In this document: positions 1 through 64,000 of the stretch, in pieces
Layout of the letters: every line of letters starts with the position of its first letter
Position numbering within the stretch: position 1 is the stretch's first letter
Virus record (IMG/VR): IMGVR_UViG_3300042868_010004
Span: 62,001 to 126,000 of that record
Length of the DNA stretch: 64,000 nt
Direction: 5' to 3' (one strand)
Origin: a virus
The notes under the pieces: model-generated
The model's input: only the letters and a program-made list of their open reading frames with translations
Databases searched by the model: none
Told to the model about the DNA's origin: nothing
Made by a program: the position numbers and the translations under genes

Positions 1-135
1 CTTGTTCAAGAATTTATTCGTGAGCGAATTTACGCGAAGTCTGCCCGACCGCTGACCGACCCGTTTGCTGACATTCGGAAAAATCCCGATAAGTATAAGG
101 CTCTGCAAGATATTCTGAATAAGCATAAGAAGTAA
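1..135 (+). CDS. C-terminal end of an upstream protein (partial)
   Basis: The first frame is open from the window edge to a TAA at 133-135. It encodes 44 residues that are basic and helical-looking and end in KHKK. The protein is not recognised. It lies on the same strand as the head-tail joining genes and is followed by a good terminator, so it is the last gene of the previous transcription unit, which would be expected to hold head genes. Confidence 0.7.
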   Translation, partial: LVQEFIRERIYAKSARPLTDPFADIRKNPDKYKALQDILNKHKK

Positions 136-161
136 CTCGGTCTTTCTAATCCAAAACCAAA

Positions 162-200
162 AAGTGTAACCTCTAAAGCGGGTTACGCTTTTTTATTTTT
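162..200 (+). terminator. Rho-independent terminator
   Basis: An 8-bp stem (GTGTAACC with GGTTACGC, one G-T pair) and a 9-nt loop are followed by a T-rich tail (TTTTTTATTTTT). It ends the unit that includes the partial gene at the window edge. The left arm happens to contain GTGTAAC, the same core as the putative late promoter element. Confidence 0.8.
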
Positions 201-223
201 TAATACCAACCATCCTATCCCTC

Positions 224-745
224 ATGTCTTGCAACTATATATATAATCTAGCTTCTGGTATCTGGGAAGACATTGGGCAACCCACAGCGACTTCCATACA
301 ATATATCTCCGGCTGGCTGGTCGCGGATTCAAACTTAGGTAAGCTGAATAATGCTGTCAATACCTGCTATTCCGGTGTCTCTGGATGTGTCGATCCGGTC
401 ATTAGCGGGGATGAGCAAGCCATTTACAAAGACCTGTATTTAATTTCTTATTATGGTCGTCAAGCCACCGCCTTTCTTGGAGCCGCCGGGATCGACCAGT
501 GGTTGGAAATCAAAGACGATGTTAGTTCAATCAAAAGGCAGAATAAGAATGAGCTAAGTAAATCATTTATAGCCCTACAAAAACAGACGCAAGAAGATCT
601 CCGTGATAAGATCTTCGCTTATGAGCGCAATCGAGCCCAACCCGCCGTTATTGATATGGGTAGCGGTGATGAAATTGTCTATCAAGATTACGTCAATGAG
701 AGAAATACTCGGGCGAATGGTCCGGGCGGAACCTGTGGCTGTTAA
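224..745 (+). CDS. Probable head-tail joining protein
   Basis: 173 residues, not recognised by family. The N-terminal half has the SG-rich turns common in this phage's virion proteins (SGVSG, ISGD). The second half is charged and probably helical (about residues 95-140), and the protein ends in GPGGTCGC. The ATG has no Shine-Dalgarno sequence but a pyrimidine-rich leader, as for most genes here. Its place between the head side and the tail tube gene is the slot where siphoviruses keep head-completion proteins. That role is inferred from position only. Confidence 0.6.
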   Translation: MSCNYIYNLASGIWEDIGQPTATSIQYISGWLVADSNLGKLNNAVNTCYSGVSGCVDPVISGDEQAIYKDLYLISYYGRQATAFLGAAGIDQWLEIKDDVSSIKRQNKNELSKSFIALQKQTQEDLRDKIFAYERNRAQPAVIDMGSGDEIVYQDYVNERNTRANGPGGTCGC

Positions 746-771
746 GACAAACTTCTGACTGAACCTATCTC

Positions 772-1233
772 ATGCCCTCTTTAATTTCTCCGACTGAAGA
801 TGCCTCATACAGAGCAGCAATAACTGACTTGCACGATACTTGGGCCAAGCCGATTGTTATTTTTTCTACTCGGAAGAGGGTGGTTATCTCAACTAATCCG
901 AATCACAATTTCCTGTATGCTACGGGACCAAATCAAACTCAAACTGCTGACGAAGTAGTTAAAACAGAGGGAGCGGCCCGCATACATTACAAGAGGGAAC
1001 TTCAAACTGCCGACTTGGCAAAAAATACTTCCGGCACGGCCTCCGATCAATTTAATACATCCCGGAAGGATTGGGACGTTAAGTTGATTGTCACAAAAGA
1101 CATCAAAACCCTGATTGAAAAAGCGGAACGGATAGAGTTCAACGATCAGATTTTCCAAGTTCATACTGACCCGCGTCCACACGGAGTTGTTTCATACCAG
1201 TTTTACAACTTCTATCTCAAAGCCCTGAATTAA
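772..1233 (+). CDS. Probable head-tail joining protein
   Basis: 153 residues, no recognisable domain. It is mixed alpha/beta with a conserved-looking end (GVVSYQFYNFYLKAL). It sits 26 nt after the previous gene and 48 nt before the next one in a colinear block of four genes leading to the tail tube gene. By synteny with siphophage head-tail connector modules it may be an adaptor or stopper. The antisense frame is a shadow. Confidence 0.6.
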   Translation: MPSLISPTEDASYRAAITDLHDTWAKPIVIFSTRKRVVISTNPNHNFLYATGPNQTQTADEVVKTEGAARIHYKRELQTADLAKNTSGTASDQFNTSRKDWDVKLIVTKDIKTLIEKAERIEFNDQIFQVHTDPRPHGVVSYQFYNFYLKALN

Positions 1234-1281
1234 ACAAAAAAGTTTTCTTAATACAGCCCCCTTTGATTTCCAGTCTCCTTC

Positions 1282-1896
1282 ATGGCCTCCTTTAACCGCA
1301 TTAACTTCCAAAGAGAAGTCTCAGCTCAAATCCGAAATAAGGCATTTCCGGTTATGGCAGCGCGCACGCGGGGCTTCTTCGAGCGGGAAAAAGACCGAAT
1401 GCTTTCTGAATTTGAATCCCATCCGGTCACGAAAGAACTGCAATCACCTTCTGATTCCTCTCAATTTCTGTCCCAAGGCAATCTCGTTGGTTTATTCGGT
1501 TATGAAGATGCGACAGGCGAAGTTGATAAAGTCCGTGAGAATTTAGAGCAAACCAGTATTGTTTTCTTGGATCGTGGTCGCGTTGATAAGGATGGCAGGT
1601 ATGTAATTAGAGTCAAAGCGGAAACCCCTTCGGTTGCCCTGTTGAATGAGGAAACGGAATTACCTTGGCAGAGCAAGGGGCTTGTTGATGCGGTCGAATT
1701 GGGCGTTAGTGGATTCTTCCGGACCTTGTTTGGTGGCGGGTTTGAAGGTTCGCGCTCGGGCGAAGGCATTCAGGTTAAAAACAAAGTCAGGGATGAGTCA
1801 TTTAGTGGTATCGGTCGCGGTGGTTATCTCCGTGGCATTCTCCGGCGTTTCGCCCAAAGGGTTCGTAGCGGGCCTATAACCAGAGGACAATCATAA
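1282..1896 (+). CDS. Probable head-tail joining protein, gp10-like by position
   Basis: 204 residues. A basic helical N-terminus (residues 1-40, many Arg) is followed by a central beta-rich part and a Gly/Arg-rich end. Length and position resemble the HK97 gp10-like or neck protein slot, but no diagnostic motif is visible. Its stop TAA overlaps the next ATG by one base at 1896, indicating translational coupling. Alternative frames in this region are shadows. Confidence 0.55.
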   Translation: MASFNRINFQREVSAQIRNKAFPVMAARTRGFFEREKDRMLSEFESHPVTKELQSPSDSSQFLSQGNLVGLFGYEDATGEVDKVRENLEQTSIVFLDRGRVDKDGRYVIRVKAETPSVALLNEETELPWQSKGLVDAVELGVSGFFRTLFGGGFEGSRSGEGIQVKNKVRDESFSGIGRGGYLRGILRRFAQRVRSGPITRGQS

Positions 1897-2741
1897 TGAA
1901 AGAAACTTTTAATCATAAGGCAACCTCTTCTTTCTATCTCTGGTTTGATAATTATCTACTAGACAAAGGAGAAGCCTTTATAAATGAAACCGGTATTTTC
2001 TATCCAACCGTAGATGAACAAATTCCGGGCTTTAACGTCCTTTCCTCTTCTTATAAACAATTCGTTTGGGACGATAGCGTTTCCGGCTCTACAGTTATTT
2101 CCGGTGTATATCCAAGCGGAAATCAGACCTTGATTCAAAGGGGGCAGGATGGCCTCAAAGTTGATTATCAGAATGGTCGGATTTTAAGCACGGGCAATCT
2201 CTCCTCTCCGTTATATTCGGGTGTTTTTTCACGAAAAGAATTTAATACCTATCTCACCAATGAGAGGGATCTGCCTTTGGTTTTCGAGAAAGTCATGGGC
2301 AACAACCCGAATCTTGACGCCCCCGCAACGGGCATAGAACCGAATACCTATGCGGCTCCCTGCTGCATCATATCAATGTCGTCCTCTCAGAACGCCCCTT
2401 TTGCTTTCGGTGGAATGGACCAAACAGATGTTACGGCTAGAGTTTTGATTGTATCAAAGGATATGTGGCAAATGGACGGGATACTTTCGATCTTCCGTGA
2501 TTCAAATAACTTAAAAATTCCATTAATTCCAGCCTCTGGTCTTCCGTTGGATTTTTATGGAGACCTCAAGTTTAACTATAACTATCGGGAATTATTCAAT
2601 CAATTTTGCGGAAATGGCTTTTATGTTGATAAAGTTATAGCCTCAAAAGTCTCCGAACGGACAAATAAAAATTCAACCTACTTCGTCTCCTCTTTGGAGT
2701 TTCAATTAGCATCTTTCCGCTACCCCCGCTCAGACCTATAA
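1896..2741 (+). CDS. Putative tail terminator or tail completion protein
   Basis: 281 residues. It contains a CC pair near residue 153, a large beta-rich segment, and an end (about residue 265 onward) reading SLEFQLASFRYP. It directly precedes the separately promoted tail tube gene, where siphophages usually place the tail terminator or completion protein. No family is recognised, so the call is positional. AGAGGA lies 8 nt before the ATG, one of the few Shine-Dalgarno-like sequences in the window. Confidence 0.5.
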   Translation: MKETFNHKATSSFYLWFDNYLLDKGEAFINETGIFYPTVDEQIPGFNVLSSSYKQFVWDDSVSGSTVISGVYPSGNQTLIQRGQDGLKVDYQNGRILSTGNLSSPLYSGVFSRKEFNTYLTNERDLPLVFEKVMGNNPNLDAPATGIEPNTYAAPCCIISMSSSQNAPFAFGGMDQTDVTARVLIVSKDMWQMDGILSIFRDSNNLKIPLIPASGLPLDFYGDLKFNYNYRELFNQFCGNGFYVDKVIASKVSERTNKNSTYFVSSLEFQLASFRYPRSDL

Positions 2742-2767
2742 TTATTTTTCTCTTTCGTTCTGAGAAA

Positions 2768-2775
2768 GTGTAAAC
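2768..2775 (+). promoter_or_regulatory. GTGTAAAC element, putative late promoter
   Basis: AGTGTAAAC lies 80 nt upstream of the tail tube gene. Near-identical copies precede 22100, 24493 and 57942, and shorter forms (GTGTAA) precede 12395 and 20112. There is no matching -35 box, as in T4-type late promoters. Promoter function is inferred from repetition and position. Confidence 0.45.
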
Positions 2776-2855
2776 CCTCACTAGGCAATTAGTTTTTATT
2801 CTGTCTGTTTCCCCATTTTTTAAACTCCGTCCAACAATAAGCCCAATCCAATCTT

Positions 2856-3920
2856 ATGTCATTCAATCGTAGAATTTCCCAAACTCAGGGTCTTTTCGTT
2901 TCCCCCACTGGTGTCGCTGGTGTTACTGGTGTCGCTCAAATCTCCCGCGTTCAATCCGTGAATGATGGCTGGGAACTCAATCGTCAGAACGTCAATCAGT
3001 TCGGTCAACTTGCCGCTCTTTCCCGCGAGATTGTTGATGCCCCCACCGTCAATCTTTCCTTCTCTTATTATGTTACCGATGGTGCCGATGAAGAGCGTCT
3101 TGGTTTTGATATTGATGGCGTGAATGGCGCTCTTACTAATATTCTCAATAAGACCCAATCTGAGAAAAATTATTACATTCCCACCGTCCCCGAAGGCGAG
3201 GATCTTGCTGGTGAAGCTGTCGCGAGCATTGTTGATACCCGCGCTATCGGCAACGGTTTCGTATCTTCCTATTCTGTCGAAGGCTCTGTTGGTGGTTTCC
3301 TCACTGCGAATGTCTCTGTTGAAGCCTCTAATGCGGCCTATCACCTTGGCGGCTCTGGCAACCCCAATCCCGCGATTGATCCCCTTGATGGCGACGCCCT
3401 TTCCGGCACTTATACCCTTCCCGTTGGTGTGACTGGTGATGCAGGTCAGCCCATCGTTCTGAAACAAGGCGATCTCAGCCTAAATTTCGGTTCTATTGAT
3501 ACTATCGGTGCGACACTGACCGGTCTTGGTGCCGCCCACATTCAGTCATTCAATCTCAACATCCCGATGGGCCGCGAGCAGCTTCAGCGCCTTGGCAACC
3601 GTTATGCTTATGACCGTCCGCTGACCTTCCCAATTGATGTCACTCTGTCTGTCTCTGCCTTCGTCAATCAGTTGAATACCGGTTCCCTCGCCGAACTGTA
3701 TTGCGGTGACAACAAACATAATATTTCAATCGTTGCTAACAACTCCTGTATTGGTGGCGGGACCGCCGAGATGGTTTACACTCTGAAGGGTGCGACTCTG
3801 GATGCCAAATCCTTCACTTCCTCCATTGGCCCGGCTCAGACTGTCGATCTGACATTTACGGCCTCGGTTGGTGGTCCGAATGATGCAATTAATAACATTC
3901 TGTTCTCTGGCTCCGCCTAA
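2856..3920 (+). CDS. Major tail tube protein
   Basis: 354 residues, beta-rich, with many SG, VTG and GVTG turns. It has its own upstream GTGTAAAC element and its own downstream terminator, the arrangement expected for a highly expressed monocistronic virion gene. It lies between the head-tail joining block and the chaperone/tape measure genes, where siphophage tail tube genes sit. Codon choice is unusually uniform (many C- and T-ending codons, GGT and GGC for Gly), as in highly expressed genes. The family is not recognised directly, so the call rests on position, size and expression signals. The leader is about 70 nt. Confidence 0.7.
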   Translation: MSFNRRISQTQGLFVSPTGVAGVTGVAQISRVQSVNDGWELNRQNVNQFGQLAALSREIVDAPTVNLSFSYYVTDGADEERLGFDIDGVNGALTNILNKTQSEKNYYIPTVPEGEDLAGEAVASIVDTRAIGNGFVSSYSVEGSVGGFLTANVSVEASNAAYHLGGSGNPNPAIDPLDGDALSGTYTLPVGVTGDAGQPIVLKQGDLSLNFGSIDTIGATLTGLGAAHIQSFNLNIPMGREQLQRLGNRYAYDRPLTFPIDVTLSVSAFVNQLNTGSLAELYCGDNKHNISIVANNSCIGGGTAEMVYTLKGATLDAKSFTSSIGPAQTVDLTFTASVGGPNDAINNILFSGSA

Positions 3921-3942
3921 TAAGGAAAATAAAATTCATAAT

Positions 3943-3975
3943 TAACCCATTCAGGTTTTTCTGAGTGGGTTTTTT
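3943..3975 (+). terminator. Terminator after the tail tube gene
   Basis: AACCCA(T)TCAG pairs with CTGA(G)TGGGTT around a T-rich loop, followed by TTTTTTATT. It isolates the tail tube gene as a single transcription unit. Confidence 0.85.
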
Positions 3976-3976
3976 A

Positions 3977-4005
3977 TTGACTAAAAAGGAGGAAATTGTC
4001 ATAAT
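3977..4005 (+). promoter_or_regulatory. Sigma70-type promoter, leaderless start
   Basis: TTGACT, a 17-nt spacer and CATAAT. The -10 box ends 6 nt before the ATG at 4012, so the predicted start site coincides with the start codon. A GGAGG in the spacer cannot act as a ribosome binding site because it lies upstream of the start of transcription. Confidence 0.7.
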
Positions 4006-4011
4006 CTTTAT

Positions 4012-4266
4012 ATGTCTAATGAATCCAAGCAGTCTATCATTCGTTTTTCCGCCGATGCCGCTAAAGATTATATCTGTCTGACTCTAGCGGATGGCCGGGT
4101 ATTTGAAGGTCGGAAGGCCATGAGGGACGTTCAGGTATCTTGGAAGCGGCACTTTGATTCCTATATGGGGTGGATTTCCGTAGAGGATAAAGTGTGGTTT
4201 GATGAAGGCCGGGCAGAACGACTTTACAACGAGCGGATGATTGCCAAGGGTGTCTTTACTTTTTGA
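4012..4266 (+). CDS. Small acidic-basic protein of unknown function
   Basis: 84 residues, not recognised. It reads like a small globular protein that starts with a beta-hairpin (IIRFSADAAKDYICLTLADG) and continues with an aromatic-rich helical part. The start is fixed by the promoter immediately upstream, which gives a leaderless message. It is followed by a separate promoter and a structured leader for the next gene. It lies outside the tail-protein operons and may be a regulatory or accessory protein, but nothing shows this directly. Confidence 0.65.
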   Translation: MSNESKQSIIRFSADAAKDYICLTLADGRVFEGRKAMRDVQVSWKRHFDSYMGWISVEDKVWFDEGRAERLYNERMIAKGVFTF

Positions 4267-4276
4267 AACTTTGCTC

Positions 4277-4443
4277 TTGACTAATCCTTAAAGATTTTAA
4301 ATACTATCTTTGTTAGGCGCTTGGAGCCTAATTGTTCTTTGTCCGTAAAGTTGTTAGTAGAAAACGCTCAGAACTTTACCGCTAATAACGGTCATTTGAA
4401 AGCAACAAGCGCCCCAAAGGTCCAATCCCGATGGGGCTATTTT
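4277..4443 (+). promoter_or_regulatory. Promoter and structured leader of the HTH-like gene
   Basis: TTGACT (4277) and TACTAT (4302) with a 19-nt spacer predict a start near 4313. The 130-nt leader begins with a hairpin (TTAGGC with GCCTAA, 4313-4331). It then has an 8-bp inverted repeat GTAAAGTT/AACTTTAC with a 19-nt gap. It ends with GCCCC/GGGGC closing just before the ATG, where it could mask or expose the start. The GTTAGGC at 4312 resembles an attC R box by chance. Confidence 0.45.
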
Positions 4444-4713
4444 ATGAATCTTAATCGCTTCTCCATTCTAAACAGACTCAATCAGGAACAGATAAAGGAA
4501 TTATCCGAATCTTTCGGGTTTTCCTACTCTGAATTTCGTGAGGCCACAACCGGAAGGTATTTTAATGAAAAAATTTGCGATAAGATATGCAAGATGCTAG
4601 GCTATCGTCAGTGGTATCCGAAGTATTGGCCGAAGAATATGCCATATAACGGTTTAATGAATAAGGAAATGGGTAAAAAAATTCAAAAAAGAAAAGAAAA
4701 AGCAAAAAAGTAA
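4444..4713 (+). CDS. Small HTH-like basic protein
   Basis: 89 residues from the ATG at 4444; a longer frame to a TTG at 4321 would translate through the structured leader and is rejected. Residues 10-50 (LNQEQIKELSESFGFS, then a second helical pair ending KICKMLGY) fit a lambda-repressor-type helix-turn-helix. The C-terminus is a lysine-rich tail, so a DNA-binding role is plausible but not proven. It is the last phage gene before the cassette-bearing interval. Confidence 0.55.
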   Translation: MNLNRFSILNRLNQEQIKELSESFGFSYSEFREATTGRYFNEKICDKICKMLGYRQWYPKYWPKNMPYNGLMNKEMGKKIQKRKEKAKK

Positions 4714-4757
4714 TTCTAGAATATCGTTCTTTCGTGTAAAATATTGATAAGGTCCGA

Positions 4758-4966
4758 TAAAAGCGTGAAAAAACGCTACAATTGCGCCAGCCTCTAACGG
4801 GATTTCCCACAATGCAGTTTGTGCCCGGACCAGCGCACTTTTGGTAAAACGGTTTACCGATGGGAGTAAGCAGCCTACTTAATTAAAGGGCGGACGTAAA
4901 AATCCGCGCAGGACCGAAGCAAATGTGGGCGAGACCGGTAGAGATTCAATCTCGCCGCCTTTTTCA
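4758..4966 (+). ncRNA. Structured RNA candidate ending in a terminator
   Basis: The interval has no credible ORF but a chain of hairpins: AGCGT/ACGCT (4761), GTGC/GCAC (4821), GGTAAA/TTTACC (4843), GCGGA/TCCGC (4890). A terminator follows at 4928-4965. A GTGTAAAA element lies at 4734. The stretch from TTAAAGGG (4884) to GAGACCGG (4931) loosely resembles the core of cobalamin riboswitches, but the conserved CCCGC is missing. No gene follows on this strand. The family is unknown. Confidence 0.4.
4928..4965 (+). terminator. Terminator of the structured RNA candidate
   Basis: A 7-bp stem GGCGAGA/TCTCGCC with a 15-nt loop is followed by GCCTTTTTC. Its left arm overlaps GAGACCGG, the segment that would be the 3' box in a cobalamin-riboswitch reading. 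Confidence 0.65.
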
Positions 4967-5024
4967 GTGGCCCTTTGGGGTAATAGTCTCGCTTTTCGAA
5001 AGAAAGATTGGGCTGATGGGCGTA

Positions 5025-5061
5025 GTCCTAATTCACCACCCCGCTAGGGTGGATTGTGGAC
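5025..5061 (+). repeat. Hairpin
   Basis: GTCC/GGAC closes an internal loop and a 6-bp stem CCACCC/GGGTGG with a 5-nt loop. There is no T tail, so it is not a terminator. It may be part of the adjacent structured RNA or a separate element. Confidence 0.4.
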
Positions 5062-5099
5062 TTTTGGGACAGTAAAACAAAAGAGGTTCGTCGTTTGTG

Positions 5100-5217
5100 C
5101 TAACATGAATTAAAAAAAATGTATTTGTTGGCGAAAAAACCTGTTTTTGAGACAATCCGGCAAAGCCGGACAATCACCAAACGGGTAACTTCCAACAGTG
5201 GCAACTTTTTGAGTTAG
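5100..5217. repeat. Long nested hairpin in a gene-free stretch
   Basis: Four inverted pairs are nested in register: CTAAC/GTTAG (5100, 5213), TGTTGG/CCAACA (5126, 5192), CCTGTTT/AAACGGG (5140, 5179) and TCCGGC/GCCGGA (5156, 5165). The whole can fold into a stem of about 118 nt. The outer CTAAC/GTTAG recalls attC R boxes, but the spacers are too long and unequal, and the flanking bases break the R consensus. I do not call it attC. It may be a very decayed site or an RNA stem. Confidence 0.45.
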
Positions 5218-5366
5218 CCCAATGAAGACCCAGAGCAAAACAAAACTTTTTCCGAGCAAAAAGATTTTCTTTTGATTTTCGCAAAGCCTCAAATTTCAAT
5301 CACCGCAAAAGTCTTTTCCAAAACCCGGCGAAACGAAAACGGCAAGCTCTGTCTAACGTTTAATCT

Positions 5367-5472
5367 TACCGAATTCGGTATCTTTAACGATCAATAAGAA
5401 AACGATTGTCGTTAAGAACGAATCAAAATCATTTGATAGTTTCTGCCGACCTATCGGTGTGTTTGACTATCA
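5367..5472. repeat. Cluster of inverted repeats in a gene-free stretch
   Basis: A perfect 14-bp palindrome (TACCGAATTCGGTA, 5367) is followed by TTAACGA/TCGTTAA (5384, 5409), then TGATAGT/ACTATCA (5434, 5466) enclosing CCGA/TCGG (5446, 5454). The short string AACGAT recurs at 5387, 5402 and 5480. Such density suggests a protein-binding or replication-type region, but no function can be assigned. Between 5218 and 5366 I see only A-rich and T-rich sequence without a gene. Confidence 0.4.
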
Positions 5473-5493
5473 TATTTCAACGATTGTATTTAG

Positions 5494-5522
5494 CCCCACA
5501 CCCCCCTACCCCCCCTCGCCCG
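5494..5522 (-). other. G-rich tract on the minus strand with a KOPS-like octamer
   Basis: The minus strand carries G runs of 7, 6 and 4 that could form a G-quadruplex. It includes GGGTAGGG (5504-5511), which fits the E. coli FtsK-orienting consensus GGGNAGGG. In such a G-rich tract the match may be accidental. Confidence 0.4.
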
Positions 5523-5554
5523 TTTTGGCCCGCGCCGCCCGCCGAAATTCGCTC

Positions 5555-5583
5555 TTGACTTTTTTGCGAAAATCTTGAACAAT
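5555..5583 (+). promoter_or_regulatory. Sigma70-type promoter at the left edge of the cassette array
   Basis: TTGACT, a 17-nt spacer and AACAAT are followed 9 nt later by an ATG (5593). The frame from that ATG runs only about nine codons before entering the attC site at 5621. This looks like the start of a + strand gene cut off where the array begins, though it could be fortuitous. Confidence 0.35.
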
Positions 5584-5620
5584 ACCCAAATCATGACAAC
5601 CAATCCAAATTCTAATTCAG

Positions 5621-5719
5621 ATCTAACGTCAAAGATGAGCGAGACGGATGATTGGCACTGGACGTGCGTAAGCACGGACTGTGACAAGCATACGGCTTCG
5701 CTCCATCGCTTTGTTAGGC
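5621..5719 (-). other. attC recombination site A (integron cassette)
   Basis: Outer boxes ATCTAAC (5621) and GTTAGGC (5713) match RYYYAAC/GTTRRRY. Spacers are 6 nt (left) and 5 nt (right). The inner boxes pair as GATGAGCGA with TCGCTCCATC, leaving one unpaired base in the right arm. The imperfect stem continues through the site to CGTGC/GCACG in the middle. The extra base lies in the arm nearest the minus-strand gene, as expected for a minus-oriented attC. Site length is 99 bp. Confidence 0.85.
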
Positions 5720-5755
5720 TTCTTTTTTTTAATTTTTCTGATAAAACGGAAAAAA

Positions 5756-6046
5756 TTAGCGAGGACCGTTCCGTTTCAATTCAGCTATCTGAGCAAGAAT
5801 ACCATCAAAGATTGGATGCACTGTCTCGCCTTCCTCCTGAACTTTAATGGAAAACACAACGGTAAGAACCGAACCTTTCTTCGGCTGAATATTCTTTTCT
5901 TTTAATGTCTGCTCTATGGCAAGAATCGCACCATCAATTGAAAGATCATGTGGGGCGACGACTCTCCAAACCCCCTCGGTTACTGGGTCGATTAGCTCAA
6001 CCACATTTGGAGCCTTCTTTGTGAACTGAAACTTTAAGTTACTCAT
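5756..6046 (-). CDS. Small cassette-encoded protein, paralogue of its neighbour
   Basis: 96 residues, starting at an internal ATG that opens with MSNLKFQFTKK; the longer frame begins in non-coding sequence. The family is not recognised. It resembles the protein at 6198-6485 in layout: a beta-rich first third, a segment PHDLSIDGAILAIEQTLKEK matching DHELSFESAKKAVVDF, then a hydrophobic strand and a helical end with basic residues. Its stop lies 36 nt from attC site A, the usual gene-to-attC spacing, so it is the last gene of a two-gene cassette. Confidence 0.6.
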   Translation of the reverse strand: MSNLKFQFTKKAPNVVELIDPVTEGVWRVVAPHDLSIDGAILAIEQTLKEKNIQPKKGSVLTVVFSIKVQEEGETVHPIFDGILAQIAELKRNGPR

Positions 6047-6197
6047 TTTTCTGATTTTTCTATGATTACTAATACAAACAAAGTAAATTCCGACCAACAA
6101 CCCGACTACTCCGATAACCTAGTTGATACCGGAGTTAGAATGTGCCGGGACGACGAAAATAAATCCCTCACCGTATCCGTGGATGAATCCACTTTCA

Positions 6198-6485
6198 CTA
6201 TTCCCTTTTCCTTTCTTGAATCTGTCGTAACAGGCTTAATTCTTCAGGGCTGGGCAGGCCGTGTGCTGCCACCTGATTATCTGGATCAACTTTTAATATC
6301 ACTACCGGCGGGAGGTAAGGATCTATTCCGTCCCTGATGCGCTTGCTTCTGAAATCGACTACCGCTTTCTTAGCGGACTCAAAAGATAGTTCATGATCAG
6401 AGAATACCCAATATGTGATTTTTAGTCCGGGGTCACGGACACCGATCATGTGTTTTGGTGGAACCTCTTTGATGAAGTCGCTCAT
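6198..6485 (-). CDS. Small cassette-encoded protein, paralogue of its neighbour
   Basis: 95 residues, unrecognised, start ATG at 6485. The ATG lies 77 nt after the cassette boundary in attC site B, giving a normal cassette leader. It shares the DHELSFESAKKAV region and overall organisation with the 5756-6046 protein. No attC was found in the 151-bp gap between them, so both genes belong to one cassette, or the site between them has been lost. Confidence 0.6.
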   Translation of the reverse strand: MSDFIKEVPPKHMIGVRDPGLKITYWVFSDHELSFESAKKAVVDFRSKRIRDGIDPYLPPVVILKVDPDNQVAAHGLPSPEELSLLRQIQERKRE

Positions 6486-6562
6486 GGTAATAATTTTTTA
6501 ATTTATGAATAACGCTAACGAAAAACAAATCGGCGCGGAAGCGCCTTCTGATGGCTCGGTGT

Positions 6563-6660
6563 GCCTAACGCCCCAGCCTACCCATGACACTGATTGGCAC
6601 GAATCGTGCGCAGCACGAGGCGTGACAAGCAGGGGCATTGGGTGCGGCGCTTCGTTAGGC
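6563..6660 (-). other. attC recombination site B
   Basis: GCCTAAC (6563) and GTTAGGC (6654) are perfect R boxes, with 6-nt and 5-nt spacers. The inner boxes GCCTACCC and GGGTGCGGC pair with one extra base in the right arm, the same position as in site A. The central part (TTGGCAC, CGTGCG, AGCACG, GTGACAAGCA) is clearly homologous to site A, so the two belong to one attC family. Site length is 98 bp. The site follows the 6707 gene by 46 nt. Confidence 0.88.
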
Positions 6661-6706
6661 TCTTTTTTGGCTTCCGGATTCGTTTATCAAGTGCTGCACT
6701 GCCTTT

Positions 6707-7138
6707 TCAGACCTTTTTACTATTTCCGTCTTGTTCGGTGGTTTGTAAGTCTGAATCCGACCATTCATCATTTTCTCCTTTTGTGTCAGGCGTCGGCAAT
6801 ATGTCGGGGTAACTCTCAATCGGCCTTGGCGTGTATAAATAATCCGAATTCTCCGGGCAAGATAGCCTTTTATTCAAATTATACGTTACCGTTGCCATAT
6901 CCAAAGAACGAAAAAATGGATGCCAAGGCTTGGGGGCCTCTGCCATCAATCTCCCACCAAACTCCCACACAAGACAAACTGTGCCCGCAATCCCAGCATT
7001 TGCCGCGCAAATCTGTATAAAAATCTTGGTTTCAAGCATATCTTTCGCGGTGGCATTTTGTGCCCACCGTCCATTCAGAGGAACTATAATCATTTGCTGA
7101 CCACGAACATTCAAATGCGCTATATTGTAATTCTTCAT
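6707..7138 (-). CDS. Cassette-encoded protein of unknown function
   Basis: 143 residues, not recognised. A hydrophobic stretch (about residues 40-60, IFIQICAANAGIAGTVCLVW) could be a membrane segment or a buried helix. The C-terminal 40 residues are acidic and probably disordered. The stop lies 46 nt from attC site B. The gene is separated from the upstream nuclease gene by only 67 nt and no attC is visible between them, so the two probably share a cassette and may act together. The + strand frames over it are shadows. Confidence 0.6.
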   Translation of the reverse strand: MKNYNIAHLNVRGQQMIIVPLNGRWAQNATAKDMLETKIFIQICAANAGIAGTVCLVWEFGGRLMAEAPKPWHPFFRSLDMATVTYNLNKRLSCPENSDYLYTPRPIESYPDILPTPDTKGENDEWSDSDLQTTEQDGNSKKV

Positions 7139-7205
7139 ATTGTAAGATAGATGAATAAAATTCAGTAAATTAGCAGGATTGCGTCCGAAACCAATAAAAC
7201 TCTGG

Positions 7206-8630
7206 CTATAATCTATCTAGATCAGCTAGAATCTCTCTTGGTGCCGCGCCATTCTCGGGTCCGACAATTCCGTTCTCCTCCAATAAATCCATGATCTGCG
7301 CCGCTCGATTATATCCAATCCTGAGGCGGCGCTGAAGAGTCGAGGTTGATGCCCGCTGAGTAGCCTTAAGAATATTCAGCGCCTTGTTGTATAATAAAAC
7401 ATCATCCAGATCTTCTCCTTCATCATCCACTTCGTCCAAATCATCTTCCTCGGAAGAGTCATCGAACTGTATAGCTCTATTTATTAAATCAGATTTGCTC
7501 TCGGTTTCTGAGCGGACGAGAACCCCCAGAACCATCGCAAGCAAATCATCTACATCGTGAATCTTCGAAACTTGGGAAGAAACCACAGCTTCGTCATCAA
7601 AAAGTCGCGCACTTAGCCGGGAATGAATCCCTTTCGGATGAAGTAGAAAAACATTCGCGGAGGAAGCCAATGCTTGGGCTGATTTCGTGAAAATTCCGGT
7701 GCTAATAACTGCGGCAAAATCAGCCTTCTCAAACTCTCTTCCCGCAATGATTTCTTGAACGGCTGAGTTCCCGACACTGTTAGCGTATCGTTTGCACTGA
7801 ACCACAAGTTTAACTCTCGGCGTCGTCGCAATAACATCAATTCCTTGATCCCCGCTCCCCGATGTGGTTCGTGTAGTCCAACCCGAGCGAGAAAGTTCGT
7901 TAGCGCATTCTCTCTCGAAACTGATGGGATCAAGCTCGGCCCATTCAAACTCCGCGCTTTCTGCCTTACCCCAGCATGACGAAGCAAAGTCAATAATGCG
8001 AAATACTCTATTGTATGTTGATTCTACACTTTTTACTGATCGCAGAGAATCAAATTCCTTACTGCTTCCACCTACTAAAAAATGAAGGATGAAATAATTA
8101 ATCTCTGCGTCCCATTCCTCTCGAATCTGTCTCCCATAATGATCAACGCGCAAAAGCTGGGATCTTCTTAGGCTCAGTGTGGGCAAATGATGAACCAACG
8201 GGGGCCTGATTAAATCAATGATTTTTAGTAACTCGATTTCGGTTCGCTCTTTTTCGGCTTTAGCTCTTTCAAGCAGTTCAATCTTTCTTTCCTTTTCTCT
8301 GCTCAATCTCAAAGACTCAAATTCGATTTTCTTCGCCTCTCGCCTGATAGTATCCAGAGACAATCCATCAAGGAAATGATTCAATTGCTCCGCCGTGAAT
8401 TTAAATTTTGTGAGATCTGCCAGCTCTCGGTTAGCTTCCTCAACAAAATACTCTAACGTTACACCGGGAAGGTCTCGGAATGCTTTTAACGAATCCCGCC
8501 ATACCATCTCTTGCTCCTTGGTGATTACTGTGACGACCGGGGCGGGCTTCTCACTCTTCTTGGTCTGACACTTATGACACGTTTGGGCGTCATCCCAGTT
8601 CTGAACGTTGCAGCATGGACAGTTCCACAT
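7206..8630 (-). CDS. Zinc finger, Mrr-type nuclease and FtsK gamma fusion protein
   Basis: 474 residues. Residues 1-22 form a RanBP2-type zinc finger (W2, C4, C7, N11, C18, C21). Residues 95-140 are a charged coiled coil. Residues 233-332 are an Mrr-type PD-(D/E)xK nuclease: GDQGIDV (D265) and QCK (Q278, K280). Residues 390-412 are an acidic linker. Residues 412-474 match the FtsK gamma winged helix (STSTLQRRLRIGYNRAA, then GIVGP and PRE). FtsK gamma reads KOPS DNA in translocases; here no motor is present. A plausible role is a nuclease directed to KOPS-bearing DNA, for defence or host-chromosome damage. Domain calls are confident; the role is inference. Confidence 0.85.
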   Translation of the reverse strand: MWNCPCCNVQNWDDAQTCHKCQTKKSEKPAPVVTVITKEQEMVWRDSLKAFRDLPGVTLEYFVEEANRELADLTKFKFTAEQLNHFLDGLSLDTIRREAKKIEFESLRLSREKERKIELLERAKAEKERTEIELLKIIDLIRPPLVHHLPTLSLRRSQLLRVDHYGRQIREEWDAEINYFILHFLVGGSSKEFDSLRSVKSVESTYNRVFRIIDFASSCWGKAESAEFEWAELDPISFERECANELSRSGWTTRTTSGSGDQGIDVIATTPRVKLVVQCKRYANSVGNSAVQEIIAGREFEKADFAAVISTGIFTKSAQALASSANVFLLHPKGIHSRLSARLFDDEAVVSSQVSKIHDVDDLLAMVLGVLVRSETESKSDLINRAIQFDDSSEEDDLDEVDDEGEDLDDVLLYNKALNILKATQRASTSTLQRRLRIGYNRAAQIMDLLEENGIVGPENGAAPREILADLDRL

Positions 8631-8810
8631 GGTGTTGAGCTAGGCAAAATGCCAATTTTTCGTAAAGCGAAAATCTATTTTTCTTTGGCTGCGGTGATGT
8701 GAGCGAGGCGAACGGTAGAATTAAAAAACCTTTGGCTGCGCACTTTTGCGCGGCAGCGCAATCTGGAATTAGATAGCTGGGCTTCGCCCGGCGTCGATTT
8801 CGTGTGTGGT

Positions 8811-8873
8811 GCCTAGCATGGGTCGTGCGTAGCACGACTGATGCGTAGCACGGTTGTTTGTGGTTTGTTGGCT
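8811..8873 (-). other. Decayed attC-like site E
   Basis: GCCTAGC (8811) and GTTGGCT (8867) each differ at one position from the R-box consensus. On the minus strand the first box is followed by the spacer AAACC, as in site C. The centre holds CGTGC/GCACG hairpins like sites A and B, with GCGTAGCACG repeated twice. The inner boxes no longer pair well. It lies between the HExxH gene and the nuclease gene, where a cassette boundary is expected. The rest of 8631-9029 holds GC-rich hairpins but no gene I can support. Confidence 0.35.
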
Positions 8874-9029
8874 CGAAAAACGACTTTGTGACCGTTCGGC
8901 GCAAGCCGATTTAAGGGAACAATGTCGTGGATTGGGGGATCGTTTTTCTCTTTTTCCGAAGATCGGTGTAACCCAAGGAAATGGATTCCAAGTATGAGCT
9001 AACTAGAGAAGATTTCGAAAATCATTTCG

Positions 9030-9485
9030 CTAGATTCTCAGAAGAGGAGCGAAAGCGTATAATTTCCTTTCTGGAAAAGACTCAATATACCCCACCACTT
9101 TCTTCATTCTTTCTTCGTCCGACATCAGCTCCTTGGTCCATTTTCCCTCTAGCTCTCTCGCGATTCTTTCACTATTTATTTTGGCATAAGCTGATTTCAA
9201 CCAATCTCCGAAATCGTCTAGACCAGTGGCAAAAGCGTAGATATGAGCGTATTCATGGTAAACCACCTGAAGGGGACAATTTCCTGAAGACTTTATTAGA
9301 GTGGGGCGCAGACTGATTGTATCTCCGATTGCTCCCGCGATACTGACCGGCTGATTATCACTGGCGAAAACCTTAATACCTTCGGGATACTTTTGAAGTA
9401 TAGCCGATTGAACCTCGCCCGGCAACGTATCGAATAACTGGCGGGCCAGATTTTCTAGATTGGTGTATTCGTGAGGGGGCGGCAT
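9030..9485 (-). CDS. Small HExxH metallopeptidase-like protein
   Basis: 151 residues from the ATG that opens with MPPPHEYTN; the longer frame to 9563 would start inside an attC remnant. The motif VVYHEYAHIYAF contains HEYAH, the zincin signature HExxH, preceded by beta-rich sequence and followed by charged helices. A glutamate-rich helix about 35 residues downstream could supply the third ligand, but this cannot be fixed by eye. Small stand-alone zincins of this kind occur among IrrE/ImmA-like and anti-restriction proteins; no closer family is claimed. It is the gene of a minus-oriented cassette with the boundary GTTAGGC about 65 nt upstream. Confidence 0.65.
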   Translation of the reverse strand: MPPPHEYTNLENLARQLFDTLPGEVQSAILQKYPEGIKVFASDNQPVSIAGAIGDTISLRPTLIKSSGNCPLQVVYHEYAHIYAFATGLDDFGDWLKSAYAKINSERIARELEGKWTKELMSDEERMKKVVGYIESFPERKLYAFAPLLRI

Positions 9486-9550
9486 GGTTTTTGGGGCGAG
9501 TGGCTGGCGCGGAGCATGCGAATAAGGAAATAGATTGGGTGGGTTGGTTT

Positions 9551-9577
9551 GCCTAACGCTCAAGGTGAGCGAGACGG
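9551..9577 (-). other. Half attC site (R' and L' arm only)
   Basis: GCCTAAC, a 6-nt spacer and GGTGAGCGAGACGG match the left arm of site A (ATCTAAC, 6 nt, GATGAGCGAGACGG). No partner arm follows before the next GCCTAAC at 9609. It is an orphan arm left by a deletion or by insertion of the neighbouring cassette. Confidence 0.55.
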
Positions 9578-9608
9578 GATAAGTCTTATTTTGTTTTTGT
9601 TTTGGTAT

Positions 9609-9716
9609 GCCTAACGCCCCCTATCAGCCATGCAGCCCCAATCTTTCGGTCCTATGAATAACTCCTCGCGAAAAATTGTAACGGCTATATGCATTGGCTG
9701 CATAGGTTTGTTAGGC
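9609..9716 (-). other. attC recombination site C
   Basis: Perfect R boxes GCCTAAC (9609) and GTTAGGC (9710), spacers of 6 nt (GCCCCC) and 5 nt. Inner boxes TATCAGCC and GGCTGCATA pair with one extra base in the right arm, again as in sites A and B. ATGCAGCC/GGCTGCAT extends the stem; the centre is a larger variable loop. Site length is 108 bp. Confidence 0.85.
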
Positions 9717-9785
9717 TCATTTTTTATTTTTCTTCTTTCTTTAGGACTACATCCAGTTCTAGCGGCTTTATTGGCGCTAGGGGGA

Positions 9786-10082
9786 TCAGTAAGTGTGTCT
9801 GGCTTGACGTTTGTGGCGATTGGAATATGGGGGCCACCTGAATGGATGCTCTAGGGAAAACGGTAAACCATGCCTGAATACTTCCAAAAGCCGTGGCAGA
9901 TAAGTAAATATAAAAAGTAATATGTTCGTCCATCTCTGTTCTCTCTGTATCTTTAACTGCATTGAAGCCATTCGCGCCAAAGTTCGCAATATGGCCTGCC
10001 CAGTTCCTCTGCCTTGGAAATTCAGTGATTCATCGTGTGTATCTATCAATAGATGTTCCGGCGTGTTCGCTCCAGCGCTTCG
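9786..10082 (-). pseudogene. Truncated GNAT acetyltransferase
   Basis: The minus frame is open from just inside an orphan attC arm (TAA at 10083-10085) to 9786. It reads EHLLIDTHDESLNFQGRGTG and continues QAILRTLARMA. QGRGTG matches the acetyl-CoA-binding (Q/R)xxGx(G/A) motif of GNAT enzymes, and the following helix fits. The N-terminal half of the fold is missing, and sequence after the conserved helix may be out of the original frame. A second minus frame (9724-9933, 69 codons) ends 8 nt before attC site C and could be the frameshifted remainder. I read this as a decayed cassette gene. Confidence 0.5.
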
Positions 10083-10088
10083 TTAGGT
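10055..10088 (-). other. Orphan attC arm D at the right end of the array
   Basis: GTTAGGT (10082) preceded by GCTTC and CGCTCCAGC gives, on the minus strand, R'' ACCTAAC, the spacer GAAGC (identical to site B) and an L'' box GCTGGAGCGA. No partner arm is found within a normal distance. A compatible arm sits at 9551, so one original site may have been split. It marks the right limit of the cassette array. From 10089 to 10191 nothing is seen. Confidence 0.5.
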
Positions 10089-10191
10089 TCCTGTAATTTC
10101 TCATTTTCTATTTTCCCGTGTAATCCCTTTTTAGGCAAAGGCAGGATTCAGAATTCAGTCAGTAATTGGTTTTTCGGCACACGGTAAAAAT

Positions 10192-10476
10192 ATGCAAGCA
10201 AAAGATTATCTAGGTCTACATACGACCAAAGAAGTAAAATACCTATACAAGCATTTCCTTGAGACTCTTGAGGAAATCCACCGGCAGCACGATTCCAGTT
10301 TGTTCAAACTGATGAACGGGCTACCAAAAGAGTATCAGTCTCAGGTCATTCAGGCCGCGTTTTTTGACGACGAGGGCTATCAGCACTTTCGTAAGCTCGT
10401 GCTCGACCACGGAAACGAATCCATCCGGGCGCTCCTTGATGAGATTGAGAAATATGAAATTGACTTCAAGCGATAG
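10192..10476 (+). CDS. Small helical protein upstream of the tail chaperone genes
   Basis: 94 residues, strongly helical and charged, not recognised (opens MQAKDYLGLHTTKEVKYLYK). It is the first + strand gene after the cassette array and lies 44 nt before the chaperone-like pair. By position it may be a tail-assembly accessory protein. It could alternatively be a passenger next to the array. No Shine-Dalgarno sequence. Confidence 0.55.
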   Translation: MQAKDYLGLHTTKEVKYLYKHFLETLEEIHRQHDSSLFKLMNGLPKEYQSQVIQAAFFDDEGYQHFRKLVLDHGNESIRALLDEIEKYEIDFKR

Positions 10477-10520
10477 GGCGGCTAAAATATAAACCACAAA
10501 TAATTTAAATTCCAACTAGC

Positions 10521-11300
10521 ATGTCCACTGATTTCATCAAAAACAAGAAACCCGAGTATTCCTTTACTTCCTACATAACAGGGAAAGTTACTAAAGAGGA
10601 GGTCCGACAGGAGAATGGCTCCGAAGTGATCGTCAAGAAAGAGGTCGAGGAGAAAATTCCCGTTTCAATCTATTTCTATAAGCCGACTCGGAGACAGCGC
10701 GAGGAAGCCGACTTGGTATATTCCAAAAAGATGTTCTCCCTGATGGAAGAGGGCATTATGACCAAGCAGCAGATTGCGAAAGTCTATAATAATGGTGGTG
10801 GCGACCTGAGTAAGCCGGAAGTCGATCTTTATGTTAAGCTCACGACTGAATTGTCCACCAAACTCCGCGATGCCGAATATCTCAATCGAAAAGACCCCTC
10901 GACTTGGACCGAAGAGGAGAAAATCAAGAATGTCTCCGTCATTACCGACATCTCTTTGATTAAGCGCGAACTGATTGAATTTGAAACCCAGCGCGCCGCC
11001 ATCTTTGAGCATTGCGCCGACCAGAAAGCCTTCTACCATGTCTTATCTTGGTATGTCGTGAATCTGACTTTCAAGCAGATTGGTGATAAGATTGAACCGC
11101 TATTTGTCGGGAAGACCTTTGAGGAAAAGCTGGATAATTATGATGAACTGATTGAAAAGGATGATGAATTAATTTCAAATATCCGCCACAAACTCAATTC
11201 TCTGGTCGCTTACTGGTATTCCGCCGGTCCGAAAGAAAAGAAGGATTGGTTGCCGATTGAGGAAGAGCTGGGTATTACCCCCGAGGCAGAAAAATCTTAA
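10521..11300 (+). CDS. Putative tail assembly chaperone
   Basis: 259 residues, highly charged and helical. It shares with the next protein a segment of the type ISLIKRELIEFETQRAAIFE followed by a helix ending in an aromatic stretch (here AFYHVLSWYVV), so the two look like distant paralogues. A pair of genes directly before the tape measure gene is where siphophages encode tail assembly chaperones (lambda G and GT). No slippery frameshift site is evident; they are separate ORFs. Confidence 0.6.
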   Translation: MSTDFIKNKKPEYSFTSYITGKVTKEEVRQENGSEVIVKKEVEEKIPVSIYFYKPTRRQREEADLVYSKKMFSLMEEGIMTKQQIAKVYNNGGGDLSKPEVDLYVKLTTELSTKLRDAEYLNRKDPSTWTEEEKIKNVSVITDISLIKRELIEFETQRAAIFEHCADQKAFYHVLSWYVVNLTFKQIGDKIEPLFVGKTFEEKLDNYDELIEKDDELISNIRHKLNSLVAYWYSAGPKEKKDWLPIEEELGITPEAEKS

Positions 11301-11327
11301 TTAAATCACAGATTAAGCCGGTCTCCT

Positions 11328-12326
11328 ATGTCTAAATTTGACGACCGCGAGCTAAAACGCCTCTTTGTCGAAATTACCAAGGGTTATACTGAGGTTCGTC
11401 GCGGCAAAGAGGTTTTCTATATCAAGCACTTCAATCAGGAAGACCAGTTTGAAATTGATGATTTTTATTTTCAGAAGCTAGAAAGCCTGAAAGATTCCGG
11501 TATTCCGACCGAGGAGCAAGTGCTTGAACAGTTGGCAAAAAAGAAAATCTGGACAACTCAGGATGAGGTTTGGTTAAGTCAGAAGGAATTAGAGATTAAC
11601 CAGTTGATTAAAACACGGGATAAACAAAGCTTGCCTTCCCAGATTGAGTATTTTGATGGGTTAATTCAGGCTGAACGGACGGAGTTATTCCGAAAGAAAT
11701 CGCAGCGGGCGGGCCTGATTGGGGATACGCGGGAGAGATTCGCCAATCAATCCGTGAACTCCTATTTCATCCTACAATCATTCTACAAAGATAAGGAATG
11801 CCGAAATTTATTAGTTTCCCCGGAAGAGTTTGAGGATATGGAGGATGACGCTCTTCTTAGTTTCAGTTTGCTCTATAGTAAGTCCATGCAGATGTATAAC
11901 AATGAGTCGATCAAAAAGGTCGCGGTCTGCTCATTCTTTCAAAATTTATTCTATCTGGCCGAAAATATTCATCAATTTTGGGGGAAGCCAATAAAGGATC
12001 TGACTATCTATCAGACTGAATTGTCGTCTTATGGCCGTTATTTCAAATCGGTCTTGCAGAACTCCGAACATGAGATACCGGAGGAGATTCGCTCAGACCC
12101 GGACAAGCTACTTGGATTCGCCAAAATGGACAATAAGATGAAGGAGAATTTGAGTAAGGGCAGCGGACAGAATGCATCGTTTACCGGCACAAAGGAAGAT
12201 GCGAAGAAGCTTGGTATTAAATTAACTAATGAATATAGTAAACATGCAAAGCGATTGGGCCGGAATCTGACTCGGGATGATATGTTTATGATTGATAAGG
12301 GCGAAGGACATAAGATTAAGGCTTGA
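11328..12326 (+). CDS. Putative tail assembly chaperone, second member
   Basis: 332 residues, helical and charged. Residues about 110-155 (AERTELFRKKSQRAG, then YFILQSFYKD) parallel the preceding protein. The C-terminal 60 residues are basic with DMFMIDKGEGHKIKA at the end. It ends 68 nt before the tape measure gene, supporting a chaperone role for tape measure folding. This is inferred from synteny. Confidence 0.6.
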   Translation: MSKFDDRELKRLFVEITKGYTEVRRGKEVFYIKHFNQEDQFEIDDFYFQKLESLKDSGIPTEEQVLEQLAKKKIWTTQDEVWLSQKELEINQLIKTRDKQSLPSQIEYFDGLIQAERTELFRKKSQRAGLIGDTRERFANQSVNSYFILQSFYKDKECRNLLVSPEEFEDMEDDALLSFSLLYSKSMQMYNNESIKKVAVCSFFQNLFYLAENIHQFWGKPIKDLTIYQTELSSYGRYFKSVLQNSEHEIPEEIRSDPDKLLGFAKMDNKMKENLSKGSGQNASFTGTKEDAKKLGIKLTNEYSKHAKRLGRNLTRDDMFMIDKGEGHKIKA

Positions 12327-12350
12327 GGTATTCTATTGGACCTATTTTGG

Positions 12351-12383
12351 GTGTAATCCTTTATATAGGTTTAAGGATTTAAG
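12351..12383 (+). promoter_or_regulatory. GTGTAATC element and hairpin before the tape measure gene
   Basis: GTGTAATC (12351) is a variant of the putative late promoter core. It overlaps AATCCTT/AAGGATT, a perfect 7-bp inverted repeat that would form a hairpin at the start of the message, about 15 nt before the ATG. Confidence 0.35.
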
Positions 12384-12394
12384 ATTTTATCATC

Positions 12395-15300
12395 ATGGCT
12401 GACGCACCCTTTGTTTTCTCCTCAAGACTCAGCACCCGTTCTTGGGAGCGGGATGTTAACGCTGGTTTCCGTCGTGCGCAGGCCGGTATCAATCGGCAGA
12501 AGATTGGTTTTAATGTTGATCCCTCTGGTCTGAATAAACTTTCGGCCCCTCTTGGTAAACTCACGACTCAGGCCGGTGAGTTCAATCGCTCCCTTGAAGC
12601 GTCCAATGCCCGCGTTTTGGCCTTCGGTGCCTCCGTTGGTATTATCACGGCGCTTGGCCGTGGTTTTTCAGCCCTTGTTCGTGACGCCGTTGAAGTTCAG
12701 GCCGTCTTGGCTGATATTAATACGATCCTGAAGCAGAGCGCGGATGGTTTGTCCCAGTATGAGGCGCAGATTTTTAGTGTCGCTAGAAATACGGGTCGTT
12801 CTTTTAAAGAAACTGCTACCGCTGCCTTGGAGCTTTCCCGTCAAGGTCTATCGGCAGAGGAATCACTTGAACGACTGAATAATGCACTCATCCTGACTCG
12901 CCTTAGCGGTTTGTCTGCCGAGGATTCCGTTCAAAGCGTCACGGCGGCTATCAACTCTTTCTCGAAAGAAGTCTTAGACTCCTCCATTGTTGTTAATAAA
13001 TTCTCGACTGTCGCCGCGAAATTCTTCGTTTCAGAGAAGGACTTGGCCGAAGCCGTCCGTCGCGTGGGCTCCTCTGCTCAGGATGCCAATGTCAGCTTTG
13101 ATGAACTGATTGCCATCGTAACTGCCGCTCAACAGACTACGGCCCGTGGTGGCGCGGTTATCGGTAATTCATTTAAGACAATTTTCACCCGTCTGCAACG
13201 TTCAAGCACCCTGACGGAGTTGGAAAATTTAGGTGTCGCCGTAAGAGATTTAGAGGGAAATGTTCTCCCCGCTGTTGAAATTCTTAAATCTCTCGCCAGT
13301 CAGATTGACGGATTGAGTCAGCCCCAGCAGGCTTATATTTCCGAATTGACCGCTGGTGTCTTCCAAATCAATCAGTTGAAGGCTATTCTCGGTGACTTGT
13401 CTGGTGAATATTCTTTTTATAAAGCGGCCTTGGAGTCTTCGGTTGGCGCGACAAATGAGGCCATCAAACGTAATGAAGAGCTGAATAAAACTTACGCCGC
13501 TCAATTCAATGCAATTAAGCAGAGTATCACCCAGATTTCTTCTGTTTTGGGTCGCGACCTACTCGGTCCCCTTACTCAATCCTTAACCGCATTTTTTGAG
13601 TCCGCTCAGGATACTTTCGGAATTAAAGAGGGCGAAAAAGTCGGTAGTGAATTTGCTTCTGGTATTGTAAAAGGTATTGGCGGTGTAATCGGCGGGCCGG
13701 GCTTATTGGTTGCCAGCGCGGTCATCCTTGGCCTCTTTGTAAAACTCGGAAAATTTGCCCTTGGCGCGCTTAAAACCGTCTCTGACTTGGCTGGCGTTAT
13801 CGGAAAGAGAAAAGAAATTCAGGCGGAGGTTAATCGTTTGGTCGCCGAGGAACCCAAACTTCTCAGTCAGATTCTAACCGGGGCAAAATCCGTAGAGGAG
13901 GTTGAGAAGAGAATTCTTGCTTTAATCAGGCAGAAGATTATAGCGCAGGAACAATTTAATGCTGTTACTTTGGGCGTTGCGACTAGGGCCACCCCGAGGG
14001 TAGGCCAAGGCACCAATCTGGCTCAGGCGGGCTTAGGTTTCAGCGGAGGGGCTTTTACTAGTCGTCCAGTTGGTGGAACGGGCCGCGTTCCTAATTTTGC
14101 CGATCCAATTAAGGAAGCTTTTGATCGTGAGCGCGCAGCGGGCATTCCAGCCAATCAGATTTATGTGGATTCCGACCCACGAGTAAAGGGACCGGGTAAT
14201 CCTCTTGGTCTTCTAGTGGCGAATCGTCGGGACGAGCCATTAGGCGGTTTTCAAGGTGTCAATCGGGCAATTGCCTTGGGTCAAGATCCGAAGAAATCAG
14301 GAATGAGCGGATCGAATATTCCGAATTTTGCCGCGTTTGATAATCTTCAAATGGGTGGAAATTTTGCCCCATTTAACATCACGTCGGAACAGTCCAGACA
14401 ATTCCGCTCTCTTTTTGGTAAACTAACCAACAGCGTTTCCAAACTGAATCGTCAGCTATCTTTTGAATTAGGCGAGTCTATTCAAAAGTATGGTGAGAGC
14501 ATTAACCTCACAAAAGAATCACAGGAAAAGGTTCGCTCGGTTCTTAATCAGCAATTTAACCGGCTGGTCAGACTAGAAAATCAACCAAGAATTATTCGTT
14601 CTGGTGGTGGGCGTAGAGCTACACTGGAGGAATTTGAAGCCACGAGACAGCAGTTTGCGGGAGTATCTGGACTCGCAGGTCCGAATTTTACCGAAGGTTC
14701 AATCGGGGTGGGTAGAAATAGGGAGATTACAAAAGCTTTTGCTTCTAGATCTATTCAGGAACAGCGCGGGATTAATCTTCAGGCGGCTTCCGAAAGAGTC
14801 CAAAGCGGAAGAAATCTAACATCTTCCCAGTTAAAAGCCATTAGCACCGAATCTTTCATTCAGGCTTTACAAAGTCCTTCTCTCGCCGGTCTTTCCAAAA
14901 GAGAAATCGCAGTAAATCCCGAGGCTAGGAGAGAGTTGCGCCGCTTGGCAAAGGCATATCGTGATGAATTCGGCAAGGCTTTGGATTCGGCTCAAATTAG
15001 TTCCGCTGCTGACCGTGCTTTTACATTTTCAAATTTCAGTCTCGGTTCTGTCTTCGGAACGGAAAAGGGTGATGAGAAAAGATTCCGCCGTGAATTGGGT
15101 GTCAAGCCGGGGCAAAAACTTTCTTCTGAACAGCAAAATACATTCTTCAACCGTAGAATGCAGACTCAGCAACAAAGAAGCTCGAATGTAACAAATCGAG
15201 CTTTCCTTGGTTCAATTGCAGCGTCTTTTATCGCTCCCCAGTTTGCCGATAGTAGTCCGATCACAAGTGGGATTTTTGAGGGCGCGGGGGCGGGGTTGGC

Positions 15301-18300
15301 GGCGGGCGGCTTGGCAAGTATGGGGAATCCTTATATTGCTGCCGGTGCAGGTCTTGCAGGCGCGGGCATAGGCGCGACTAAAGCTATCAGTGGTGGAGAT
15401 GAAAGAGCCTTTAATAAAGCTGCCTCTGATTTCCAAAATCTAACTGCGAAAATTAACGAGAATAGAAACGGCGTTCAGCAATATATTGAAGCGCAGGCGA
15501 AACTTAATGATACGTTGAAAGAAGGTAAGGCTTCAACAGAGGATATTGAAAAACTAAATCAGAATCTCACCAACGTCTTCCGGACGATTGAAGATCAGGG
15601 TCTTCGTCGTGGCATTATTGCCGCCGCCGGAAATCTTGAACAGCTACAAAAAGTTTTTGCCGAATTTGAAAAGAATTCAATCTTCAAGGAAGCTGCTGAG
15701 TCAATCACCTTGCTTTCCACTTCCGCCAAGAATAATAAAACAGGGAGAAACGCCTTCGGTTTTGGTGGAGACTTCCTTACTCGCGATCTCTCTAAGATTG
15801 GAGAAAATCTTCTTACGGCAAATTCAGGCGACGAAAAGACTCGATCTGGCTTCCTGAGTCTGATCCAAGAGATTGATGAATTAGCTGCGTCAGGAAAATC
15901 TGAACAGGCGGCGGAAAAGCTAGCTAGAATTAATCCGGCCCTAGAAGGAATTGATAACTCATTTGATATTCGCACGATTACCGGCGCGGCTCTTGCATTC
16001 AACGATGTTTCTAAAGCCCTGAAATCCACACAGGAGGTCAACACGGAATACCTTGCCCAATTAGGAAAATACCAAAGGGAGTTCCTGAAACTATCTTCCG
16101 AATTAATCGAACAGCAACGCATCATCCAGCTTGAAGGCGAGTTACAAACCCGTCTGACCTTGGCTCGCGTGGGCGCAAATTTGGAGGATTCAACTTTTGG
16201 CACGACTGAGCGCTCGGCAATCGGGGCGCGATCCTCTTTCAGACAAGCCGAACTGGTGGGTCGTTTTAATGAACAGAGGTCCGAACTTGATTCCGGCCTG
16301 CGTGCCAATTTGCAGTCTTTCTTATCCGAGGTTCCGCAAACACTCTCCCGGCAATTTGCCAACCGCATCCAAAGTGGAAGTCCAAGACAGGTCTTGGATG
16401 AGATTCTTCAGGCGACAACCGGCTCGACAAGTGAACTTGGGAAGAAGCCGCAAGAGCAGATTGACAAATTAGAGCAGTTGCAAAAGACTTTTGACGGTCA
16501 ACTAACCGAACTCAACAAATCGACTCGCGAATCCCTTGAATTGGAGAGAATTTCAGCGGAGGCGGAAAAGCGTCGCGTTGACCGGCAGAATCGGATTGGT
16601 TTGCTTGGCGGAGCGAGTTTTAATCCGTTAGATTTTTCAGCAATACGGGCCGGTCGTGGGGCCGCAACTACCAGATTCCGTGGGGAGCAAATTCTTCGCG
16701 GGAATACCGCCGGACTGGATACCAATGCTATCCGCAATACAACGCAGTCTGCCCGTATCCTTGAAACGCAAGGCATTCTCTCTCGCTCTCAACTCTTACC
16801 CGGCCTTCCAACGAGTGACCGCGATATTGATACTGCCAGCAAGGCGTTTGAACAAAATCTTACCGACAATCTCAATCAGCTTGTCGCATCCTCTCTTCGC
16901 GGCCTCCTTTCGGATGAATCTCTTGGGCAGACTGGTTTGGTTTCGGGTCAGGATTTACGCGGGGGTCTGACTTCTCTACTCAGTCGTTCGGCGCGCGGTG
17001 GTCAAACCGACTTTTCTGGTGCCGCTAATTTTGTTCGCGCTCGCCTGCCCGATTTTGGTTCCGGCGGAGAACTTAAACGTCAATTGATTGAATTATTTGA
17101 GGAGGCGGCGAGAGATCAGGGGACATTGGGCGAGGCTGGGCGGGATCAAGCCAGAAGCCTCCTTCAGACGGATAAACAAAAAGAGGATTCCTTTATCCAG
17201 AGGCTTGTTTCGGGCTTCAAGGGTGAGGATATCGCTCGGAATACTTTTGATACGCAGGTCAGAATTGAAGAGCTAAAGAAAGTTTTTGAGGCTCAGGCGG
17301 CATTAACCGTAAAATCGGAAGCAGTATCCGCCAAACAAAGAGAACTGAATGAAATAAACGTTGCAAAAGCGGAAGCGCAGAGAGATATAGAGCGTCGCGT
17401 GGGCGGCAGCAGATTCGACTTTTCAAAAACTAGGGTTTTGACTGGCGGAAATACAATTCCGTTAGACGAACAACTAAAACTTGTCAGAGAAATTGTCTCT
17501 AAATTGGGACTTCCGGAATTTAAACCCGGTGATTCAACAACCCTGCCTGCTATCCGCAGCTTAACAAAAGGTATTGGTGAAAGTTCTACTTTGTCCGAGG
17601 CAAGGGATCGCATTTTGGGATCTCCCGAGTTGGAGCCAGCCGTTAGATTCATTTCCCAAGGGGCTAGAACCGACGAGGAAAGAGTCGCGGCGGTAGATAA
17701 ATTCCTTTTAGAGTTTTCTACCGCTGATGAAACCGTAAAAAATGCAAATTCTAGTCTCAGTCAGTTTAATACGCAAATTGGGGCCGTCACCACAGAGCTA
17801 AACAAATTGCGCGCAAGATTGGATATTGATACAAAAACATTTCAGGGGCAATTCGCCTCCCAACCACCTAATATTGTCAGTAATCGCCTATCTAACAGCG
17901 GCACCCTATCTGATACACAAAAAAGCGATTCCCGTAGGATTATTGGTGGATTTTCCGAAAATCTTCGAGGCGGAGCAAATGCGATTTCGGCTTTGCAATC
18001 TAATCGGGAGCAGCTTGGGAAGGTTAACGAAAGAATTCAAGGCGTGGTTCAGAGAACGGCTCAGTCTGGAACTCTTTCTCGTTCTGACGAGGCCCTTCTC
18101 GACGCTTTGCGACAGGATAGAAATGAATTGGCGGCAGTAATTAATGCACAGGAGGAATCTATAAAGAAAGGTGTTACCGAAATTGCAAATAAAACTGCCG
18201 AAGCAATGAAGGAGGCATTTGTTGACTTGCCGGACGCTCTGAATGCAACACTGACACAGAATTTGACTCTGGCTGGTCAGGTAATCCTCAGAGATGGAAA

Positions 18301-18451
18301 AGTAACAGCGGAAGAGGTTCAAGGCTTGAATGAGGCTTTCTTAAAATTCATTGAAGAGTATTACAGCAAAAAACTAAAAGAAAAAGCTGATGCTCAAACG
18401 AAAGAAAACGGCGGAATACCCACCCCTCCAACCCAGCGCCCAAAAGTCTAA
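12395..18451 (+). CDS. Tail tape measure protein
   Basis: 2018 residues, the longest gene here. Residues about 45-400 carry the conserved phage tail tape measure region (helical, with repeated FSV and SAED segments and NSFKTIFTRLQR). A hydrophobic Gly/Val/Leu segment lies near 430-465 and a second Ala/Gly-rich hydrophobic stretch near 955-985. Between and beyond are long coiled-coil blocks rich in Gln, Glu and Arg. It sets tail length and is thought to exit with the DNA. At about 1.5 angstroms per residue the tail would be roughly 300 nm, a long siphovirus tail. It precedes the distal tail genes. Confidence 0.92.
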   Translation: MADAPFVFSSRLSTRSWERDVNAGFRRAQAGINRQKIGFNVDPSGLNKLSAPLGKLTTQAGEFNRSLEASNARVLAFGASVGIITALGRGFSALVRDAVEVQAVLADINTILKQSADGLSQYEAQIFSVARNTGRSFKETATAALELSRQGLSAEESLERLNNALILTRLSGLSAEDSVQSVTAAINSFSKEVLDSSIVVNKFSTVAAKFFVSEKDLAEAVRRVGSSAQDANVSFDELIAIVTAAQQTTARGGAVIGNSFKTIFTRLQRSSTLTELENLGVAVRDLEGNVLPAVEILKSLASQIDGLSQPQQAYISELTAGVFQINQLKAILGDLSGEYSFYKAALESSVGATNEAIKRNEELNKTYAAQFNAIKQSITQISSVLGRDLLGPLTQSLTAFFESAQDTFGIKEGEKVGSEFASGIVKGIGGVIGGPGLLVASAVILGLFVKLGKFALGALKTVSDLAGVIGKRKEIQAEVNRLVAEEPKLLSQILTGAKSVEEVEKRILALIRQKIIAQEQFNAVTLGVATRATPRVGQGTNLAQAGLGFSGGAFTSRPVGGTGRVPNFADPIKEAFDRERAAGIPANQIYVDSDPRVKGPGNPLGLLVANRRDEPLGGFQGVNRAIALGQDPKKSGMSGSNIPNFAAFDNLQMGGNFAPFNITSEQSRQFRSLFGKLTNSVSKLNRQLSFELGESIQKYGESINLTKESQEKVRSVLNQQFNRLVRLENQPRIIRSGGGRRATLEEFEATRQQFAGVSGLAGPNFTEGSIGVGRNREITKAFASRSIQEQRGINLQAASERVQSGRNLTSSQLKAISTESFIQALQSPSLAGLSKREIAVNPEARRELRRLAKAYRDEFGKALDSAQISSAADRAFTFSNFSLGSVFGTEKGDEKRFRRELGVKPGQKLSSEQQNTFFNRRMQTQQQRSSNVTNRAFLGSIAASFIAPQFADSSPITSGIFEGAGAGLAAGGLASMGNPYIAAGAGLAGAGIGATKAISGGDERAFNKAASDFQNLTAKINENRNGVQQYIEAQAKLNDTLKEGKASTEDIEKLNQNLTNVFRTIEDQGLRRGIIAAAGNLEQLQKVFAEFEKNSIFKEAAESITLLSTSAKNNKTGRNAFGFGGDFLTRDLSKIGENLLTANSGDEKTRSGFLSLIQEIDELAASGKSEQAAEKLARINPALEGIDNSFDIRTITGAALAFNDVSKALKSTQEVNTEYLAQLGKYQREFLKLSSELIEQQRIIQLEGELQTRLTLARVGANLEDSTFGTTERSAIGARSSFRQAELVGRFNEQRSELDSGLRANLQSFLSEVPQTLSRQFANRIQSGSPRQVLDEILQATTGSTSELGKKPQEQIDKLEQLQKTFDGQLTELNKSTRESLELERISAEAEKRRVDRQNRIGLLGGASFNPLDFSAIRAGRGAATTRFRGEQILRGNTAGLDTNAIRNTTQSARILETQGILSRSQLLPGLPTSDRDIDTASKAFEQNLTDNLNQLVASSLRGLLSDESLGQTGLVSGQDLRGGLTSLLSRSARGGQTDFSGAANFVRARLPDFGSGGELKRQLIELFEEAARDQGTLGEAGRDQARSLLQTDKQKEDSFIQRLVSGFKGEDIARNTFDTQVRIEELKKVFEAQAALTVKSEAVSAKQRELNEINVAKAEAQRDIERRVGGSRFDFSKTRVLTGGNTIPLDEQLKLVREIVSKLGLPEFKPGDSTTLPAIRSLTKGIGESSTLSEARDRILGSPELEPAVRFISQGARTDEERVAAVDKFLLEFSTADETVKNANSSLSQFNTQIGAVTTELNKLRARLDIDTKTFQGQFASQPPNIVSNRLSNSGTLSDTQKSDSRRIIGGFSENLRGGANAISALQSNREQLGKVNERIQGVVQRTAQSGTLSRSDEALLDALRQDRNELAAVINAQEESIKKGVTEIANKTAEAMKEAFVDLPDALNATLTQNLTLAGQVILRDGKVTAEEVQGLNEAFLKFIEEYYSKKLKEKADAQTKENGGIPTPPTQRPKV

Positions 18452-18492
18452 CTTAGACTGAATCAATTCTAATTCCGAAATAGTCTTCATTT

Positions 18493-20094
18493 ATGCTAAA
18501 TTTTCAGAACGCCCAAGTCCTCGCCCTCTCTCAGGAATCACAATTCTTGGGGTCGGTCTTCCGTTATTCAGTTCGGAGGGATCTAACGGTTGAAGGCACG
18601 TTGAATAATCTGGCGAACTTTAGCGGTGTATCTGGTATTCAATCGGAGATTTCCGGCTTTTTTAATTCCGATGAAGATTACCAAGAAATTCTGATTAATG
18701 GGTATTCATTTGGCAGAGGTCGGATTAATTCTATAAGCACGCCAGAAGGAAATGACGTTCAGATTAAACCTTATACGGTCAATTTGACTTGCTGGCTGTC
18801 TGGTGATTATACAACCCTGTTCGGCCCATATTATTCCGGACTGGCGATTTCTGGCATTCCGCCTGCCGATTTCTCCCGCCTGCAATCAATTTCGGAAAAT
18901 TTTGACTATACCCGTTCGGATAACACTTTCGGGTATGAGCACTCGGTTGACTTGCAATTTGTTTCCGGTTTTAACGCTCCCCACCCCATTCAATCCGCGA
19001 AGGCGCTCGCCCGCGTGCTGATTGATTCTAATACTCCTTTTGGCTTTCTAGTCACGGGAAATACCGCAATCGGGCGGAAGTTATACAGGGAGTCCTACGA
19101 CCTGATTTCAAACCAATGCTCTTTCACAGAGTCATACACCCGACCAATCAACGATTCGGGTATTATCTTTACGGCGACAACTTCCTTCAGTCGGGATGAA
19201 GCCGGAATTTCGACCATTACAGAAGATGGCTCTTTTGAATTGGCGACCCCGATTGACAATTACATTGAATTCAATCTTCCCGCACAAGAATTAAATACTT
19301 TTCTTCTGTCTGCCTATGATCGAGCGGAGGAAATGTTTCAGAAATATTCTGGGGAGAATACATATCCGCTATACACTGGCTATACATCCTTATCCCGGAC
19401 TCTAATCCCCCATGAATCAGCGGGGTCTTACAATATAAGTTTTACTAATAGCCCGACTCAGGTTTCCGGCGTCTCTTGGGAATACACGACCGAGATTAAT
19501 AAGAATGGTCGCTTCTATAATGTCGGGGAGAATGGATCAATTGTCGGTCACGGGAATCCTAAGCAGGGCTACCCGAAGGCTCTGAATTTTTACGCCGGGG
19601 TTAAGGCGGATGCGCCCGACAGAGTTGAAAGTTTTTATACGGGAGAAGTTCAAACTGCATACCCACTCTATCGTTTTTCGGAACAAAAGACTCTCTCTGA
19701 ATTTAACGGGCAGATTAATTACTCGCTGGCATTCACGGACGATCCCTCCTATGGGGCGACCAATCCCGTGATTAAGACAGAGGAAATCTCAGTTGAGGAT
19801 AGTTTACCGGTTCGAAAAATTAATACATTCAATATTTTTAACGCGAAAGAGATTGTTCAACCCCTGAATAATTCTACTCTCGGCAATCGCGCGGTTTCAA
19901 TCAATCTGGTCGGGCAGCTCGGAACGAATCTTGATCAATTCAAAGAGTATGCCAAAGAAAAGGCAAATGAATTCATTCCGTCTGGCGACGACACATTTCT
20001 AAATGCCTTGTCTTATTCCTACAATCCGAACGAGAAAAATTTCAGTCTGTCTGCCAGTTGGACTTTCTTCCGGGATGCCCGGCAAGCCCCTTAA
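18493..20094 (+). CDS. Distal tail or baseplate protein
   Basis: 533 residues, beta-rich with repeated SG turns. The segment IKPYTVNLTCWLSGDY (about residues 95-110) has a close counterpart (ILPYTINLSCYPSGYF) in the next protein. Both continue with a similar region ending in an Ala-rich helix, so the two are paralogues. Position right after the tape measure gene is that of distal tail proteins in siphophages. The exact role is not determined. Confidence 0.65.
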   Translation: MLNFQNAQVLALSQESQFLGSVFRYSVRRDLTVEGTLNNLANFSGVSGIQSEISGFFNSDEDYQEILINGYSFGRGRINSISTPEGNDVQIKPYTVNLTCWLSGDYTTLFGPYYSGLAISGIPPADFSRLQSISENFDYTRSDNTFGYEHSVDLQFVSGFNAPHPIQSAKALARVLIDSNTPFGFLVTGNTAIGRKLYRESYDLISNQCSFTESYTRPINDSGIIFTATTSFSRDEAGISTITEDGSFELATPIDNYIEFNLPAQELNTFLLSAYDRAEEMFQKYSGENTYPLYTGYTSLSRTLIPHESAGSYNISFTNSPTQVSGVSWEYTTEINKNGRFYNVGENGSIVGHGNPKQGYPKALNFYAGVKADAPDRVESFYTGEVQTAYPLYRFSEQKTLSEFNGQINYSLAFTDDPSYGATNPVIKTEEISVEDSLPVRKINTFNIFNAKEIVQPLNNSTLGNRAVSINLVGQLGTNLDQFKEYAKEKANEFIPSGDDTFLNALSYSYNPNEKNFSLSASWTFFRDARQAP

Positions 20095-20096
20095 TG

Positions 20097-20103
20097 GTGT
20101 AAC
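20097..20103 (+). promoter_or_regulatory. GTGTAAC element 8 nt before the start codon
   Basis: GTGTAAC lies at the end of the previous gene, with its first G 15 nt from the ATG at 20112. If it works as a -10 element, the message would be leaderless or nearly so. Confidence 0.35.
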
Positions 20104-20111
20104 TTCCCTAT

Positions 20112-22034
20112 ATGGCCCGCACCGAGATTAAATACAATGACTCATTTCCCTTCTCTGGCCAGCCTACGCCTTTCGTTGGCCGGGTAAAGAATAATATTGT
20201 TGCCGGAGAGAGATGGGGAGCGGAAGAAAATTGGACTTTGGCGGGGCAGTTAACGGGTTGCGATTTTGAAGATCTGACTGCGGCTCAACTCAATCTTATT
20301 AATTCTTTTGGTGAAGATTTTAAGAAATTAGAAATTTTTGAGCCAGATTTTTCAAAAGAAACCGTGATGGTTTCTGGACTGGAAGGTTTTCCATCTATTC
20401 TAAATGGTCTTTACACCAGGGTATCTTCTTTTAGATTCGAAAAAAATAACAACCCAAATACCGTAATTACACTAGAGTATGGGCCGCTTTGGACGATGGC
20501 CACTTTAGGGATGTTTGATATTGTCTATTACGAAGCAACGGCTATAAGTTCTTCTCCCGTGGGATTAACATATACCGGGGCTACTCTTCTATTGCCATTT
20601 GTAACAGCATATCAATCGTTTAACACAGTTACCAGTTTAGATTTTGTTAAAATTGATTCCATACAGTTCCAATCAAATAAATACGTTAAGATTCTACCTT
20701 ATACAATAAACCTGTCTTGCTATCCATCGGGTTACTTCACGGGGAATTTCGGCGTGCTTGACCCGACAAACCGTTGGGAATTAGTAGAGGGCCGCGACCG
20801 TTCTATCAATCTGACTCACACTCTGAGCGCGCGAGGATTCAACACTTCGGACAGTCAGACCGATGCCCTGCAAAATGCCAAGGATTGGGTTTTGGCGAGA
20901 ACCGGTTTTTCTGACTTTCCGACTCCCGAGTTCATAACAAAATATTCGGCAAGCGGTGTCTTACTGTCGCAAAATGAGACAATCAATCGACTGGAAGGCA
21001 TTTATGGAGTCACTGAAAGTTATGTATTAGATAGTCTGGACTCCTGTAATTACGGTTTCTTACGCTTTACGGTAGAAAATTCCGCCCCACAAGCAGGCTT
21101 CCAAACCGTTTCAATTAACGGATCAATTCAAGGGGGTTTGAATGAGGATTTCAGTCTTCTGAGAAATCGCTTGCAAGAATTTGATTTTTATTCGCAAGCC
21201 CTATACACTCTGGATAGTGGAATTAATCTCAATCCAACACCAATTAACAAGCAAGTTGTTGAGAACGAGTCGGCCCGCACTATTAATTTTTCTTATGCCT
21301 ATGATGACAATCAGAGAGCGGAGATTAATTATGATTATACACTGGTGATCAACTCTGGCGAATCAAACATTACGGTTGCCTTAAATGGGAATGTAAACGG
21401 AAGGGGCGAGCTGAAAAATCGGTATGAAAAGGCGGATTTGTATTTCAATACCTATCTAAAACCTTCAATCTTCGGTCTAGCTTACTCTGGTTACTCTGGC
21501 TATCTGGCGGAAAACGGCTATACGGGCACCCCCGTCTTGGACCACAATGAATTATCCTCTTCCGTCAGCAAGGACAAGTTCAATGGGGTCATCTCTTTTA
21601 ATTATGAATATTCGGACAAACCTACTCCGCCAAATACTGGTTTAGAATCATTTGATTTCTCTCTATCTTGGACCCCGCCAATTCGCCGCGTCTTAGCCGA
21701 GGAGTTAATCCATCAAAGCGGGTCGATCCTAAGTCCGAAATATGAGGTGACGGATTTAGGTTTTGTCAGCCGGGGTATTTTCAGCCTGAATGGTTCCGCC
21801 GTTCCGACTCGTGATTTTGCTATTACAAGCGGGGATGCCCTTCGGAGTGGGGTTGAAAATTCAATCCGGGCGATCTATTTCGGATATTTCACGGGCTTTT
21901 CTGGAGAATATCTGACGGAGTTCAGTATGGGGCAGACCAACCAAGGGTTGTATAACTTTAATATTGGGGCGACCTATGAGGGATTAGATGTGCTGAATGA
22001 CACAGGGAATTATACGGAGATTGTAAATTTATGA
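20112..22034 (+). CDS. Distal tail or baseplate protein, paralogue of the preceding one
   Basis: 640 residues, beta-rich. It shares the VNLTC/INLSC-type block with the 533-residue protein upstream and has further SGYSG-type turns. A C-terminal extension of about 100 residues (after FSLSWTPP) is absent from the neighbour. It probably forms part of the tail tip or baseplate, with the duplication allowing two different rings or extensions. No enzymatic motif is visible. Confidence 0.62.
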   Translation: MARTEIKYNDSFPFSGQPTPFVGRVKNNIVAGERWGAEENWTLAGQLTGCDFEDLTAAQLNLINSFGEDFKKLEIFEPDFSKETVMVSGLEGFPSILNGLYTRVSSFRFEKNNNPNTVITLEYGPLWTMATLGMFDIVYYEATAISSSPVGLTYTGATLLLPFVTAYQSFNTVTSLDFVKIDSIQFQSNKYVKILPYTINLSCYPSGYFTGNFGVLDPTNRWELVEGRDRSINLTHTLSARGFNTSDSQTDALQNAKDWVLARTGFSDFPTPEFITKYSASGVLLSQNETINRLEGIYGVTESYVLDSLDSCNYGFLRFTVENSAPQAGFQTVSINGSIQGGLNEDFSLLRNRLQEFDFYSQALYTLDSGINLNPTPINKQVVENESARTINFSYAYDDNQRAEINYDYTLVINSGESNITVALNGNVNGRGELKNRYEKADLYFNTYLKPSIFGLAYSGYSGYLAENGYTGTPVLDHNELSSSVSKDKFNGVISFNYEYSDKPTPPNTGLESFDFSLSWTPPIRRVLAEELIHQSGSILSPKYEVTDLGFVSRGIFSLNGSAVPTRDFAITSGDALRSGVENSIRAIYFGYFTGFSGEYLTEFSMGQTNQGLYNFNIGATYEGLDVLNDTGNYTEIVNL

Positions 22035-22083
22035 GGCTATTAAGTTTCAGGTGTTTCCTGAGATTCTAAGGCTGACCGTTTTA

Positions 22084-22091
22084 GTGTAAAC
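22084..22091 (+). promoter_or_regulatory. GTGTAAAC element 8 nt before the adhesin gene
   Basis: TTTTAGTGTAAACTT matches the copies at 2768, 24456 and 57897. The ATG at 22100 follows after 8 nt, leaving no room for a ribosome binding site. Confidence 0.45.
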
Positions 22092-22099
22092 TTGTTTTT

Positions 22100-23215
22100 A
22101 TGGCAAATATTGTTTTCGCACCTCTTAATATTGGTGGGGCTGGTGGAATAGCGGGACCATTAGATGATAACGCTCAACTACCTTCCGAACAACTCCCTGA
22201 CGAAATCGACGCCCGTATCCAAGTCCTGAGCGGCACCGACGCCGCACTTGCCACAGAGCTTCTGGCCTTGGGCGAACTCGCCGCGCCTACAGATGGCGCA
22301 TGGATTCGCAAGGGCGATGGGGTGACGCCGGGCGGGGCTTTAGTGGGAAGGCCGGACCCGTCTTTTGCTTTTGATTACGCATACCGACGCGATGAGGCAA
22401 CGGCCGGTGATAATCTAGGCGGATCAGGCACGCCCGGATCAATTGGCAGCCTGCTACGTCCACAGCTTCGGATTGAGCGTGGCTCTGGTGGCGACAATTC
22501 GACTTCAGGAACGGGCAACGGTGGAAACCCCGGGACTATTTTGGCCGGGGTTAACCCCCTCGCGGTAATTGGTGGCAGCGGTGGCAATGCTTCCGGTAAT
22601 TTTAGCGGCGGAAACGGCGGCAACCTAACTACCAGCTCGGCCAATTTGGGGTATGTTCGAATTGTCACTGGCAACGGAGGAAACGCCGGAACTGGAGGCA
22701 ATGGCGGTAACGGCGGAGGCGGTGGGACCACAGTGGTCCCAATTAGCATTCGCGGGGGCAATGGCGGTAACGGCGGGACGGGAAGCGCTGGAGGCACGGG
22801 CGGTGCTATGAGAACCGCGTTAAGCTCAAATGGCGGTAACGGCGGTAATGGCGGTGCATCCGGTGAAACGGGCGGAGCCGGGGGTCTTGGCGGTTTCCTT
22901 TCGTTTAATGGAGGCAACGGAGCCACTGGGGCGGGCGGGGTGGCTGGCGGAAATGGCGGCGCGGCAGGGTCCATAAATTTGTCAGGCGCGAACGCTTCTG
23001 GCACGACGGCGGGGATGGATGGTGGTAGCATAGACCTAAGCGCCGGCCAGAACATCCTGACCATTCGCGGCACCGCCGGTCAGTTTGGCCACCGCGTCGC
23101 CGTGCCAGCTAACTCGGCGGCAGCGGGACTCGTCGGGCAGTGGGCGAGTGATGATAACTACATCTATTTCTACGGCGCAACCGGCTGGCGTCGAGTGGCG
23201 GGGGCGACCTTCTAA
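22100..23215 (+). CDS. Glycine-rich tail adhesin
   Basis: 371 residues. An N-terminal domain (1-115) is followed by about 200 residues dominated by NGG, GGNGG and TGG repeats, then a compact C-terminal domain (about 320-371, with NYIYFYGATGWRRV) typical of phage tail-fibre tips. Such glycine-rich runs in phage adhesins (for example gp38 of S16) fold as packed polyglycine II helices that bind receptors; that fold is inferred here. The gene is distinctly GC-richer than its flanks, as is the next one, suggesting recent acquisition. It most likely determines host recognition. The proline-rich antisense ORF is a shadow. Confidence 0.7.
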   Translation: MANIVFAPLNIGGAGGIAGPLDDNAQLPSEQLPDEIDARIQVLSGTDAALATELLALGELAAPTDGAWIRKGDGVTPGGALVGRPDPSFAFDYAYRRDEATAGDNLGGSGTPGSIGSLLRPQLRIERGSGGDNSTSGTGNGGNPGTILAGVNPLAVIGGSGGNASGNFSGGNGGNLTTSSANLGYVRIVTGNGGNAGTGGNGGNGGGGGTTVVPISIRGGNGGNGGTGSAGGTGGAMRTALSSNGGNGGNGGASGETGGAGGLGGFLSFNGGNGATGAGGVAGGNGGAAGSINLSGANASGTTAGMDGGSIDLSAGQNILTIRGTAGQFGHRVAVPANSAAAGLVGQWASDDNYIYFYGATGWRRVAGATF

Positions 23216-23217
23216 CC

Positions 23218-24411
23218 ATGCGCTTTAACGCAGGCACAGTCGCAGACCCGGCCACGCGCCGAATCCGGTTCACCCAGCCGCTTTCGCTGACGAGCCTAAC
23301 CGCCGTTTTGGTTAACCGCGCAACGGGCGGGACGACGGAGAATGTTACTGATCGCGACGCGAATCTCCTTCGCACTACCGGCGGACGTGTGACGGATTAT
23401 CAGATGCGCCTTGAGTCATTTGGCGGCGTCGTGACCACGCCGGAGTGGGCAAGCAGCAACACCGACATAGCGACCGTCGATTCTGATGGCTACGTTTCCC
23501 ATGTTTCAAATGGCGACGTAACCATAACGGCATCGGCAGCAGGCCAGTCGGTGTCTGCCAGTTTAACTCTCAGCAGCACGACCGGCGCAACCACCGACGA
23601 CCTTATAAGCTATGTCTCCGGCTCTATGGCATTCAGCGTGTCGGACGCCGTTGACTCGCGCATCGCCGGAAGGTCGCCGAGCAACGCGCTGCGTATCTTC
23701 ACCACGCAGGACCACGTGGGCGGCGTCTATGTGCGCAATACGTCGTGTTGGGCGGCTGACTTGGACCTCACGCCGATTAGTCCTTGGAACAGTGTCGGAG
23801 CCAATACGCGGGCTGGAACACTCATCAGCCCGCGCCACGTCATTTTCGCCGCTCACTACCCGGCTGTTGCAGGCATGACGATTCGTTTCGTGCAGGCAGA
23901 TAACACGGTCGTTACTCGCACGGTTACTGCGGTTCGCACGCACCCCGATTACGTCCCCTACTTCCCCGACATTCAGGTTGGGGTGCTTAACTCCGACGTC
24001 CCGGCGGGAATCACGTTTGCGAAGGTGCTGCCCGTGTCGTGGGAGGACAAGATCGCGGCGCTTGGGTTTTCGCGCTCGCTCCCTGCGCTATGCCTCGATC
24101 AGGAGGAAAAGGCGCTAATTTCTGATTGGGGATACGGCGTCAGTCTGGCGAACTTCACATCACGCGGCTCATTGAACACCGCACAGCGCGCCCTTTTCTA
24201 CGAATCCAAGATCGGCGGCGACTCAGGCAACCCCGCGTTCCTGATCGTAAACGACCAACTGGTTTTGCTCACCGTCTGGACATACGGTGGCGCGGGCTCC
24301 GGCACGTTCACCACGCCGCAAATCGCCGCGATCAACGCCATGATGACCACTCTCGGCGGTGGATACCAACTCACCGAAATTGACTTATCTGGATTCCCTA
24401 CATACACCTAA
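23218..24411 (+). CDS. Tail protein with BIG2 and trypsin-like protease domains
   Basis: 397 residues, 2 nt after the adhesin gene. Residues about 58-120 form a bacterial Ig-like BIG2 domain (PEWASSNTDIATVDSDGYV). Residues about 155-397 look like a chymotrypsin-fold serine protease with H213 in AAHY, D251 in FPDIQVG and S336 in GGDSGNP, the classical triad order. No signal peptide. It may cleave host surface proteins, self-process, or clear receptor-bearing matrix; the target is unknown. High GC and codon choice match the adhesin gene and not the AT-richer neighbours, so the two were probably gained together. Confidence 0.75.
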   Translation: MRFNAGTVADPATRRIRFTQPLSLTSLTAVLVNRATGGTTENVTDRDANLLRTTGGRVTDYQMRLESFGGVVTTPEWASSNTDIATVDSDGYVSHVSNGDVTITASAAGQSVSASLTLSSTTGATTDDLISYVSGSMAFSVSDAVDSRIAGRSPSNALRIFTTQDHVGGVYVRNTSCWAADLDLTPISPWNSVGANTRAGTLISPRHVIFAAHYPAVAGMTIRFVQADNTVVTRTVTAVRTHPDYVPYFPDIQVGVLNSDVPAGITFAKVLPVSWEDKIAALGFSRSLPALCLDQEEKALISDWGYGVSLANFTSRGSLNTAQRALFYESKIGGDSGNPAFLIVNDQLVLLTVWTYGGAGSGTFTTPQIAAINAMMTTLGGGYQLTEIDLSGFPTYT

Positions 24412-24455
24412 AACGGATTTCCACTCGGTTCCGTATTCCATTAAAACCCAAAAAA

Positions 24456-24463
24456 GTGTAAAC
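24456..24463 (+). promoter_or_regulatory. GTGTAAAC element
   Basis: AAAAAGTGTAAACTCC, 29 nt before the ATG at 24493. It re-initiates transcription after the GC-rich adhesin/protease pair, consistent with that pair being an insertion into an older unit. Confidence 0.45.
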
Positions 24464-24492
24464 TCCTAACTAAGGTTTAAGGGGTTTTACTA

Positions 24493-26457
24493 ATGGCTTT
24501 TAACAATTTCGGCTACTTCTACGATTTTTTAGGTTTATCCGACCTAAAGGTAGTCTATGATTTCTCAGGTTCGTCCGGCGGGTTCATCCCCAGCGTCAGC
24601 CCGGCCCTGCCGATACATTCCGGGCAGTTAAATTCAGTCAATCTCCTGAATGATTCCGGCATTTTTGAATCTAATTCCTCCATTAGAATCTCTAATATTG
24701 ACTCCTCATTTAACACTCTTGGCACTCACATATTCTCCTACGAACGAACAGGCTTGGCATCCCCCTCCGGCCTTCTATTCTCCTGTCTTCAAACCGGCGC
24801 GCTGAACTCCGGCTATAACATCGGACTGACCGACTCAAACTTACTCTTTTTTGAATATATCGGGGCGAATGGTCCCACAGTAGTAAATTCCGACCTGATT
24901 CTCGCGGAGAAAAATGCCATCGCTGTCTTAATTGGGAACAATTCTGTCTCATTCAATCTATACAACTTTAATACTCGGGCTTTTGAAACGAATACAATAT
25001 CCATCATATCCAATCAGCTATTATTTTCGGATCGCTGGGAAATCCGAGGGCTAGGAAATACACTAGGGAATTACTTGTATTTCAACAAGAATGTCACCAC
25101 GAGCAATCTCACCCGTTTATTCTCCGGCTTGTATGCAACCCCGACAGGCTTTCCTGCGGTAAGTGGTTCAGAAATCTATACTGAGACTATCGGTTATACT
25201 CAGGTCGGCAGTTTCGGAGAAGACTCGTTCAATGTTCAATTCAGTGGCTTCGACTCCGAATTCTTCCAACTTCTCAACGGGCAATTTGGTGATCCGGTCA
25301 TTTGGGGAGAGGCGTCCGATTTATTCCTGTTTAGCGGCGGGTCGCCCTCTGGTGTCGATTCCTTCCCCTCTGGCATTTACGGAGCCTTCATAACGGGCGC
25401 AAGCGGCAATCTAACCGGCGATTTCGATCCCTTCTATTACGCAAGTTCTTTCAATTCATATATTTACTCGGGCGGGCAAAATTACCCATATAGCGGAGAC
25501 ATTTCGGGCATTTTCATAATGTTTGATTCTGAATTATCAACATGCCCCAAAAATCCGGTATTCGATCTCAATCTTCAGAATTTCACGGGTGACCCACTGA
25601 CCCTCACCCCGATAGTCATAGAGAAGACCGGCTTCTTCCAGATTTCTGCCCCATACTCCGGTTACATTGAAGACTCGGGCGTTCTGTCGTCCTATGGCAT
25701 GAGTCAAGTTTCCTACTTGTGGAGTCGTGGCGATGACCAGATCGGTCAGGATTCAACCGAGATTCTGACTTTTACCGGTGGCATACAAACACAAACACTT
25801 CGGAAGAATGCCGTCTTTGACCTTGTGAAAGGTGAATTTTCAGCGGGCGGATTCTACCCCTCGGGAAATTCAAATTTCTTTCTGAATGGTCTATTCCAAC
25901 TAGAGAGCGGGTATACAACCGGGGGCAATGTATTCGAACCGACTCAGACTAAGATTGCCGATTACTTCACTGATGGGCAATACTTTAATACGAATCAGTT
26001 CGCCCAGTCCGATGACTTTTCCGTCTATGATTTCGCCCAACAGCAGAATCGAGTGGTCATTCCGAGCGTATATTCTGGACAAACCCTAATTTCCGGGAAT
26101 ACATATAATTTCTCAAACAAATCCGTCTTCCTGAATGGCCAAAGATTGATTTCCGGTTCGGATTATACACTGAGTGGATTGAATTTTATTGGAAATTCTG
26201 GCATTACAGGTGTTGACGGTTTTCTGTATTTAGTTAATAATTATACCGGACAATACCAATACACGGGCGGATATAACTACACAGGATTGTCTTTACCCAA
26301 ATTCTCTCGCGGTTCCTCAATCTACTATCTGAACGGGGTCCGCATCAACCCAAGTCTCCGCATCGAACATTCCCGATATGATAAGATTGCCGGGGAATAC
26401 ATTTTTGATGACACCTCAGAATCTCTGTTAACCTCGTCCAGCTCCGTCCTATTATGA
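24493..26457 (+). CDS. Large tail/baseplate protein
   Basis: 654 residues, beta-rich, with many SG and YSG turns, as in the other distal tail proteins. The first 220 residues look like a lectin/LamG-type jelly roll (GYNIGLTDSNLLFFEYIG, then a strand pattern), which is tentative. The C-terminal third has repeated IYSGGQNY and YTGGYNYTG elements. Its stop overlaps the next ATG (ATGA), so the two are translationally coupled. Likely a baseplate or receptor-binding structural protein. Confidence 0.6.
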   Translation: MAFNNFGYFYDFLGLSDLKVVYDFSGSSGGFIPSVSPALPIHSGQLNSVNLLNDSGIFESNSSIRISNIDSSFNTLGTHIFSYERTGLASPSGLLFSCLQTGALNSGYNIGLTDSNLLFFEYIGANGPTVVNSDLILAEKNAIAVLIGNNSVSFNLYNFNTRAFETNTISIISNQLLFSDRWEIRGLGNTLGNYLYFNKNVTTSNLTRLFSGLYATPTGFPAVSGSEIYTETIGYTQVGSFGEDSFNVQFSGFDSEFFQLLNGQFGDPVIWGEASDLFLFSGGSPSGVDSFPSGIYGAFITGASGNLTGDFDPFYYASSFNSYIYSGGQNYPYSGDISGIFIMFDSELSTCPKNPVFDLNLQNFTGDPLTLTPIVIEKTGFFQISAPYSGYIEDSGVLSSYGMSQVSYLWSRGDDQIGQDSTEILTFTGGIQTQTLRKNAVFDLVKGEFSAGGFYPSGNSNFFLNGLFQLESGYTTGGNVFEPTQTKIADYFTDGQYFNTNQFAQSDDFSVYDFAQQQNRVVIPSVYSGQTLISGNTYNFSNKSVFLNGQRLISGSDYTLSGLNFIGNSGITGVDGFLYLVNNYTGQYQYTGGYNYTGLSLPKFSRGSSIYYLNGVRINPSLRIEHSRYDKIAGEYIFDDTSESLLTSSSSVLL

Positions 26458-28652
26458 GTATCCGCCATATTGAAAATGTTACCATTGACGGGGCGAATCG
26501 CGCCTTCGGCGGTTATATCTATTCGGTTGATTACGAGGCAAACTTCGCCGAACAGCCCTCCGTTCTGAAAATCTATATTGTGAATGAAACCGGCTCATAC
26601 AATATCTCAAAAGAAGACCTGACGACAATTGGTTCTCCTGTTCAAATCAAAATTGGAACAAAGATGACTCTTTTCATGTATCCCATGAGTTATTCTTATG
26701 AGGATTCGCCCGCCGGGAAACTTCTTCAAGTGGAATATCTGGATGAGTCAATCGTATTTCTAGACAAAGTAGTTGTGAAATTGTCCGAGCCTTCCCGATT
26801 GGTCGGCCAGAATATGGAGCCTTTAGTTGAATCCTATGAGAATACAATCGTTCTCGGCTCCGAAGATTATTCCGAGGTTGAATTGAGTGACACGGAGCGG
26901 GATTTGATTGCCCGTGGCTTCCCGTCTGCCAATCCAGATGTTTTCTTGGTCCACGCGCCAATCACCTATACATTCGGCGAACTGATTGCTCAAATTTCCG
27001 ACTTCATCAATGTCATACCGGTTTTGGATGGTCCGGGGGCAAAATACCGGAAAGATTTTACCGGAAGACTCCGAGAGGTTCTATCGGCATGGTGCAATGA
27101 TCTCGGCTTAGGCTTCTATTGGGAAAATCGCAAGCTGAATTTCATTGACCTGAGAAACCCAGCCAATCTTTCGGCGGTTAAGAGCCTTTCGGATTCGATC
27201 AAAGAACAGAATCGGGTTGTAAATTTTAATGAGTCCTTCTCTCTCCGAGATACTTTTACTCGGGCTATTCACGGAACTAATTATGAAAATGGTCGGACCG
27301 ATTTCATGACCACGATTGGCACGGGGCCGGATACGAATTATTACCTTCGGAATATCCGTATAACCTCCATTCCTTGGGAATCCCCAATAAACGGTTATCT
27401 TTCTGATTCGGGCGGGCGGGCCGCAAAAAGAATTAAAGCGGCAAAATATGGGCTGCCCTTTTTTATCGCAACTCAATTCATCGCGACAGATTTTATCGGA
27501 GAGGACATTCAAGATGTATTTGATGCCAGTAAGATTATCATGAAGAGGGTCGGGTCGGAAACTGACACCACTAAGCTCGCCGCTATCACGGAAAATACTG
27601 GAATAACGCCGGGTGATTTTGATTGGTTTGCTTATTCATTTGTTGCGGAATCAAATCTTCAAGACACCTTCACTGCATATAAAGCTTTGGCGGATTTTTA
27701 TGGGCGTTTTTATACCATTGCAATTCCGTCCGAGGAGCGCGGGAAGAAGTTGTTTGGAGATGATGTTCGGTGGTATCCTCAAAGAAAAGCGGTGAAAGAC
27801 ATTGCTCAAATCATGGCTGTCTTAGAGCCGGTCGCCGAAAAAATTGCCAACCTGCAAACACTAAGCCTTCAACAATTTCTTAATAATGGATTTGGCAACC
27901 CCGCCTTGTCTGATTCTCAGATTAAGGAATTGACGGCGAATAATAATTTAGGATCGGATGGTTATATTATTAAAGAGGTCGATCCCGTTTGGAATCCACC
28001 CAAGAGTGACGGAGTTGTGAATTTCGGTGATTATGTTATTATCGAGGGTGACTCTCAGCAGTCTGCTTTTTCCAAGGACAGTTTCACCGTATTTTATTTT
28101 GGACAAAGAAAAGGTGTGCCACAACCTCTTAACCCGGACAATATTCAAATTCCCTCGGTCGATCTCCTACTAATCACATCGACTAATCTCGATTTCATTC
28201 AGGCTGACAATCCTGACGTAACAGCCAAGTCATCAAAATTCCTATATCGTCCGCCGGAAACCGCAAATGTCAACTATTGTGACCTGAATCGCATTGATAT
28301 AACGGAGGAAATTATAGACCAGTTCGGTAGTTTTGATGAGGCCGTAACAAACGAAGCGGCGGGCATCCCCCAGCAGATCGAACCGTTCTTCTCCTCCGCT
28401 ATTACGGTTCCGAATATTGATTTGGCCGGGTCAGTCACTCCGACTTTAGGGACTGGCCTGCAAGGTTTCTCCATTTCCTATTCCGACAACGGAGTGAAAT
28501 CTACCTATACAATCGGAACGGAAAAAATGAGATTGAGAAATCCTGATGTTTTTTACAGATATGTCTATGACCCGAGAAAGAAAAAACAAGATATTGTCGC
28601 CGTCCCGACTATCTCAATAAAGAGTCGCCGGACATATAATACCCTCCGATAA
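26454..28652 (+). CDS. Putative tail hub / tail-tip protein
   Basis: 732 residues. An N-terminal beta-rich part is followed around residues 200-235 by GRLREVLSAWCNDLGLGFYW and NRKLNFIDLR, a helix-strand pattern seen in hub-type tail proteins that carry a gp27-like fold. Further on there is a mixed region without lysozyme-like or peptidase motifs. It starts inside the previous stop codon. The hub role is inferred from this pattern, its length and its location downstream of the tape measure gene. Confidence 0.55.
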   Translation: MSIRHIENVTIDGANRAFGGYIYSVDYEANFAEQPSVLKIYIVNETGSYNISKEDLTTIGSPVQIKIGTKMTLFMYPMSYSYEDSPAGKLLQVEYLDESIVFLDKVVVKLSEPSRLVGQNMEPLVESYENTIVLGSEDYSEVELSDTERDLIARGFPSANPDVFLVHAPITYTFGELIAQISDFINVIPVLDGPGAKYRKDFTGRLREVLSAWCNDLGLGFYWENRKLNFIDLRNPANLSAVKSLSDSIKEQNRVVNFNESFSLRDTFTRAIHGTNYENGRTDFMTTIGTGPDTNYYLRNIRITSIPWESPINGYLSDSGGRAAKRIKAAKYGLPFFIATQFIATDFIGEDIQDVFDASKIIMKRVGSETDTTKLAAITENTGITPGDFDWFAYSFVAESNLQDTFTAYKALADFYGRFYTIAIPSEERGKKLFGDDVRWYPQRKAVKDIAQIMAVLEPVAEKIANLQTLSLQQFLNNGFGNPALSDSQIKELTANNNLGSDGYIIKEVDPVWNPPKSDGVVNFGDYVIIEGDSQQSAFSKDSFTVFYFGQRKGVPQPLNPDNIQIPSVDLLLITSTNLDFIQADNPDVTAKSSKFLYRPPETANVNYCDLNRIDITEEIIDQFGSFDEAVTNEAAGIPQQIEPFFSSAITVPNIDLAGSVTPTLGTGLQGFSISYSDNGVKSTYTIGTEKMRLRNPDVFYRYVYDPRKKKQDIVAVPTISIKSRRTYNTLR

Positions 28653-28662
28653 AAGGTTTGTC

Positions 28663-29736
28663 ATGATTTTCAACGCCCCTCGCCGCATCTCAATCAGCTC
28701 TCAACCGGAAAAATTTTCCTATGAGGTCGGCATTTCCGCGCTTAATCAGTCGGGCAGGCTCATTCTTGGGTTTTCCGGAGAGAGCGGAAATTTCCTGAAC
28801 TACACCCTGCAATCAGGCCGCGTTTTTGACTTCGATGGGGATTTCGTTTATTCCTACGGGACAGCGAGTTCAATCGCAATTAGCGCGAATGTAGAAGACG
28901 ATCAGCAATCATATTTCATCAACGGCTTGCCGATTAAACTCTCGCAAACCCTGAATACGGGTGCGGGTCAAATTGATGCATTTTATGTTCAACCTCTAAA
29001 TATCAGTCCGAATATCACTTTTTCTTTCTTCGGGGAAAAGCCCGCATACAGTCTCGGTCAGATAAATTTCAGTGAATTAGACCCAACTGGCACCGGTTAT
29101 ATCATAAATACCGATCCGACCCGTTATTTCCAATTTGGTTCCGGTCTATCCGCGACTACCGACTTCTCTTATGTCTCCGGCTTTACTGGAGTATTGAATC
29201 CCGGACAGTCTGGGGCCATACTTATCAAGAAGAATTTCATCCCGTCATCCTCCGAAGATTTCTCTGATTCGGCCTTTGCTATACCGGTCCAACTTTATAC
29301 AAATTTTGGAGAATTTTCGGTCGATCTCTCCGGTCAGAACAATTTCTCCCCGTCTCAAAATCTGACCACGGATTTCTCTACCACTGTCTCCGGCTCGGGC
29401 AATTTCAATAATTTCTTCAATTGGCAAAATCTCAGAGGACTATCTAGTTTCACCGCTTCCGGACTGCCTTTGACTTTCACTCTTTCAAGAATTTCAGGCG
29501 CAGGAATTTTCACTGGTATTTGGAATTTGCAGACCGGAACGCAGACCTTTCCCTATGTCTACTCGGATGTTCCTTACAATGCGGGCATTCAGGCATACTC
29601 GGGCGACTTGAATACATTCGGGGCGAGCGGCATCTCAGTGAATATCCAGAGATTAACACCCTCCGGGCAGCAGGTTTTGGAATTCGACATTTACGGATAT
29701 TCCCAAAATATAACTATTTCTTATACGGGTAACTAA
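28663..29736 (+). CDS. Tail/baseplate structural protein
   Basis: 357 residues, almost entirely beta-strand and turn (SGQSG, SGNFN, VSGF). It is compositionally like the other SG-rich distal tail proteins. No enzymatic motif or transmembrane segment. It lies 10 nt after the hub gene and 15 nt before a small fibre-type gene, in one operon. Confidence 0.55.
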   Translation: MIFNAPRRISISSQPEKFSYEVGISALNQSGRLILGFSGESGNFLNYTLQSGRVFDFDGDFVYSYGTASSIAISANVEDDQQSYFINGLPIKLSQTLNTGAGQIDAFYVQPLNISPNITFSFFGEKPAYSLGQINFSELDPTGTGYIINTDPTRYFQFGSGLSATTDFSYVSGFTGVLNPGQSGAILIKKNFIPSSSEDFSDSAFAIPVQLYTNFGEFSVDLSGQNNFSPSQNLTTDFSTTVSGSGNFNNFFNWQNLRGLSSFTASGLPLTFTLSRISGAGIFTGIWNLQTGTQTFPYVYSDVPYNAGIQAYSGDLNTFGASGISVNIQRLTPSGQQVLEFDIYGYSQNITISYTGN

Positions 29737-29751
29737 AAACGGATTGACTTT

Positions 29752-30225
29752 ATGGCTATTCTATTTGGAAGTAAAGGTTTAGGTGACTTCCCAACCTTCA
29801 TTAAGGCGGGGGAAAGTCAGTCATGCCCATTCACCGTCTCCGTCAATTCAACCACGGGAGCAATAGTTATTGGATACGGCCTCGTCAACGGAGTGATTCC
29901 GTCCGGACTAACAGGCTTAAACGTTGCGGAAACCGGAACATTTTTTTTGGTTTTGACCGTAACTCTTGGGTCCGGAGCTGTAACCGGTGCCGTTTTCTCT
30001 GTTGAATCATCAATACCAAATGTTTATTCCGCAACACAGGGATCTCCCCCTTTGCAGGTCAAAATAACAACGCACGCCATTGTTGATAGGTCTGTTAAGA
30101 AAATTATAGGATGTAATAATATAAGCTTAAACGCTATTGAGTTATTCAGAACGGACAAACCCGATCCAACCGTGATTGGAATAACCCCTTATAATTCTTG
30201 GTATGGATATGAAATAATTTCATGA
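29752..30225 (+). CDS. Small tail/fibre-associated protein
   Basis: 157 residues, beta-rich, with an early region LPSGLTGLNVAETGTFFL-like in style. The first 85 residues look like a small beta domain and the rest contains a conserved-looking PYNSWYGYEI end. Its TGA is 1 nt from the following ATG (30227), so they are coupled. It may be an adaptor for the large Ser/Thr-rich protein that follows. Confidence 0.5.
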   Translation: MAILFGSKGLGDFPTFIKAGESQSCPFTVSVNSTTGAIVIGYGLVNGVIPSGLTGLNVAETGTFFLVLTVTLGSGAVTGAVFSVESSIPNVYSATQGSPPLQVKITTHAIVDRSVKKIIGCNNISLNAIELFRTDKPDPTVIGITPYNSWYGYEIIS

Positions 30226-30226
30226 A

Positions 30227-32074
30227 ATGATTTATTATTCAACAAGATCGCGACCAGTTGATACTTTTGGGGATGGGTTTACCTCTCAAGAAACAAATCT
30301 TATATTGGGCGGAGCATTAACGGCGGAAACTACTTTTACTCCGTTTTCTGTTATTGCATCATCAACAGCCGATTTTGCTCCGGGGAATGAATGGTGGTCT
30401 TCTGATACAAGATCAACTCTTAAATTAAGTGACGGGGAGAATTCAACAAGATATTTTCTGATTAGAAATTCATCTTCAGCTACATCGCAGTATACCTTTA
30501 CAAATACTGCTGATTTTTTTTCGGCAAATGAGGAGAGTGGTAATAGTGCTTCATATACTTTGTCTCGGTTATTTTTTACCTCTTATACGATTAGAAGTTT
30601 TAGTAACGGACAAAGTTTTTCAAGTATAGGTGAAACCCAAAGTTTTTTTAGTAGCACTGGTTACACTAGTAGCTCTTTCTTTTTTTCGCAAACGGATACA
30701 GATGCATCTACTAGCACATCCGAATCTTCCTCCTTTTCCACGGGGATTTCTAATTCTAGTTCTAGTTCGTCGCAGCAAACAAACAGTGGCTTTACTTCGG
30801 CAAATAATGTAATCACTTACGGCTCCTCTACTATTCTATCTACTGTTGATGTATATAACTATTGCTTGACGACGAGTGAAACCTACGCGACAAATTACGT
30901 GGGCAATTCCACTACAACATTTTCAACGACGCTTACTAGAACAACTACTTACGAAACAGAATCCACTCAAAATATAAAAGGTTTGGCTACGGCAACCGCA
31001 TTAGGATTTGCTGTTATTTTAGAGCCTATTTATGAGGCGGAAAACTTTATAAATAAATATTACGGAGGAGGGCGGAATATAATAGGTTATTATAATTATT
31101 CAATAAGCAAAACAGAAACAGTCACAAGCGGGCCTTTTCTTTTGACGGGAAGTTTATTTACAAAAAAGTCTTTTGAAGCAAGTCAATTCTTCCCTAGGAT
31201 CACTGTTGAAGCGGTCCCGGCCAGCACATATACTTTAACGAGTTCATTTATTAATACCTCTAAAGTAACGGAAACCGCTACAAATAGCTCCGCTTCCTTT
31301 ATTTTTAGTGAGGGTCTTTTGATTACAACTAGGACGCAGGCTTTTATTTACGATCAGACCTCTGAATCCACTTTTACGCTCACTAATCCAAATTCTGATT
31401 TTTCGACATATCAAGAGTGGATAAATTTTATACAAAAAACAACCAGAAGAATAATTTGTAAAACTACTGGCGATGTAACGGCAGAAAATATAATATCCCA
31501 TCTTTTTACAAGTTATACGTCATATTCTAGGCGTAATTTAATCAATTTTACCAAACCCAGAGACACCACTTTCGTTGATGGGTTTGGGATTTCGATTACT
31601 AGAAATTATTCTCGCAAATATGAGTTTGTAACCAGAACCGATATTAATTATTTTGCTGGACTAGGAAGTCAGTTATCAGGAACCTCTTTTTCTATTTCTT
31701 ACGGGAATACCTATACTTCTGATACCGGTGCGGGAGCCTTTACCTCTCAATTATCTACTAGAGTGCTTGATATTGATTTTGAATCAATTTTCTTTGGCGG
31801 GAAACTACCTACCTCAACCGATGGGCCGTCTAGCGTTTTTGGGGAAAATATGGCATGCCAGATAACTTATCTGGACGACAGTGGCGGCAGCACATTGGTT
31901 CCGGCTGGATTTTATACAGAAATAAGCGAAAATATTTCGAACAAGCAAATTGCAATTGATATTATTGGCTCTCTTGGGCTGAATCTGATTACCTATTTAC
32001 AATCTACGGCTGGTTTACCCCCAATTATAGAAAGTTCTATTTTATACGACGGGGGAGAATCTTTTAGTCCTTAG
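30227..32074 (+). CDS. Ser/Thr-rich tail fibre protein
   Basis: 615 residues. Residues about 95-330 are extremely rich in Ser and Thr (for example SSSSSSQQTN) with few charged residues, then a more ordinary beta domain (about 440-615) follows. The gene is AT-richer than its neighbours. Low-complexity Ser/Thr regions in phage fibres form extended or glycosylated stalks. The many glycosyltransferases nearby make glycosylation conceivable, which is speculation. Its stop overlaps the convergent glycosyltransferase stop by 3-4 nt. Confidence 0.6.
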   Translation: MIYYSTRSRPVDTFGDGFTSQETNLILGGALTAETTFTPFSVIASSTADFAPGNEWWSSDTRSTLKLSDGENSTRYFLIRNSSSATSQYTFTNTADFFSANEESGNSASYTLSRLFFTSYTIRSFSNGQSFSSIGETQSFFSSTGYTSSSFFFSQTDTDASTSTSESSSFSTGISNSSSSSSQQTNSGFTSANNVITYGSSTILSTVDVYNYCLTTSETYATNYVGNSTTTFSTTLTRTTTYETESTQNIKGLATATALGFAVILEPIYEAENFINKYYGGGRNIIGYYNYSISKTETVTSGPFLLTGSLFTKKSFEASQFFPRITVEAVPASTYTLTSSFINTSKVTETATNSSASFIFSEGLLITTRTQAFIYDQTSESTFTLTNPNSDFSTYQEWINFIQKTTRRIICKTTGDVTAENIISHLFTSYTSYSRRNLINFTKPRDTTFVDGFGISITRNYSRKYEFVTRTDINYFAGLGSQLSGTSFSISYGNTYTSDTGAGAFTSQLSTRVLDIDFESIFFGGKLPTSTDGPSSVFGENMACQITYLDDSGGSTLVPAGFYTEISENISNKQIAIDIIGSLGLNLITYLQSTAGLPPIIESSILYDGGESFSP

Positions 32075-33108
32075 TTTCCAAGCCATTTTACCACGCGAGT
32101 TCGTGGATGGCCCCTATATTCCCCTTCTTTTTCGTGATAGGAAATTATATGCTGATATTCATTTTTTTCAGCTCCCTTTTTCCGTGTGGCGATAACATGG
32201 TCGCATAAACAATGGGGAACGGTGTTCATTTTTATTCCATTTGGATGAAAGTAATTCCACATCATGTATAAATCTTCTGTTCCCTTGCCTTCGTATCCAT
32301 CAAAAATAGCATAAGAAAGAGCGGTTCTTCCCATCAAAAGGCATCCACAACCATGCCAGTCAACAGGGACGCAGCTCGTGCCGAGCCCTATTGCTGGATA
32401 TGCACTCGACATCCATCCTCTGCGTCTCCATCCGTATTTCGCAATAACCTCCCAAATATTACCGTCAGGAGGGCATTCTTTAATTTTTTTTCTAGTGTTT
32501 TCCCATTTATCCAACTGTTCCTTGGAAGGCTCTTTTTTTTCTTTACTTAGAGCCGCCATCTCTTCCTCGTCTTTTTTAATCTCCTCTTTTAGATCTTCTG
32601 GTAACTTTCTTTCGCTGGGTAAAAAATCTTCCGCAATTTGATTTTGATAAGTTCCGAATCCGCCCAAAAACTCCGTATTCGGATATGGACAACTAGAAAC
32701 CTGATAATACCCACCATCAAACTCCAACGTATTCAACATACAGCGAAGCGCGTTCGGGGGCGGTAGCGTATCGCTGTCCAAGCTCCAGCAAAAATCCGCG
32801 TTCAGTCGTCTTGCTTCTGTAAAAGCCGCGTCTCTTAATTTAGAAATTGTTAATTGGGCCGTTTCCTTATAGTTTTTCGCTGTCTCGTCTTCAGTTAGAA
32901 CATTTAGGTGGATAACTTCTGAAAAAAGGGTTTTCCAATAGGAGACAGCAGATAGGCATTCCGATGAGTTATCCCCCGAGATAACAACAAACTCCTCCAC
33001 CATCCCCCTATCTTTTAAAAGACTTATATTGGAATGAACTCTTCTTGCCAGCGTTTTCATCGCGTAGCAATAGTTTTTTGTCGCGCAAACCGTAATGACT
33101 AATTTCAA
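32071..33108 (-). CDS. Glycosyltransferase, GT-A type
   Basis: 345 residues. The start (MKLVITVCATKNY) is the nucleotide-sugar binding strand of a GT-A fold. WSLDSDTLPPP (about residue 112) supplies the DxD metal-binding motif, and GTEDLYMMW (about residue 278) is the acceptor-side ED motif of GT2-like enzymes. An insertion of charged helix lies around residues 170-215. It transfers a sugar from a nucleotide donor; the acceptor is unknown. It is the last gene of the minus-strand glycosyltransferase block and converges on the fibre gene. Confidence 0.75.
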   Translation of the reverse strand: MKLVITVCATKNYCYAMKTLARRVHSNISLLKDRGMVEEFVVISGDNSSECLSAVSYWKTLFSEVIHLNVLTEDETAKNYKETAQLTISKLRDAAFTEARRLNADFCWSLDSDTLPPPNALRCMLNTLEFDGGYYQVSSCPYPNTEFLGGFGTYQNQIAEDFLPSERKLPEDLKEEIKKDEEEMAALSKEKKEPSKEQLDKWENTRKKIKECPPDGNIWEVIAKYGWRRRGWMSSAYPAIGLGTSCVPVDWHGCGCLLMGRTALSYAIFDGYEGKGTEDLYMMWNYFHPNGIKMNTVPHCLCDHVIATRKKGAEKNEYQHIISYHEKEGEYRGHPRTRVVKWLGN

Positions 33109-33117
33109 AAGGATGAG

Positions 33118-33960
33118 TTAGAGGTTGTTAATCTTGCCAAGCAGGATGTAAATATCCTTTGCCGGGATATCTTTATAAGTCTTCCATTCGAGATAATCCG
33201 AGGATAGACTTTCTTTACATTCCGAGGCAATTTCTGTCAGTTTGAGCCAAGTCAATCCCTTTTGCTTGGCTTTGGAAATCAGGGAGTCGATTGGTTTTGT
33301 GCCGAGAACCGCATTTGAATTTTCATCGGACTTTGGGGCCGTGTGTTTTGCTTCTTTAACTTCCTCGTAACCAAGAACTTGTATTTGCAAGAAATTCTTT
33401 ACACTTCTGATGAAACTGCGATTCTCGGCGAATGCGGTCAGGTAATAAACATCGAAGATGGGCTTTGCATTATTGGTTGTGGCATCGCCCAATCCAGTGA
33501 ATACCACCTCCCGATTTTCTGTCTCATAATTAGGAATCCAAGTGATCTTACAAGCTACGGAGACCTCCCCGTGTGAACCAATAGACGGTTGTGAATACTC
33601 AACTTTGGAAAAGCCACGGAGGGCTGCAATGTATTTAATACCGGAAAGTAGAAGGAGGAGGTGTTTGTCTTCAACTTCATCAACCGTAACCTCCACAATC
33701 GGTTTGCCGGTCAGCTCTTGAATTTCCTTTTCTTTCTGGCTATTCAAAACAAAATGCTTTTTCGGAATCATTGCCTTCCAATCAACTCGACCATCCTCCG
33801 TGAAGATGTAATTCACCCCATGAATGAGGCCGTATTCATTCCGCGTAATGAGTTTAGGTGGAATGTTTGTCGCGGGCGGGCTAACCTCCGCAAACATTTC
33901 AAGCTGAGTAGAGGCCGCGTCTTGCGGGGTTGCGTCTGAATTTTTCTTAGGGCGTCCCAT
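33118..33960 (-). CDS. Possible recombination-associated protein
   Basis: 280 residues. The N-terminal 30 residues are polar and probably disordered (MGRPKKNSD). A central block contains KITWIP, VVFTGLGDATTNN and AENRSFIRSVKNFLQI. This layout, a strand pair followed by a basic helix, recalls Rad52/DdrA-type annealing proteins, but identity cannot be established by eye. The C-terminal 70 residues look like a small helical domain. An SSB-like gene lies in the same orientation 3 kb upstream. I would treat it as a hypothetical protein with that hint. Confidence 0.45.
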   Translation of the reverse strand: MGRPKKNSDATPQDAASTQLEMFAEVSPPATNIPPKLITRNEYGLIHGVNYIFTEDGRVDWKAMIPKKHFVLNSQKEKEIQELTGKPIVEVTVDEVEDKHLLLLLSGIKYIAALRGFSKVEYSQPSIGSHGEVSVACKITWIPNYETENREVVFTGLGDATTNNAKPIFDVYYLTAFAENRSFIRSVKNFLQIQVLGYEEVKEAKHTAPKSDENSNAVLGTKPIDSLISKAKQKGLTWLKLTEIASECKESLSSDYLEWKTYKDIPAKDIYILLGKINNL

Positions 33961-33995
33961 AATGATGAATTATATTTGAGTTTGAATTGGTTTGA

Positions 33996-35168
33996 TTAGT
34001 CCGTCTTCCGTTGAAGAATACAAAAATACCCGCTATCCTTCCAGAAGTCTTCTGAATCAATCACCGCGCCCTCATTTTGAATGAATGACTGAGTGGGTTG
34101 ATTGGCTTTCCAGTGGGCATGAGAAAGGAAGATTTTTCCATCTGACAAGAGGTATTTATTTGTCTTGAACTTTAAACCGTCATAATTTGTCTTTTCTCCG
34201 GTCTTGTCAAGCGGATTTTCTGTAGGTTTGATAGATTCGACCAAGGCGACATCCAGCATACGGAAACGGATTTCGTCCAGTTCTGAACCATCTGCGCGGC
34301 AGAAGAAAATAGTTTTAACCCCGGAATGCTTGAGTTTTTTACAATAATCAATACTAGTCTGGCTCGTGACTTCAAAATTCAGAACCGGAATGCGGCCACG
34401 GGCTCGTTTTAGGAGATCAATGGAAATTTCTTGATTGGCTACAACCGTATATTTCCGCGTAGAAAGCAGTTGGGCCAAAGCATTCTCATCATGTAAGTAA
34501 TCCATTCGAAGGCTGAAAACATGCTCGGGGAAGATTTGAGGATTAATGATTGAGTCCGGTATTACTTCGATTACCGAATTTTGAAACAATTCTCCCATAT
34601 ATTTTGTTTCAAAAGAGGCCCGGCGACTGACAAGATTCAGTAAGACCGTATCAACAATCTCTTCTGGTTTGATCGTATTGATATTTTTATTTCGTTCAAC
34701 CGCTTGGTAGGTCGGGTGGGGTGCCGTCCCACAAATATTGACCGAGAAATAATTCAGTCCATTGGTCTGACAACTTGTTGAGCCATAAAGCGTTACCGCA
34801 TCTTTTTTATATTTCGCAGCAAGTATTGAATACAGATGATCCCCGGACAAAAGCATCCGGCAACGGGAGATTAGGTAGTCGGCCTTCCCCGGTCTCAGCC
34901 CAAGGAGATGTGCCGAACAAGCATTTAATCGGGAACAGGGTTTATCGGAGATTTGAACGAGAATGAATTGATTGCCAAGTTCTTTTTTTAGTTCATCGAC
35001 AACAATCGCCCAATAATCATAGGTCTTACTCGGAGCCTTTTCATTCGGCGAGGTATTGATCAGGATGGTTTTTCCCAAGTCGAAGTCAACGGGGACGAAA
35101 TCCTCCATGATGTAAGGTTCGGAATGCCGTAAGCCGGTGGAAAGAGAATACAGATCGGTAAGTTTCAT
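33996..35168 (-). CDS. GT9-like glycosyltransferase-related protein
   Basis: 390 residues. Residues about 32-175 follow the C-terminal nucleotide-binding half of heptosyltransferase-like (GT9, GT-B) enzymes: a strand with ILINTSPNEKAPSK, then LISRCRMLLSGDHLYSILA and VTLYGSTSC. The C-terminal 200 residues lack a recognisable domain. It sits between two other transferase genes on the minus strand, 14 nt from the next, so they are cotranscribed. Confidence 0.6.
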   Translation of the reverse strand: MKLTDLYSLSTGLRHSEPYIMEDFVPVDFDLGKTILINTSPNEKAPSKTYDYWAIVVDELKKELGNQFILVQISDKPCSRLNACSAHLLGLRPGKADYLISRCRMLLSGDHLYSILAAKYKKDAVTLYGSTSCQTNGLNYFSVNICGTAPHPTYQAVERNKNINTIKPEEIVDTVLLNLVSRRASFETKYMGELFQNSVIEVIPDSIINPQIFPEHVFSLRMDYLHDENALAQLLSTRKYTVVANQEISIDLLKRARGRIPVLNFEVTSQTSIDYCKKLKHSGVKTIFFCRADGSELDEIRFRMLDVALVESIKPTENPLDKTGEKTNYDGLKFKTNKYLLSDGKIFLSHAHWKANQPTQSFIQNEGAVIDSEDFWKDSGYFCILQRKTD

Positions 35169-35182
35169 ACGGATTTTTGTTT

Positions 35183-37057
35183 TTAAAGTTTGGTTTGAAA
35201 GGCCACGACGCTTGATTCCGATTTAAATGTCTTTTTCGGTATGATTACTACGTCAACCACTCCATCAATCTCTCCGTGCCCGGTCATAACCGCTTCATTT
35301 TCAAAAATCGGGGCATAAGGAATAATGCAATCAATATACGGATTGCCTTCTAGTATCTCGCTAAACTGAGGATTGGCCGCGAAGTAAATTTTATGGTCCG
35401 GGTAAGTCTGGCGGGCAGATTCCAAAAGAGAGGTCGAGAGATATAACTCTTGTTCATCACCGTTAGAGACAAAAAGAACGGTCTTACAATTTTGGTCAAA
35501 TAATTCAGTCAATTCCGTTTTCTTATTCCGTTCATTATCATCTAAGGCAACTTTGATAAAGTATTTGTAAACATCTTCTCGGGAAATGCCTTGACTCAGC
35601 GCTGTCATCCAGTGCTTTCGCCCGTCCCCATTCGGGGGCTCGGGCTGGAAGAGAACGTTGTCATACAGCAGGGTCAGGAATTCATCCGGGGATTCAACCT
35701 CGGGCATAGGATAGTCTGGATTCTTTCGTTTGGGCGTTAGATCGAAGTCGTAATTAATCTCGGGAAGATTGTCTAGGATTTCGACCCATTTTTTACCCAT
35801 TACCTCGGGAGAGAAGGTATTAAGGGCAAAAGAACGCCCGCTATCCCCAATGATTTTTCGCTTGTCGGAATCCATTAAATGGATCTTTTTCAGGAATTTG
35901 AAGACCGAATATGGATTGGGGACGGCCCGATTGAATTGCGTTTGATGTTGAACCGTGTATGAACAATCAATTTCAGTCACAAAGGGTTCGTCCGTAAAGG
36001 TCTTCCCGAATGAGTAGGAGACGGTTCCAAGGGGTAGCCCGGCATACAGGGCCTCAATGATTGGCATTTCGCACCCGCCCGCATTAGCAAGGTGGCAATA
36101 ACAATCCATGATATTGTAAATTTCATTCAACTGGGATTCGGAAACCCCATGATAGACATTGGTTGTGATTTGACTTTTCTCATACCCGCAAAATGGGCAG
36201 TTCTGATCCTGACCGACATACGGCTTGATCTCATATTCGTTGCATTGACGGCAAATATACGTGGTTAAGACATCCTCTGTTTGAACCCCGCAATCCTTCA
36301 TCAGCTTAGGGATATTCCATCCTTCTGAAAAGTTCGTGTGAAGAAGTAGTTTTGCCTTTACGTTCGGGAATTCTTTTCGGAATTGAGCAAAGCCCTGCAA
36401 GAGCGGTTTGATTTCTTTCCGGGGCTGCGAACGGAAGACGAAGCCGGTGATGAAGGTATCGGAGTCAATACAGAACTTCTTTCGTAGGTTCAACTTGTCT
36501 TCTTTTGGTAACGGGAAGAAATATTCGTTCTCAATGATGGCGGGCATTGTCCGGACGTGATTCAGTCCGATTTTCTGAAATTCCTCCTCCGCGAATTTTG
36601 CCCAAACGGTCATATTCGGTGACTTCTTCGCCATTTCGATCTGTTCGTCGGCCAGAGGGAGAGAGTCAATCGTGATATGCGGAATGACGTTAATTTTGTT
36701 CCACCAAGACTTTTTCAGATAGGGGAAGGCCCAAGAGTCGTTGGAAAGAATGAATATGTCGGGCTTTGTCTTTTGAATGAACTCGTCAATTTTCAGAGAG
36801 CCATAAGAAGCGTCTCTGAGGGCTGTGGGATCAGATTGCAGAGCGGCGAGTTGATTCCGGTCATCAGGGGTCGCCCCATAACATTCAATGGGAAGTTTTT
36901 TATTTTCGGGGGCAGACCAAGAAAGGCCGGTTGCAAAATATTTTAAGTCATACTTACCTGTCTTGTATAGATATTTCAGGAGGGCTTTCCCGTTTCTGCC
37001 TAGCCCGGTATTTGAAGTTGGGAAATCGGTTGAAATTGCAACTACTTTTTTGCGCAT
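35183..37057 (-). CDS. GT4-type glycosyltransferase with inserted zinc ribbon
   Basis: About 624 residues from the ATG giving MRKKVVAISTDFPTSNTGLG, a typical GT-B N-terminal loop; the longer frame to 37090 adds a hydrophobic stretch without support. The GT4 C-terminal motif is present (GGCEMPIIEALYAGLP). Between the two Rossmann halves a four-cysteine zinc ribbon is inserted (CRQC and CPFCG, about 17 residues apart). Residues after about 530 (KTVLFVSNGDEQELYLSTSL) begin a second GT9-like domain. So it may carry two transferase activities. It heads the minus-strand sugar block. Confidence 0.7.
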   Translation of the reverse strand: MRKKVVAISTDFPTSNTGLGRNGKALLKYLYKTGKYDLKYFATGLSWSAPENKKLPIECYGATPDDRNQLAALQSDPTALRDASYGSLKIDEFIQKTKPDIFILSNDSWAFPYLKKSWWNKINVIPHITIDSLPLADEQIEMAKKSPNMTVWAKFAEEEFQKIGLNHVRTMPAIIENEYFFPLPKEDKLNLRKKFCIDSDTFITGFVFRSQPRKEIKPLLQGFAQFRKEFPNVKAKLLLHTNFSEGWNIPKLMKDCGVQTEDVLTTYICRQCNEYEIKPYVGQDQNCPFCGYEKSQITTNVYHGVSESQLNEIYNIMDCYCHLANAGGCEMPIIEALYAGLPLGTVSYSFGKTFTDEPFVTEIDCSYTVQHQTQFNRAVPNPYSVFKFLKKIHLMDSDKRKIIGDSGRSFALNTFSPEVMGKKWVEILDNLPEINYDFDLTPKRKNPDYPMPEVESPDEFLTLLYDNVLFQPEPPNGDGRKHWMTALSQGISREDVYKYFIKVALDDNERNKKTELTELFDQNCKTVLFVSNGDEQELYLSTSLLESARQTYPDHKIYFAANPQFSEILEGNPYIDCIIPYAPIFENEAVMTGHGEIDGVVDVVIIPKKTFKSESSVVAFQTKL

Positions 37058-37115
37058 GCAGATTATGAAAAACAAGAATACATAAGTCAAGACGGAAGTT
37101 TATCATTCAAATCCG

Positions 37116-37150
37116 AAAAAAGAAAACCCGCCTGTTTTAAGGGCGGGCTT
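37116..37150 (-). terminator. Terminator after the SSB-like gene
   Basis: Read on the minus strand, CCCGCC pairs with GGCGGG around an A-rich loop, followed by TTTTCTTTTTT. It lies 26 nt after the SSB-like stop codon. Confidence 0.8.
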
Positions 37151-37175
37151 TGCAAGTTGTTGATTACGAATCAGA

Positions 37176-37841
37176 TCAGAAAGGGATCTCGGAACTGTCT
37201 TCCTGATCATCAACGGGTTGCGTCTTGGGCTTAGTGGTTTTCTTACCAGTGGGCGCGGGGGTAGGGTCAGCCTTCTTCGCGGGGACCGTGGTCTTACCGG
37301 AGAACTTCTCTTTGATAGCTTTCACGTAGAATTCATCAAGTTCGATAGAATCACGCTTAATTACCTTACCTCGGCTATCCTTAATTTCCTCTTCCTTGGG
37401 GAGTTCGTCTTTGGTGAACTTCCACTTTACAAGTTCGTCATTTTGCCAAACGGAAATTTGTGGGTAACGAGCATTGTTCTTGGCGGGATTCGGCTTGGTA
37501 AGATAGATGGTGAACTTCAGATTCTCATAAGATTCTAGACCGAGAAGGGAATTGAATACGGATCGAGTGAGAATCGAAAAGCTCAAATCTAGAACATATT
37601 TTTCGTCCCCGTCAATCAGGGAGACCTTTACGGTGGGATACTTTTCACCCTTCCATTCGCGTTCGCCCGTATCAACTTTATCAAGAGCGCCGGAAAATTC
37701 CTTACTCTTCTGCACCACTTGGTATTCACCGTCAATCTTCTGCTTGAAAGAAAAATAAGGTTCGCACTGAACGTCATTTTCCTTGTGAACTGGTTTTACG
37801 AAGAAAACCTTGCCATTATATTCATTAGTAGAGCCAATCAT
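37176..37841 (-). CDS. Single-stranded DNA-binding protein
   Basis: 221 residues. Residues 1-150 are a beta-rich OB-like region. Residues 180-210 are a Pro/Lys/Thr-rich linker. The last residues DDQEDSSEIPF form the acidic tip ending in IPF that SSB proteins use to recruit partners. It would coat single-stranded DNA in phage replication. It is monocistronic, with a terminator after it. A TTGACA on the minus strand near 37953 may be its -35 box. A TnpB element has inserted about 130 nt upstream. Confidence 0.7.
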   Translation of the reverse strand: MIGSTNEYNGKVFFVKPVHKENDVQCEPYFSFKQKIDGEYQVVQKSKEFSGALDKVDTGEREWKGEKYPTVKVSLIDGDEKYVLDLSFSILTRSVFNSLLGLESYENLKFTIYLTKPNPAKNNARYPQISVWQNDELVKWKFTKDELPKEEEIKDSRGKVIKRDSIELDEFYVKAIKEKFSGKTTVPAKKADPTPAPTGKKTTKPKTQPVDDQEDSSEIPF

Positions 37842-37969
37842 GATATTTTATTTTATTGTTGTTGTTTATATTTACTGTTTCTGACATTAGATTCGTTAGG
37901 ATTCCCGCACGATTCTAAAATTGATATTCTGAATTTATCGGAAATTGTCAAGAAGAAAAATTCATTCGA

Positions 37970-39290
37970 GTGAACTACCACGCCCTAAAGGGCTGTGGCT
38001 TCCTGTTTCATAGGGTTTGACTTATTACTTTCAAACATATAGTTTGAAAAAACAGCGGTCAACTCCTCCACAGGCAGACTTCTAAGTTCCGTAGAAGTTA
38101 ATTTTGGATTATATAACCCAAAACATAATATTGTTTTTGCTGATTTAATATCTCTATCTTCGGAAAAATCACCATCAACAAACATCCGTTCGGATAGGTT
38201 TATTTTTATGTTTTTCCCGCTAATTGGAGATATTTTTGTTGTTAGAAGCCAACGATTTATCATAATGGAAGTTTCCAAGTTTTTTAACTTAGTCTTTATT
38301 CTCCCCATGACTGAATGCTGAACTTGTTTTCCGAAAAGACCGGAATGCCAACCTTTTAAATTTTCATCCTGAAAGACAACGGTTTCGTATGATTTTAATT
38401 TGCTTATGAATTTATTAGCAGCGTCATTTTTCTTATTAATTAGTTTTACATGTGATTTTTGTATTTTCTTGATCTGTTTAACATAATTTTTACTTCCCTT
38501 TTTGCGCTTTGATAACTTTCTCTGTTTTCTCTTATGGTATATCGTTGGCGGAAAACTCCAATTAAATTTCTCACCGTTGGACAAAACAATATTATCTTTT
38601 ATTCCAAAATCCAATCCAATTTTACCGCTTTTAGCAATCTTCTCTTTATTTTGATAGCAGCAAATTTTAATATAATATCCGGTAGAATCTCTAAATAAAA
38701 CAGCACTTGCGCAATCTTTTCCGTCTAACTGAGTCAACCCAGAGATTTTCAGCTTTCCGATTCCCTGAATCCTCATATAGTTCTTTCCAGAAATTTTATG
38801 AGTTGATCCAAATTGTTTCAACGGAATGGAATTAACTTCCTGTGAAAAATCTAACCCGCCAACTTTTAACCCCGCTTTTTTAGCTTTTGAAAGGTTTACA
38901 ATATTTTGTTGACCTCTCTCAATTAAAGATTGAATAATTTGAGAACCAAGCGTTAAAGTTCTCTCTTCTTTTATATCACATTTTCCAGTTTCCTTATTAA
39001 AAACATGAACAATAACTTTTCGCTCTTTAGAATCTCTTGTGAAAAAACTTTGGTCGTTCAACATATCATTATACAACCATTTCGCTTGAACAAAAGAATT
39101 TTCTAATTTCTCCTTAACCTCCCTGCTTAAATGTGAATAATCTACCTTGACAGTGAAAACCTTCAAAGACATAGCAGATCTCTTAGCTTTATTCAAAGCC
39201 ATAGTCTGTTTTATCTTTGCTGATTTTGATAACATAATTTACTTAGTAGAATCTTCCCAACATATAAATACAGGTTTTTATGATAAAAGT
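37970..39290 (-). mobile_element. IS200/IS605-type TnpB element 1
   Basis: Boundaries were inferred by comparison with the second copy. The right end (minus strand) reads CAGGAAGCCACAGCCCTTTA then GGGCGTGGTAGTTCAC, a hairpin ending at 37970. The left end is marked by GTTTTCAC followed by TTTTATCATAAAAA near 39289, similar in the other copy. No tnpA is present. The right end overlaps the end of tnpB and probably forms the 3' part of its guide RNA, with the guide taken from flanking sequence below 37970. Confidence 0.65.
37985..39235 (-). CDS. tnpB: TnpB RNA-guided nuclease, zinc-finger region degenerate
   Basis: 416 residues. The RuvC triad is recognisable: D209 in GLDFGIKDN, E291 in FQDENLKGW and D362 in EDRDIKSAK. 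The zinc ribbon normally found between the last two is missing its cysteines (TKISPISGKNIKINL), unlike the second copy. Catalysis could still work since the acidic residues remain. The last codons (KQEATAL) are shared with the other TnpB although the proteins are otherwise very different, because this DNA is also the guide-RNA scaffold. It acts as a transposon-encoded guide nuclease. Confidence 0.82.
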   Translation of the reverse strand: MLSKSAKIKQTMALNKAKRSAMSLKVFTVKVDYSHLSREVKEKLENSFVQAKWLYNDMLNDQSFFTRDSKERKVIVHVFNKETGKCDIKEERTLTLGSQIIQSLIERGQQNIVNLSKAKKAGLKVGGLDFSQEVNSIPLKQFGSTHKISGKNYMRIQGIGKLKISGLTQLDGKDCASAVLFRDSTGYYIKICCYQNKEKIAKSGKIGLDFGIKDNIVLSNGEKFNWSFPPTIYHKRKQRKLSKRKKGSKNYVKQIKKIQKSHVKLINKKNDAANKFISKLKSYETVVFQDENLKGWHSGLFGKQVQHSVMGRIKTKLKNLETSIMINRWLLTTKISPISGKNIKINLSERMFVDGDFSEDRDIKSAKTILCFGLYNPKLTSTELRSLPVEELTAVFSNYMFESNKSNPMKQEATAL

Positions 39291-39374
39291 GAAAACCATT
39301 TTAAAATTTATTGCGATAATTCATCCCCTAGCTAAAGCACGAGGCTTTCTTATCGTCATATCGTAAACTCAGCC

Positions 39375-39815
39375 TCAGAGTATTTCATAATTGTTGCCCG
39401 ACCCGGCAATTACATCAACCGAGGCATAGGCATCTGAAATGACAAAGGTGGATTGATAATCAAAAGTCACGCCCGCGCCCGATAGCGTGATTGCATTCCC
39501 CGTAGATTGCCCGGCGATGTCTTTCACTTTGAAAATCTTAGCATCACCCGAGGGAATAGGGAAGGATAGTGTTTTGGCTGAACCTGAAGTATTCACCGCA
39601 AGATAGTAATCGGAATAGGAGACGGAATAGGAAGATTCGTTAATGACTTTTCGATTAATTGACTCGCTAAGAATAAAGATATTTTCAAAAGTTTTTTCAC
39701 CCTCGACTGTCTGATCTCCGGTCAGAAGAACAAACTGCCCATCAACTACATCAAGGATATAACCTGAGAATTGCAGGAGATTTATTTGTTCAAGACGAAT
39801 GGGCGAATAGGGCAT
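39375..39815 (-). CDS. Tail-fibre type virion protein
   Basis: 146 residues. GDQTVEGEKTFEN (about residues 33-45) is the short repeat motif common in phage tail fibre proteins. The region KDIAGQSTGNAITL followed by YASVDVIAGSGNNYEIL is the typical end of small phage fibre or decoration proteins. It stands apart from the main tail cluster, on the other strand. The TnpB element lies between it and the SSB-like gene. Confidence 0.6.
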   Translation of the reverse strand: MPYSPIRLEQINLLQFSGYILDVVDGQFVLLTGDQTVEGEKTFENIFILSESINRKVINESSYSVSYSDYYLAVNTSGSAKTLSFPIPSGDAKIFKVKDIAGQSTGNAITLSGAGVTFDYQSTFVISDAYASVDVIAGSGNNYEIL

Positions 39816-39922
39816 ACGAAAAACGGATTAAAGAACTTTTGATTTTATCCGATGTTTTTGTCTGAATGAATGGGTTTCCTATCGGGAGGATTATTTTTAA
39901 TTTTTATCATGATGATTAATGG

Positions 39923-40327
39923 TTAGTTTGGCATTCTAAATGTCTTGTCAATATGCTCTCGAACCTTCTTCTGGGCGGCAATCTTGGGGCGGGGATCGTC
40001 AGGATGGTTGATTCCCCGGCGTTTCTTGGAATACTCGTCAAAGAATTTTATCTTAACGGGGTCCATGCCGAGTTTCTGTTCCCGCTTGGCCGACATTTCG
40101 GCGGAACAGTCGGAGATGTCGCCGATTTTGACTTTTTTATTCTCAAATTGGTTGACGAACTGACTCTGGGAGAATGGGTCGGCCTTGGTATTTGAGGAAG
40201 TATAAGGAATGTTGAATACCCGATTCCATTTCAGACCATCTGAATCAAAATAAACATGCGGGTCGTTGGCGTTCTGAGAAACGTCAATAATTTCGCCGGT
40301 TTCCGGATGTTGGTAGGTATATATCAT
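39923..40327 (-). CDS. Hypothetical protein, FmdB-like start without cysteines
   Basis: 134 residues. The N-terminus (MIYTYQHPETGEIIDVSQ) has the shape of small FmdB-type zinc-ribbon proteins, but the cysteines are absent, so no zinc site is expected. The C-terminal half is basic and helical. Function unknown. The stretch 39816-39922 holds nothing recognisable. Confidence 0.55.
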   Translation of the reverse strand: MIYTYQHPETGEIIDVSQNANDPHVYFDSDGLKWNRVFNIPYTSSNTKADPFSQSQFVNQFENKKVKIGDISDCSAEMSAKREQKLGMDPVKIKFFDEYSKKRRGINHPDDPRPKIAAQKKVREHIDKTFRMPN

Positions 40328-40361
40328 GTGCCTTATTCCTGAATAAAGAGATTACACGGAA

Positions 40362-40754
40362 TCAATCCGAGATAGAATTAGAAGAAGTAATTTTACTCAG
40401 TTCTCGACTCTTTAGGCTAATATCCAAATTAATTTGTTTGATAGTCTCCATGATTTTATTTTTATTTTGAATAGCGTTTTGCCAAAGCCTCTCAGATGCA
40501 AACATTCTTTTGATTTGTAGAATTCTCCCCGGCCAAATTTTGTTAGTTTCACCAAATATTCCATCAGAAATAGGTTGAATCTCGTTCCTTTGGATCTTAT
40601 TATTTAGACTTACTTCTGATTGATAGCAAGAAAACAACTCGTTTTCACTTTCCGAAAGACTTAAAAACATTAATCTTAGTCCGGGTAATTTAGATTCAAG
40701 AAAAGAGATTTCATCCTTTAATTCATTGACTTTTTTGATTACAGAATTTTGCAT
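40362..40754 (-). CDS. Coiled-coil protein of unknown function
   Basis: 130 residues, mostly helical with heptad-like leucine and lysine spacing (VNELKDEISFLESKLPG). There are two cysteines or fewer, no enzymatic motif and no membrane segment. Its start overlaps the end of the upstream glycosyltransferase gene by 16 nt, so it is translated in the same operon. Confidence 0.55.
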   Translation of the reverse strand: MQNSVIKKVNELKDEISFLESKLPGLRLMFLSLSESENELFSCYQSEVSLNNKIQRNEIQPISDGIFGETNKIWPGRILQIKRMFASERLWQNAIQNKNKIMETIKQINLDISLKSRELSKITSSNSISD

Positions 40755-41830
40755 AAAATTGCATCAACGGTCTTTTTCCATGTAAAATCAGTTTGAATTT
40801 TTAACCCGGCCTCATTGATTTTATTTTTCAGTCTTTTTTCTAGCGCGCGGTCCATGGCAGAAGAGAACGAATTTGAGTCCCATGAAAAAAAATTTCCCTG
40901 ATTCCATCCCGAGCCTTTAACGAAAAATTTATTGTCATAACAGGGGACTTTACCGTCCGGTTCAATCAAATCCGCCCCGCCGACAGAAGCCCATTCCTTC
41001 AATCCCATGGTGTTTGGCCCGACCATATACTTTCCTAATCCGAGACAATGAAACGACGGCAAACTCCATCCCTCATTCGCCCCGCCATCCAAGACGATAT
41101 TGCAGCAGTTGAAGGCTTCGTTCAGTTGAGTCTGATTCGCTAGATATGGATAGATCGTAACATTAAAATACTTCTTCCCGCCCATGAACTTGTCGATCAG
41201 CCCGGCGTTCTCTTCCGGCTTGAGATGGACATTATGAACATGGAGATGCAGACGATGTTTTGGGTTATTACCGAACTTCTCAAGCCAGAGGGGTATTACT
41301 TTATGGTGCCACTTCCGGGCTTCAAGTTTTCCGCAAATCAGCCAGACGGTGACATCATCGGGCAGATACTTTTTATTGGTTGTATAGAAGTGTATGGGGT
41401 CGAATCCGAGGGGAATGTTATGAACCGGGACTTCGACCCCGTAATTCAAAAAAGTCTGGCGGGTTTCTTCATTTGTAACAAAGATTTGATCTTGATTGTT
41501 CAGAATATTGACTTCGTTCGGGGTTAATTCGTCTAGTTCATGGAAGGTCAGCAAGTTTTGGCGCTCGCCCACGGATTGTTCCGCCGACTGAATGTGCCAG
41601 AGTTTGAGCGTGGGATTCTTCCGTGAGTAGGAGGATAGGAATGAATTCGCCTTGGAGGTTAGTAGAGCCTTATCTTCCTCTTTTGCTTTCGAGAAGGATT
41701 GGAAATCCATTTGTCCGATTGGACAGAAATCAAAGGGCTGTCCGCGCCGGATTAGTTCTTGGGCGATGTTGAAGCCGACTGACCCAAAGGACACGGAATT
41801 TTGGGGCGCGTTGAAGTTGATTTTTTGCAT
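40739..41830 (-). CDS. GT4-type glycosyltransferase
   Basis: 363 residues with a GT-B layout. The N-terminal half has a VGFNIAQELIRRG helix; the C-terminal half shows WLICGKLEARKWHHKVI (donor-site strand and helix) and DGGANEGWSLPSFHCLGLGK (the GT4 E-x7-E-type donor loop, here with EGWSLP). It uses a nucleotide sugar to modify an unknown acceptor. It is part of a minus-strand run with a YopX protein and a sigma factor upstream. Confidence 0.75.
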   Translation of the reverse strand: MQKINFNAPQNSVSFGSVGFNIAQELIRRGQPFDFCPIGQMDFQSFSKAKEEDKALLTSKANSFLSSYSRKNPTLKLWHIQSAEQSVGERQNLLTFHELDELTPNEVNILNNQDQIFVTNEETRQTFLNYGVEVPVHNIPLGFDPIHFYTTNKKYLPDDVTVWLICGKLEARKWHHKVIPLWLEKFGNNPKHRLHLHVHNVHLKPEENAGLIDKFMGGKKYFNVTIYPYLANQTQLNEAFNCCNIVLDGGANEGWSLPSFHCLGLGKYMVGPNTMGLKEWASVGGADLIEPDGKVPCYDNKFFVKGSGWNQGNFFSWDSNSFSSAMDRALEKRLKNKINEAGLKIQTDFTWKKTVDAILCKIL

Positions 41831-41841
41831 ATATAGATTGT

Positions 41842-42270
41842 TTATCGTTTTTTGTAAAAATTCTCTTTGGCAACCCTAATTCTCTCTAAAAGCTCTGGAT
41901 TTTCCATATTGTTTCCAATAATTTCCGCTAGCTGTTCTTCTGGCTCCATATAATCATGCCAAATATTCCCCGCACACCAATTAGAAATTACTAGACCAAG
42001 ATCTTTATAATTATCTCCAACACAAAGAACGTCGCCTTCGTAAATTTCTTTTCCATTCTTATCTTTTGATCCGGTGAATTGTTGGATAACTAGCTTGTCT
42101 GGCATCACCAATTCATTGAATGAATTTCGGACTAGACAGCCCTGTTCCAGCAGATTCCGAAAATAATTGGTTGATTGGTGGGTCGGAGTTAGTGGGTGGA
42201 TATCATTAGAGGTAACCCATTCTTTATTTTCCGTATCCCATACTCGAAATTTGATTTGTCTGTTTGTCAT
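41842..42270 (-). CDS. YopX-family protein
   Basis: 142 residues. The start MTNRQIKFRVWDTENKEW and the central GSKDKNGKEIYEGDVLCVG are the hallmark segments of the YopX family, small beta-barrel-like proteins common in phages and of unknown role. A second YopX-like protein is encoded at 51182-51565 with the same landmarks. It lies 11 nt before the glycosyltransferase and 3 nt after the sigma factor, as part of one operon. Confidence 0.8.
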   Translation of the reverse strand: MTNRQIKFRVWDTENKEWVTSNDIHPLTPTHQSTNYFRNLLEQGCLVRNSFNELVMPDKLVIQQFTGSKDKNGKEIYEGDVLCVGDNYKDLGLVISNWCAGNIWHDYMEPEEQLAEIIGNNMENPELLERIRVAKENFYKKR

Positions 42271-42273
42271 AAA

Positions 42274-42888
42274 TTAAAATTTCCGCCCGACTAATTCCTT
42301 CCCAACCTTCTCCCGGATTTTCTTCTGAATAGTCCGTGCAGAAACAATACAGCCCTGTTTTGACGTTCCTTCCGACTCGGCAATAGCCTTCCATTTCCCG
42401 AGCGCCGAATTGTCCCCATGGTCGAGAAACCGCTTGCGGAAAACCCTTTGTTTTCTAGGAGTCATGGTTCGAACCACCTGCTGTATGACCGCGATGCCGT
42501 CTCTGGCCTCCAACTCCGAATGCAGGCTCGGCATCTTGGCGGGCAGAATGTCGAAATTAATTTCATCCCATGATTCATTCTTGGCGAATTTGTTCTTATC
42601 TTTAATAATTTGTAAACACCTGTTCCGTGTGACCGATCCGAGGAAGGTTCCGAATGCGCCTCTCGCTGGATCGTAACCTAGTGCCGCTGAGTAGACCGTA
42701 TAGGGCTTTTCGTCCAAGCTTTCTTGGTAGGAAAAATGCGGGGAGTTTAAATAGGGCTTGGTGCAGGTATGGTAAATGCCGGAATGGCGACTCATTAGTT
42801 CGGTAACAGCCAAGCTATCGGCCTCCTCTTTGACTTTTCGGACCAATTCTAAATCGGGAACGGAGGAGAGGGACGGGGGCGTATACAT
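42274..42888 (-). CDS. Phage sigma factor
   Basis: 204 residues. Residues 12-100 match sigma region 2: a helix from DLELVRKVKEEADSL, then a segment ending AALGYDPARGAFGTFLGSV and TRNRCLQIIKDK, the core-binding and -10-recognition helices. Residues about 140-200 (MTPRKQRVFRKRFLDHG followed by a helix pair with SARTIQKKIREK) resemble region 4. Small sigma factors in phages drive late transcription. A recurring GTGTAAAC element upstream of structural genes is a candidate target. The 3-nt spacing to YopX and to the next gene indicates one operon. Confidence 0.72.
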   Translation of the reverse strand: MYTPPSLSSVPDLELVRKVKEEADSLAVTELMSRHSGIYHTCTKPYLNSPHFSYQESLDEKPYTVYSAALGYDPARGAFGTFLGSVTRNRCLQIIKDKNKFAKNESWDEINFDILPAKMPSLHSELEARDGIAVIQQVVRTMTPRKQRVFRKRFLDHGDNSALGKWKAIAESEGTSKQGCIVSARTIQKKIREKVGKELVGRKF

Positions 42889-42891
42889 ACC

Positions 42892-43278
42892 TTAAAGAAT
42901 TCTCATTTTCTTGATAAGAGGTAGCAAATAAGAAAAACTTGAATCAAAAAATACTAGAGAGTCATTACCCCTTTCGATAAAGGGGATCAAAGAAGAACCG
43001 AAAATTTCCGGATTACCCAAATCCTCGCTGTATAAAACGTAAATCTGGTCCTCAAAAATTGATACAAATGCGGTCTTTTTGCATTTTTTGAGCTGTTTGA
43101 TGGCATTCTCTACAATGTTTTTAGCCGCTTTTTTGTTATCGTCAAAGTCCTGATTCCCAGCATAGTCAAAAGTATAAGCCAAGGCTGCTGCTGCCTCGTT
43201 ATTTTCCCAGCTAAAACCAATAGGAAAGAAGGTGATTCGACCTAATTTGCTATTGAGTGATATTTGCTGGTAGCTCAT
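42892..43278 (-). CDS. Hypothetical protein
   Basis: 128 residues, mixed alpha/beta, no recognised domain. It has a Lys-rich helix in the middle (NAIKQLKKCKKTAFVSIF) and hydrophobic strands near the end. It is expressed from the sigma-factor operon, 3 nt upstream of the sigma gene, and may be a partner or regulator. That is only a positional idea. Confidence 0.55.
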   Translation of the reverse strand: MSYQQISLNSKLGRITFFPIGFSWENNEAAAALAYTFDYAGNQDFDDNKKAAKNIVENAIKQLKKCKKTAFVSIFEDQIYVLYSEDLGNPEIFGSSLIPFIERGNDSLVFFDSSFSYLLPLIKKMRIL

Positions 43279-43314
43279 ACGTTCTGTCCCACGTTATATT
43301 TTAACCGAAAAAAG

Positions 43315-44592
43315 TCAAGTCTTAATTTTGACTTCTGGCTTATATCCATACTTAGTGATAAATTCCTGTTCCATGATTAGCCGGACTCGGCCCGCATGTT
43401 GCTTTTTACAAATTACTGCATCATGAATAGGGATCGCCGTAATATCTTCGCTTAAAAGCCTAAAGAAAACTCCATCAAACATAAGGTCGGCTTCCATACT
43501 TTGAAGTTTAATTGAAAATTTGCTATTGCTGATATGTTTTTCGCTTTCAATGATTTCGTGAAGATGGGGGAAAAGTTGTTTGAACATTACCAGTTTGGAA
43601 GAGTCATTCTGCCTTGGGTAATCGTAAAAGATTTGCGCAATACAACCGATTTTAAATTTTTGATATTTTTCATCCGTTGATATATCCGATTTAATCTTAT
43701 CTGCTAAAAATTTGTAAAAGCCCTCATCAAGTGCCGCGTGGTATTCTTTTTTTTCTTTTTCAAAGCCGGGCTCATAAAACGACATACAGAGCCAAGGGTG
43801 ACAGGCGGAAAAATCAACCTCTGTTGTCGGCTCTCCATCAATCAGGATGGCCGAACGGGACTCTCTCGGCATACAAGTCAGACTGTGGAATCGCCGCCCG
43901 CTCTTTTTGTCTTCCTTGAAGAAAATATTGCCGGACTCAATCTCGGTCAGGTGGGCATAAGCCGCAAAGAAGTCATTTCCGCCAAATTTTTTCGCTAATT
44001 CCTCGGGGCTATCCGAAAGAGTGACGGATTTCAGGTTTCGGTAAACCGCCTGATTGAATAAATTCTTATCCTGACTCAAAAATATCTCCGTCTCTTTATT
44101 GTTCACCCGACCAATCAGCTTTCCAGTGTATTTAACTCTCCATTTTTCGGGGCTCTCTTCGGCTTTTTGGGTCAGGCGGTAGGCCAGAGTCTTTCCTTCG
44201 GAAATAGAGTAGATGTTGTCACACTCGATCAGCCCAAGAGACAAAAGATCCCCAATCACTAAATCGGTGTCGCGCGAGCCAAACAGAATTTCTAAATTTT
44301 TTCTGCTAAATCCGACCCACTTCTGATTTCTTTCCCATAAATCCGCTTCATACCGCATTAAGTTGTATCGGTTTAGAATTTCCTTTAAGAATACCAGAGA
44401 TTTGATTTTTACCAAATCGGATTCCGGTCCTTCTGTCAGACGAATTAAATTTTCTTCCGAAAGCAAAACAACAATAGAATTATCTGAGTTCAATCTATGA
44501 TCAAGACATAATCCATCAATGATAGGAGAGTAGAAGAGGTTAGGTATGTTAGAACCCTTAAGAAGATATGTATGATGCTTAGAAAGAGACAT
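43315..44592 (-). CDS. Polymerase-palm-like protein (family A / single-subunit type)
   Basis: 425 residues from the ATG; the in-frame codon further upstream is a TTG. Residues about 250-265 (ILIDGEPTTEVDFSACHP) look like polymerase motif A with D260, and near residue 390 IPIHDAVICKKQHAG looks like motif C (HD), as in A-family DNA polymerases and T7-type RNA polymerases. KIGCIAQIFYDYP near 335 could be motif B. The N-terminal half is a different, helical region with a possible winged helix (about 90-150). It may be a replication or primase-type enzyme; the exact activity is not known. Confidence 0.55.
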   Translation of the reverse strand: MSLSKHHTYLLKGSNIPNLFYSPIIDGLCLDHRLNSDNSIVVLLSEENLIRLTEGPESDLVKIKSLVFLKEILNRYNLMRYEADLWERNQKWVGFSRKNLEILFGSRDTDLVIGDLLSLGLIECDNIYSISEGKTLAYRLTQKAEESPEKWRVKYTGKLIGRVNNKETEIFLSQDKNLFNQAVYRNLKSVTLSDSPEELAKKFGGNDFFAAYAHLTEIESGNIFFKEDKKSGRRFHSLTCMPRESRSAILIDGEPTTEVDFSACHPWLCMSFYEPGFEKEKKEYHAALDEGFYKFLADKIKSDISTDEKYQKFKIGCIAQIFYDYPRQNDSSKLVMFKQLFPHLHEIIESEKHISNSKFSIKLQSMEADLMFDGVFFRLLSEDITAIPIHDAVICKKQHAGRVRLIMEQEFITKYGYKPEVKIKT

Positions 44593-44607
44593 GGATGAAA
44601 CAAACAA

Positions 44608-44722
44608 ACCAATAGCTATCCTACGGATATACCAGCCTATAAGAACTGTAATTTTCCGATTTACCTAGGTAGTGTTTTTGAAATTTGAGCCAAAAGTCAA
44701 GGTTTTTAACTAAAATTCAGGC
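44608..44722. other. Divergent intergenic region
   Basis: Between the minus-strand block and the + strand small genes. No gene. A TTGACT on the minus strand near 44698 could serve the polymerase-like gene; its -10 is not clear. The + promoter follows at 44723. Confidence 0.4.
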
Positions 44723-44751
44723 TTGACTCAATCCGAAAACTATCAAATAAT
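44723..44751 (+). promoter_or_regulatory. Sigma70-type promoter
   Basis: TTGACT, a 17-nt spacer and AATAAT. Predicted start about 44758, 2 nt before the TTG that would begin the first small gene. Confidence 0.6.
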
Positions 44752-44759
44752 GCCTTAAC

Positions 44760-44972
44760 TTGACAACTCCGACCCCAATCCAGCTCCGAACAACTTCCGG
44801 CGGAAAAGTCCTCTTTTATGGCCTGAGTCGGAATAAGGGCGTGGTCTGGATTCTTTGGGAGGGTCGGTCAACTCACATTCTGATTTCAGATTTGGACTCT
44901 GAATCTCAGGCCCGAGTTCAGGCAATCCTAGTTCAGACCTTAGCGGCGGAGCGGGCAGGCAAACCGAATTAA
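44760..44972 (+). CDS. Small protein of unknown function, TTG start
   Basis: 70 residues with no in-frame ATG, so TTG at 44760 is the only start near the promoter; the message would be almost leaderless. The protein has a beta-hairpin (GKVLFYGLSRNKGVVWILW) and a helical C-terminus. No family is recognised. It is the first of a run of small + strand genes (44760-46306). Confidence 0.45.
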   Translation: MTTPTPIQLRTTSGGKVLFYGLSRNKGVVWILWEGRSTHILISDLDSESQARVQAILVQTLAAERAGKPN

Positions 44973-44982
44973 ATAAAAAAAT

Positions 44983-45183
44983 ATGAAAATTACGATAAAC
45001 CAACAAAGGCGTTCTCGTTGTCCAAGTGCAAGCGCAGATATTAGTTTTGGATCTATTAGAGAGATGGAAGATTTTTTGGCCGCTTTGAGCGAAATTAAAG
45101 AGCGGGCGGAACGGCATCCAGCCAATCCAAAAGAAATTTCTTGGCCAATCAATTCGGTTATTTCGAATTATTTTGAGAAATGA
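44983..45183 (+). CDS. Small protein of unknown function
   Basis: 66 residues. The first 20 are basic, then a charged helix (REMEDFLAALSEIKERAERH). Its TGA overlaps the following ATG (ATGA at 45180), so the two genes are coupled. It belongs to the small early-type gene cluster. No domain is recognised. Confidence 0.5.
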   Translation: MKITINQQRRSRCPSASADISFGSIREMEDFLAALSEIKERAERHPANPKEISWPINSVISNYFEK

Positions 45184-45395
45184 AATTATTCGGTCAACCA
45201 CCCCGCGATCCAGCGCGGATTGATGAAATACTAGCGGACTTAGGGAAGATCTGGAAGAAATACCCAGATTTTCGTTTCTACCAACTATTGAATCTGTTCG
45301 AAATGGAATACGCGAAAAGAGATAAGTTCTATGTAGAGGATTCGGATTTGCAGATTGGGATTGACAAATTTAAGAAATTAAGAGGAATTAACTAA
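45180..45395 (+). CDS. Small phage protein with IWKKYPDFRF motif
   Basis: 71 residues. IDEILADLGKIWKKYPDFRF followed by QLLNLF is nearly the same as a segment of the protein at 46061-46306, so the two are paralogues. The family appears in phages as a small helical protein with an acidic tail, but no function is known to me. It overlaps the previous gene and lies 1 nt before the next. Confidence 0.65.
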   Translation: MKLFGQPPRDPARIDEILADLGKIWKKYPDFRFYQLLNLFEMEYAKRDKFYVEDSDLQIGIDKFKKLRGIN

Positions 45396-45396
45396 A

Positions 45397-45591
45397 ATGA
45401 TGCAACAAAATTCAATTACAATTGACGGTTTTATTGAAAATCTAGACTCATTGACCATCGGAAAGCAGGAGTTATCCGACTTTCTGTATTTCTCCATCGG
45501 AGGCCGAACGGCGAAATACGATATTCTATCTCAGACGGAGAACCGTGATGGCAATTTAGATCTAAAAGTTAAATTTATTGGGTATGAATAA
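45397..45591 (+). CDS. Small protein of unknown function
   Basis: 64 residues, beta-rich (ELSDFLYFSIGGRTAKYDIL). No domain recognised. Two in-frame ATGs at 45397 and 45400 are both possible starts. It lies tightly between neighbours in the small-gene run. Confidence 0.5.
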   Translation: MMQQNSITIDGFIENLDSLTIGKQELSDFLYFSIGGRTAKYDILSQTENRDGNLDLKVKFIGYE

Positions 45592-45599
45592 ATTCCAAA

Positions 45600-46004
45600 A
45601 TGGCAATTAAAATTATAGAGACCGGCGGATTCAGAGGTAGGACAAAAGTGTATCGAGGTGCGGAGGCACAAGGTATTGTTAATAAAGCGTTAGGCATTAG
45701 TTTTACTAATTATGATAATACGATTATGAATAAAAACTGGTTTAAATGCAAAGACACTCGTCCCTTTATCGACATCGCGCTTTTCTCCGCTGATTTCTGG
45801 GGTCATTCATACTGGTCTCATGACGAGACTGCAAATGAATTACATTATATCTTGCATTTCGTAGATGACGACATTCTGCCGGAAGAACTCTGTAAAGTCG
45901 GCCCGGACGAGGCTCTGGAATTATTCCGGCTGATCGAGAAATACGGATACGATAAAGAGAATTATCTCGCGGTTCAGAACTGGGCGGCAGAACGGAGTTA
46001 TTGA
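45600..46004 (+). CDS. Hypothetical protein, related at its start to the 60506 protein
   Basis: 134 residues. The N-terminus (MAIKIIETGGFRGRTKVY) parallels that of the protein at 60506-60808 (MAKITKIIESGGFCPF), suggesting distant kinship. It continues with aromatic-rich segments (DFWGHSYWSHDETANELHY) and an acidic helix. Three His and several Trp residues cluster, but no metal motif is identified. It ends the first small-gene run; a promoter follows. Confidence 0.55.
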   Translation: MAIKIIETGGFRGRTKVYRGAEAQGIVNKALGISFTNYDNTIMNKNWFKCKDTRPFIDIALFSADFWGHSYWSHDETANELHYILHFVDDDILPEELCKVGPDEALELFRLIEKYGYDKENYLAVQNWAAERSY

Positions 46005-46025
46005 TTTCTCCCTTTACTTTCCGTC

Positions 46026-46054
46026 TTGACAAGAAGTATAAAGAATTTTAATCT
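46026..46054 (+). promoter_or_regulatory. Sigma70-type promoter, leaderless start
   Basis: TTGACA, a 17-nt spacer and TAATCT. The -10 box ends exactly 6 nt before the ATG at 46061, as in the promoters at 3977 and 61774. It drives the long + strand sugar/methyltransferase operon. Confidence 0.75.
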
Positions 46055-46060
46055 CAGCCC

Positions 46061-46306
46061 ATGCTCGACCTCCTAAAGGAAAAAGAAGAAAGATCGGTCC
46101 AGATTAATCGGATTCTGACCCGCTTGTTTGAAATTTGGAAAAAATACCCGAATCTAAAATTCAACCAACTGATTTATTATATTAATTCAGCGGGCGAAAT
46201 TGGAGAACAGGATTTTTTCTTTATCACTGATGAGGAATTTGAAGAGGATATGGAGCGAGCGACAAGCGCGGGTGGGCAACTTACACGCGGGGAGGATTCG
46301 GAATGA
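46061..46306 (+). CDS. Small phage protein with IWKKYPNLKF motif
   Basis: 81 residues; INRILTRLFEIWKKYPNLKF followed by QLIYYI matches the protein at 45180. The C-terminus is acidic (EEFEEDMERA). The promoter immediately upstream fixes the start. Its stop overlaps the next gene's ATG (46303), so it is the first cistron of the sugar operon. Confidence 0.65.
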   Translation: MLDLLKEKEERSVQINRILTRLFEIWKKYPNLKFNQLIYYINSAGEIGEQDFFFITDEEFEEDMERATSAGGQLTRGEDSE

Positions 46307-47169
46307 AGACTTATCGAGCCTTTGGCTGGGAAGGGCAGACGGGGCAAATACAGAGAATCCGACAAGGCTTTAATGAATTGGGCTGGACGGAGACAGGGAT
46401 TGAACCGGATTTCATTTACTCGAATGATGTGGGAAGCCATCCGGAAGCGATCAAGGCGAAAAAACAATGGCCGAAAGCCAAGCTGATTCTGAATGTTTTG
46501 GATATACCGGAGTTTTTGTTGCCTCATGGATATAATTTGGATGCCGCTCGGGAGCTTCTGGGTTATGCGGATGTTGTAACCTCTATTTCCAAACATACAC
46601 AGGGGCAGGTTAAGAAATTTTTCGGGTTGGATAGTTCGATCATTTATCAACCCAGTATGATTAGTGGGCCATGCGCTTCCGATAAAGTCTTGCGTTATCT
46701 CAGTGTTGGGAGGCGTTATGATCCCAATAAATTGTATTCCGTTGTTCAGCAAGTATTTGCGAATGGGCTGAATCCAGAGGAGCTAGTTGAAATCGGCCCG
46801 GATCATGGCTCAATTGGAAAGTATGTTGGGGTGATTTCAGAGGCTGAACTTTCCGAGTATTATTGCGGGGCCGACTTTTCTTTTTCTTTGGGTCGGGAAG
46901 AAGGATTAAACCTCCCCGTTTGCGAGGCGGCAATCTGTGGCTGCATTCCGGTAATTAATGCCCAACTCACTACGCGAGAAGAACTTCTACCACGAGAAGT
47001 CTTTCCGGAGTATAATTATACGGAGACAACCAAGGAAAGCCTGATTAAGTTCGTCAGAGAGGTCGATGTCATCCATCTTAGTGAAAAGCTAGTTGACTAT
47101 TTTGATTCAGAACACAAGAATAAATTCACCCCTGTTGGTGTCGCTTCCAAAATCCTTTCCGCTATTTAA
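46303..47169 (+). CDS. GT4-type glycosyltransferase
   Basis: 288 residues, short for a GT-B enzyme. It has the loop VTSISKHTQGQVKKFFG typical of the acceptor domain end. In the donor domain it has LSVGRRYDPNKL and the motif SLGREEGLNLPVCEAAICGC (EGLNLP with E), the GT4 signature. Sugar and acceptor are unknown. Coupled to the upstream small gene by overlap. Confidence 0.75.
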   Translation: MKTYRAFGWEGQTGQIQRIRQGFNELGWTETGIEPDFIYSNDVGSHPEAIKAKKQWPKAKLILNVLDIPEFLLPHGYNLDAARELLGYADVVTSISKHTQGQVKKFFGLDSSIIYQPSMISGPCASDKVLRYLSVGRRYDPNKLYSVVQQVFANGLNPEELVEIGPDHGSIGKYVGVISEAELSEYYCGADFSFSLGREEGLNLPVCEAAICGCIPVINAQLTTREELLPREVFPEYNYTETTKESLIKFVREVDVIHLSEKLVDYFDSEHKNKFTPVGVASKILSAI

Positions 47170-47175
47170 TTCCGC

Positions 47176-47550
47176 ATGCAAACCGTTGAATTGACCGTCC
47201 CGACCTCATTCGCCTACGACTATCTTTCAATATTGCAGATAAAGTGGTATCAGAGCAAGGATGATAAGGCTTTAGAGAATTTTGATAGGTGTTATCTTGA
47301 ATTAATCTCTAAACTTGGAGAGGTTTTGGCAAAGGATGTCTATTGGTCGCCAGAATATGAGGAGTTGTTTCGGGAAAACTTAAAAATTTTTCAATTAGTG
47401 GATGAATTAAAGAAGAATCCTGAGATTTTGGCAATTACTGTCGATCAACATAACTGGAATCGGGCGCAAATTAAGAAGAGAATTCAAGAAAAGTTTTTTG
47501 GTGGCGGGGCAGTCGAGCAAAAGTTTGGTTACGCGGAGGAAATTAAATAA
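47176..47550 (+). CDS. Hypothetical protein
   Basis: 124 residues, helical, charged; begins MQTVELTVPTSFAYDYLSIL. Not recognised. An SD-like GGAGGA near its end serves the next gene, whose ATG overlaps this stop by one base. Located between two sugar-pathway genes. Confidence 0.5.
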   Translation: MQTVELTVPTSFAYDYLSILQIKWYQSKDDKALENFDRCYLELISKLGEVLAKDVYWSPEYEELFRENLKIFQLVDELKKNPEILAITVDQHNWNRAQIKKRIQEKFFGGGAVEQKFGYAEEIK

Positions 47551-48806
47551 TGAGTCAGAAGAAATATAATTGGCCGCTCGGGCACTCCAGTATGACCTTC
47601 CTTGACAAGCTCAAGATTGGAAAATTCCTGCTAACCAATGATAAATGGACGGTCGGGCCGGAGATTGAAAAATATGAGAAGAAATGGTCGGAATACACGG
47701 GCTGCAAGTATGTCGTCATGGTTCACTCTGGAAGCGCCGCTAACGAGATGATCGCCCTGCGCCGCCGCGACCAATTAATCAAGCAGGGTAAATGGATTCC
47801 GGGGCAGAATAAGGTTTTATTTAATGTTGTGAATTGGATTAGCTCGGTCTCGGTTTTTTCTAACCTGTCCTTCAAGCCGGTTTTTGTTGATGTTGACTTA
47901 TCAAATCTTAATCCATCCGTTGAACAAATTGAAAGTAAGCTGAAGGCCGATCCGGAGATTAAAACCGTTTTTTACACCACTCTTCTCGGTCAATCTTGTG
48001 ATTTGGAGAAACTTATTTATGTTTGCTCTATTTATGGCGCGGAACTTTTTCTAGATAATTGCGAGTCATCTTTTTCGTGGGAAATCTTTAATAAGGCTGA
48101 TCCGTTTTGCCATCAGAAGGTGCATTTTTGTAACCTAACTCTTTCATCTACAAGTATTTACGCCAGTCATTATACTAGCGGGTTGCAGGAAGGCGGATTG
48201 CTTTTCGCGCAAGACGAGGAGACTTATGAATGGCTGAAAATGATGCGCAATCATGGTATGACTCGTGGGATGCCAGATAAATACCGCAATCCATTAGTCG
48301 ATCCGTCATTCGATTTCAACGTGATGGGTTCAAATTATCGGACGACGAATCTGATTGCTTATATGCATTCACTGGATTTTGACCGTTCGCTTAAATGGTC
48401 GGAAGAAAATCGCCGGAATATTGCGGGATATTTTTATTCAAATATCAATCCGGTTAAATGGGACCGGATGCAGCCAATTATTACAAACAAGTTTGACCGA
48501 CCGATTTTTAATCATTCAGCCCGCAGTGGCCACATTCCACTTGCTCTCCCAATTATCAAGCACCCCGATTATCAAGACGGTGAACTAATCGGGAAAGTTA
48601 AAGGTTATCTGTCGGCGGTTGGAGTCGGTTATCGCGGACTCGTCGGATCGAACCTGCTTTACCATACAGCATTTCAGGGACTCGGCAACCCAAAAGATTA
48701 CCCGAACGCAGATTATTTGCATCATAATTCGATTTATATTGGGCTCCACGCTGGGGTTGATTCAAAAATGGCCGTGAGTCTGGCAAAAGAACTTTCAAAA
48801 CTCTAA
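47550..48806 (+). CDS. DegT/DnrJ/EryC1-family PLP enzyme with His in place of the catalytic Lys
   Basis: 418 residues. SGSAANEMIALRRRD (about 60) is the PLP phosphate site and LDNCESS (about 168-174) the PLP-ring aspartate region. The usual Lys motif near residue 207 reads SIYASHYTSGLQEGG: no Lys is present, and H207 falls at the Lys position if the loop has the length seen in DesV. ColD and E1/RfbH-type 3-dehydratases have His there and remove the 3-hydroxyl of a nucleotide 4-keto-6-deoxyhexose. With GDP-mannose dehydratase encoded at 62640, a GDP-3,6-dideoxyhexose is plausible. Confidence 0.72.
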   Translation: MSQKKYNWPLGHSSMTFLDKLKIGKFLLTNDKWTVGPEIEKYEKKWSEYTGCKYVVMVHSGSAANEMIALRRRDQLIKQGKWIPGQNKVLFNVVNWISSVSVFSNLSFKPVFVDVDLSNLNPSVEQIESKLKADPEIKTVFYTTLLGQSCDLEKLIYVCSIYGAELFLDNCESSFSWEIFNKADPFCHQKVHFCNLTLSSTSIYASHYTSGLQEGGLLFAQDEETYEWLKMMRNHGMTRGMPDKYRNPLVDPSFDFNVMGSNYRTTNLIAYMHSLDFDRSLKWSEENRRNIAGYFYSNINPVKWDRMQPIITNKFDRPIFNHSARSGHIPLALPIIKHPDYQDGELIGKVKGYLSAVGVGYRGLVGSNLLYHTAFQGLGNPKDYPNADYLHHNSIYIGLHAGVDSKMAVSLAKELSKL

Positions 48807-48808
48807 AA

Positions 48809-49402
48809 ATGCATCTACAAGATATCATTCAAAAACTAAACCCCAAGAACATTTGGGAAATCGGCGTCGGGAATCCGGATATTTGCCGGGCAAGACCCTA
48901 TCTGAACGGGCCGATTCAGTTAAAGTTATTTGAGGTTAATCCCAAGACATACAACGATTTAGTATCTGCTTACGGGCATTATCCGAATATTCGGATTAGT
49001 AATTTTGGTCTGTATGACAAAAACGGCACCATTGAATTTCTGGAAGATGGCGATTCAACCTGTTCTTCGGAGGTGGCCGCGCCGACTTTTGTTCTCGGAA
49101 CTCCGAAGATGGGTTCGGAATGGGTCGCAGCCAAGCCCCGAGTTCAAATGCAGGTCCGAGATATGGCCGAGGTCGATCCGGGCGATATTGATGTCGCGCT
49201 GATTGACACGGAAGGTTGCGAATGGAAGATTATCTCTCGGATGGTTAGCCGACCGAGATTTATGAGTATCGAAAGCCACAATGAATGGTATCGCACGCCG
49301 AATTATGAGAAATTGCTTGACTGGTTGCAGGAAAATAATTACAAGTTAATCCATACTGATGTTACCGACAGTTGGTATTTGCGTGGCGACATTAAACTTT
49401 AA
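48809..49402 (+). CDS. FkbM-like methyltransferase
   Basis: 197 residues. WEIGVG (about 15-20) is motif I of a class I SAM-dependent fold, LFEVNPK (about 40-46) the SAM-ribose acidic region, and IDVALIDTEGCEWKII (about 127-142) the typical FkbM segment. FkbM family members methylate sugar hydroxyls; here the target is likely a glycan made by the neighbouring transferases. The gene is 2 nt after the DegT-family gene and in the same operon. Confidence 0.7.
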   Translation: MHLQDIIQKLNPKNIWEIGVGNPDICRARPYLNGPIQLKLFEVNPKTYNDLVSAYGHYPNIRISNFGLYDKNGTIEFLEDGDSTCSSEVAAPTFVLGTPKMGSEWVAAKPRVQMQVRDMAEVDPGDIDVALIDTEGCEWKIISRMVSRPRFMSIESHNEWYRTPNYEKLLDWLQENNYKLIHTDVTDSWYLRGDIKL

Positions 49403-49405
49403 CCA

Positions 49406-49759
49406 ATGATTACCCTTAAATCAACTTTTGCTCCCATGAAATTCGCCGATACAGTGCGAAATTATTTTGATGGACACGGAGAGCGATTTGATTTTCTGGA
49501 CCGTTCCGGCCATATTCACGGTGAATATCGAAAAGGTTGTCCTGTCTCTCCGGCCCCTGATGACGCAATTGGCGCTGTAAAAATTGGAGAAAGTTGGTTT
49601 TGGGTTATCAGGGGAGCGGAGAAAGAAATGCGCGATCTACATAATTCGGCACATCGTCTAGCCATTTCCCTTTCCGCCATTGTAGATTGTGGAGGAATCG
49701 GCCCGGAAGATATGTATGATGAAGCGCGGGACGCTTTGAAGCAATATAACAATCTCTAA
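49406..49759 (+). CDS. Hypothetical protein
   Basis: 117 residues with alpha/beta character; includes IGESWFWVIRGAEKEMRDLH and an acidic C-terminal helix. Not recognised. Two methyltransferase-type genes flank it with 3-nt gaps. Confidence 0.5.
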   Translation: MITLKSTFAPMKFADTVRNYFDGHGERFDFLDRSGHIHGEYRKGCPVSPAPDDAIGAVKIGESWFWVIRGAEKEMRDLHNSAHRLAISLSAIVDCGGIGPEDMYDEARDALKQYNNL

Positions 49760-49762
49760 TTT

Positions 49763-50299
49763 ATGGACATTAAAACAAAACTCCGAACAGAAACTTCTGC
49801 CCGTGACGAAGTATTTAAAACCGCGCTGACTTACCTAAAGGGTGAGCCCGCAAGTTTCATTGAAGTGGGCTGTCTCCGCGATTTGAAAGGCCGCGCGGGC
49901 GATGGTTGGTCAACCCTTCATTGGGCGGACTATGTAGAACGGAATGGTGGCGAGCTGACCGTTGTTGATATTACGCAGGAATCTCTTGATTTGTGCAAGG
50001 GTCTGGTTGATAATTTCAACATTGAGGCGAATTTTATTTGTGATAAGGGTGAGAATCAGGTCGATTCAACCTATGATTTTGTCTATCTTGATGGTGGGGT
50101 TTGCCCGCACGAGGCACTGACTCAATTTGAAAAATGCAATACAGAAACTCAGGTCATTCTGATGGATGATTTTCATACTAAGGGAGTGATTGTCGATGAA
50201 AAATATCCGGATAAACTCCTTTTCCGGTTCTCTAATGGGCACAAGATGGCTTTGTATGGTAAGGGCGTGAAGGCGGGGGAGAAGTTTATTCAAGTCTGA
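49763..50299 (+). CDS. Class I SAM methyltransferase-like protein
   Basis: 178 residues. FIEVGCLRDLKGRAGDGWST (about 29-48) gives a motif I-like loop, ELTVVDITQESLDLCKGL the acidic post-strand region, and VYLDGGVCPHEALTQF followed by VILMDDFHTKG resembles Methyltransf_24-type proteins. No metal ligands are certain. A glycan or nucleotide-sugar methyltransferase role is inferred from operon context. Confidence 0.6.
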   Translation: MDIKTKLRTETSARDEVFKTALTYLKGEPASFIEVGCLRDLKGRAGDGWSTLHWADYVERNGGELTVVDITQESLDLCKGLVDNFNIEANFICDKGENQVDSTYDFVYLDGGVCPHEALTQFEKCNTETQVILMDDFHTKGVIVDEKYPDKLLFRFSNGHKMALYGKGVKAGEKFIQV

Positions 50300-50301
50300 A
50301 A

Positions 50302-51177
50302 ATGTCAAAGTTCGATAAGTCGTTCAAGGTATGGGGTATACGTCAAGGTCTCATCGGAGACATGGTGATGGCCGAACCCCTTCTAACCCTTCTTGAAAAA
50401 TTATATCCGGGTAGTTTTAAGTATTGGCATATTGCTAAAAAGTGCAAGCAGGCCGAATTACTTTTTCACCATCATCCATTAATTGACCAGATCGTAATTT
50501 CAGACTGTGAGGAGGGGCAAGGGCCGAAAGATTTGGAGATAATGAAGACTTGTCAGGTTGTGTTAAATACCACGCCGAATCACAAAGATGATTTATTTCC
50601 AAATTTTAGAAATATCTATGAGGAGACGGCCCACATGGGCGGATTTAGTTCAGAACAGTATAATCTTTTGACCGAAGAGGAAAAAGTCCCAAAACTGTAT
50701 AAATGGTTTGAAACAGAAAACCTTGGAGAAAAAACGCTATCCTTTTGGCCGGTAGCAGGTTATGCAAAATGGCACTCACGGAATCCGACAAAGGAGTGGT
50801 ATGAGAAATTACTTCCGATGCTTTATGCAGAAGGATTTACGGTCTATCAGTGCGGGCATCCTAACGACTATACTTTTGCGCCGCACTCCCAACACATAGA
50901 TTGTCGTCAGTTTTCGTTTTTCGATCAGATTAAAAAATCCCTTGGTTGCTCAATTGCGCTTGCAACCGACTCCGGAAGCTCTTTAGTTCTGGGGGCTTAC
51001 CGAGCCCGGCAGGTAAGTTTGCTGACAAACCATTGGAACTCCCCAAAACACGTTCGTAATTTTTACGCATTCGGAACAAATAATCCGAATAACTATTCCT
51101 TTTTTGGTATGAACCATTGCGATAACATCCCACAAAAAGAAGTGCTTGACAAAATCCTCCAAAAATGCTCTGTTTGA
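50302..51177 (+). CDS. GT9-like (heptosyltransferase-type) glycosyltransferase
   Basis: 291 residues. The GT9 opening is seen in GIRQGLIGDMVMAEPLLTLL (G-x-GD). The C-terminal half has FWPVAGYAKWHSRNPTKEW, the nucleotide-sugar binding region, and ATDSGSSLVLGAYRARQVSL, the equivalent of the donor-loop motif (D-S/T-G). ADP-heptose or another nucleotide sugar would be the donor. Its stop is close to the start of a YopX gene. Confidence 0.72.
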   Translation: MSKFDKSFKVWGIRQGLIGDMVMAEPLLTLLEKLYPGSFKYWHIAKKCKQAELLFHHHPLIDQIVISDCEEGQGPKDLEIMKTCQVVLNTTPNHKDDLFPNFRNIYEETAHMGGFSSEQYNLLTEEEKVPKLYKWFETENLGEKTLSFWPVAGYAKWHSRNPTKEWYEKLLPMLYAEGFTVYQCGHPNDYTFAPHSQHIDCRQFSFFDQIKKSLGCSIALATDSGSSLVLGAYRARQVSLLTNHWNSPKHVRNFYAFGTNNPNNYSFFGMNHCDNIPQKEVLDKILQKCSV

Positions 51178-51181
51178 CCGT

Positions 51182-51565
51182 ATGAATCGTCAAATTAAAT
51201 TCCGTGCTTGGGATACATTGAATAAATGTTGGTTGAAATCCGGTGAATATGGTATCTATAATGGCGACGGCGGGCTATGGTGTGGGAAGCATAACATGGT
51301 TATTCTACAACAGAGTAGTGAATATACGGACAAAAACGGAAAAGAAATTTATGAAGGGGATATTATTCAATATTCTTTTTATGGGGATGTCGGATACGAT
51401 CCTGAGCCCCCTCTTGTAATCAGATACGCAGAAGGTTATTCTAATTGGGCTTTAATGCCCTTTAAGTTGGATGGCGAACGTTGGGATTTTTATGGTGGTT
51501 GGCCACATGAAGAAATAACCATTATCGGCAACATCTTTGAAAATCCAGAACTTCTTAAATTTTAA
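51182..51565 (+). CDS. YopX-family protein, second copy
   Basis: 127 residues from the ATG giving MNRQIKFRAWDTLNKCW. YTDKNGKEIYEGDIIQY is the YopX signature, and the end IIGNIFENPELL matches the YopX copy at 41842 (IIGNNMENPELL). The longer frame upstream (51146) has an alternative start within the preceding gene and is rejected. Role unknown. Confidence 0.78.
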   Translation: MNRQIKFRAWDTLNKCWLKSGEYGIYNGDGGLWCGKHNMVILQQSSEYTDKNGKEIYEGDIIQYSFYGDVGYDPEPPLVIRYAEGYSNWALMPFKLDGERWDFYGGWPHEEITIIGNIFENPELLKF

Positions 51566-51567
51566 TC

Positions 51568-52470
51568 ATGACAAATCGATCTTCAAAAAAGCCTTCCGTT
51601 CTAATCCTCGGTGGTGGCGCACTCGGCAAAGTCTTCGCAAAAGTATTCAATACCGGAGAGTTTGACCTAGCGGTTGCCAAACGGAAGAAATTCAGCGCAG
51701 AGGATGCCGGAAAGGGCTATCTAGCATATGAGTTCGACGCAGTGAATTGCCCGCCATACGTCGCCAAAGACTTTGATTATATAGTGAATTGTATTGGGGT
51801 AACACCTCAAAAAATTGACGAGACATGCACGCATTCCAAGCTGAATGCACTCTTGGTCAACTCCGCCTTTCCTTACCAACTGGCCAAGAATTGCCCAAAC
51901 AGCCGGATTATTCATATCTCGACTTCCCATGTCTTCGCCTTAGCTGGTGGTAACAAGACGGAGAATGATTGGCCGCAACCTTTGACGACCTATGAGAAGA
52001 CAAAGTTTGCCGGAGAGGTCTGGGCCGAGAACGTGATGAATCTCCGCTGCTCCGTCGTGGGGCCGGGCGGCGGGCTATTTGAGTGGTTCAAGACGGAGAG
52101 AAAACAGAAGGGTCGGGTTGAAGGTTATACGAATCATATGTGGAATGGCTTAACATCATTGAAATTGGCGGAAATCTGCCGAGGTATCATCCGAGATGAG
52201 CTATTTTGCGGAGGTATCCAGCACATTGTCCCTAACGGGAAGGTCAGTAAGCATCAGCTCTTATGGGAATTGAATCAGTATCCTTGGGGTGAATCTGACA
52301 AGGCGGCGGAGATAGTGGAAGCAAAGGCTGATTGCGGCTTGGATAGAACCCTTGGAACCGTCCGACTGATTGAAAATATGGCGCTTTGGCGTGGGGCGGG
52401 CAGCTTGGCTCCATTGGATATTCGGACGCAAATTAGAGAGATGGCGATTTGGGTGGAGGAGAACAAATAA
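51568..52470 (+). CDS. RmlD/WcaG-type NAD(P)-dependent sugar reductase
   Basis: 300 residues, Rossmann extended-SDR fold: GGGALGKVFAKVF (residues 15-27) is the nucleotide-binding loop, STSHVF (118-123) supplies the catalytic Ser/Thr, and YEKTK (Y142, K146) the SDR YxxxK. It most resembles dTDP-4-dehydrorhamnose reductase-type enzymes that reduce the 4-keto group of a nucleotide sugar. With GDP-mannose dehydratase and the DegT-family enzyme it could complete a 6-deoxy or 3,6-dideoxy sugar. Confidence 0.72.
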   Translation: MTNRSSKKPSVLILGGGALGKVFAKVFNTGEFDLAVAKRKKFSAEDAGKGYLAYEFDAVNCPPYVAKDFDYIVNCIGVTPQKIDETCTHSKLNALLVNSAFPYQLAKNCPNSRIIHISTSHVFALAGGNKTENDWPQPLTTYEKTKFAGEVWAENVMNLRCSVVGPGGGLFEWFKTERKQKGRVEGYTNHMWNGLTSLKLAEICRGIIRDELFCGGIQHIVPNGKVSKHQLLWELNQYPWGESDKAAEIVEAKADCGLDRTLGTVRLIENMALWRGAGSLAPLDIRTQIREMAIWVEENK

Positions 52471-52473
52471 CTT

Positions 52474-52815
52474 ATGAATAACGATATTCAATTTGGTTGC
52501 CTGAATGTTGATACTGGTGAATTCCGAAAGGGCCATATTGATAAATCCGGCAATCAACAGTTTAAAAGATTGCCTTGGTATAAGCGATTATTTTTCCGAG
52601 AGCCGAGTCAGACGGAGTTGGTCGGGACTACGACCCTTTCGGTTGGTTTTATTTGGACGAGAGATACGGATTTGAAGGATGTAAAGGCGGCTCTTTATAG
52701 AAAATTCAATCCGTATGCCGGAAAGACTCAGAAAATTTGGGCCAAACAAAATGGAAATACAGTGTTTTTTGATCCTTTTATATATGACGAAAATAAGCAA
52801 TTAGTTATAAATTAA
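52474..52815 (+). CDS. Hypothetical protein
   Basis: 113 residues, beta-rich, with aromatic-rich middle (LPWYKRLFFREPSQTELVGT). Not recognised. Part of the same + operon with a 3-nt gap to the reductase and 9 nt to the next transferase. Confidence 0.5.
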   Translation: MNNDIQFGCLNVDTGEFRKGHIDKSGNQQFKRLPWYKRLFFREPSQTELVGTTTLSVGFIWTRDTDLKDVKAALYRKFNPYAGKTQKIWAKQNGNTVFFDPFIYDENKQLVIN

Positions 52816-52824
52816 GACAATTTT

Positions 52825-53622
52825 ATGAGTTATAAGATCGGCGTCCTCCTTTGCAGTTATTCACTCCCAGAATATATTCACGACTGCCTCCGCCCGTGGA
52901 TTGAAGCCCGGCAAGCCAAACTCGGAGGTCATGAATTTATCATTTCGGCAATTTCCGTCCCATTCAAAGAATATAAGGATAAGGCAGAGGAGGATACGGA
53001 AAGCCCAAAAATTTTACAGGAATACAAAGAGAAAGGCTTGATTGACTATCTGTTCACGGAGCCGAAGTGGGAGGAAGAGAAAGTTGTCCGGAATACTGCG
53101 CTCAATCCGCTGCTGGAAATTGAGAATTGTGACTTCTGTTGGCTGGTCGATTGTGATGAATTTTACCAACTCGTTGAGATTGAACGGATTATGAAATTCG
53201 TAGAGCGGAATCCGCTGACTTGTTGGTTCAGAGGTAACCTTAAGAACTACGTATTCTCGAATAAGGAATTTCTGGCTTTACCTTTTAATCCCGCTCGGAT
53301 TTACCGGACGAAGTATCAGAATTATAAGTTGTATGGATTTCGCTACGATAATGAGATGATCTATCACGGGACTATCACCAGAGATATCAAAGACCATGAG
53401 CAGATGCCGAGTCTGACTATTCCGAAGACCGTAGCCTTCACGCGGCACTACACATGGTTTTCGGATGCGAATAGCAAAAAAAAGTGTGAATATCAAAAGG
53501 GGAGATTTTCTCTTGAACTGTGTTCTTTCCTATGGAATCACAATGAAGATAAATTAGAGTTCAACCCATTGTATTTTAGTAAGTTCGGGAAACCTATCCC
53601 GGAAGTCTGCCGAGAGGATTGA
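52825..53622 (+). CDS. Glycosyltransferase, GT2-like
   Basis: 265 residues, GT-A fold. The first strand KIGVLLCSYSLPEYI is the donor-binding start. CWLVDCDEFYQL (about 109-120) contains the D-x-D-E metal site. TRHYTWFSD and the helical end complete a single-domain transferase. It ends the long + operon. The promoter of the following nrdJ gene overlaps its stop region. Confidence 0.72.
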   Translation: MSYKIGVLLCSYSLPEYIHDCLRPWIEARQAKLGGHEFIISAISVPFKEYKDKAEEDTESPKILQEYKEKGLIDYLFTEPKWEEEKVVRNTALNPLLEIENCDFCWLVDCDEFYQLVEIERIMKFVERNPLTCWFRGNLKNYVFSNKEFLALPFNPARIYRTKYQNYKLYGFRYDNEMIYHGTITRDIKDHEQMPSLTIPKTVAFTRHYTWFSDANSKKKCEYQKGRFSLELCSFLWNHNEDKLEFNPLYFSKFGKPIPEVCRED

Positions 53623-53646
53623 CAAGACAAGGAAAGGCTTTACACT
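53619..53646 (+). promoter_or_regulatory. Promoter of the ribonucleotide reductase operon
   Basis: TTGACA, a 16-nt spacer and TACACT. The predicted start is near 53653. The minus-strand reading of the -10 region is AGTGTAAAG, close to the late element, probably by coincidence. Confidence 0.7.
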
Positions 53647-53652
53647 AGACTC

Positions 53653-53740
53653 CGAATTAGGGAATCAAAAAGGCGGAAATTCCGTTTTTCGGTTCCTTGG
53701 CTTCTGTCGTTTTTGTAAACCTGTTTTCCCTAATTTTTAG
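53653..53740 (+). promoter_or_regulatory. Structured leader of the ribonucleotide reductase operon
   Basis: A perfect 10-bp repeat AATTAGGGAA/TTCCCTAATT (53655, 53726) closes a domain that contains an inner hairpin (AAAAA, CGGAA/TTCCG, TTTTT). The closing stem is followed by TTTTTAG and TTTTTT, so it could also act as a conditional terminator. It begins at the predicted transcription start. The design resembles a riboswitch or attenuator for the B12-dependent reductase operon, but no known family is recognised. Confidence 0.5.
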
Positions 53741-53774
53741 TTTTTTAAACCAGTAAATAAGTAAATATTTTATC

Positions 53775-56700
53775 ATGAGTCTTCAAGCATTGTCTGATTA
53801 CGTCGTTTATTCCAAGTATAGTCATTATCTTCCTGAGAAGAAGCGGCGCGAAACATGGGAGGAAATTACGGATCGAGTGTTCGGAATGCATTCTGTAAAA
53901 TACAAGAAGGAACTTGAAGAGAGTAAAGAGTTTGTAGATATGTTTGAGTCTGCTAAAAATGCGGTGAAAAAAAAACGAGTTTTGGGTTCCCAGCGCGCGC
54001 TTCAGTTTGCTAGTCCAGACCCCAAATTTGGTATCCTAAATAAGAACGAAAAGATCTTTAATTGCACGTCTACTCTTGTAGATCGCCCTCGTGCCTTTCA
54101 AGAAATTGGGTATGTTCTTTTGAATGGTTGTGGCGCTGGTTATAGTGTGCAATATCATCATATTGAGAAACTTCCAAATATTAAAAAACCGACCAAGGGC
54201 AAAAAAACATATCGGCCAGTCGATCAGATCGAAGGATGGTCGGAGTGCTGGGGTGTTCTAATTAATTCATTTTTTGAAAACGGTATTTATCCTGAGTATG
54301 AGGGATACGAGATTGAATTTGATTTAAGTGAAATTCGTCCCGCTGGTGCTCTTATTGCTGGTCAATTTAAAGCCCCCGGCCCACAACCCTTAGAAAAATC
54401 TCTAAACAAGATTCGCTCCTTGATTAATTCGGTTCTTGATAGCGGACAGAACCGCTTATCCTCATTAAATGTTCATGATACTATCTGTCATATTGCAGAT
54501 GCGATCATCAGCGGGGGTGTGAGGCGCAGCGCCCTGATCTGTCTTTTCTCGTTGACTGACAAGGAGATGCGCGAGTGCAAAACAGGAAATTGGTTTGAAG
54601 AAAACGCTCAAAGAGGTCGTGCAAATAATTCCGTTGTATTAGAGCGCGGTAAGGTAACAAAGGAACAGTTTGATGAAATTTTTGAGAATATAAAAAGCCA
54701 CGGTGAGCCAGGTTTTTATTTTGTGGATGACGGAGCAATACATCAATCAACAAACCCATGTATGAGATTGGACGCCAAGCTCTTGACAAAAAATGGAATT
54801 AGAGAATTGAAAGATATTTTGGAGGGTGATTACATTTGGTCTTCCGAGGGTTGGACAAAGGTTACAAAAAAATGGAAAACTGGAACTAAAGATGTTTATC
54901 GCTACAAGACAACTTTCGGCTCAATTGAGCTAACAGAAAATCATCTTGTTTTGAGTGAGGGTGATTTGATTGAAGTAGGGCAAGCTGAGTCTCTGGATAT
55001 TTTGAGAGGACCATTTGAAACAGATGTAAAATTAGATAATCAATCAATCATGGATGGGCTTGTTTTGGGTGACGGAACCTACCATAAAGCTTCTAAAACT
55101 TTAATGCTTTTAATCGGAAAGGACGACAAGGACTATTTTGACTCTGAGATAGCTAGCCTGATTATTAATCGCGCGGACTCAATTCAGGACTATGGATGGA
55201 GAGTTAAGACGACCATAACTTCTGACGAGTTATGCTATACCTACAACCGTTCTGTTCCGAATCGTTTCTTATGCGCAAAAAATGAAAAAGTTTGTTCTTT
55301 TTTAAGGGGGCTTTACTCGGCCAACGGAAGCATTTGCGGGAATCGAGTGACCTTAAAAACGACATCTAAAAAATTAGTGGACGATGTTCAATTGATGCTT
55401 TCTTCAATTGGAATTGCCTCTTACTATACAACCAATAAACCATCATTGGTTAGTTTTAGTAACGGGGACTATCTCTGCAAGGAAAGTTTTGACATTAATA
55501 TCTCCAAAGATATTCATAAGTTTTATCAAAAAATTGGATTTTTACAAAAATATAAAAACGAAAAACTTGAAAAAGTAATAAATGAAAGACAGTATACAAC
55601 CAAAAATGAAAGATCCAAAGATATTATCGGGGCTGATTTCGTTTGTCATGAAGATGTGTATGATATTACGGTAGATAATGAAAGTCATACCTTTTGGTGT
55701 AATGGTTTTAACATACATAACTGCTGCGAAATTGGGTTTTGGCCCATCTCAGAAAGCGGACAGTCTGGATTCGGCTTTTGCAACCTATGCGAGATCAACG
55801 GGTTAGAATGCAAGACTAAAGAAGAATTTTTTGAGTTATGCCAGCACGCCGCCTTTATTGGGACTCTTCAGGCGGGCTATAACTCTACCCCTTATCTTGG
55901 CAAAGCTACGGAAGATATTCTTCGCAAAGAAGCACTCCTCGGCGTTTCGGTTACTGGATGGATGGACTCACCGAATACTCTGTTCAACGAGGAAAACCTT
56001 AAAGCTGGCGTTGAAATCGTAAAACAAACAAACGAAAAAGTCGCCAAAATTATTGGTGTAAATCCCGCCGCTAGAACTACCTGCACAAAACCCTCCGGAA
56101 CAGCGTCCTCCGTTCTTATGACCGGATCTGGTATTCACGCGCAGCATTCTCGAAAATTTCTTCGCCGCGCTCAGGTGAACAAAAAAGAATTTGCCGGTAA
56201 GATCATGAAGAGGAAGAATAAGTGCGCGGTTGTTGAATCCGTTTATTCCACAAACAAGACCGATAACGTTATTTCTTTTCCATGTGAGGTAAATTCCGAG
56301 GCTATTGTAAAGGGTGATTTGTCAGCCATTGGTTTTCTTGAAAAGGTTAAACTAGCTTATCAAAGCTGGGTTCTACCGGGAACTTATGCCGACAGGGGTC
56401 TGAATAAAGCTGTGACCCATAATATATCTGTAACTGTTAATGTGGGTGATGATGAATGGGATGGCGCAAGGGATTATATTTTTGAAAACAGAGGTTACTT
56501 TTCCGGAATCTCTCTCCTTTCTCGGCAGGGCGATTTGATTTATGATCAGGCTCCGTTTGCCGAAGTCTTAGATCCTAAAGAACTCGTTGAAAAATATGGG
56601 GATGCTGTTCCTTTGGCGTCGGGATTGATTGTTGATGGATTGCATTCGTTTGATAATCTTTGGGTTGCCTGCGAGACGGCATTAGGGGTTCGAAAAATTG

Positions 56701-57083
56701 ACGAGAAGCCCGATCCCGTTGAGCCCAAGAAGCCGCGCAAATCTCGCGGAATGAAAGAAAAGGAATACACCTCCGCCTTAGCCAATTATGCGATAGAACT
56801 TAATCTTTATTATCAAGCCAAGGGTGAATACGAAACGATTGAGCATAAAAAAGATTGGGTTCGTCGGGCAAAACAGTTTACTGAAAGATATTTTAATAAC
56901 GATATGGTTAAAATGACTTACTGCCTAAAACATGTAAGTTTGTGGAAAGATTGGTTGGATATTAAACGAGAGTGGAAAGATATTGATTGGGCAAATATTA
57001 AGGAAAACGATCAAGAATATGTTGATGCCGATACAATGGCGGGGGCAAGTTGCTCTGGTGGGGCTTGTGAAATTTTAAAGTAA
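53775..57083 (+). CDS. nrdJ: Adenosylcobalamin-dependent (class II) ribonucleotide reductase with intein
   Basis: 1102 residues including a 321-residue intein; the spliced enzyme would be 781 residues, close to the monomeric Lactobacillus-type reductase. Landmarks: NCTSTLVDRPRAFQEIG (96-112) with the first redox Cys; NGCGAGYSVQ; GGVRRSALI (248-256); after splicing NP|CCEIGFW with the thiyl-radical Cys; FCNLCEIN with the second redox Cys; a TCTKPSGTASS motif; and a C-terminal CSGGAC pair that re-reduces the active site. It converts ribonucleoside triphosphates to deoxynucleotides using coenzyme B12. It is followed in the operon by a Bfd-like protein and the B12 adenosyltransferase. Confidence 0.93.
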   Translation: MSLQALSDYVVYSKYSHYLPEKKRRETWEEITDRVFGMHSVKYKKELEESKEFVDMFESAKNAVKKKRVLGSQRALQFASPDPKFGILNKNEKIFNCTSTLVDRPRAFQEIGYVLLNGCGAGYSVQYHHIEKLPNIKKPTKGKKTYRPVDQIEGWSECWGVLINSFFENGIYPEYEGYEIEFDLSEIRPAGALIAGQFKAPGPQPLEKSLNKIRSLINSVLDSGQNRLSSLNVHDTICHIADAIISGGVRRSALICLFSLTDKEMRECKTGNWFEENAQRGRANNSVVLERGKVTKEQFDEIFENIKSHGEPGFYFVDDGAIHQSTNPCMRLDAKLLTKNGIRELKDILEGDYIWSSEGWTKVTKKWKTGTKDVYRYKTTFGSIELTENHLVLSEGDLIEVGQAESLDILRGPFETDVKLDNQSIMDGLVLGDGTYHKASKTLMLLIGKDDKDYFDSEIASLIINRADSIQDYGWRVKTTITSDELCYTYNRSVPNRFLCAKNEKVCSFLRGLYSANGSICGNRVTLKTTSKKLVDDVQLMLSSIGIASYYTTNKPSLVSFSNGDYLCKESFDINISKDIHKFYQKIGFLQKYKNEKLEKVINERQYTTKNERSKDIIGADFVCHEDVYDITVDNESHTFWCNGFNIHNCCEIGFWPISESGQSGFGFCNLCEINGLECKTKEEFFELCQHAAFIGTLQAGYNSTPYLGKATEDILRKEALLGVSVTGWMDSPNTLFNEENLKAGVEIVKQTNEKVAKIIGVNPAARTTCTKPSGTASSVLMTGSGIHAQHSRKFLRRAQVNKKEFAGKIMKRKNKCAVVESVYSTNKTDNVISFPCEVNSEAIVKGDLSAIGFLEKVKLAYQSWVLPGTYADRGLNKAVTHNISVTVNVGDDEWDGARDYIFENRGYFSGISLLSRQGDLIYDQAPFAEVLDPKELVEKYGDAVPLASGLIVDGLHSFDNLWVACETALGVRKIDEKPDPVEPKKPRKSRGMKEKEYTSALANYAIELNLYYQAKGEYETIEHKKDWVRRAKQFTERYFNNDMVKMTYCLKHVSLWKDWLDIKREWKDIDWANIKENDQEYVDADTMAGASCSGGACEILK
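54759..55721 (+). other. Intein with LAGLIDADG endonuclease in nrdJ
   Basis: Codons 329-649. The first intein residue is C329 (CMRLDAKLLT), the block-B motif LTENHLVL lies near 387, and the splice end is VYDITVDNESHTF then NIHN with extein C650. Two LAGLIDADG motifs (MDGLVLGDG near 426 and FLRGLYSANG near 509) define a homing endonuclease. C1, the block-B His, penultimate His, terminal Asn and +1 Cys are all present, so splicing should be possible. Insertion is exactly at the catalytic NP|C site. Confidence 0.9.
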
Positions 57084-57277
57084 TGTCGATCTCCTGTATC
57101 TGCCATAATATCCCCTTAGAGGAAGCCATTCAAAAAGCCCCCTCTTTGGGCGACTTGCAGGCGGCGGGTATTTGCGCCACCAAATGCAAATTATGCGTTC
57201 CGTTCTTGGAAGACCTATTCCGACAGAAAAGCAAAGGCAGACAGACACATAAACAAGAAGAACTTAACCATGCCTAA
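57083..57277 (+). CDS. Bfd-like [2Fe-2S] protein
   Basis: 64 residues with C5, C7, C31, C35 and C38 (CICHNIPLEEAIQ, then ICATKCKLC). This CxC...CxxC arrangement with a helical core matches the bacterioferritin-associated ferredoxin/NirBD-type [2Fe-2S] domain. Its ATG overlaps the reductase stop by one base and its end overlaps the adenosyltransferase start by 8 nt, so all three are coupled. It may supply electrons to the reductase or to cobalamin reduction; this is inference. Confidence 0.72.
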   Translation: MSISCICHNIPLEEAIQKAPSLGDLQAAGICATKCKLCVPFLEDLFRQKSKGRQTHKQEELNHA

Positions 57278-57863
57278 ATCTGTAAAATCCGTCGCGACTA
57301 AAACCGGAGATACCGGAACAACCTCCCTGCTATATGGCGAGCGAGTTCTGAAATCAGACAGTCGGATTGAACTAGTCGGTCAGATTGATGAGCTTTCCGC
57401 CTTCCTCGGACTGGCCAAGGCTGAATTAACCGAGTATTTAGCCCGAAATTCAATCTATCTCAGCGTTGAGTCCTGTCCTGTCGCCTACGATGTGATTGAA
57501 ACCTTGAAAGAGGTCCAACTGAAATTCATCGAAATCATGGGTGAAATCGCAACGGAAGATGATAAGAAAAGCCGGTATGAGAAAGGCTTCGGAATCTTTG
57601 ATCTGCCCGACTTGGAAAAACTCGACCGAAGAATCCATACGTTAGAGACCGAATACGATCTCACCCCGACCGATTGGGTTCTGTATGGCTGTAATAAGAA
57701 TGCCGCCGCCTTGGATGTCGCTTCAAAAGTCTGCCGGAGGGTTGAGCGAGTCTTCTGGATGAAAAGCATACATGGGACAACAATCCGGCCCGTTATTTTA
57801 AAATATATCAACCGGCTGAGTGATTATCTTTATCTTTGCGCCAGATTCTTTGAGAAGAAATAA
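57270..57863 (+). CDS. Cob(I)alamin adenosyltransferase, PduO type
   Basis: 197 residues. The ATP-binding N-terminus TKTGDTGTTSLLYGERVLKSD (residues 10-30, in shorter form TKTGDTGTTSLLYGERV) and the ELVGQIDELSAFLGLAK segment are the PduO signature. VCRRVERVFW (about 152-161) and YINRLSDYLYLCARF (about 178-192) complete the five-helix family motifs. It transfers the adenosyl group of ATP to cob(I)alamin, making the coenzyme B12 required by the upstream reductase. The gene is translationally coupled to the Bfd-like gene. Confidence 0.9.
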   Translation: MPKSVKSVATKTGDTGTTSLLYGERVLKSDSRIELVGQIDELSAFLGLAKAELTEYLARNSIYLSVESCPVAYDVIETLKEVQLKFIEIMGEIATEDDKKSRYEKGFGIFDLPDLEKLDRRIHTLETEYDLTPTDWVLYGCNKNAAALDVASKVCRRVERVFWMKSIHGTTIRPVILKYINRLSDYLYLCARFFEKK

Positions 57864-57937
57864 CGGAGAAAGGCGCTTCTAGGACGGATGCTATTAGTGT
57901 AAACTTAGATAAGCAAAAACCGCATAGCCTTTCTCCG
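57864..57937. repeat. 11-bp inverted repeat around a GTGTAAAC element
   Basis: CGGAGAAAGGC (57864) and GCCTTTCTCCG (57927) are perfect complements 52 nt apart. Between them lies AGTGTAAAC (57897-57904), the putative late promoter core. The structure sits just before the ATG at 57942 and after the B12 operon. It could form a hairpin terminator for read-through from upstream, or an operator-like element. Confidence 0.5.
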
Positions 57938-57941
57938 CTTT

Positions 57942-58643
57942 ATGAAATCGACCGCCACCGTAATTTATCTAAATAAATCCCTTCACTCCAAGGTCAAACA
58001 GGCAGCGAATGAAAAATTTGATAAACCGAGCTATGTCAAGTCTTTATGGATTACCAGAGAGTATAAGAAGCGCGGCGGTAAAGTCAGATATGAGGGCGGG
58101 AAGCCATCCAAGGAATCAATTAAGAAGGCGGTTGCGTCCGAAGGTATCCAGACTTGCGGTTGTCACGTTACGGCCAGTCTGACTTGGGATCAGTATGAGA
58201 CGGAGGAAATCAATGCGAGTCTGGATGAAGAGTTCAGTCCAGTAGAGGGCGAGACCGATAAAGAAGTTTTGTTCGCGGCTCGGTTTTGGGAAGATAATAA
58301 GGAGGATATTTGCAAAGACGAAGAGGGTTTAATTACAGAGTTGGATCGCTCCTCAATGTTTGAAGCCGAAGAATATCTTGCTCTAGCCGAGAAAGAGAGA
58401 AAAACCCTAAACAAACCCTTCCGCACTCCGGGAGAAAGTAAGAAATTCGGCGTTTGGGTTAAAAACGAAAAGGGGAACGTTGTCCTCGTCCGCTTTGGGG
58501 ATAGTGAGCTATCCATAAAAAGGACAAATCCTGAGCGCAGAAAATCCTTTATGGCCCGTCATGGTTGTGATAACCCCGGTCCACGGTGGTCCGCAAAATT
58601 TTGGGCGTGCTGGAGCTGGCGTACTAATACAAAACTACCTTAA
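57942..58643 (+). CDS. Phage protein with conserved C-terminal KFGVWVKN...RRKSFMARHGCDNPG domain
   Basis: 233 residues. The C-terminal third, with VRFGDSELSI, then NPERRKSFMARHGCDNPGPR and a Trp/Cys-rich end, matches a domain found in many T4-like and other large phages as part of prohead or unknown proteins. The N-terminal 50 residues are basic. The central part is acidic. It has its own GTGTAAAC element upstream, consistent with late expression. The function is unknown; the domain is known only by conservation. Confidence 0.62.
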   Translation: MKSTATVIYLNKSLHSKVKQAANEKFDKPSYVKSLWITREYKKRGGKVRYEGGKPSKESIKKAVASEGIQTCGCHVTASLTWDQYETEEINASLDEEFSPVEGETDKEVLFAARFWEDNKEDICKDEEGLITELDRSSMFEAEEYLALAEKERKTLNKPFRTPGESKKFGVWVKNEKGNVVLVRFGDSELSIKRTNPERRKSFMARHGCDNPGPRWSAKFWACWSWRTNTKLP

Positions 58644-58677
58644 ACGTTAGCTCTCATAGTTCTATACTATTTTCATC

Positions 58678-59097
58678 ATGACAAATAATCCCGACCACTC
58701 TCACACATTCAATCCAAACGCGATTGATGTAAAACTAGCCGAAATCCTTCTGCTGCAAAGACTTGACAAAGAGGATCGAGATCGTTGGCGCGCTGAATTC
58801 AACGCAAAGATAGATGGGGTTGACGAAAGACTGAAGAGGGTTGAACAACAATGCCTCCTCACAAACGGAAAAATCATAAAACATACCGGCCAAATTGACG
58901 CCTTGGAAAAAATTAACGAGTTGGAGGAGGCAAGACAGGAAGAGATTGAATCTATCATTTCCACCAAGAAGTTTATCAATAAATGGCTTATCAATAAATG
59001 GTTCATCGTCTTCCTGATTGTCTTGGGCGCGGGAATCCTGAAGGTTATTTCCTCCCCTTGGCTTCAAGGAATACTTCGCCCGCTATCGGGAATTTAA
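58678..59097 (+). CDS. Coiled-coil protein with C-terminal membrane anchor
   Basis: 139 residues. Residues 20-85 are a charged coiled coil; a single membrane segment (WFIVFLIVLGAGILKVI, about residues 107-123) lies near the C-terminus. This layout resembles XhlA-like hemolysin/holin-associated proteins of phages, so a lysis role is possible. No endolysin gene lies next to it, so this is uncertain. A terminator follows. Confidence 0.6.
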   Translation: MTNNPDHSHTFNPNAIDVKLAEILLLQRLDKEDRDRWRAEFNAKIDGVDERLKRVEQQCLLTNGKIIKHTGQIDALEKINELEEARQEEIESIISTKKFINKWLINKWFIVFLIVLGAGILKVISSPWLQGILRPLSGI

Positions 59098-59133
59098 GGA
59101 AGACTGACAGAAAACGATTATTTTTTTGGATTT

Positions 59134-59168
59134 AACCCCGCCCGGCTTTTAAACTTGGCGGGTTTTTC
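59134..59168 (+). terminator. Rho-independent terminator
   Basis: AACCCCGCC pairs with GGCGGGTTT around an A/T-rich loop, followed by TTTTTC. It ends the 57942-59097 unit. Confidence 0.85.
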
Positions 59169-59204
59169 ATTTTTCGGAGGTGAGGCAGGATTCCGCCTTG
59201 ACAA

Positions 59205-60454
59205 GTGAACTACCTTGCCCTAAAGGGCCGTGACTTCCTGCTTCATAGACCCACTAACGCGAGTCTCCACAGGCTTAACTTTCCGACATTCCATCGGTAG
59301 TGAGGTTTTGCCCGAAAGCAAACCAAATTTTTTAATATTTATGGCCGCGTTTAAATCACGGTCATGCTTGGTCCCGCAAACGCAGGTCCAGTGTCTATCG
59401 GCTAGGGTTAAGCCATGATTAATTTCGCCACAGCTTGAACAAGTTTTAGAACTGGGTTCAAATCGGCCAATTTTAATCAGATTAATCCCTTTCCATTCAC
59501 ACTTGTATTTCAAAACTTCGTAAAACCGACCGATAGCGACATCTGACATTGCTCTGGCCAATTTCCGATTTTTCATAATGCCCTTTACATTCAAATCCTC
59601 AATACAAATCGTGTCCACTTGGTTATCGTTGACGATTTTTGCCGTGACTTGATGAATGTAATTATTCCGCTGGTTTGTTACTTTTTCATATTGTTTAGCT
59701 AGTTTGATTCGCGATTTGTCTCTGTTCTTGCTGTCCTTTTTCTTTCTTGAGTGCGAGCGGCTGAGTTTTCTTAGTTTTTTGAGTGATTTTTTAAGAAATT
59801 TATTATTTTCAAAGGTCTGCCCATTTGAAATTGTGAGAAAAGTTTTAATCCCGGTATCAATCCCGATGGCGCCGTTTTCGGTTATCGGTTTGAGTTCTGA
59901 TTTGCTATCGGGAGTTTCTACTAAAATTGACGCAAAATATTTGCCAGAAGGAACTTGGGAAATTGTGACCGTTTTGATATTTCCCTCAAAAGTTCTATGA
60001 AAATTGGCTTTAATTTTATTTTCTTTTGTAAATTTCGGTATTTGCAAGTATCCGGTTCCAAAATCGGCCTTGGCGTTTTGCGGGCACTGAAAGGAGTGGC
60101 TATTAAGTTTTTTGCTTTTAAATTTTGGGAAACCTTTCTTTTCTTTGAAAAATCTCTGAAAGGCATTATCCAAGTTCCTTGCCGCCATCTGCAAACACTG
60201 AGAATTTACTTCATTCAACCAAGAAAACTCTTGACTTGCCTTCAGTAAAGTGACACGATTCATTACATCAAAACAACTCAACTTTTCCCTCTTCTCATAT
60301 GCCTTTATCTTCTCTGCCAACCCCCAATTATACATCCAGCGAGCGCAACCAAAATGCTTTGCCAAAAGCACCTTTTGCTCTTGATTTGGGTAAATTTGGT
60401 ATTTAAACGCTTTTAACATCTTCCTATTTATGATTACATATTTTTCTTACAGAA
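59205..60454 (-). mobile_element. IS200/IS605-type TnpB element 2, inserted in a promoter
   Basis: The right end on the minus strand reads GCAGGAAGTCACGGCCCTTT then AGGGCAAGGTAGTTCAC, like the first copy. The left end is marked by GTTTTCAC then TTCTGTAAGAAAAA. Removing 59205-60454 joins TTGACAA to GTGAAAACAACTGTGTAAAAT, restoring a consensus promoter (TTGACA, 16 nt, TAAAAT). This supports the boundaries and the idea that insertion follows TTCAC on the minus strand. There is no tnpA. Confidence 0.75.
59220..60419 (-). CDS. tnpB: TnpB RNA-guided nuclease
   Basis: 399 residues, intact. RuvC residues: D188 (IGIDTGIKTF), E274 (CIEDLNVKG), D355 (HDRDLNAAINI). The zinc ribbon is complete (C327 and C330 in CSSCG; C346 and C348 in CVCG). 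The N-terminal part is the helical TnpB/OrfB HTH region. Its last codons (MKQEVTAL) lie in the guide-RNA scaffold region, shared with copy 1. Expected function: RNA-guided DNA cleavage favouring retention of the element. Confidence 0.9.
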   Translation of the reverse strand: MLKAFKYQIYPNQEQKVLLAKHFGCARWMYNWGLAEKIKAYEKREKLSCFDVMNRVTLLKASQEFSWLNEVNSQCLQMAARNLDNAFQRFFKEKKGFPKFKSKKLNSHSFQCPQNAKADFGTGYLQIPKFTKENKIKANFHRTFEGNIKTVTISQVPSGKYFASILVETPDSKSELKPITENGAIGIDTGIKTFLTISNGQTFENNKFLKKSLKKLRKLSRSHSRKKKDSKNRDKSRIKLAKQYEKVTNQRNNYIHQVTAKIVNDNQVDTICIEDLNVKGIMKNRKLARAMSDVAIGRFYEVLKYKCEWKGINLIKIGRFEPSSKTCSSCGEINHGLTLADRHWTCVCGTKHDRDLNAAINIKKFGLLSGKTSLPMECRKVKPVETRVSGSMKQEVTAL

Positions 60455-60469
60455 GTGAAAACAACTGTG

Positions 60470-60475
60470 TAAAAT
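60470..60475 (+). promoter_or_regulatory. Orphaned -10 box right of the TnpB element
   Basis: TAAAAT, formerly paired with TTGACA at 59198-59203 across the insertion (see element 2). The gene at 60506 lies 30 nt downstream and may have lost its promoter; GTGTAAAA (60467) overlaps this box. Confidence 0.5.
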
Positions 60476-60505
60476 TTTTTATTTTACTTGCGACCCTTTA
60501 TCCCC

Positions 60506-60808
60506 ATGGCTAAAATTACGAAAATCATTGAAAGCGGGGGATTCTGTCCATTCCAATTAGAAGCGCAAACGGAAGATGGTCGGATGATTTATCTCCGTTA
60601 TCGTGGCGGGCTTCTCCGCTGGGGTTTCGTCGGGAAGGACAGACTTACCCCGGACGAATACGAATTTTCAGCTCAGATAGGGGGCCAGTATGACGGCTCG
60701 GCAGACGATAAGGAATTTAAGGCCGCGCTGAAAGATAGTTTGGAATTCCCTGAGGGTTTTTCTTTTGAAGAGGATTTTCAGGCAGAACAAAAAGATGACC
60801 GAGAATAA
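60506..60808 (+). CDS. Hypothetical protein, related at its start to the 45600 protein
   Basis: 100 residues from the ATG; the longer frame starts with a TTG (60488) in the leader. Its N-terminus (MAKITKIIESGGFCPFQLEA) recalls that of the 45600 protein (IKIIETGGF). It continues with RYRGGLLRWGFVGKD and an acidic end. Function unknown. Its promoter appears to be interrupted by TnpB element 2. Confidence 0.6.
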   Translation: MAKITKIIESGGFCPFQLEAQTEDGRMIYLRYRGGLLRWGFVGKDRLTPDEYEFSAQIGGQYDGSADDKEFKAALKDSLEFPEGFSFEEDFQAEQKDDRE

Positions 60809-60811
60809 TTT

Positions 60812-61033
60812 ATGAAAGCCTACAAAATTGAATTAATCATAGTCGATCATGACGAAATCGGAGACCGAGAGGAAATCATCGGACCGATTGAAAACGCGAA
60901 CTATCCCAACGATTGCATCAACCCGCATGTCTTGTCTTTCCGTGAAGCCGACATTGGAGAGTGGTACGATGATCACCCTCTGAATGGTTCGGAAAACTAT
61001 GAAGCCTCTGTTGCAAAATATTTCCCTGAATGA
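60812..61033 (+). CDS. Small acidic protein of unknown function
   Basis: 73 residues, strongly acidic, beginning MKAYKIELIIVDHDEIGD. The last codons overlap the start of the next gene (ATGA at 61030). No family is recognised; a small strand-helix fold is likely. Confidence 0.55.
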   Translation: MKAYKIELIIVDHDEIGDREEIIGPIENANYPNDCINPHVLSFREADIGEWYDDHPLNGSENYEASVAKYFPE

Positions 61034-61524
61034 GCAAACCCCTAGTTCCAACTTTCAAGAAAACTCCAGAGCACGATCTTGTCTATACTCCGGATGACTT
61101 AGCCGAGAAGATCGTCCGGCATTTCAACCCGCGAGGTAGAATTTTAGAACCCTGCCGAGGCGGCGGGGCTTTCACGCGGGCGATGCCGAATGCAGATTGG
61201 TGCGAGATACAGGAGGGTCGAGATTTCCTAAGTTGTTCTGGCTTATGGGATTGGGCGATTACTAATCCGCCGTGGTCACAGCTAAGACCCTTTCTGAAAA
61301 AGTCAATGGAAGTTGCCGATAATGTCGTTTTCCTCTGTCTGATTAATGCGTTTTTCATGCGGGCAAGAATCCGTGATATGGAGCAAGCAGGTTTCGGCTT
61401 CCGCGAGATTGTTTTTCTGGACACCCCGAAAGCTCCATGGCCCCAGACCGGCTTCCAACTGGGCGCAATTTTCATTCAGAGGGGCGCGACTGGACCGGTT
61501 AAATTTAGCAAGTTGGCTGATTAA
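61030..61524 (+). CDS. DNA N6-adenine or N4-cytosine methyltransferase-like protein
   Basis: 164 residues. VYTPDDLAEKIVRHF (about 18-32) and ILEPCRGGGAF (about 38-48) form motif X and motif I, and ITNPPWSQ (about 77-84) is the NPPW catalytic motif IV. This is a minimal phage adenine/cytosine methyltransferase core without a target recognition domain. It may methylate phage DNA against restriction. Overlap with the small gene upstream indicates coupling. Confidence 0.75.
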   Translation: MSKPLVPTFKKTPEHDLVYTPDDLAEKIVRHFNPRGRILEPCRGGGAFTRAMPNADWCEIQEGRDFLSCSGLWDWAITNPPWSQLRPFLKKSMEVADNVVFLCLINAFFMRARIRDMEQAGFGFREIVFLDTPKAPWPQTGFQLGAIFIQRGATGPVKFSKLAD

Positions 61525-61527
61525 TTT

Positions 61528-61773
61528 ATGAAAGATAAGACAAAAACAATTCAGCAACACGAATGGCTCAACCAAGCGATTCAATACGGCCTTTCCGTCG
61601 AGCCTTTCGTTCCGGCCCGTCTGCCCTTGGTCGATCAAATACTGAAATTGCATTCAAAATGGGAGAAGAACGGCGGAGATAAACAAACCGGCCTTCTTAT
61701 CCTCCGTCAGGCAATCGGGGTGACCGAAATGTATAATACTCCAATTTACACGGTCGGGCAGAAGAAAAAGTAA
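61528..61773 (+). CDS. Small hypothetical protein
   Basis: 81 residues, helical, basic C-terminus (TVGQKKK). Not recognised. Starts 3 nt after the methyltransferase stop. It is followed by a promoter for the endonuclease gene. Confidence 0.5.
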   Translation: MKDKTKTIQQHEWLNQAIQYGLSVEPFVPARLPLVDQILKLHSKWEKNGGDKQTGLLILRQAIGVTEMYNTPIYTVGQKKK

Positions 61774-61803
61774 TTGACAAGAATAGAGAAAGGTTTATAA
61801 GAT
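61774..61803 (+). promoter_or_regulatory. Sigma70-type promoter, leaderless start
   Basis: TTGACA, an 18-nt spacer and TAAGAT. The -10 box ends 6 nt before the ATG at 61810, the same geometry as at 3977 and 46026. Confidence 0.72.
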
Positions 61804-61809
61804 AGAATT

Positions 61810-62643
61810 ATGCCCAAACTAGAAATACCGAAAGAAATTCTTTCCGAAATGTCCAAAGATTATAATAATGGTCTCTCTGTAGAGAAGCTGGTTTCTAAAT
61901 ACGAAAATAAATATACCGAATGGCAAATTCGTCGTCGCTTAGTTGAAAATGGAACTCCCATGCGCCATAGGGCGGCTCTTTCTAGAAAATATGACTTAGA
62001 TCAGCCCTTCTTTAATGTGATTGATACAGAGGAAAAGGCTTATTGGTTGGGGATGATGTTCGCCGATGGATCAATTTACTCCTCAAAAAAGGGAAAAATG
62101 TTTCATTTAACTTTGCAAGGAAGAGACTTGCACCATGTTAAAAAGTTTAAAAAAGCCCTAAAAGCAGAAGCGCCCGTTCACCATCAGAAAAAGAAAAATC
62201 ATTATGGTCTTTTTATTTGGAGCGGGTTACTTTACGACTCTTTGGAGCGAGCTGGATGCATAAGACAAAAAGGGGCCTATATTAGGCTTCCTAAAGAAGA
62301 TATTCTTCCCAAAAGTCTTGTCCGCCATTTTGTTCGCGGTTATTTTGATGGGAACGGATGTTTTTCTTGGAGTAGGTCAAATTTTAGGGTCGCTATCAGA
62401 ATAGTTTCCAATACTGATTTTGTTGCAGATCTAAAAGAGATTTTTACTTCTGAGGTAGGCGTCAAACATTACTACCATAAAGAGCCAGTAGAATATCAAG
62501 ATTATCCCGGCAGATACTATACAAATCTTGATTTCGGAACATATGAAGGGGCGCTTGGCCTATATCATTATATGTATGACAATGCGACTGTTTTCTTGGA
62601 GAGAAAGAAAGAAAAGTTTAACAAATTTATCAAAGAGTCATGA
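61810..62643 (+). CDS. Free-standing LAGLIDADG homing endonuclease
   Basis: 277 residues. Residues 1-60 include a helix-turn-helix-like part (a Lys-rich helix, then YTEWQIRRRLVENG). Two LAGLIDADG motifs, WLGMMFADG (79-87) and FVRGYFDGNG (174-183), make a pseudo-dimeric endonuclease. It is not inside an intein or intron. Its stop overlaps the ATG of the sugar dehydratase by 4 nt. It could be a remnant intein/intron-type mobility gene that has settled between phage genes. Confidence 0.8.
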   Translation: MPKLEIPKEILSEMSKDYNNGLSVEKLVSKYENKYTEWQIRRRLVENGTPMRHRAALSRKYDLDQPFFNVIDTEEKAYWLGMMFADGSIYSSKKGKMFHLTLQGRDLHHVKKFKKALKAEAPVHHQKKKNHYGLFIWSGLLYDSLERAGCIRQKGAYIRLPKEDILPKSLVRHFVRGYFDGNGCFSWSRSNFRVAIRIVSNTDFVADLKEIFTSEVGVKHYYHKEPVEYQDYPGRYYTNLDFGTYEGALGLYHYMYDNATVFLERKKEKFNKFIKES

Positions 62644-63686
62644 GTAAAATAATTATTTCAGCGGCAAATGGGCAAGACGGGTCAAATATGGTAGACTATC
62701 TACTTTCCTCAACGGATGACGAGGTGATAGGAACTATCCGTAGAACAAGTCAACCAATTTTAGAAAACCTAAAAGAAGCTATTGGTCATCCGCGCTTTCG
62801 TTTAGAGATGATGGATCTAAATGACGCCCATTCAATTGACGAATTAATCGCTAAGGAAAAACCTGATTATTTTATCAATTTCGGCGCGTCTGCTTTTGTT
62901 CCTGATTCTTGGAATTCGCCCGCAGCTTGCATGGAGACAAATGCAATTGCATTAATTCATATTTTAGAATCAGTTCGGAAACATAATCCTAAGTGCCGGG
63001 TATATTCGGCTGGCTCTTCAGAGCAGTGGGGGGATGTAAAGTATAGCCCGCAAGACGAAAAACATCCAATGTCTCCTCGTTCTATCTATGGCGTTTCAAA
63101 ATGTGCCGCATCCCTTATTTGTAAAATTTACCGTGAGTCGTATAATCTATTTGTAATTCATGGCATTCTGACAAATCACGAGGGTTTGCGCCGGCAGTAT
63201 CACTATGTTTCACGGAAGATTACTTCTAATGTAGCCCGAATTTATCATAAGGCTCAGAAAGATCAAAATTTCGAACCCTTGATTCTTGGTCAGTTAGATG
63301 CCAAGCGAGACTGGTCGGATTCGAGAGATTTTATGCGAGGGGTCTGGTCCATGATTAATCAGAGTGAGCCGAACGAATACATTCTTTCTTCCAACGAAAC
63401 CCACTCGGTAAGAGAGTTTTGTGAAATTAGCTTTCGGGAAGCTGGTTTTAGTGACTGCTGGTGGGAGGGAGAGGGCGTAAATGAGAAATATTTTTGGAAA
63501 AATCCTCAAGGAGAGAAGGTCGTTTTAGTCTCCGTTTCGGAAAAGTTTTATCGCCCGGCTGATGTCATGTTGCTCCAAGGGGATTCAACCTTAGCTCGAA
63601 AAAATCTTGGTTGGATTCCAGAAATTACATTTAATCAAATGGTTAAAGATATGGTGATGCATGATATTGAGCTATACAAAAGTTGA
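62640..63686 (+). CDS. gmd: GDP-mannose 4,6-dehydratase
   Basis: 348 residues, extended SDR. Residues 8-17 AANGQDGSNM form the nucleotide loop, SSEQW (126-130) the catalytic Ser/Glu, YGVSK (Y150, K154) the SDR pair, LGQLDAKRDW the substrate-binding NLDAKRDWG-like motif, and RPADVMLLQGD the C-terminal family motif. It converts GDP-mannose to GDP-4-keto-6-deoxymannose, the entry point to fucose, rhamnose, perosamine and colitose. In this phage it can feed the DegT-family enzyme at 47550 and the reductase at 51568. Confidence 0.9.
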   Translation: MSKIIISAANGQDGSNMVDYLLSSTDDEVIGTIRRTSQPILENLKEAIGHPRFRLEMMDLNDAHSIDELIAKEKPDYFINFGASAFVPDSWNSPAACMETNAIALIHILESVRKHNPKCRVYSAGSSEQWGDVKYSPQDEKHPMSPRSIYGVSKCAASLICKIYRESYNLFVIHGILTNHEGLRRQYHYVSRKITSNVARIYHKAQKDQNFEPLILGQLDAKRDWSDSRDFMRGVWSMINQSEPNEYILSSNETHSVREFCEISFREAGFSDCWWEGEGVNEKYFWKNPQGEKVVLVSVSEKFYRPADVMLLQGDSTLARKNLGWIPEITFNQMVKDMVMHDIELYKS

Positions 63687-63693
63687 TTCTGCC

Positions 63694-63722
63694 TTGACAA
63701 CTTAACCAAAACCAAAGACAAT
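63694..63722 (+). promoter_or_regulatory. Sigma70-type promoter
   Basis: TTGACA, a 17-nt spacer and GACAAT; the predicted start is about 2 nt before the ATG at 63731. The -35 region reads GATTCTGCCTTGACAAC, almost the same as that broken by TnpB element 2 (GATTCCGCCTTGACAAG). Confidence 0.5.
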
Positions 63723-63730
63723 CTTAACTT

Positions 63731-64000
63731 ATGGCCGACCAAAAACTCACACCAGAAATCGAATCCGTCCTCCGCGCCGCCCGAATTGAGGGGAACAAAC
63801 TTCATCTGGTTGGGCAGCTTAGTCCGAAGGAATATAAGGCAGTCAAAGAATTTTTATTGTTGGTCGGGGCTGTTTGGGATAAGAAGCAGAAGTGCCACGT
63901 TTTTTCGGGAGACCCTGCCAAGCTCATGTTTGCGATGGAGGAAGGCGAGGCGAAAGACATAAAGAAGAAAAGGCAGGCGTTTTACACCCCGCTTGATTTA
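63731..64000 (+). CDS. DNA methyltransferase-like protein, N-terminal part (runs off the window)
   Basis: 90 codons, open to the window edge. A Lys/Leu-rich N-terminal segment of about 75 residues ends in KKKRQAFYTPLDL, a YTP-type motif resembling the start of the methyltransferase at 61030 (VYTPDDLA). The catalytic NPP motif would lie outside the window. The N-terminal region (LHLVGQLSPKEYKAVKEFLL) is not recognised. Likely an adenine methyltransferase, pending the rest of the sequence. Confidence 0.6.
   Translation, partial: MADQKLTPEIESVLRAARIEGNKLHLVGQLSPKEYKAVKEFLLLVGAVWDKKQKCHVFSGDPAKLMFAMEEGEAKDIKKKRQAFYTPLDL

Follow-up and report, generated by a model that had tools for sequence, protein, structure and literature searches.

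The locus described here raises the question whether a phage whose ribonucleotide reductase (RNR) needs coenzyme B12 (adenosylcobalamin, AdoCbl) must rely on its host for that cofactor or carries some means of keeping it active. Phages with class II RNRs are abundant, and in published work it is the host that must make or modify B12: the papers on cobaviruses and on virioplankton with the B12-dependent reductase RTPR assume B12 supply or modification to be the host's (PMC6775973, PMC10547690), the word "adenosyltransferase" is absent from both, and PMC10547690 only speculates that uptake or production of B12 might be raised by such viruses. The literature search found no account of a phage ATP:cob(I)alamin adenosyltransferase (ATR) paired with a class II RNR. 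The window, that is, the whole stretch of 64,000 nucleotides analysed here, spans positions 62001-126000 of the 191,122 bp recorded for a large uncultured virus, and the presence of a tail tape-measure gene within the window bears out the original prediction that the three genes discussed below are phage-encoded. With a probability of about 0.7, these genes constitute an operon by which the phage supplies nucleotides and also maintains the cofactor needed for this.

The genes for a class II RNR (53775-57083), a BFD-like [2Fe-2S] protein (57083-57277) and a PduO-type ATR (57270-57863) were confirmed as open reading frames with these coordinates, all on the plus strand, and they are coupled by overlaps as had been claimed, the first two sharing 1 nt (TAATG) and the last two 8 nt (ATGCCTAA). 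A cobalamin riboswitch was sought in the window and none was found, nor was any other RNA family, and scans for promoters and terminators gave counts at chance level.

The first gene encodes a precursor of 1102 aa, with a predicted spliced product of 781 aa. It matches PHROG 367 (ribonucleotide reductase) at 8e-77, the Lactobacillus leichmannii RTPR structure 1l1l at E 2e-15 and the NCBIfam model TIGR02505 (RTPR) at E 1.8e-40 with 138.8 bits, below the cut-off of 340.05 bits. Intein-free phage relatives also score below this cut-off and, because one of them (L004) reaches only 141.8 bits, the phage RNR clade is considered to be divergent. The active-site cysteine triad, the N-P-C-x-E motif and the C-terminal redox cysteine pair are all present, and C97, N327-P328-C329-x-E331, C348 and C772/C777 (spliced numbering) are invariant in five phage RNRs; C348 is aligned with C419 of 1l1l, and the NPC-to-CNL spacing in the intein-free L007 is 11 residues, as in L. 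leichmannii. The 191-kb record, which may be incomplete, has no match to PF00268, the small RNR subunit NrdB. Judged by its family, the protein is a monomeric class II enzyme of the RTPR type and would be AdoCbl-dependent. Phage-borne copies of such enzymes are common, class II RNR matches occurring in 307 of 50,697 annotated phage records.

The reductase gene is interrupted directly before the codon of the catalytic cysteine (NP/C-C-E-I) by an insert of 321 aa (54759-55721, plus strand; precursor residues 329-649), which went unmentioned in the original prediction and which is an intein, predicted to splice. Its N-terminal residue is C329, its C-terminal residues are H648-N649 and the +1 residue is C650, encoded at 55722-55724 (plus strand), which is also the predicted radical residue, equivalent to Cys408 of L. 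leichmannii RTPR. It contains a LAGLIDADG endonuclease domain (PF14528 LAGLIDADG_3, 8.8e-12, aa 505-588), and the model for intein C-termini, TIGR01443, is matched weakly (11 bits vs 15.6); the boundaries were set by motif and by alignment with the intein-free relatives (NPCCEI/NPCVEI).

The 64-aa BFD-like protein itself matches nothing in the family libraries, PF04324 (Fer2_BFD) included, and no PDB entry was matched by its sequence profile or by the fold of its predicted model. PF04324 is matched weakly by five of six tested phage relatives (3e-5 to 4e-3), below gathering, the best score being 24.8 bits against a gathering score of 26. The cluster cysteines Cys5, Cys7, Cys35 and Cys38 (CxC...CxxC) are invariant in seven phage proteins; Cys31, which is not conserved among them, was dropped as a cluster ligand. 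Given these four cysteines, electron donation by the protein, as originally proposed, is plausible, and a function as cobalamin reductase is a guess. The gene lies after the RNR gene in seven phages (six with RTPR-type and one, L003, with NrdJ_Z-type enzymes), and an ATR stands beside the pair in only two of the seven, the window and L003; no ATR was seen in the other five, of which L002 and L004 were checked over the whole record. In L004 the place of the ATR gene is taken by a gene for a 159-aa membrane protein, which has a transporter-like look but no family match and was not used. Because the RNR-BFD pair usually occurs without an ATR, the partner of the BFD-like protein need not be the ATR. 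This distribution favours an alternative in which the protein is unrelated to the ATR and passes electrons to the RNR itself, either to regenerate its disulphide or to reduce its bound cob(II)alamin. However, disulphide reduction by a one-electron [2Fe-2S] carrier alone is not usual, the C-terminal cysteine pair of the RNR is the usual target of thioredoxin, which the phage encodes near 183.4 kb in the record, and the class II RNR of a Thermus phage works with host thioredoxin (PMC6459318), so that this alternative is possible but rather unlikely.

Another explanation, suggested by the resemblance to the Fer2_BFD family, is that the protein is a true bacterioferritin-associated ferredoxin which frees iron from host bacterioferritin during infection. 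All copies found, however, adjoin a class II RNR, an enzyme without iron requirement; moreover, a BFD-like profile matches 19 of 145 bacterial genomes (best 1.6e-6), and the ten of these cellular matches that were read are all NifU central [2Fe-2S] domains and not stand-alone Bfd, which makes a role in iron release improbable.

The 197-aa product of the third gene is a PduO-type ATR by family and predicted fold, and would have the corresponding activity. It passes the cut-offs of both PF01923 (9.3e-39, 133.7 bits, cut-off 24) and TIGR00636 PduO_Nterm (114.8 bits, cut-off 108.45), and its predicted model (pLDDT 82.7) has the five-helix-bundle PduO fold, with Foldseek probabilities of 1.00 to the PduO-type ATRs 3ke4, 3gaj and 3ci4 (TM(target) 0.68-0.78). 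Four of the five human MMAB ligands Arg186, Arg190, Glu193, Arg194 and Ser217 are kept (R156, E159, R160 and S184); the exception is Arg186, which in MMAB touches both ATP and AdoCbl (PMC9262797) and whose equivalent is Ser152 in the window; in L003 and L091 this position is occupied by Ser or Ala. As this ligand arginine is replaced, activity is not certain. The same position is Cys in a cellular Aminicenantes ATR, so the residue is not strictly diagnostic, and the neighbouring Lys153 could stand in for it. All other tested ligand residues are kept (TKTGD.G, R25, D40, R156, E159, R160, N181, R182, S184 and D185). Changes between the ATR genes of the window and L003 are biased to the third position, which suggests purifying selection; dS between them is saturated and hence no dN/dS ratio is given. 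The protein might instead be non-catalytic and now store, carry or sense cobalamin for the RNR, in keeping with the Ser or Ala in these three ATRs and with the ATP-controlled release of AdoCbl by MMAB (PMC9262797), but the retention of the remaining ligand residues and the possible substitution by Lys153 argue against this reading, to which a low probability is given.

That the ATR serves the B12-dependent RNR, as was proposed, is well supported by comparison, since unrelated phages have paired an ATR with a class II RNR independently and the BFD-ATR pair recurs next to a second type of class II RNR; the replaced arginine leaves the activity of the ATR less than certain. A search of viral contigs with the ATR sequence alone gave no match, and a profile was needed to find further ATRs. 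The order of genes in the window recurs in L003, but there with another AdoCbl-dependent RNR type (NrdJ_Z, 450 bits vs a cut-off of 400) and with an inserted endonuclease-like gene, so the exact uninterrupted order was found only in the window; the BFD-like proteins of the two are about 44% identical and the ATRs 57-59%, and the same BFD-ATR pair is thus present although the type of reductase differs. In L014, L091, L093, L095 and L104, the ATR gene and a class II RNR gene are 0-1.3 kb apart; in phages of the L096 type, the distance is 19 kb. Adjacency of the two genes in six long records has p ~2e-6 under random placement. The ATR tree puts phage ATRs at several separate positions (window, L003 and L091; L104 with Acinetobacter; L093-L096), so the pairing arose more than once, with at least two origins and probably three as judged from the tree. 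No verified phage with an ATR was found among the 50,697 annotated records; among the matches in that collection that were inspected, five are on unannotated and unverified scaffolds and were not counted, and the ATR of "Acinetobacter phage MD-2021a" has host-type neighbours (btuB, trpB, ydiU) and was not counted as phage evidence either. The least probable explanation, that the ATR serves host metabolism in general by feeding host AdoCbl enzymes and is only incidentally adjacent to the RNR, can appeal to the other AdoCbl users of bacteria and to a cobA-type ATR listed among viral metabolic genes with no RNR link (PMC11183165), but it is opposed by the several origins, by the class II RNR in all seven ATR-bearing virus records of at least 50 kb and by the distance of 1.3 kb or less in five of the six lineages represented by long records.

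In the preferred reading, that of a nucleotide-supply operon with cofactor maintenance, the RNR precursor would splice out its intein to give a monomeric class II RNR, which, with AdoCbl as cofactor, would produce dNTPs for phage DNA. The ATR would take host cobalamin, or the cob(II)alamin left after the RNR loses the adenosyl group, and re-adenosylate it with ATP, so that AdoCbl would not limit dNTP supply. The BFD-like protein would act as a one-electron donor whose likeliest acceptor is cob(II)alamin bound to the ATR or the RNR, with the RNR disulphide left to thioredoxin; this role, which is suggested by the cluster ligands, is put forward tentatively. It is more doubtful whether the protein is a dedicated phage ferredoxin reducing cob(II)alamin in the course of infections that use a class II RNR, which would complete a minimal B12 cycle of use, reduction and re-adenosylation and free the phage from the host enzymes for cobalamin reduction and adenosylation. 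A phage ATR beside an RNR, gained more than once, is a concrete and testable route to active cofactor; phages bearing it could use hosts that have cobalamin but little AdoCbl, and some B12-dependent phages may not be wholly host-reliant for AdoCbl.

Among known systems, the phage resembles the cobaviruses and the virioplankton with B12-dependent RTPR in having a class II RNR. Its reductase shares with L. leichmannii RTPR (1l1l) and Thermus phage P74-26 NrdJm the NPC.E and CNL cysteines, a C-terminal CxxxxC and the lack of a small subunit; unlike these, it has an intein inserted ahead of the catalytic cysteine, is followed by BFD-like and ATR genes and scores below the TIGR02505 cut-off. The ATR is like Lactobacillus reuteri PduO, Bacillus cereus 3ke4 and human MMAB in passing the family cut-offs, in its modelled PduO fold and in most ligand residues. 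It differs from cellular PduO-type ATRs in being phage-encoded beside an RNR, in having Trp136 where most have Phe and Ser152 for the Arg186-type residue, and in carrying about 20 additional residues around positions 58-77. The BFD-like protein is similar to Bfd and the NifU central domain in its CxC...CxxC ligands with 27 residues between and in its short helical model, but such phage proteins stand alone, with 51-75 aa, beside RNR genes and below the Pfam gathering score. As a whole, the block is like the cellular pdu operon, which combines an AdoCbl-dependent diol dehydratase and PduO with the Fe-S flavoprotein PduS, a cobalamin (corrin) reductase (PMC2982820); in both, an Fe-S electron carrier and a PduO ATR are encoded alongside an enzyme that uses AdoCbl. 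However, the pdu operon is bacterial, catabolic and equipped with a flavoprotein reductase, whereas in the phage the enzyme is an RNR and the carrier just a small ferredoxin-like protein.

A class II ribonucleotide reductase (RNR) of the monomeric RTPR type, a BFD-like protein of 64 amino acids and a PduO-type ATP:cob(I)alamin adenosyltransferase (ATR) are encoded on the + strand at 53775-57083, 57083-57277 and 57270-57863, respectively, with overlaps of 1 nt and 8 nt, which confirms the three overlapping genes of the original prediction. The window spans positions 62001-126000 of a virus record of 191,122 bp. A tail tape-measure protein of 2018 amino acids is also encoded within it, so the DNA belongs to a phage rather than to a stray piece of host genome. 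A TnpB/IS605 OrfB-like protein (59220-60419, - strand, 399 amino acids, zinc-ribbon CxxC motifs; identified by eye) is encoded a short way downstream of the operon. A second LAGLIDADG protein (61810-62643, 277 amino acids; LAGLIDADG_3 9e-8, weakly WhiA-like) could be a free-standing homing endonuclease. The 13-mer TTAGTGTAAACTT occurs identically at 22081-22093 and 57894-57906, both in gaps immediately 5' of the next gene; in the window it showed no excess over chance with two mismatches allowed, and its core TTTACACTA has three copies, above all 100 shuffles, one being at 53639, upstream of the RNR gene.

Adenosylcobalamin (AdoCbl) is the radical initiator of class II RNRs, and cob(II)alamin is left upon inactivation. 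The window RNR matches PHROG 367 (ribonucleotide reductase; 8e-77), the RTPR model TIGR02505 (1.8e-40; 138.8 bits, below its cut-off of 340) and, at the sequence level, the Lactobacillus leichmannii RTPR. Its ORF contains an intein of 321 amino acids (residues 329-649; 54759-55721; LAGLIDADG domain 8.8e-12), which begins with Cys, ends with His-Asn, is followed by Cys and is inserted immediately 5' of the catalytic Cys codon. When it is removed, the flanks join to NPCCEI, and relatives without an intein likewise read NPCCEI (phage records L004 and L007) or NPCVEI (L002 and a Rhizobium phage), so that the splicing +1 Cys is the predicted radical Cys and the unspliced reductase should be inactive. 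Inteins have been described in RNR genes of phages, nrdJ among them (PMC3653736), and an intein-sized length was absent from all other RNRs collected for comparison. In other phages of the group, free-standing endonuclease-like genes, judged by eye, lie between the RNR and BFD-like genes in place of the intein (L002:7207-8001, L003:6943-7995 and L004:6970-8004).

The ATR scores above both curated family cut-offs, and its predicted structure matches the PduO-type ATRs 3ke4, 3gaj and 3ci4. Five residues of human MMAB contact or support AdoCbl and ATP (PMC9262797), and four of them are kept. The fifth, Arg186, is replaced by Ser152 in the window ATR, likewise by Ser in L003, and by Ala in L091, each with Lys one residue later. 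Ser152 is the main doubt over the predicted activity, but since Cys occupies this position in a cellular ATR from Aminicenantes, the change does not settle the matter. Most of the closest cellular ATRs come from Verrucomicrobiota MAGs, a weak hint at a donor or host, the tree join being poorly supported.

The BFD-like protein had no direct match in any family library. Six relatives adjoin phage RNRs, the cluster cysteines C5, C7, C35 and C38 are invariant in all seven proteins, and five relatives weakly match Fer2_BFD (best 2.9e-5). A profile built from the seven matched 19 of 145 whole bacterial genomes, and the ten matches inspected were all the NifU central [2Fe-2S] domain. The BFD-like protein is likely a [2Fe-2S] protein. 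Among 80 close RTPR relatives, the gene was found only in L011, L012 and L015, whose RNRs are all closely related to that of the window. L002 and L004 have it with no ATR in their records, and ATR-bearing L014 has a different small Cys-rich protein in its position (DUF1289, 10328-10531, 8e-14); therefore, the BFD-like gene is associated more with the RNR than with the ATR. In L004 the place taken by the ATR in other phages, directly after the BFD-like gene, holds a gene for a predicted membrane protein of 159 amino acids (8159-8638), which had no match in a family search and may be a subunit of a small-molecule transporter.

That the BFD-like/ATR pair serves B12 chemistry is argued most strongly by its occurrence behind two different AdoCbl-dependent RNRs. 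In the 172-kb record L003, endonuclease-like, BFD-like and ATR genes (ATR identity to the window 57-59%) follow a different kind of RNR, NrdJ_Z (450 bits against a cut-off of 400). IMPDH/GMP-reductase-like genes also lie near the RNR modules of L003 (9857-10930; PF00478 1.6e-34) and L004 (9706-10728; by eye). A profile scan gave 15 virus records with ATR genes; a class II RNR was found in nine, and the other six are fragments of 5-38 kb. With the window's record counted in addition, all seven records of at least 50 kb have one. At most 1.3 kb separates the two genes in the window, L003, L014, L091, L093, L095 and L104; in L096-type phages the distance is 19 kb (p ~2e-6 for closeness under random placement, six long records). 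This recurrent closeness, together with L003, supports the proposal that the ATR serves the B12-dependent reductase. Phage ATRs fall into several tree groups: window/L003/L091, L104 with Acinetobacter, and L093-L096. The tree thus points to at least two origins of the pairing, and probably three.

Studies of B12-dependent phages presume that the host supplies or modifies B12, and their texts do not mention ATR (PMC6775973; PMC10547690). A survey counts a cobA-type ATR as a viral metabolic gene without a link to RNR (PMC11183165). No published description of phage ATR-RNR pairing was found in a search that reached few subscription papers, so its novelty is provisional; the component families are already known, and what appears new and testable is the phage-encoded combination, the repeated pairing and the change of RNR type.

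The disulphide of the window RNR itself would be handled by thioredoxin. The phage encodes one (CGPC; TIGR01068 3e-14) at L113:1477-1746, near position 183.4 kb of the same virus record and far from the RNR; a Thermus phage RNR works with host thioredoxin (PMC6459318). PduO-type ATRs hold cob(II)alamin in a form reducible by weak one-electron donors and then adenosylate it, and in the pdu operon the cobalamin-reducing partner is the Fe-S flavoprotein PduS (PMC2982820). Compared with that operon and its flavoprotein reducer, the RNR, BFD-like protein and ATR of the window phage may be read as a minimal version of the same arrangement.
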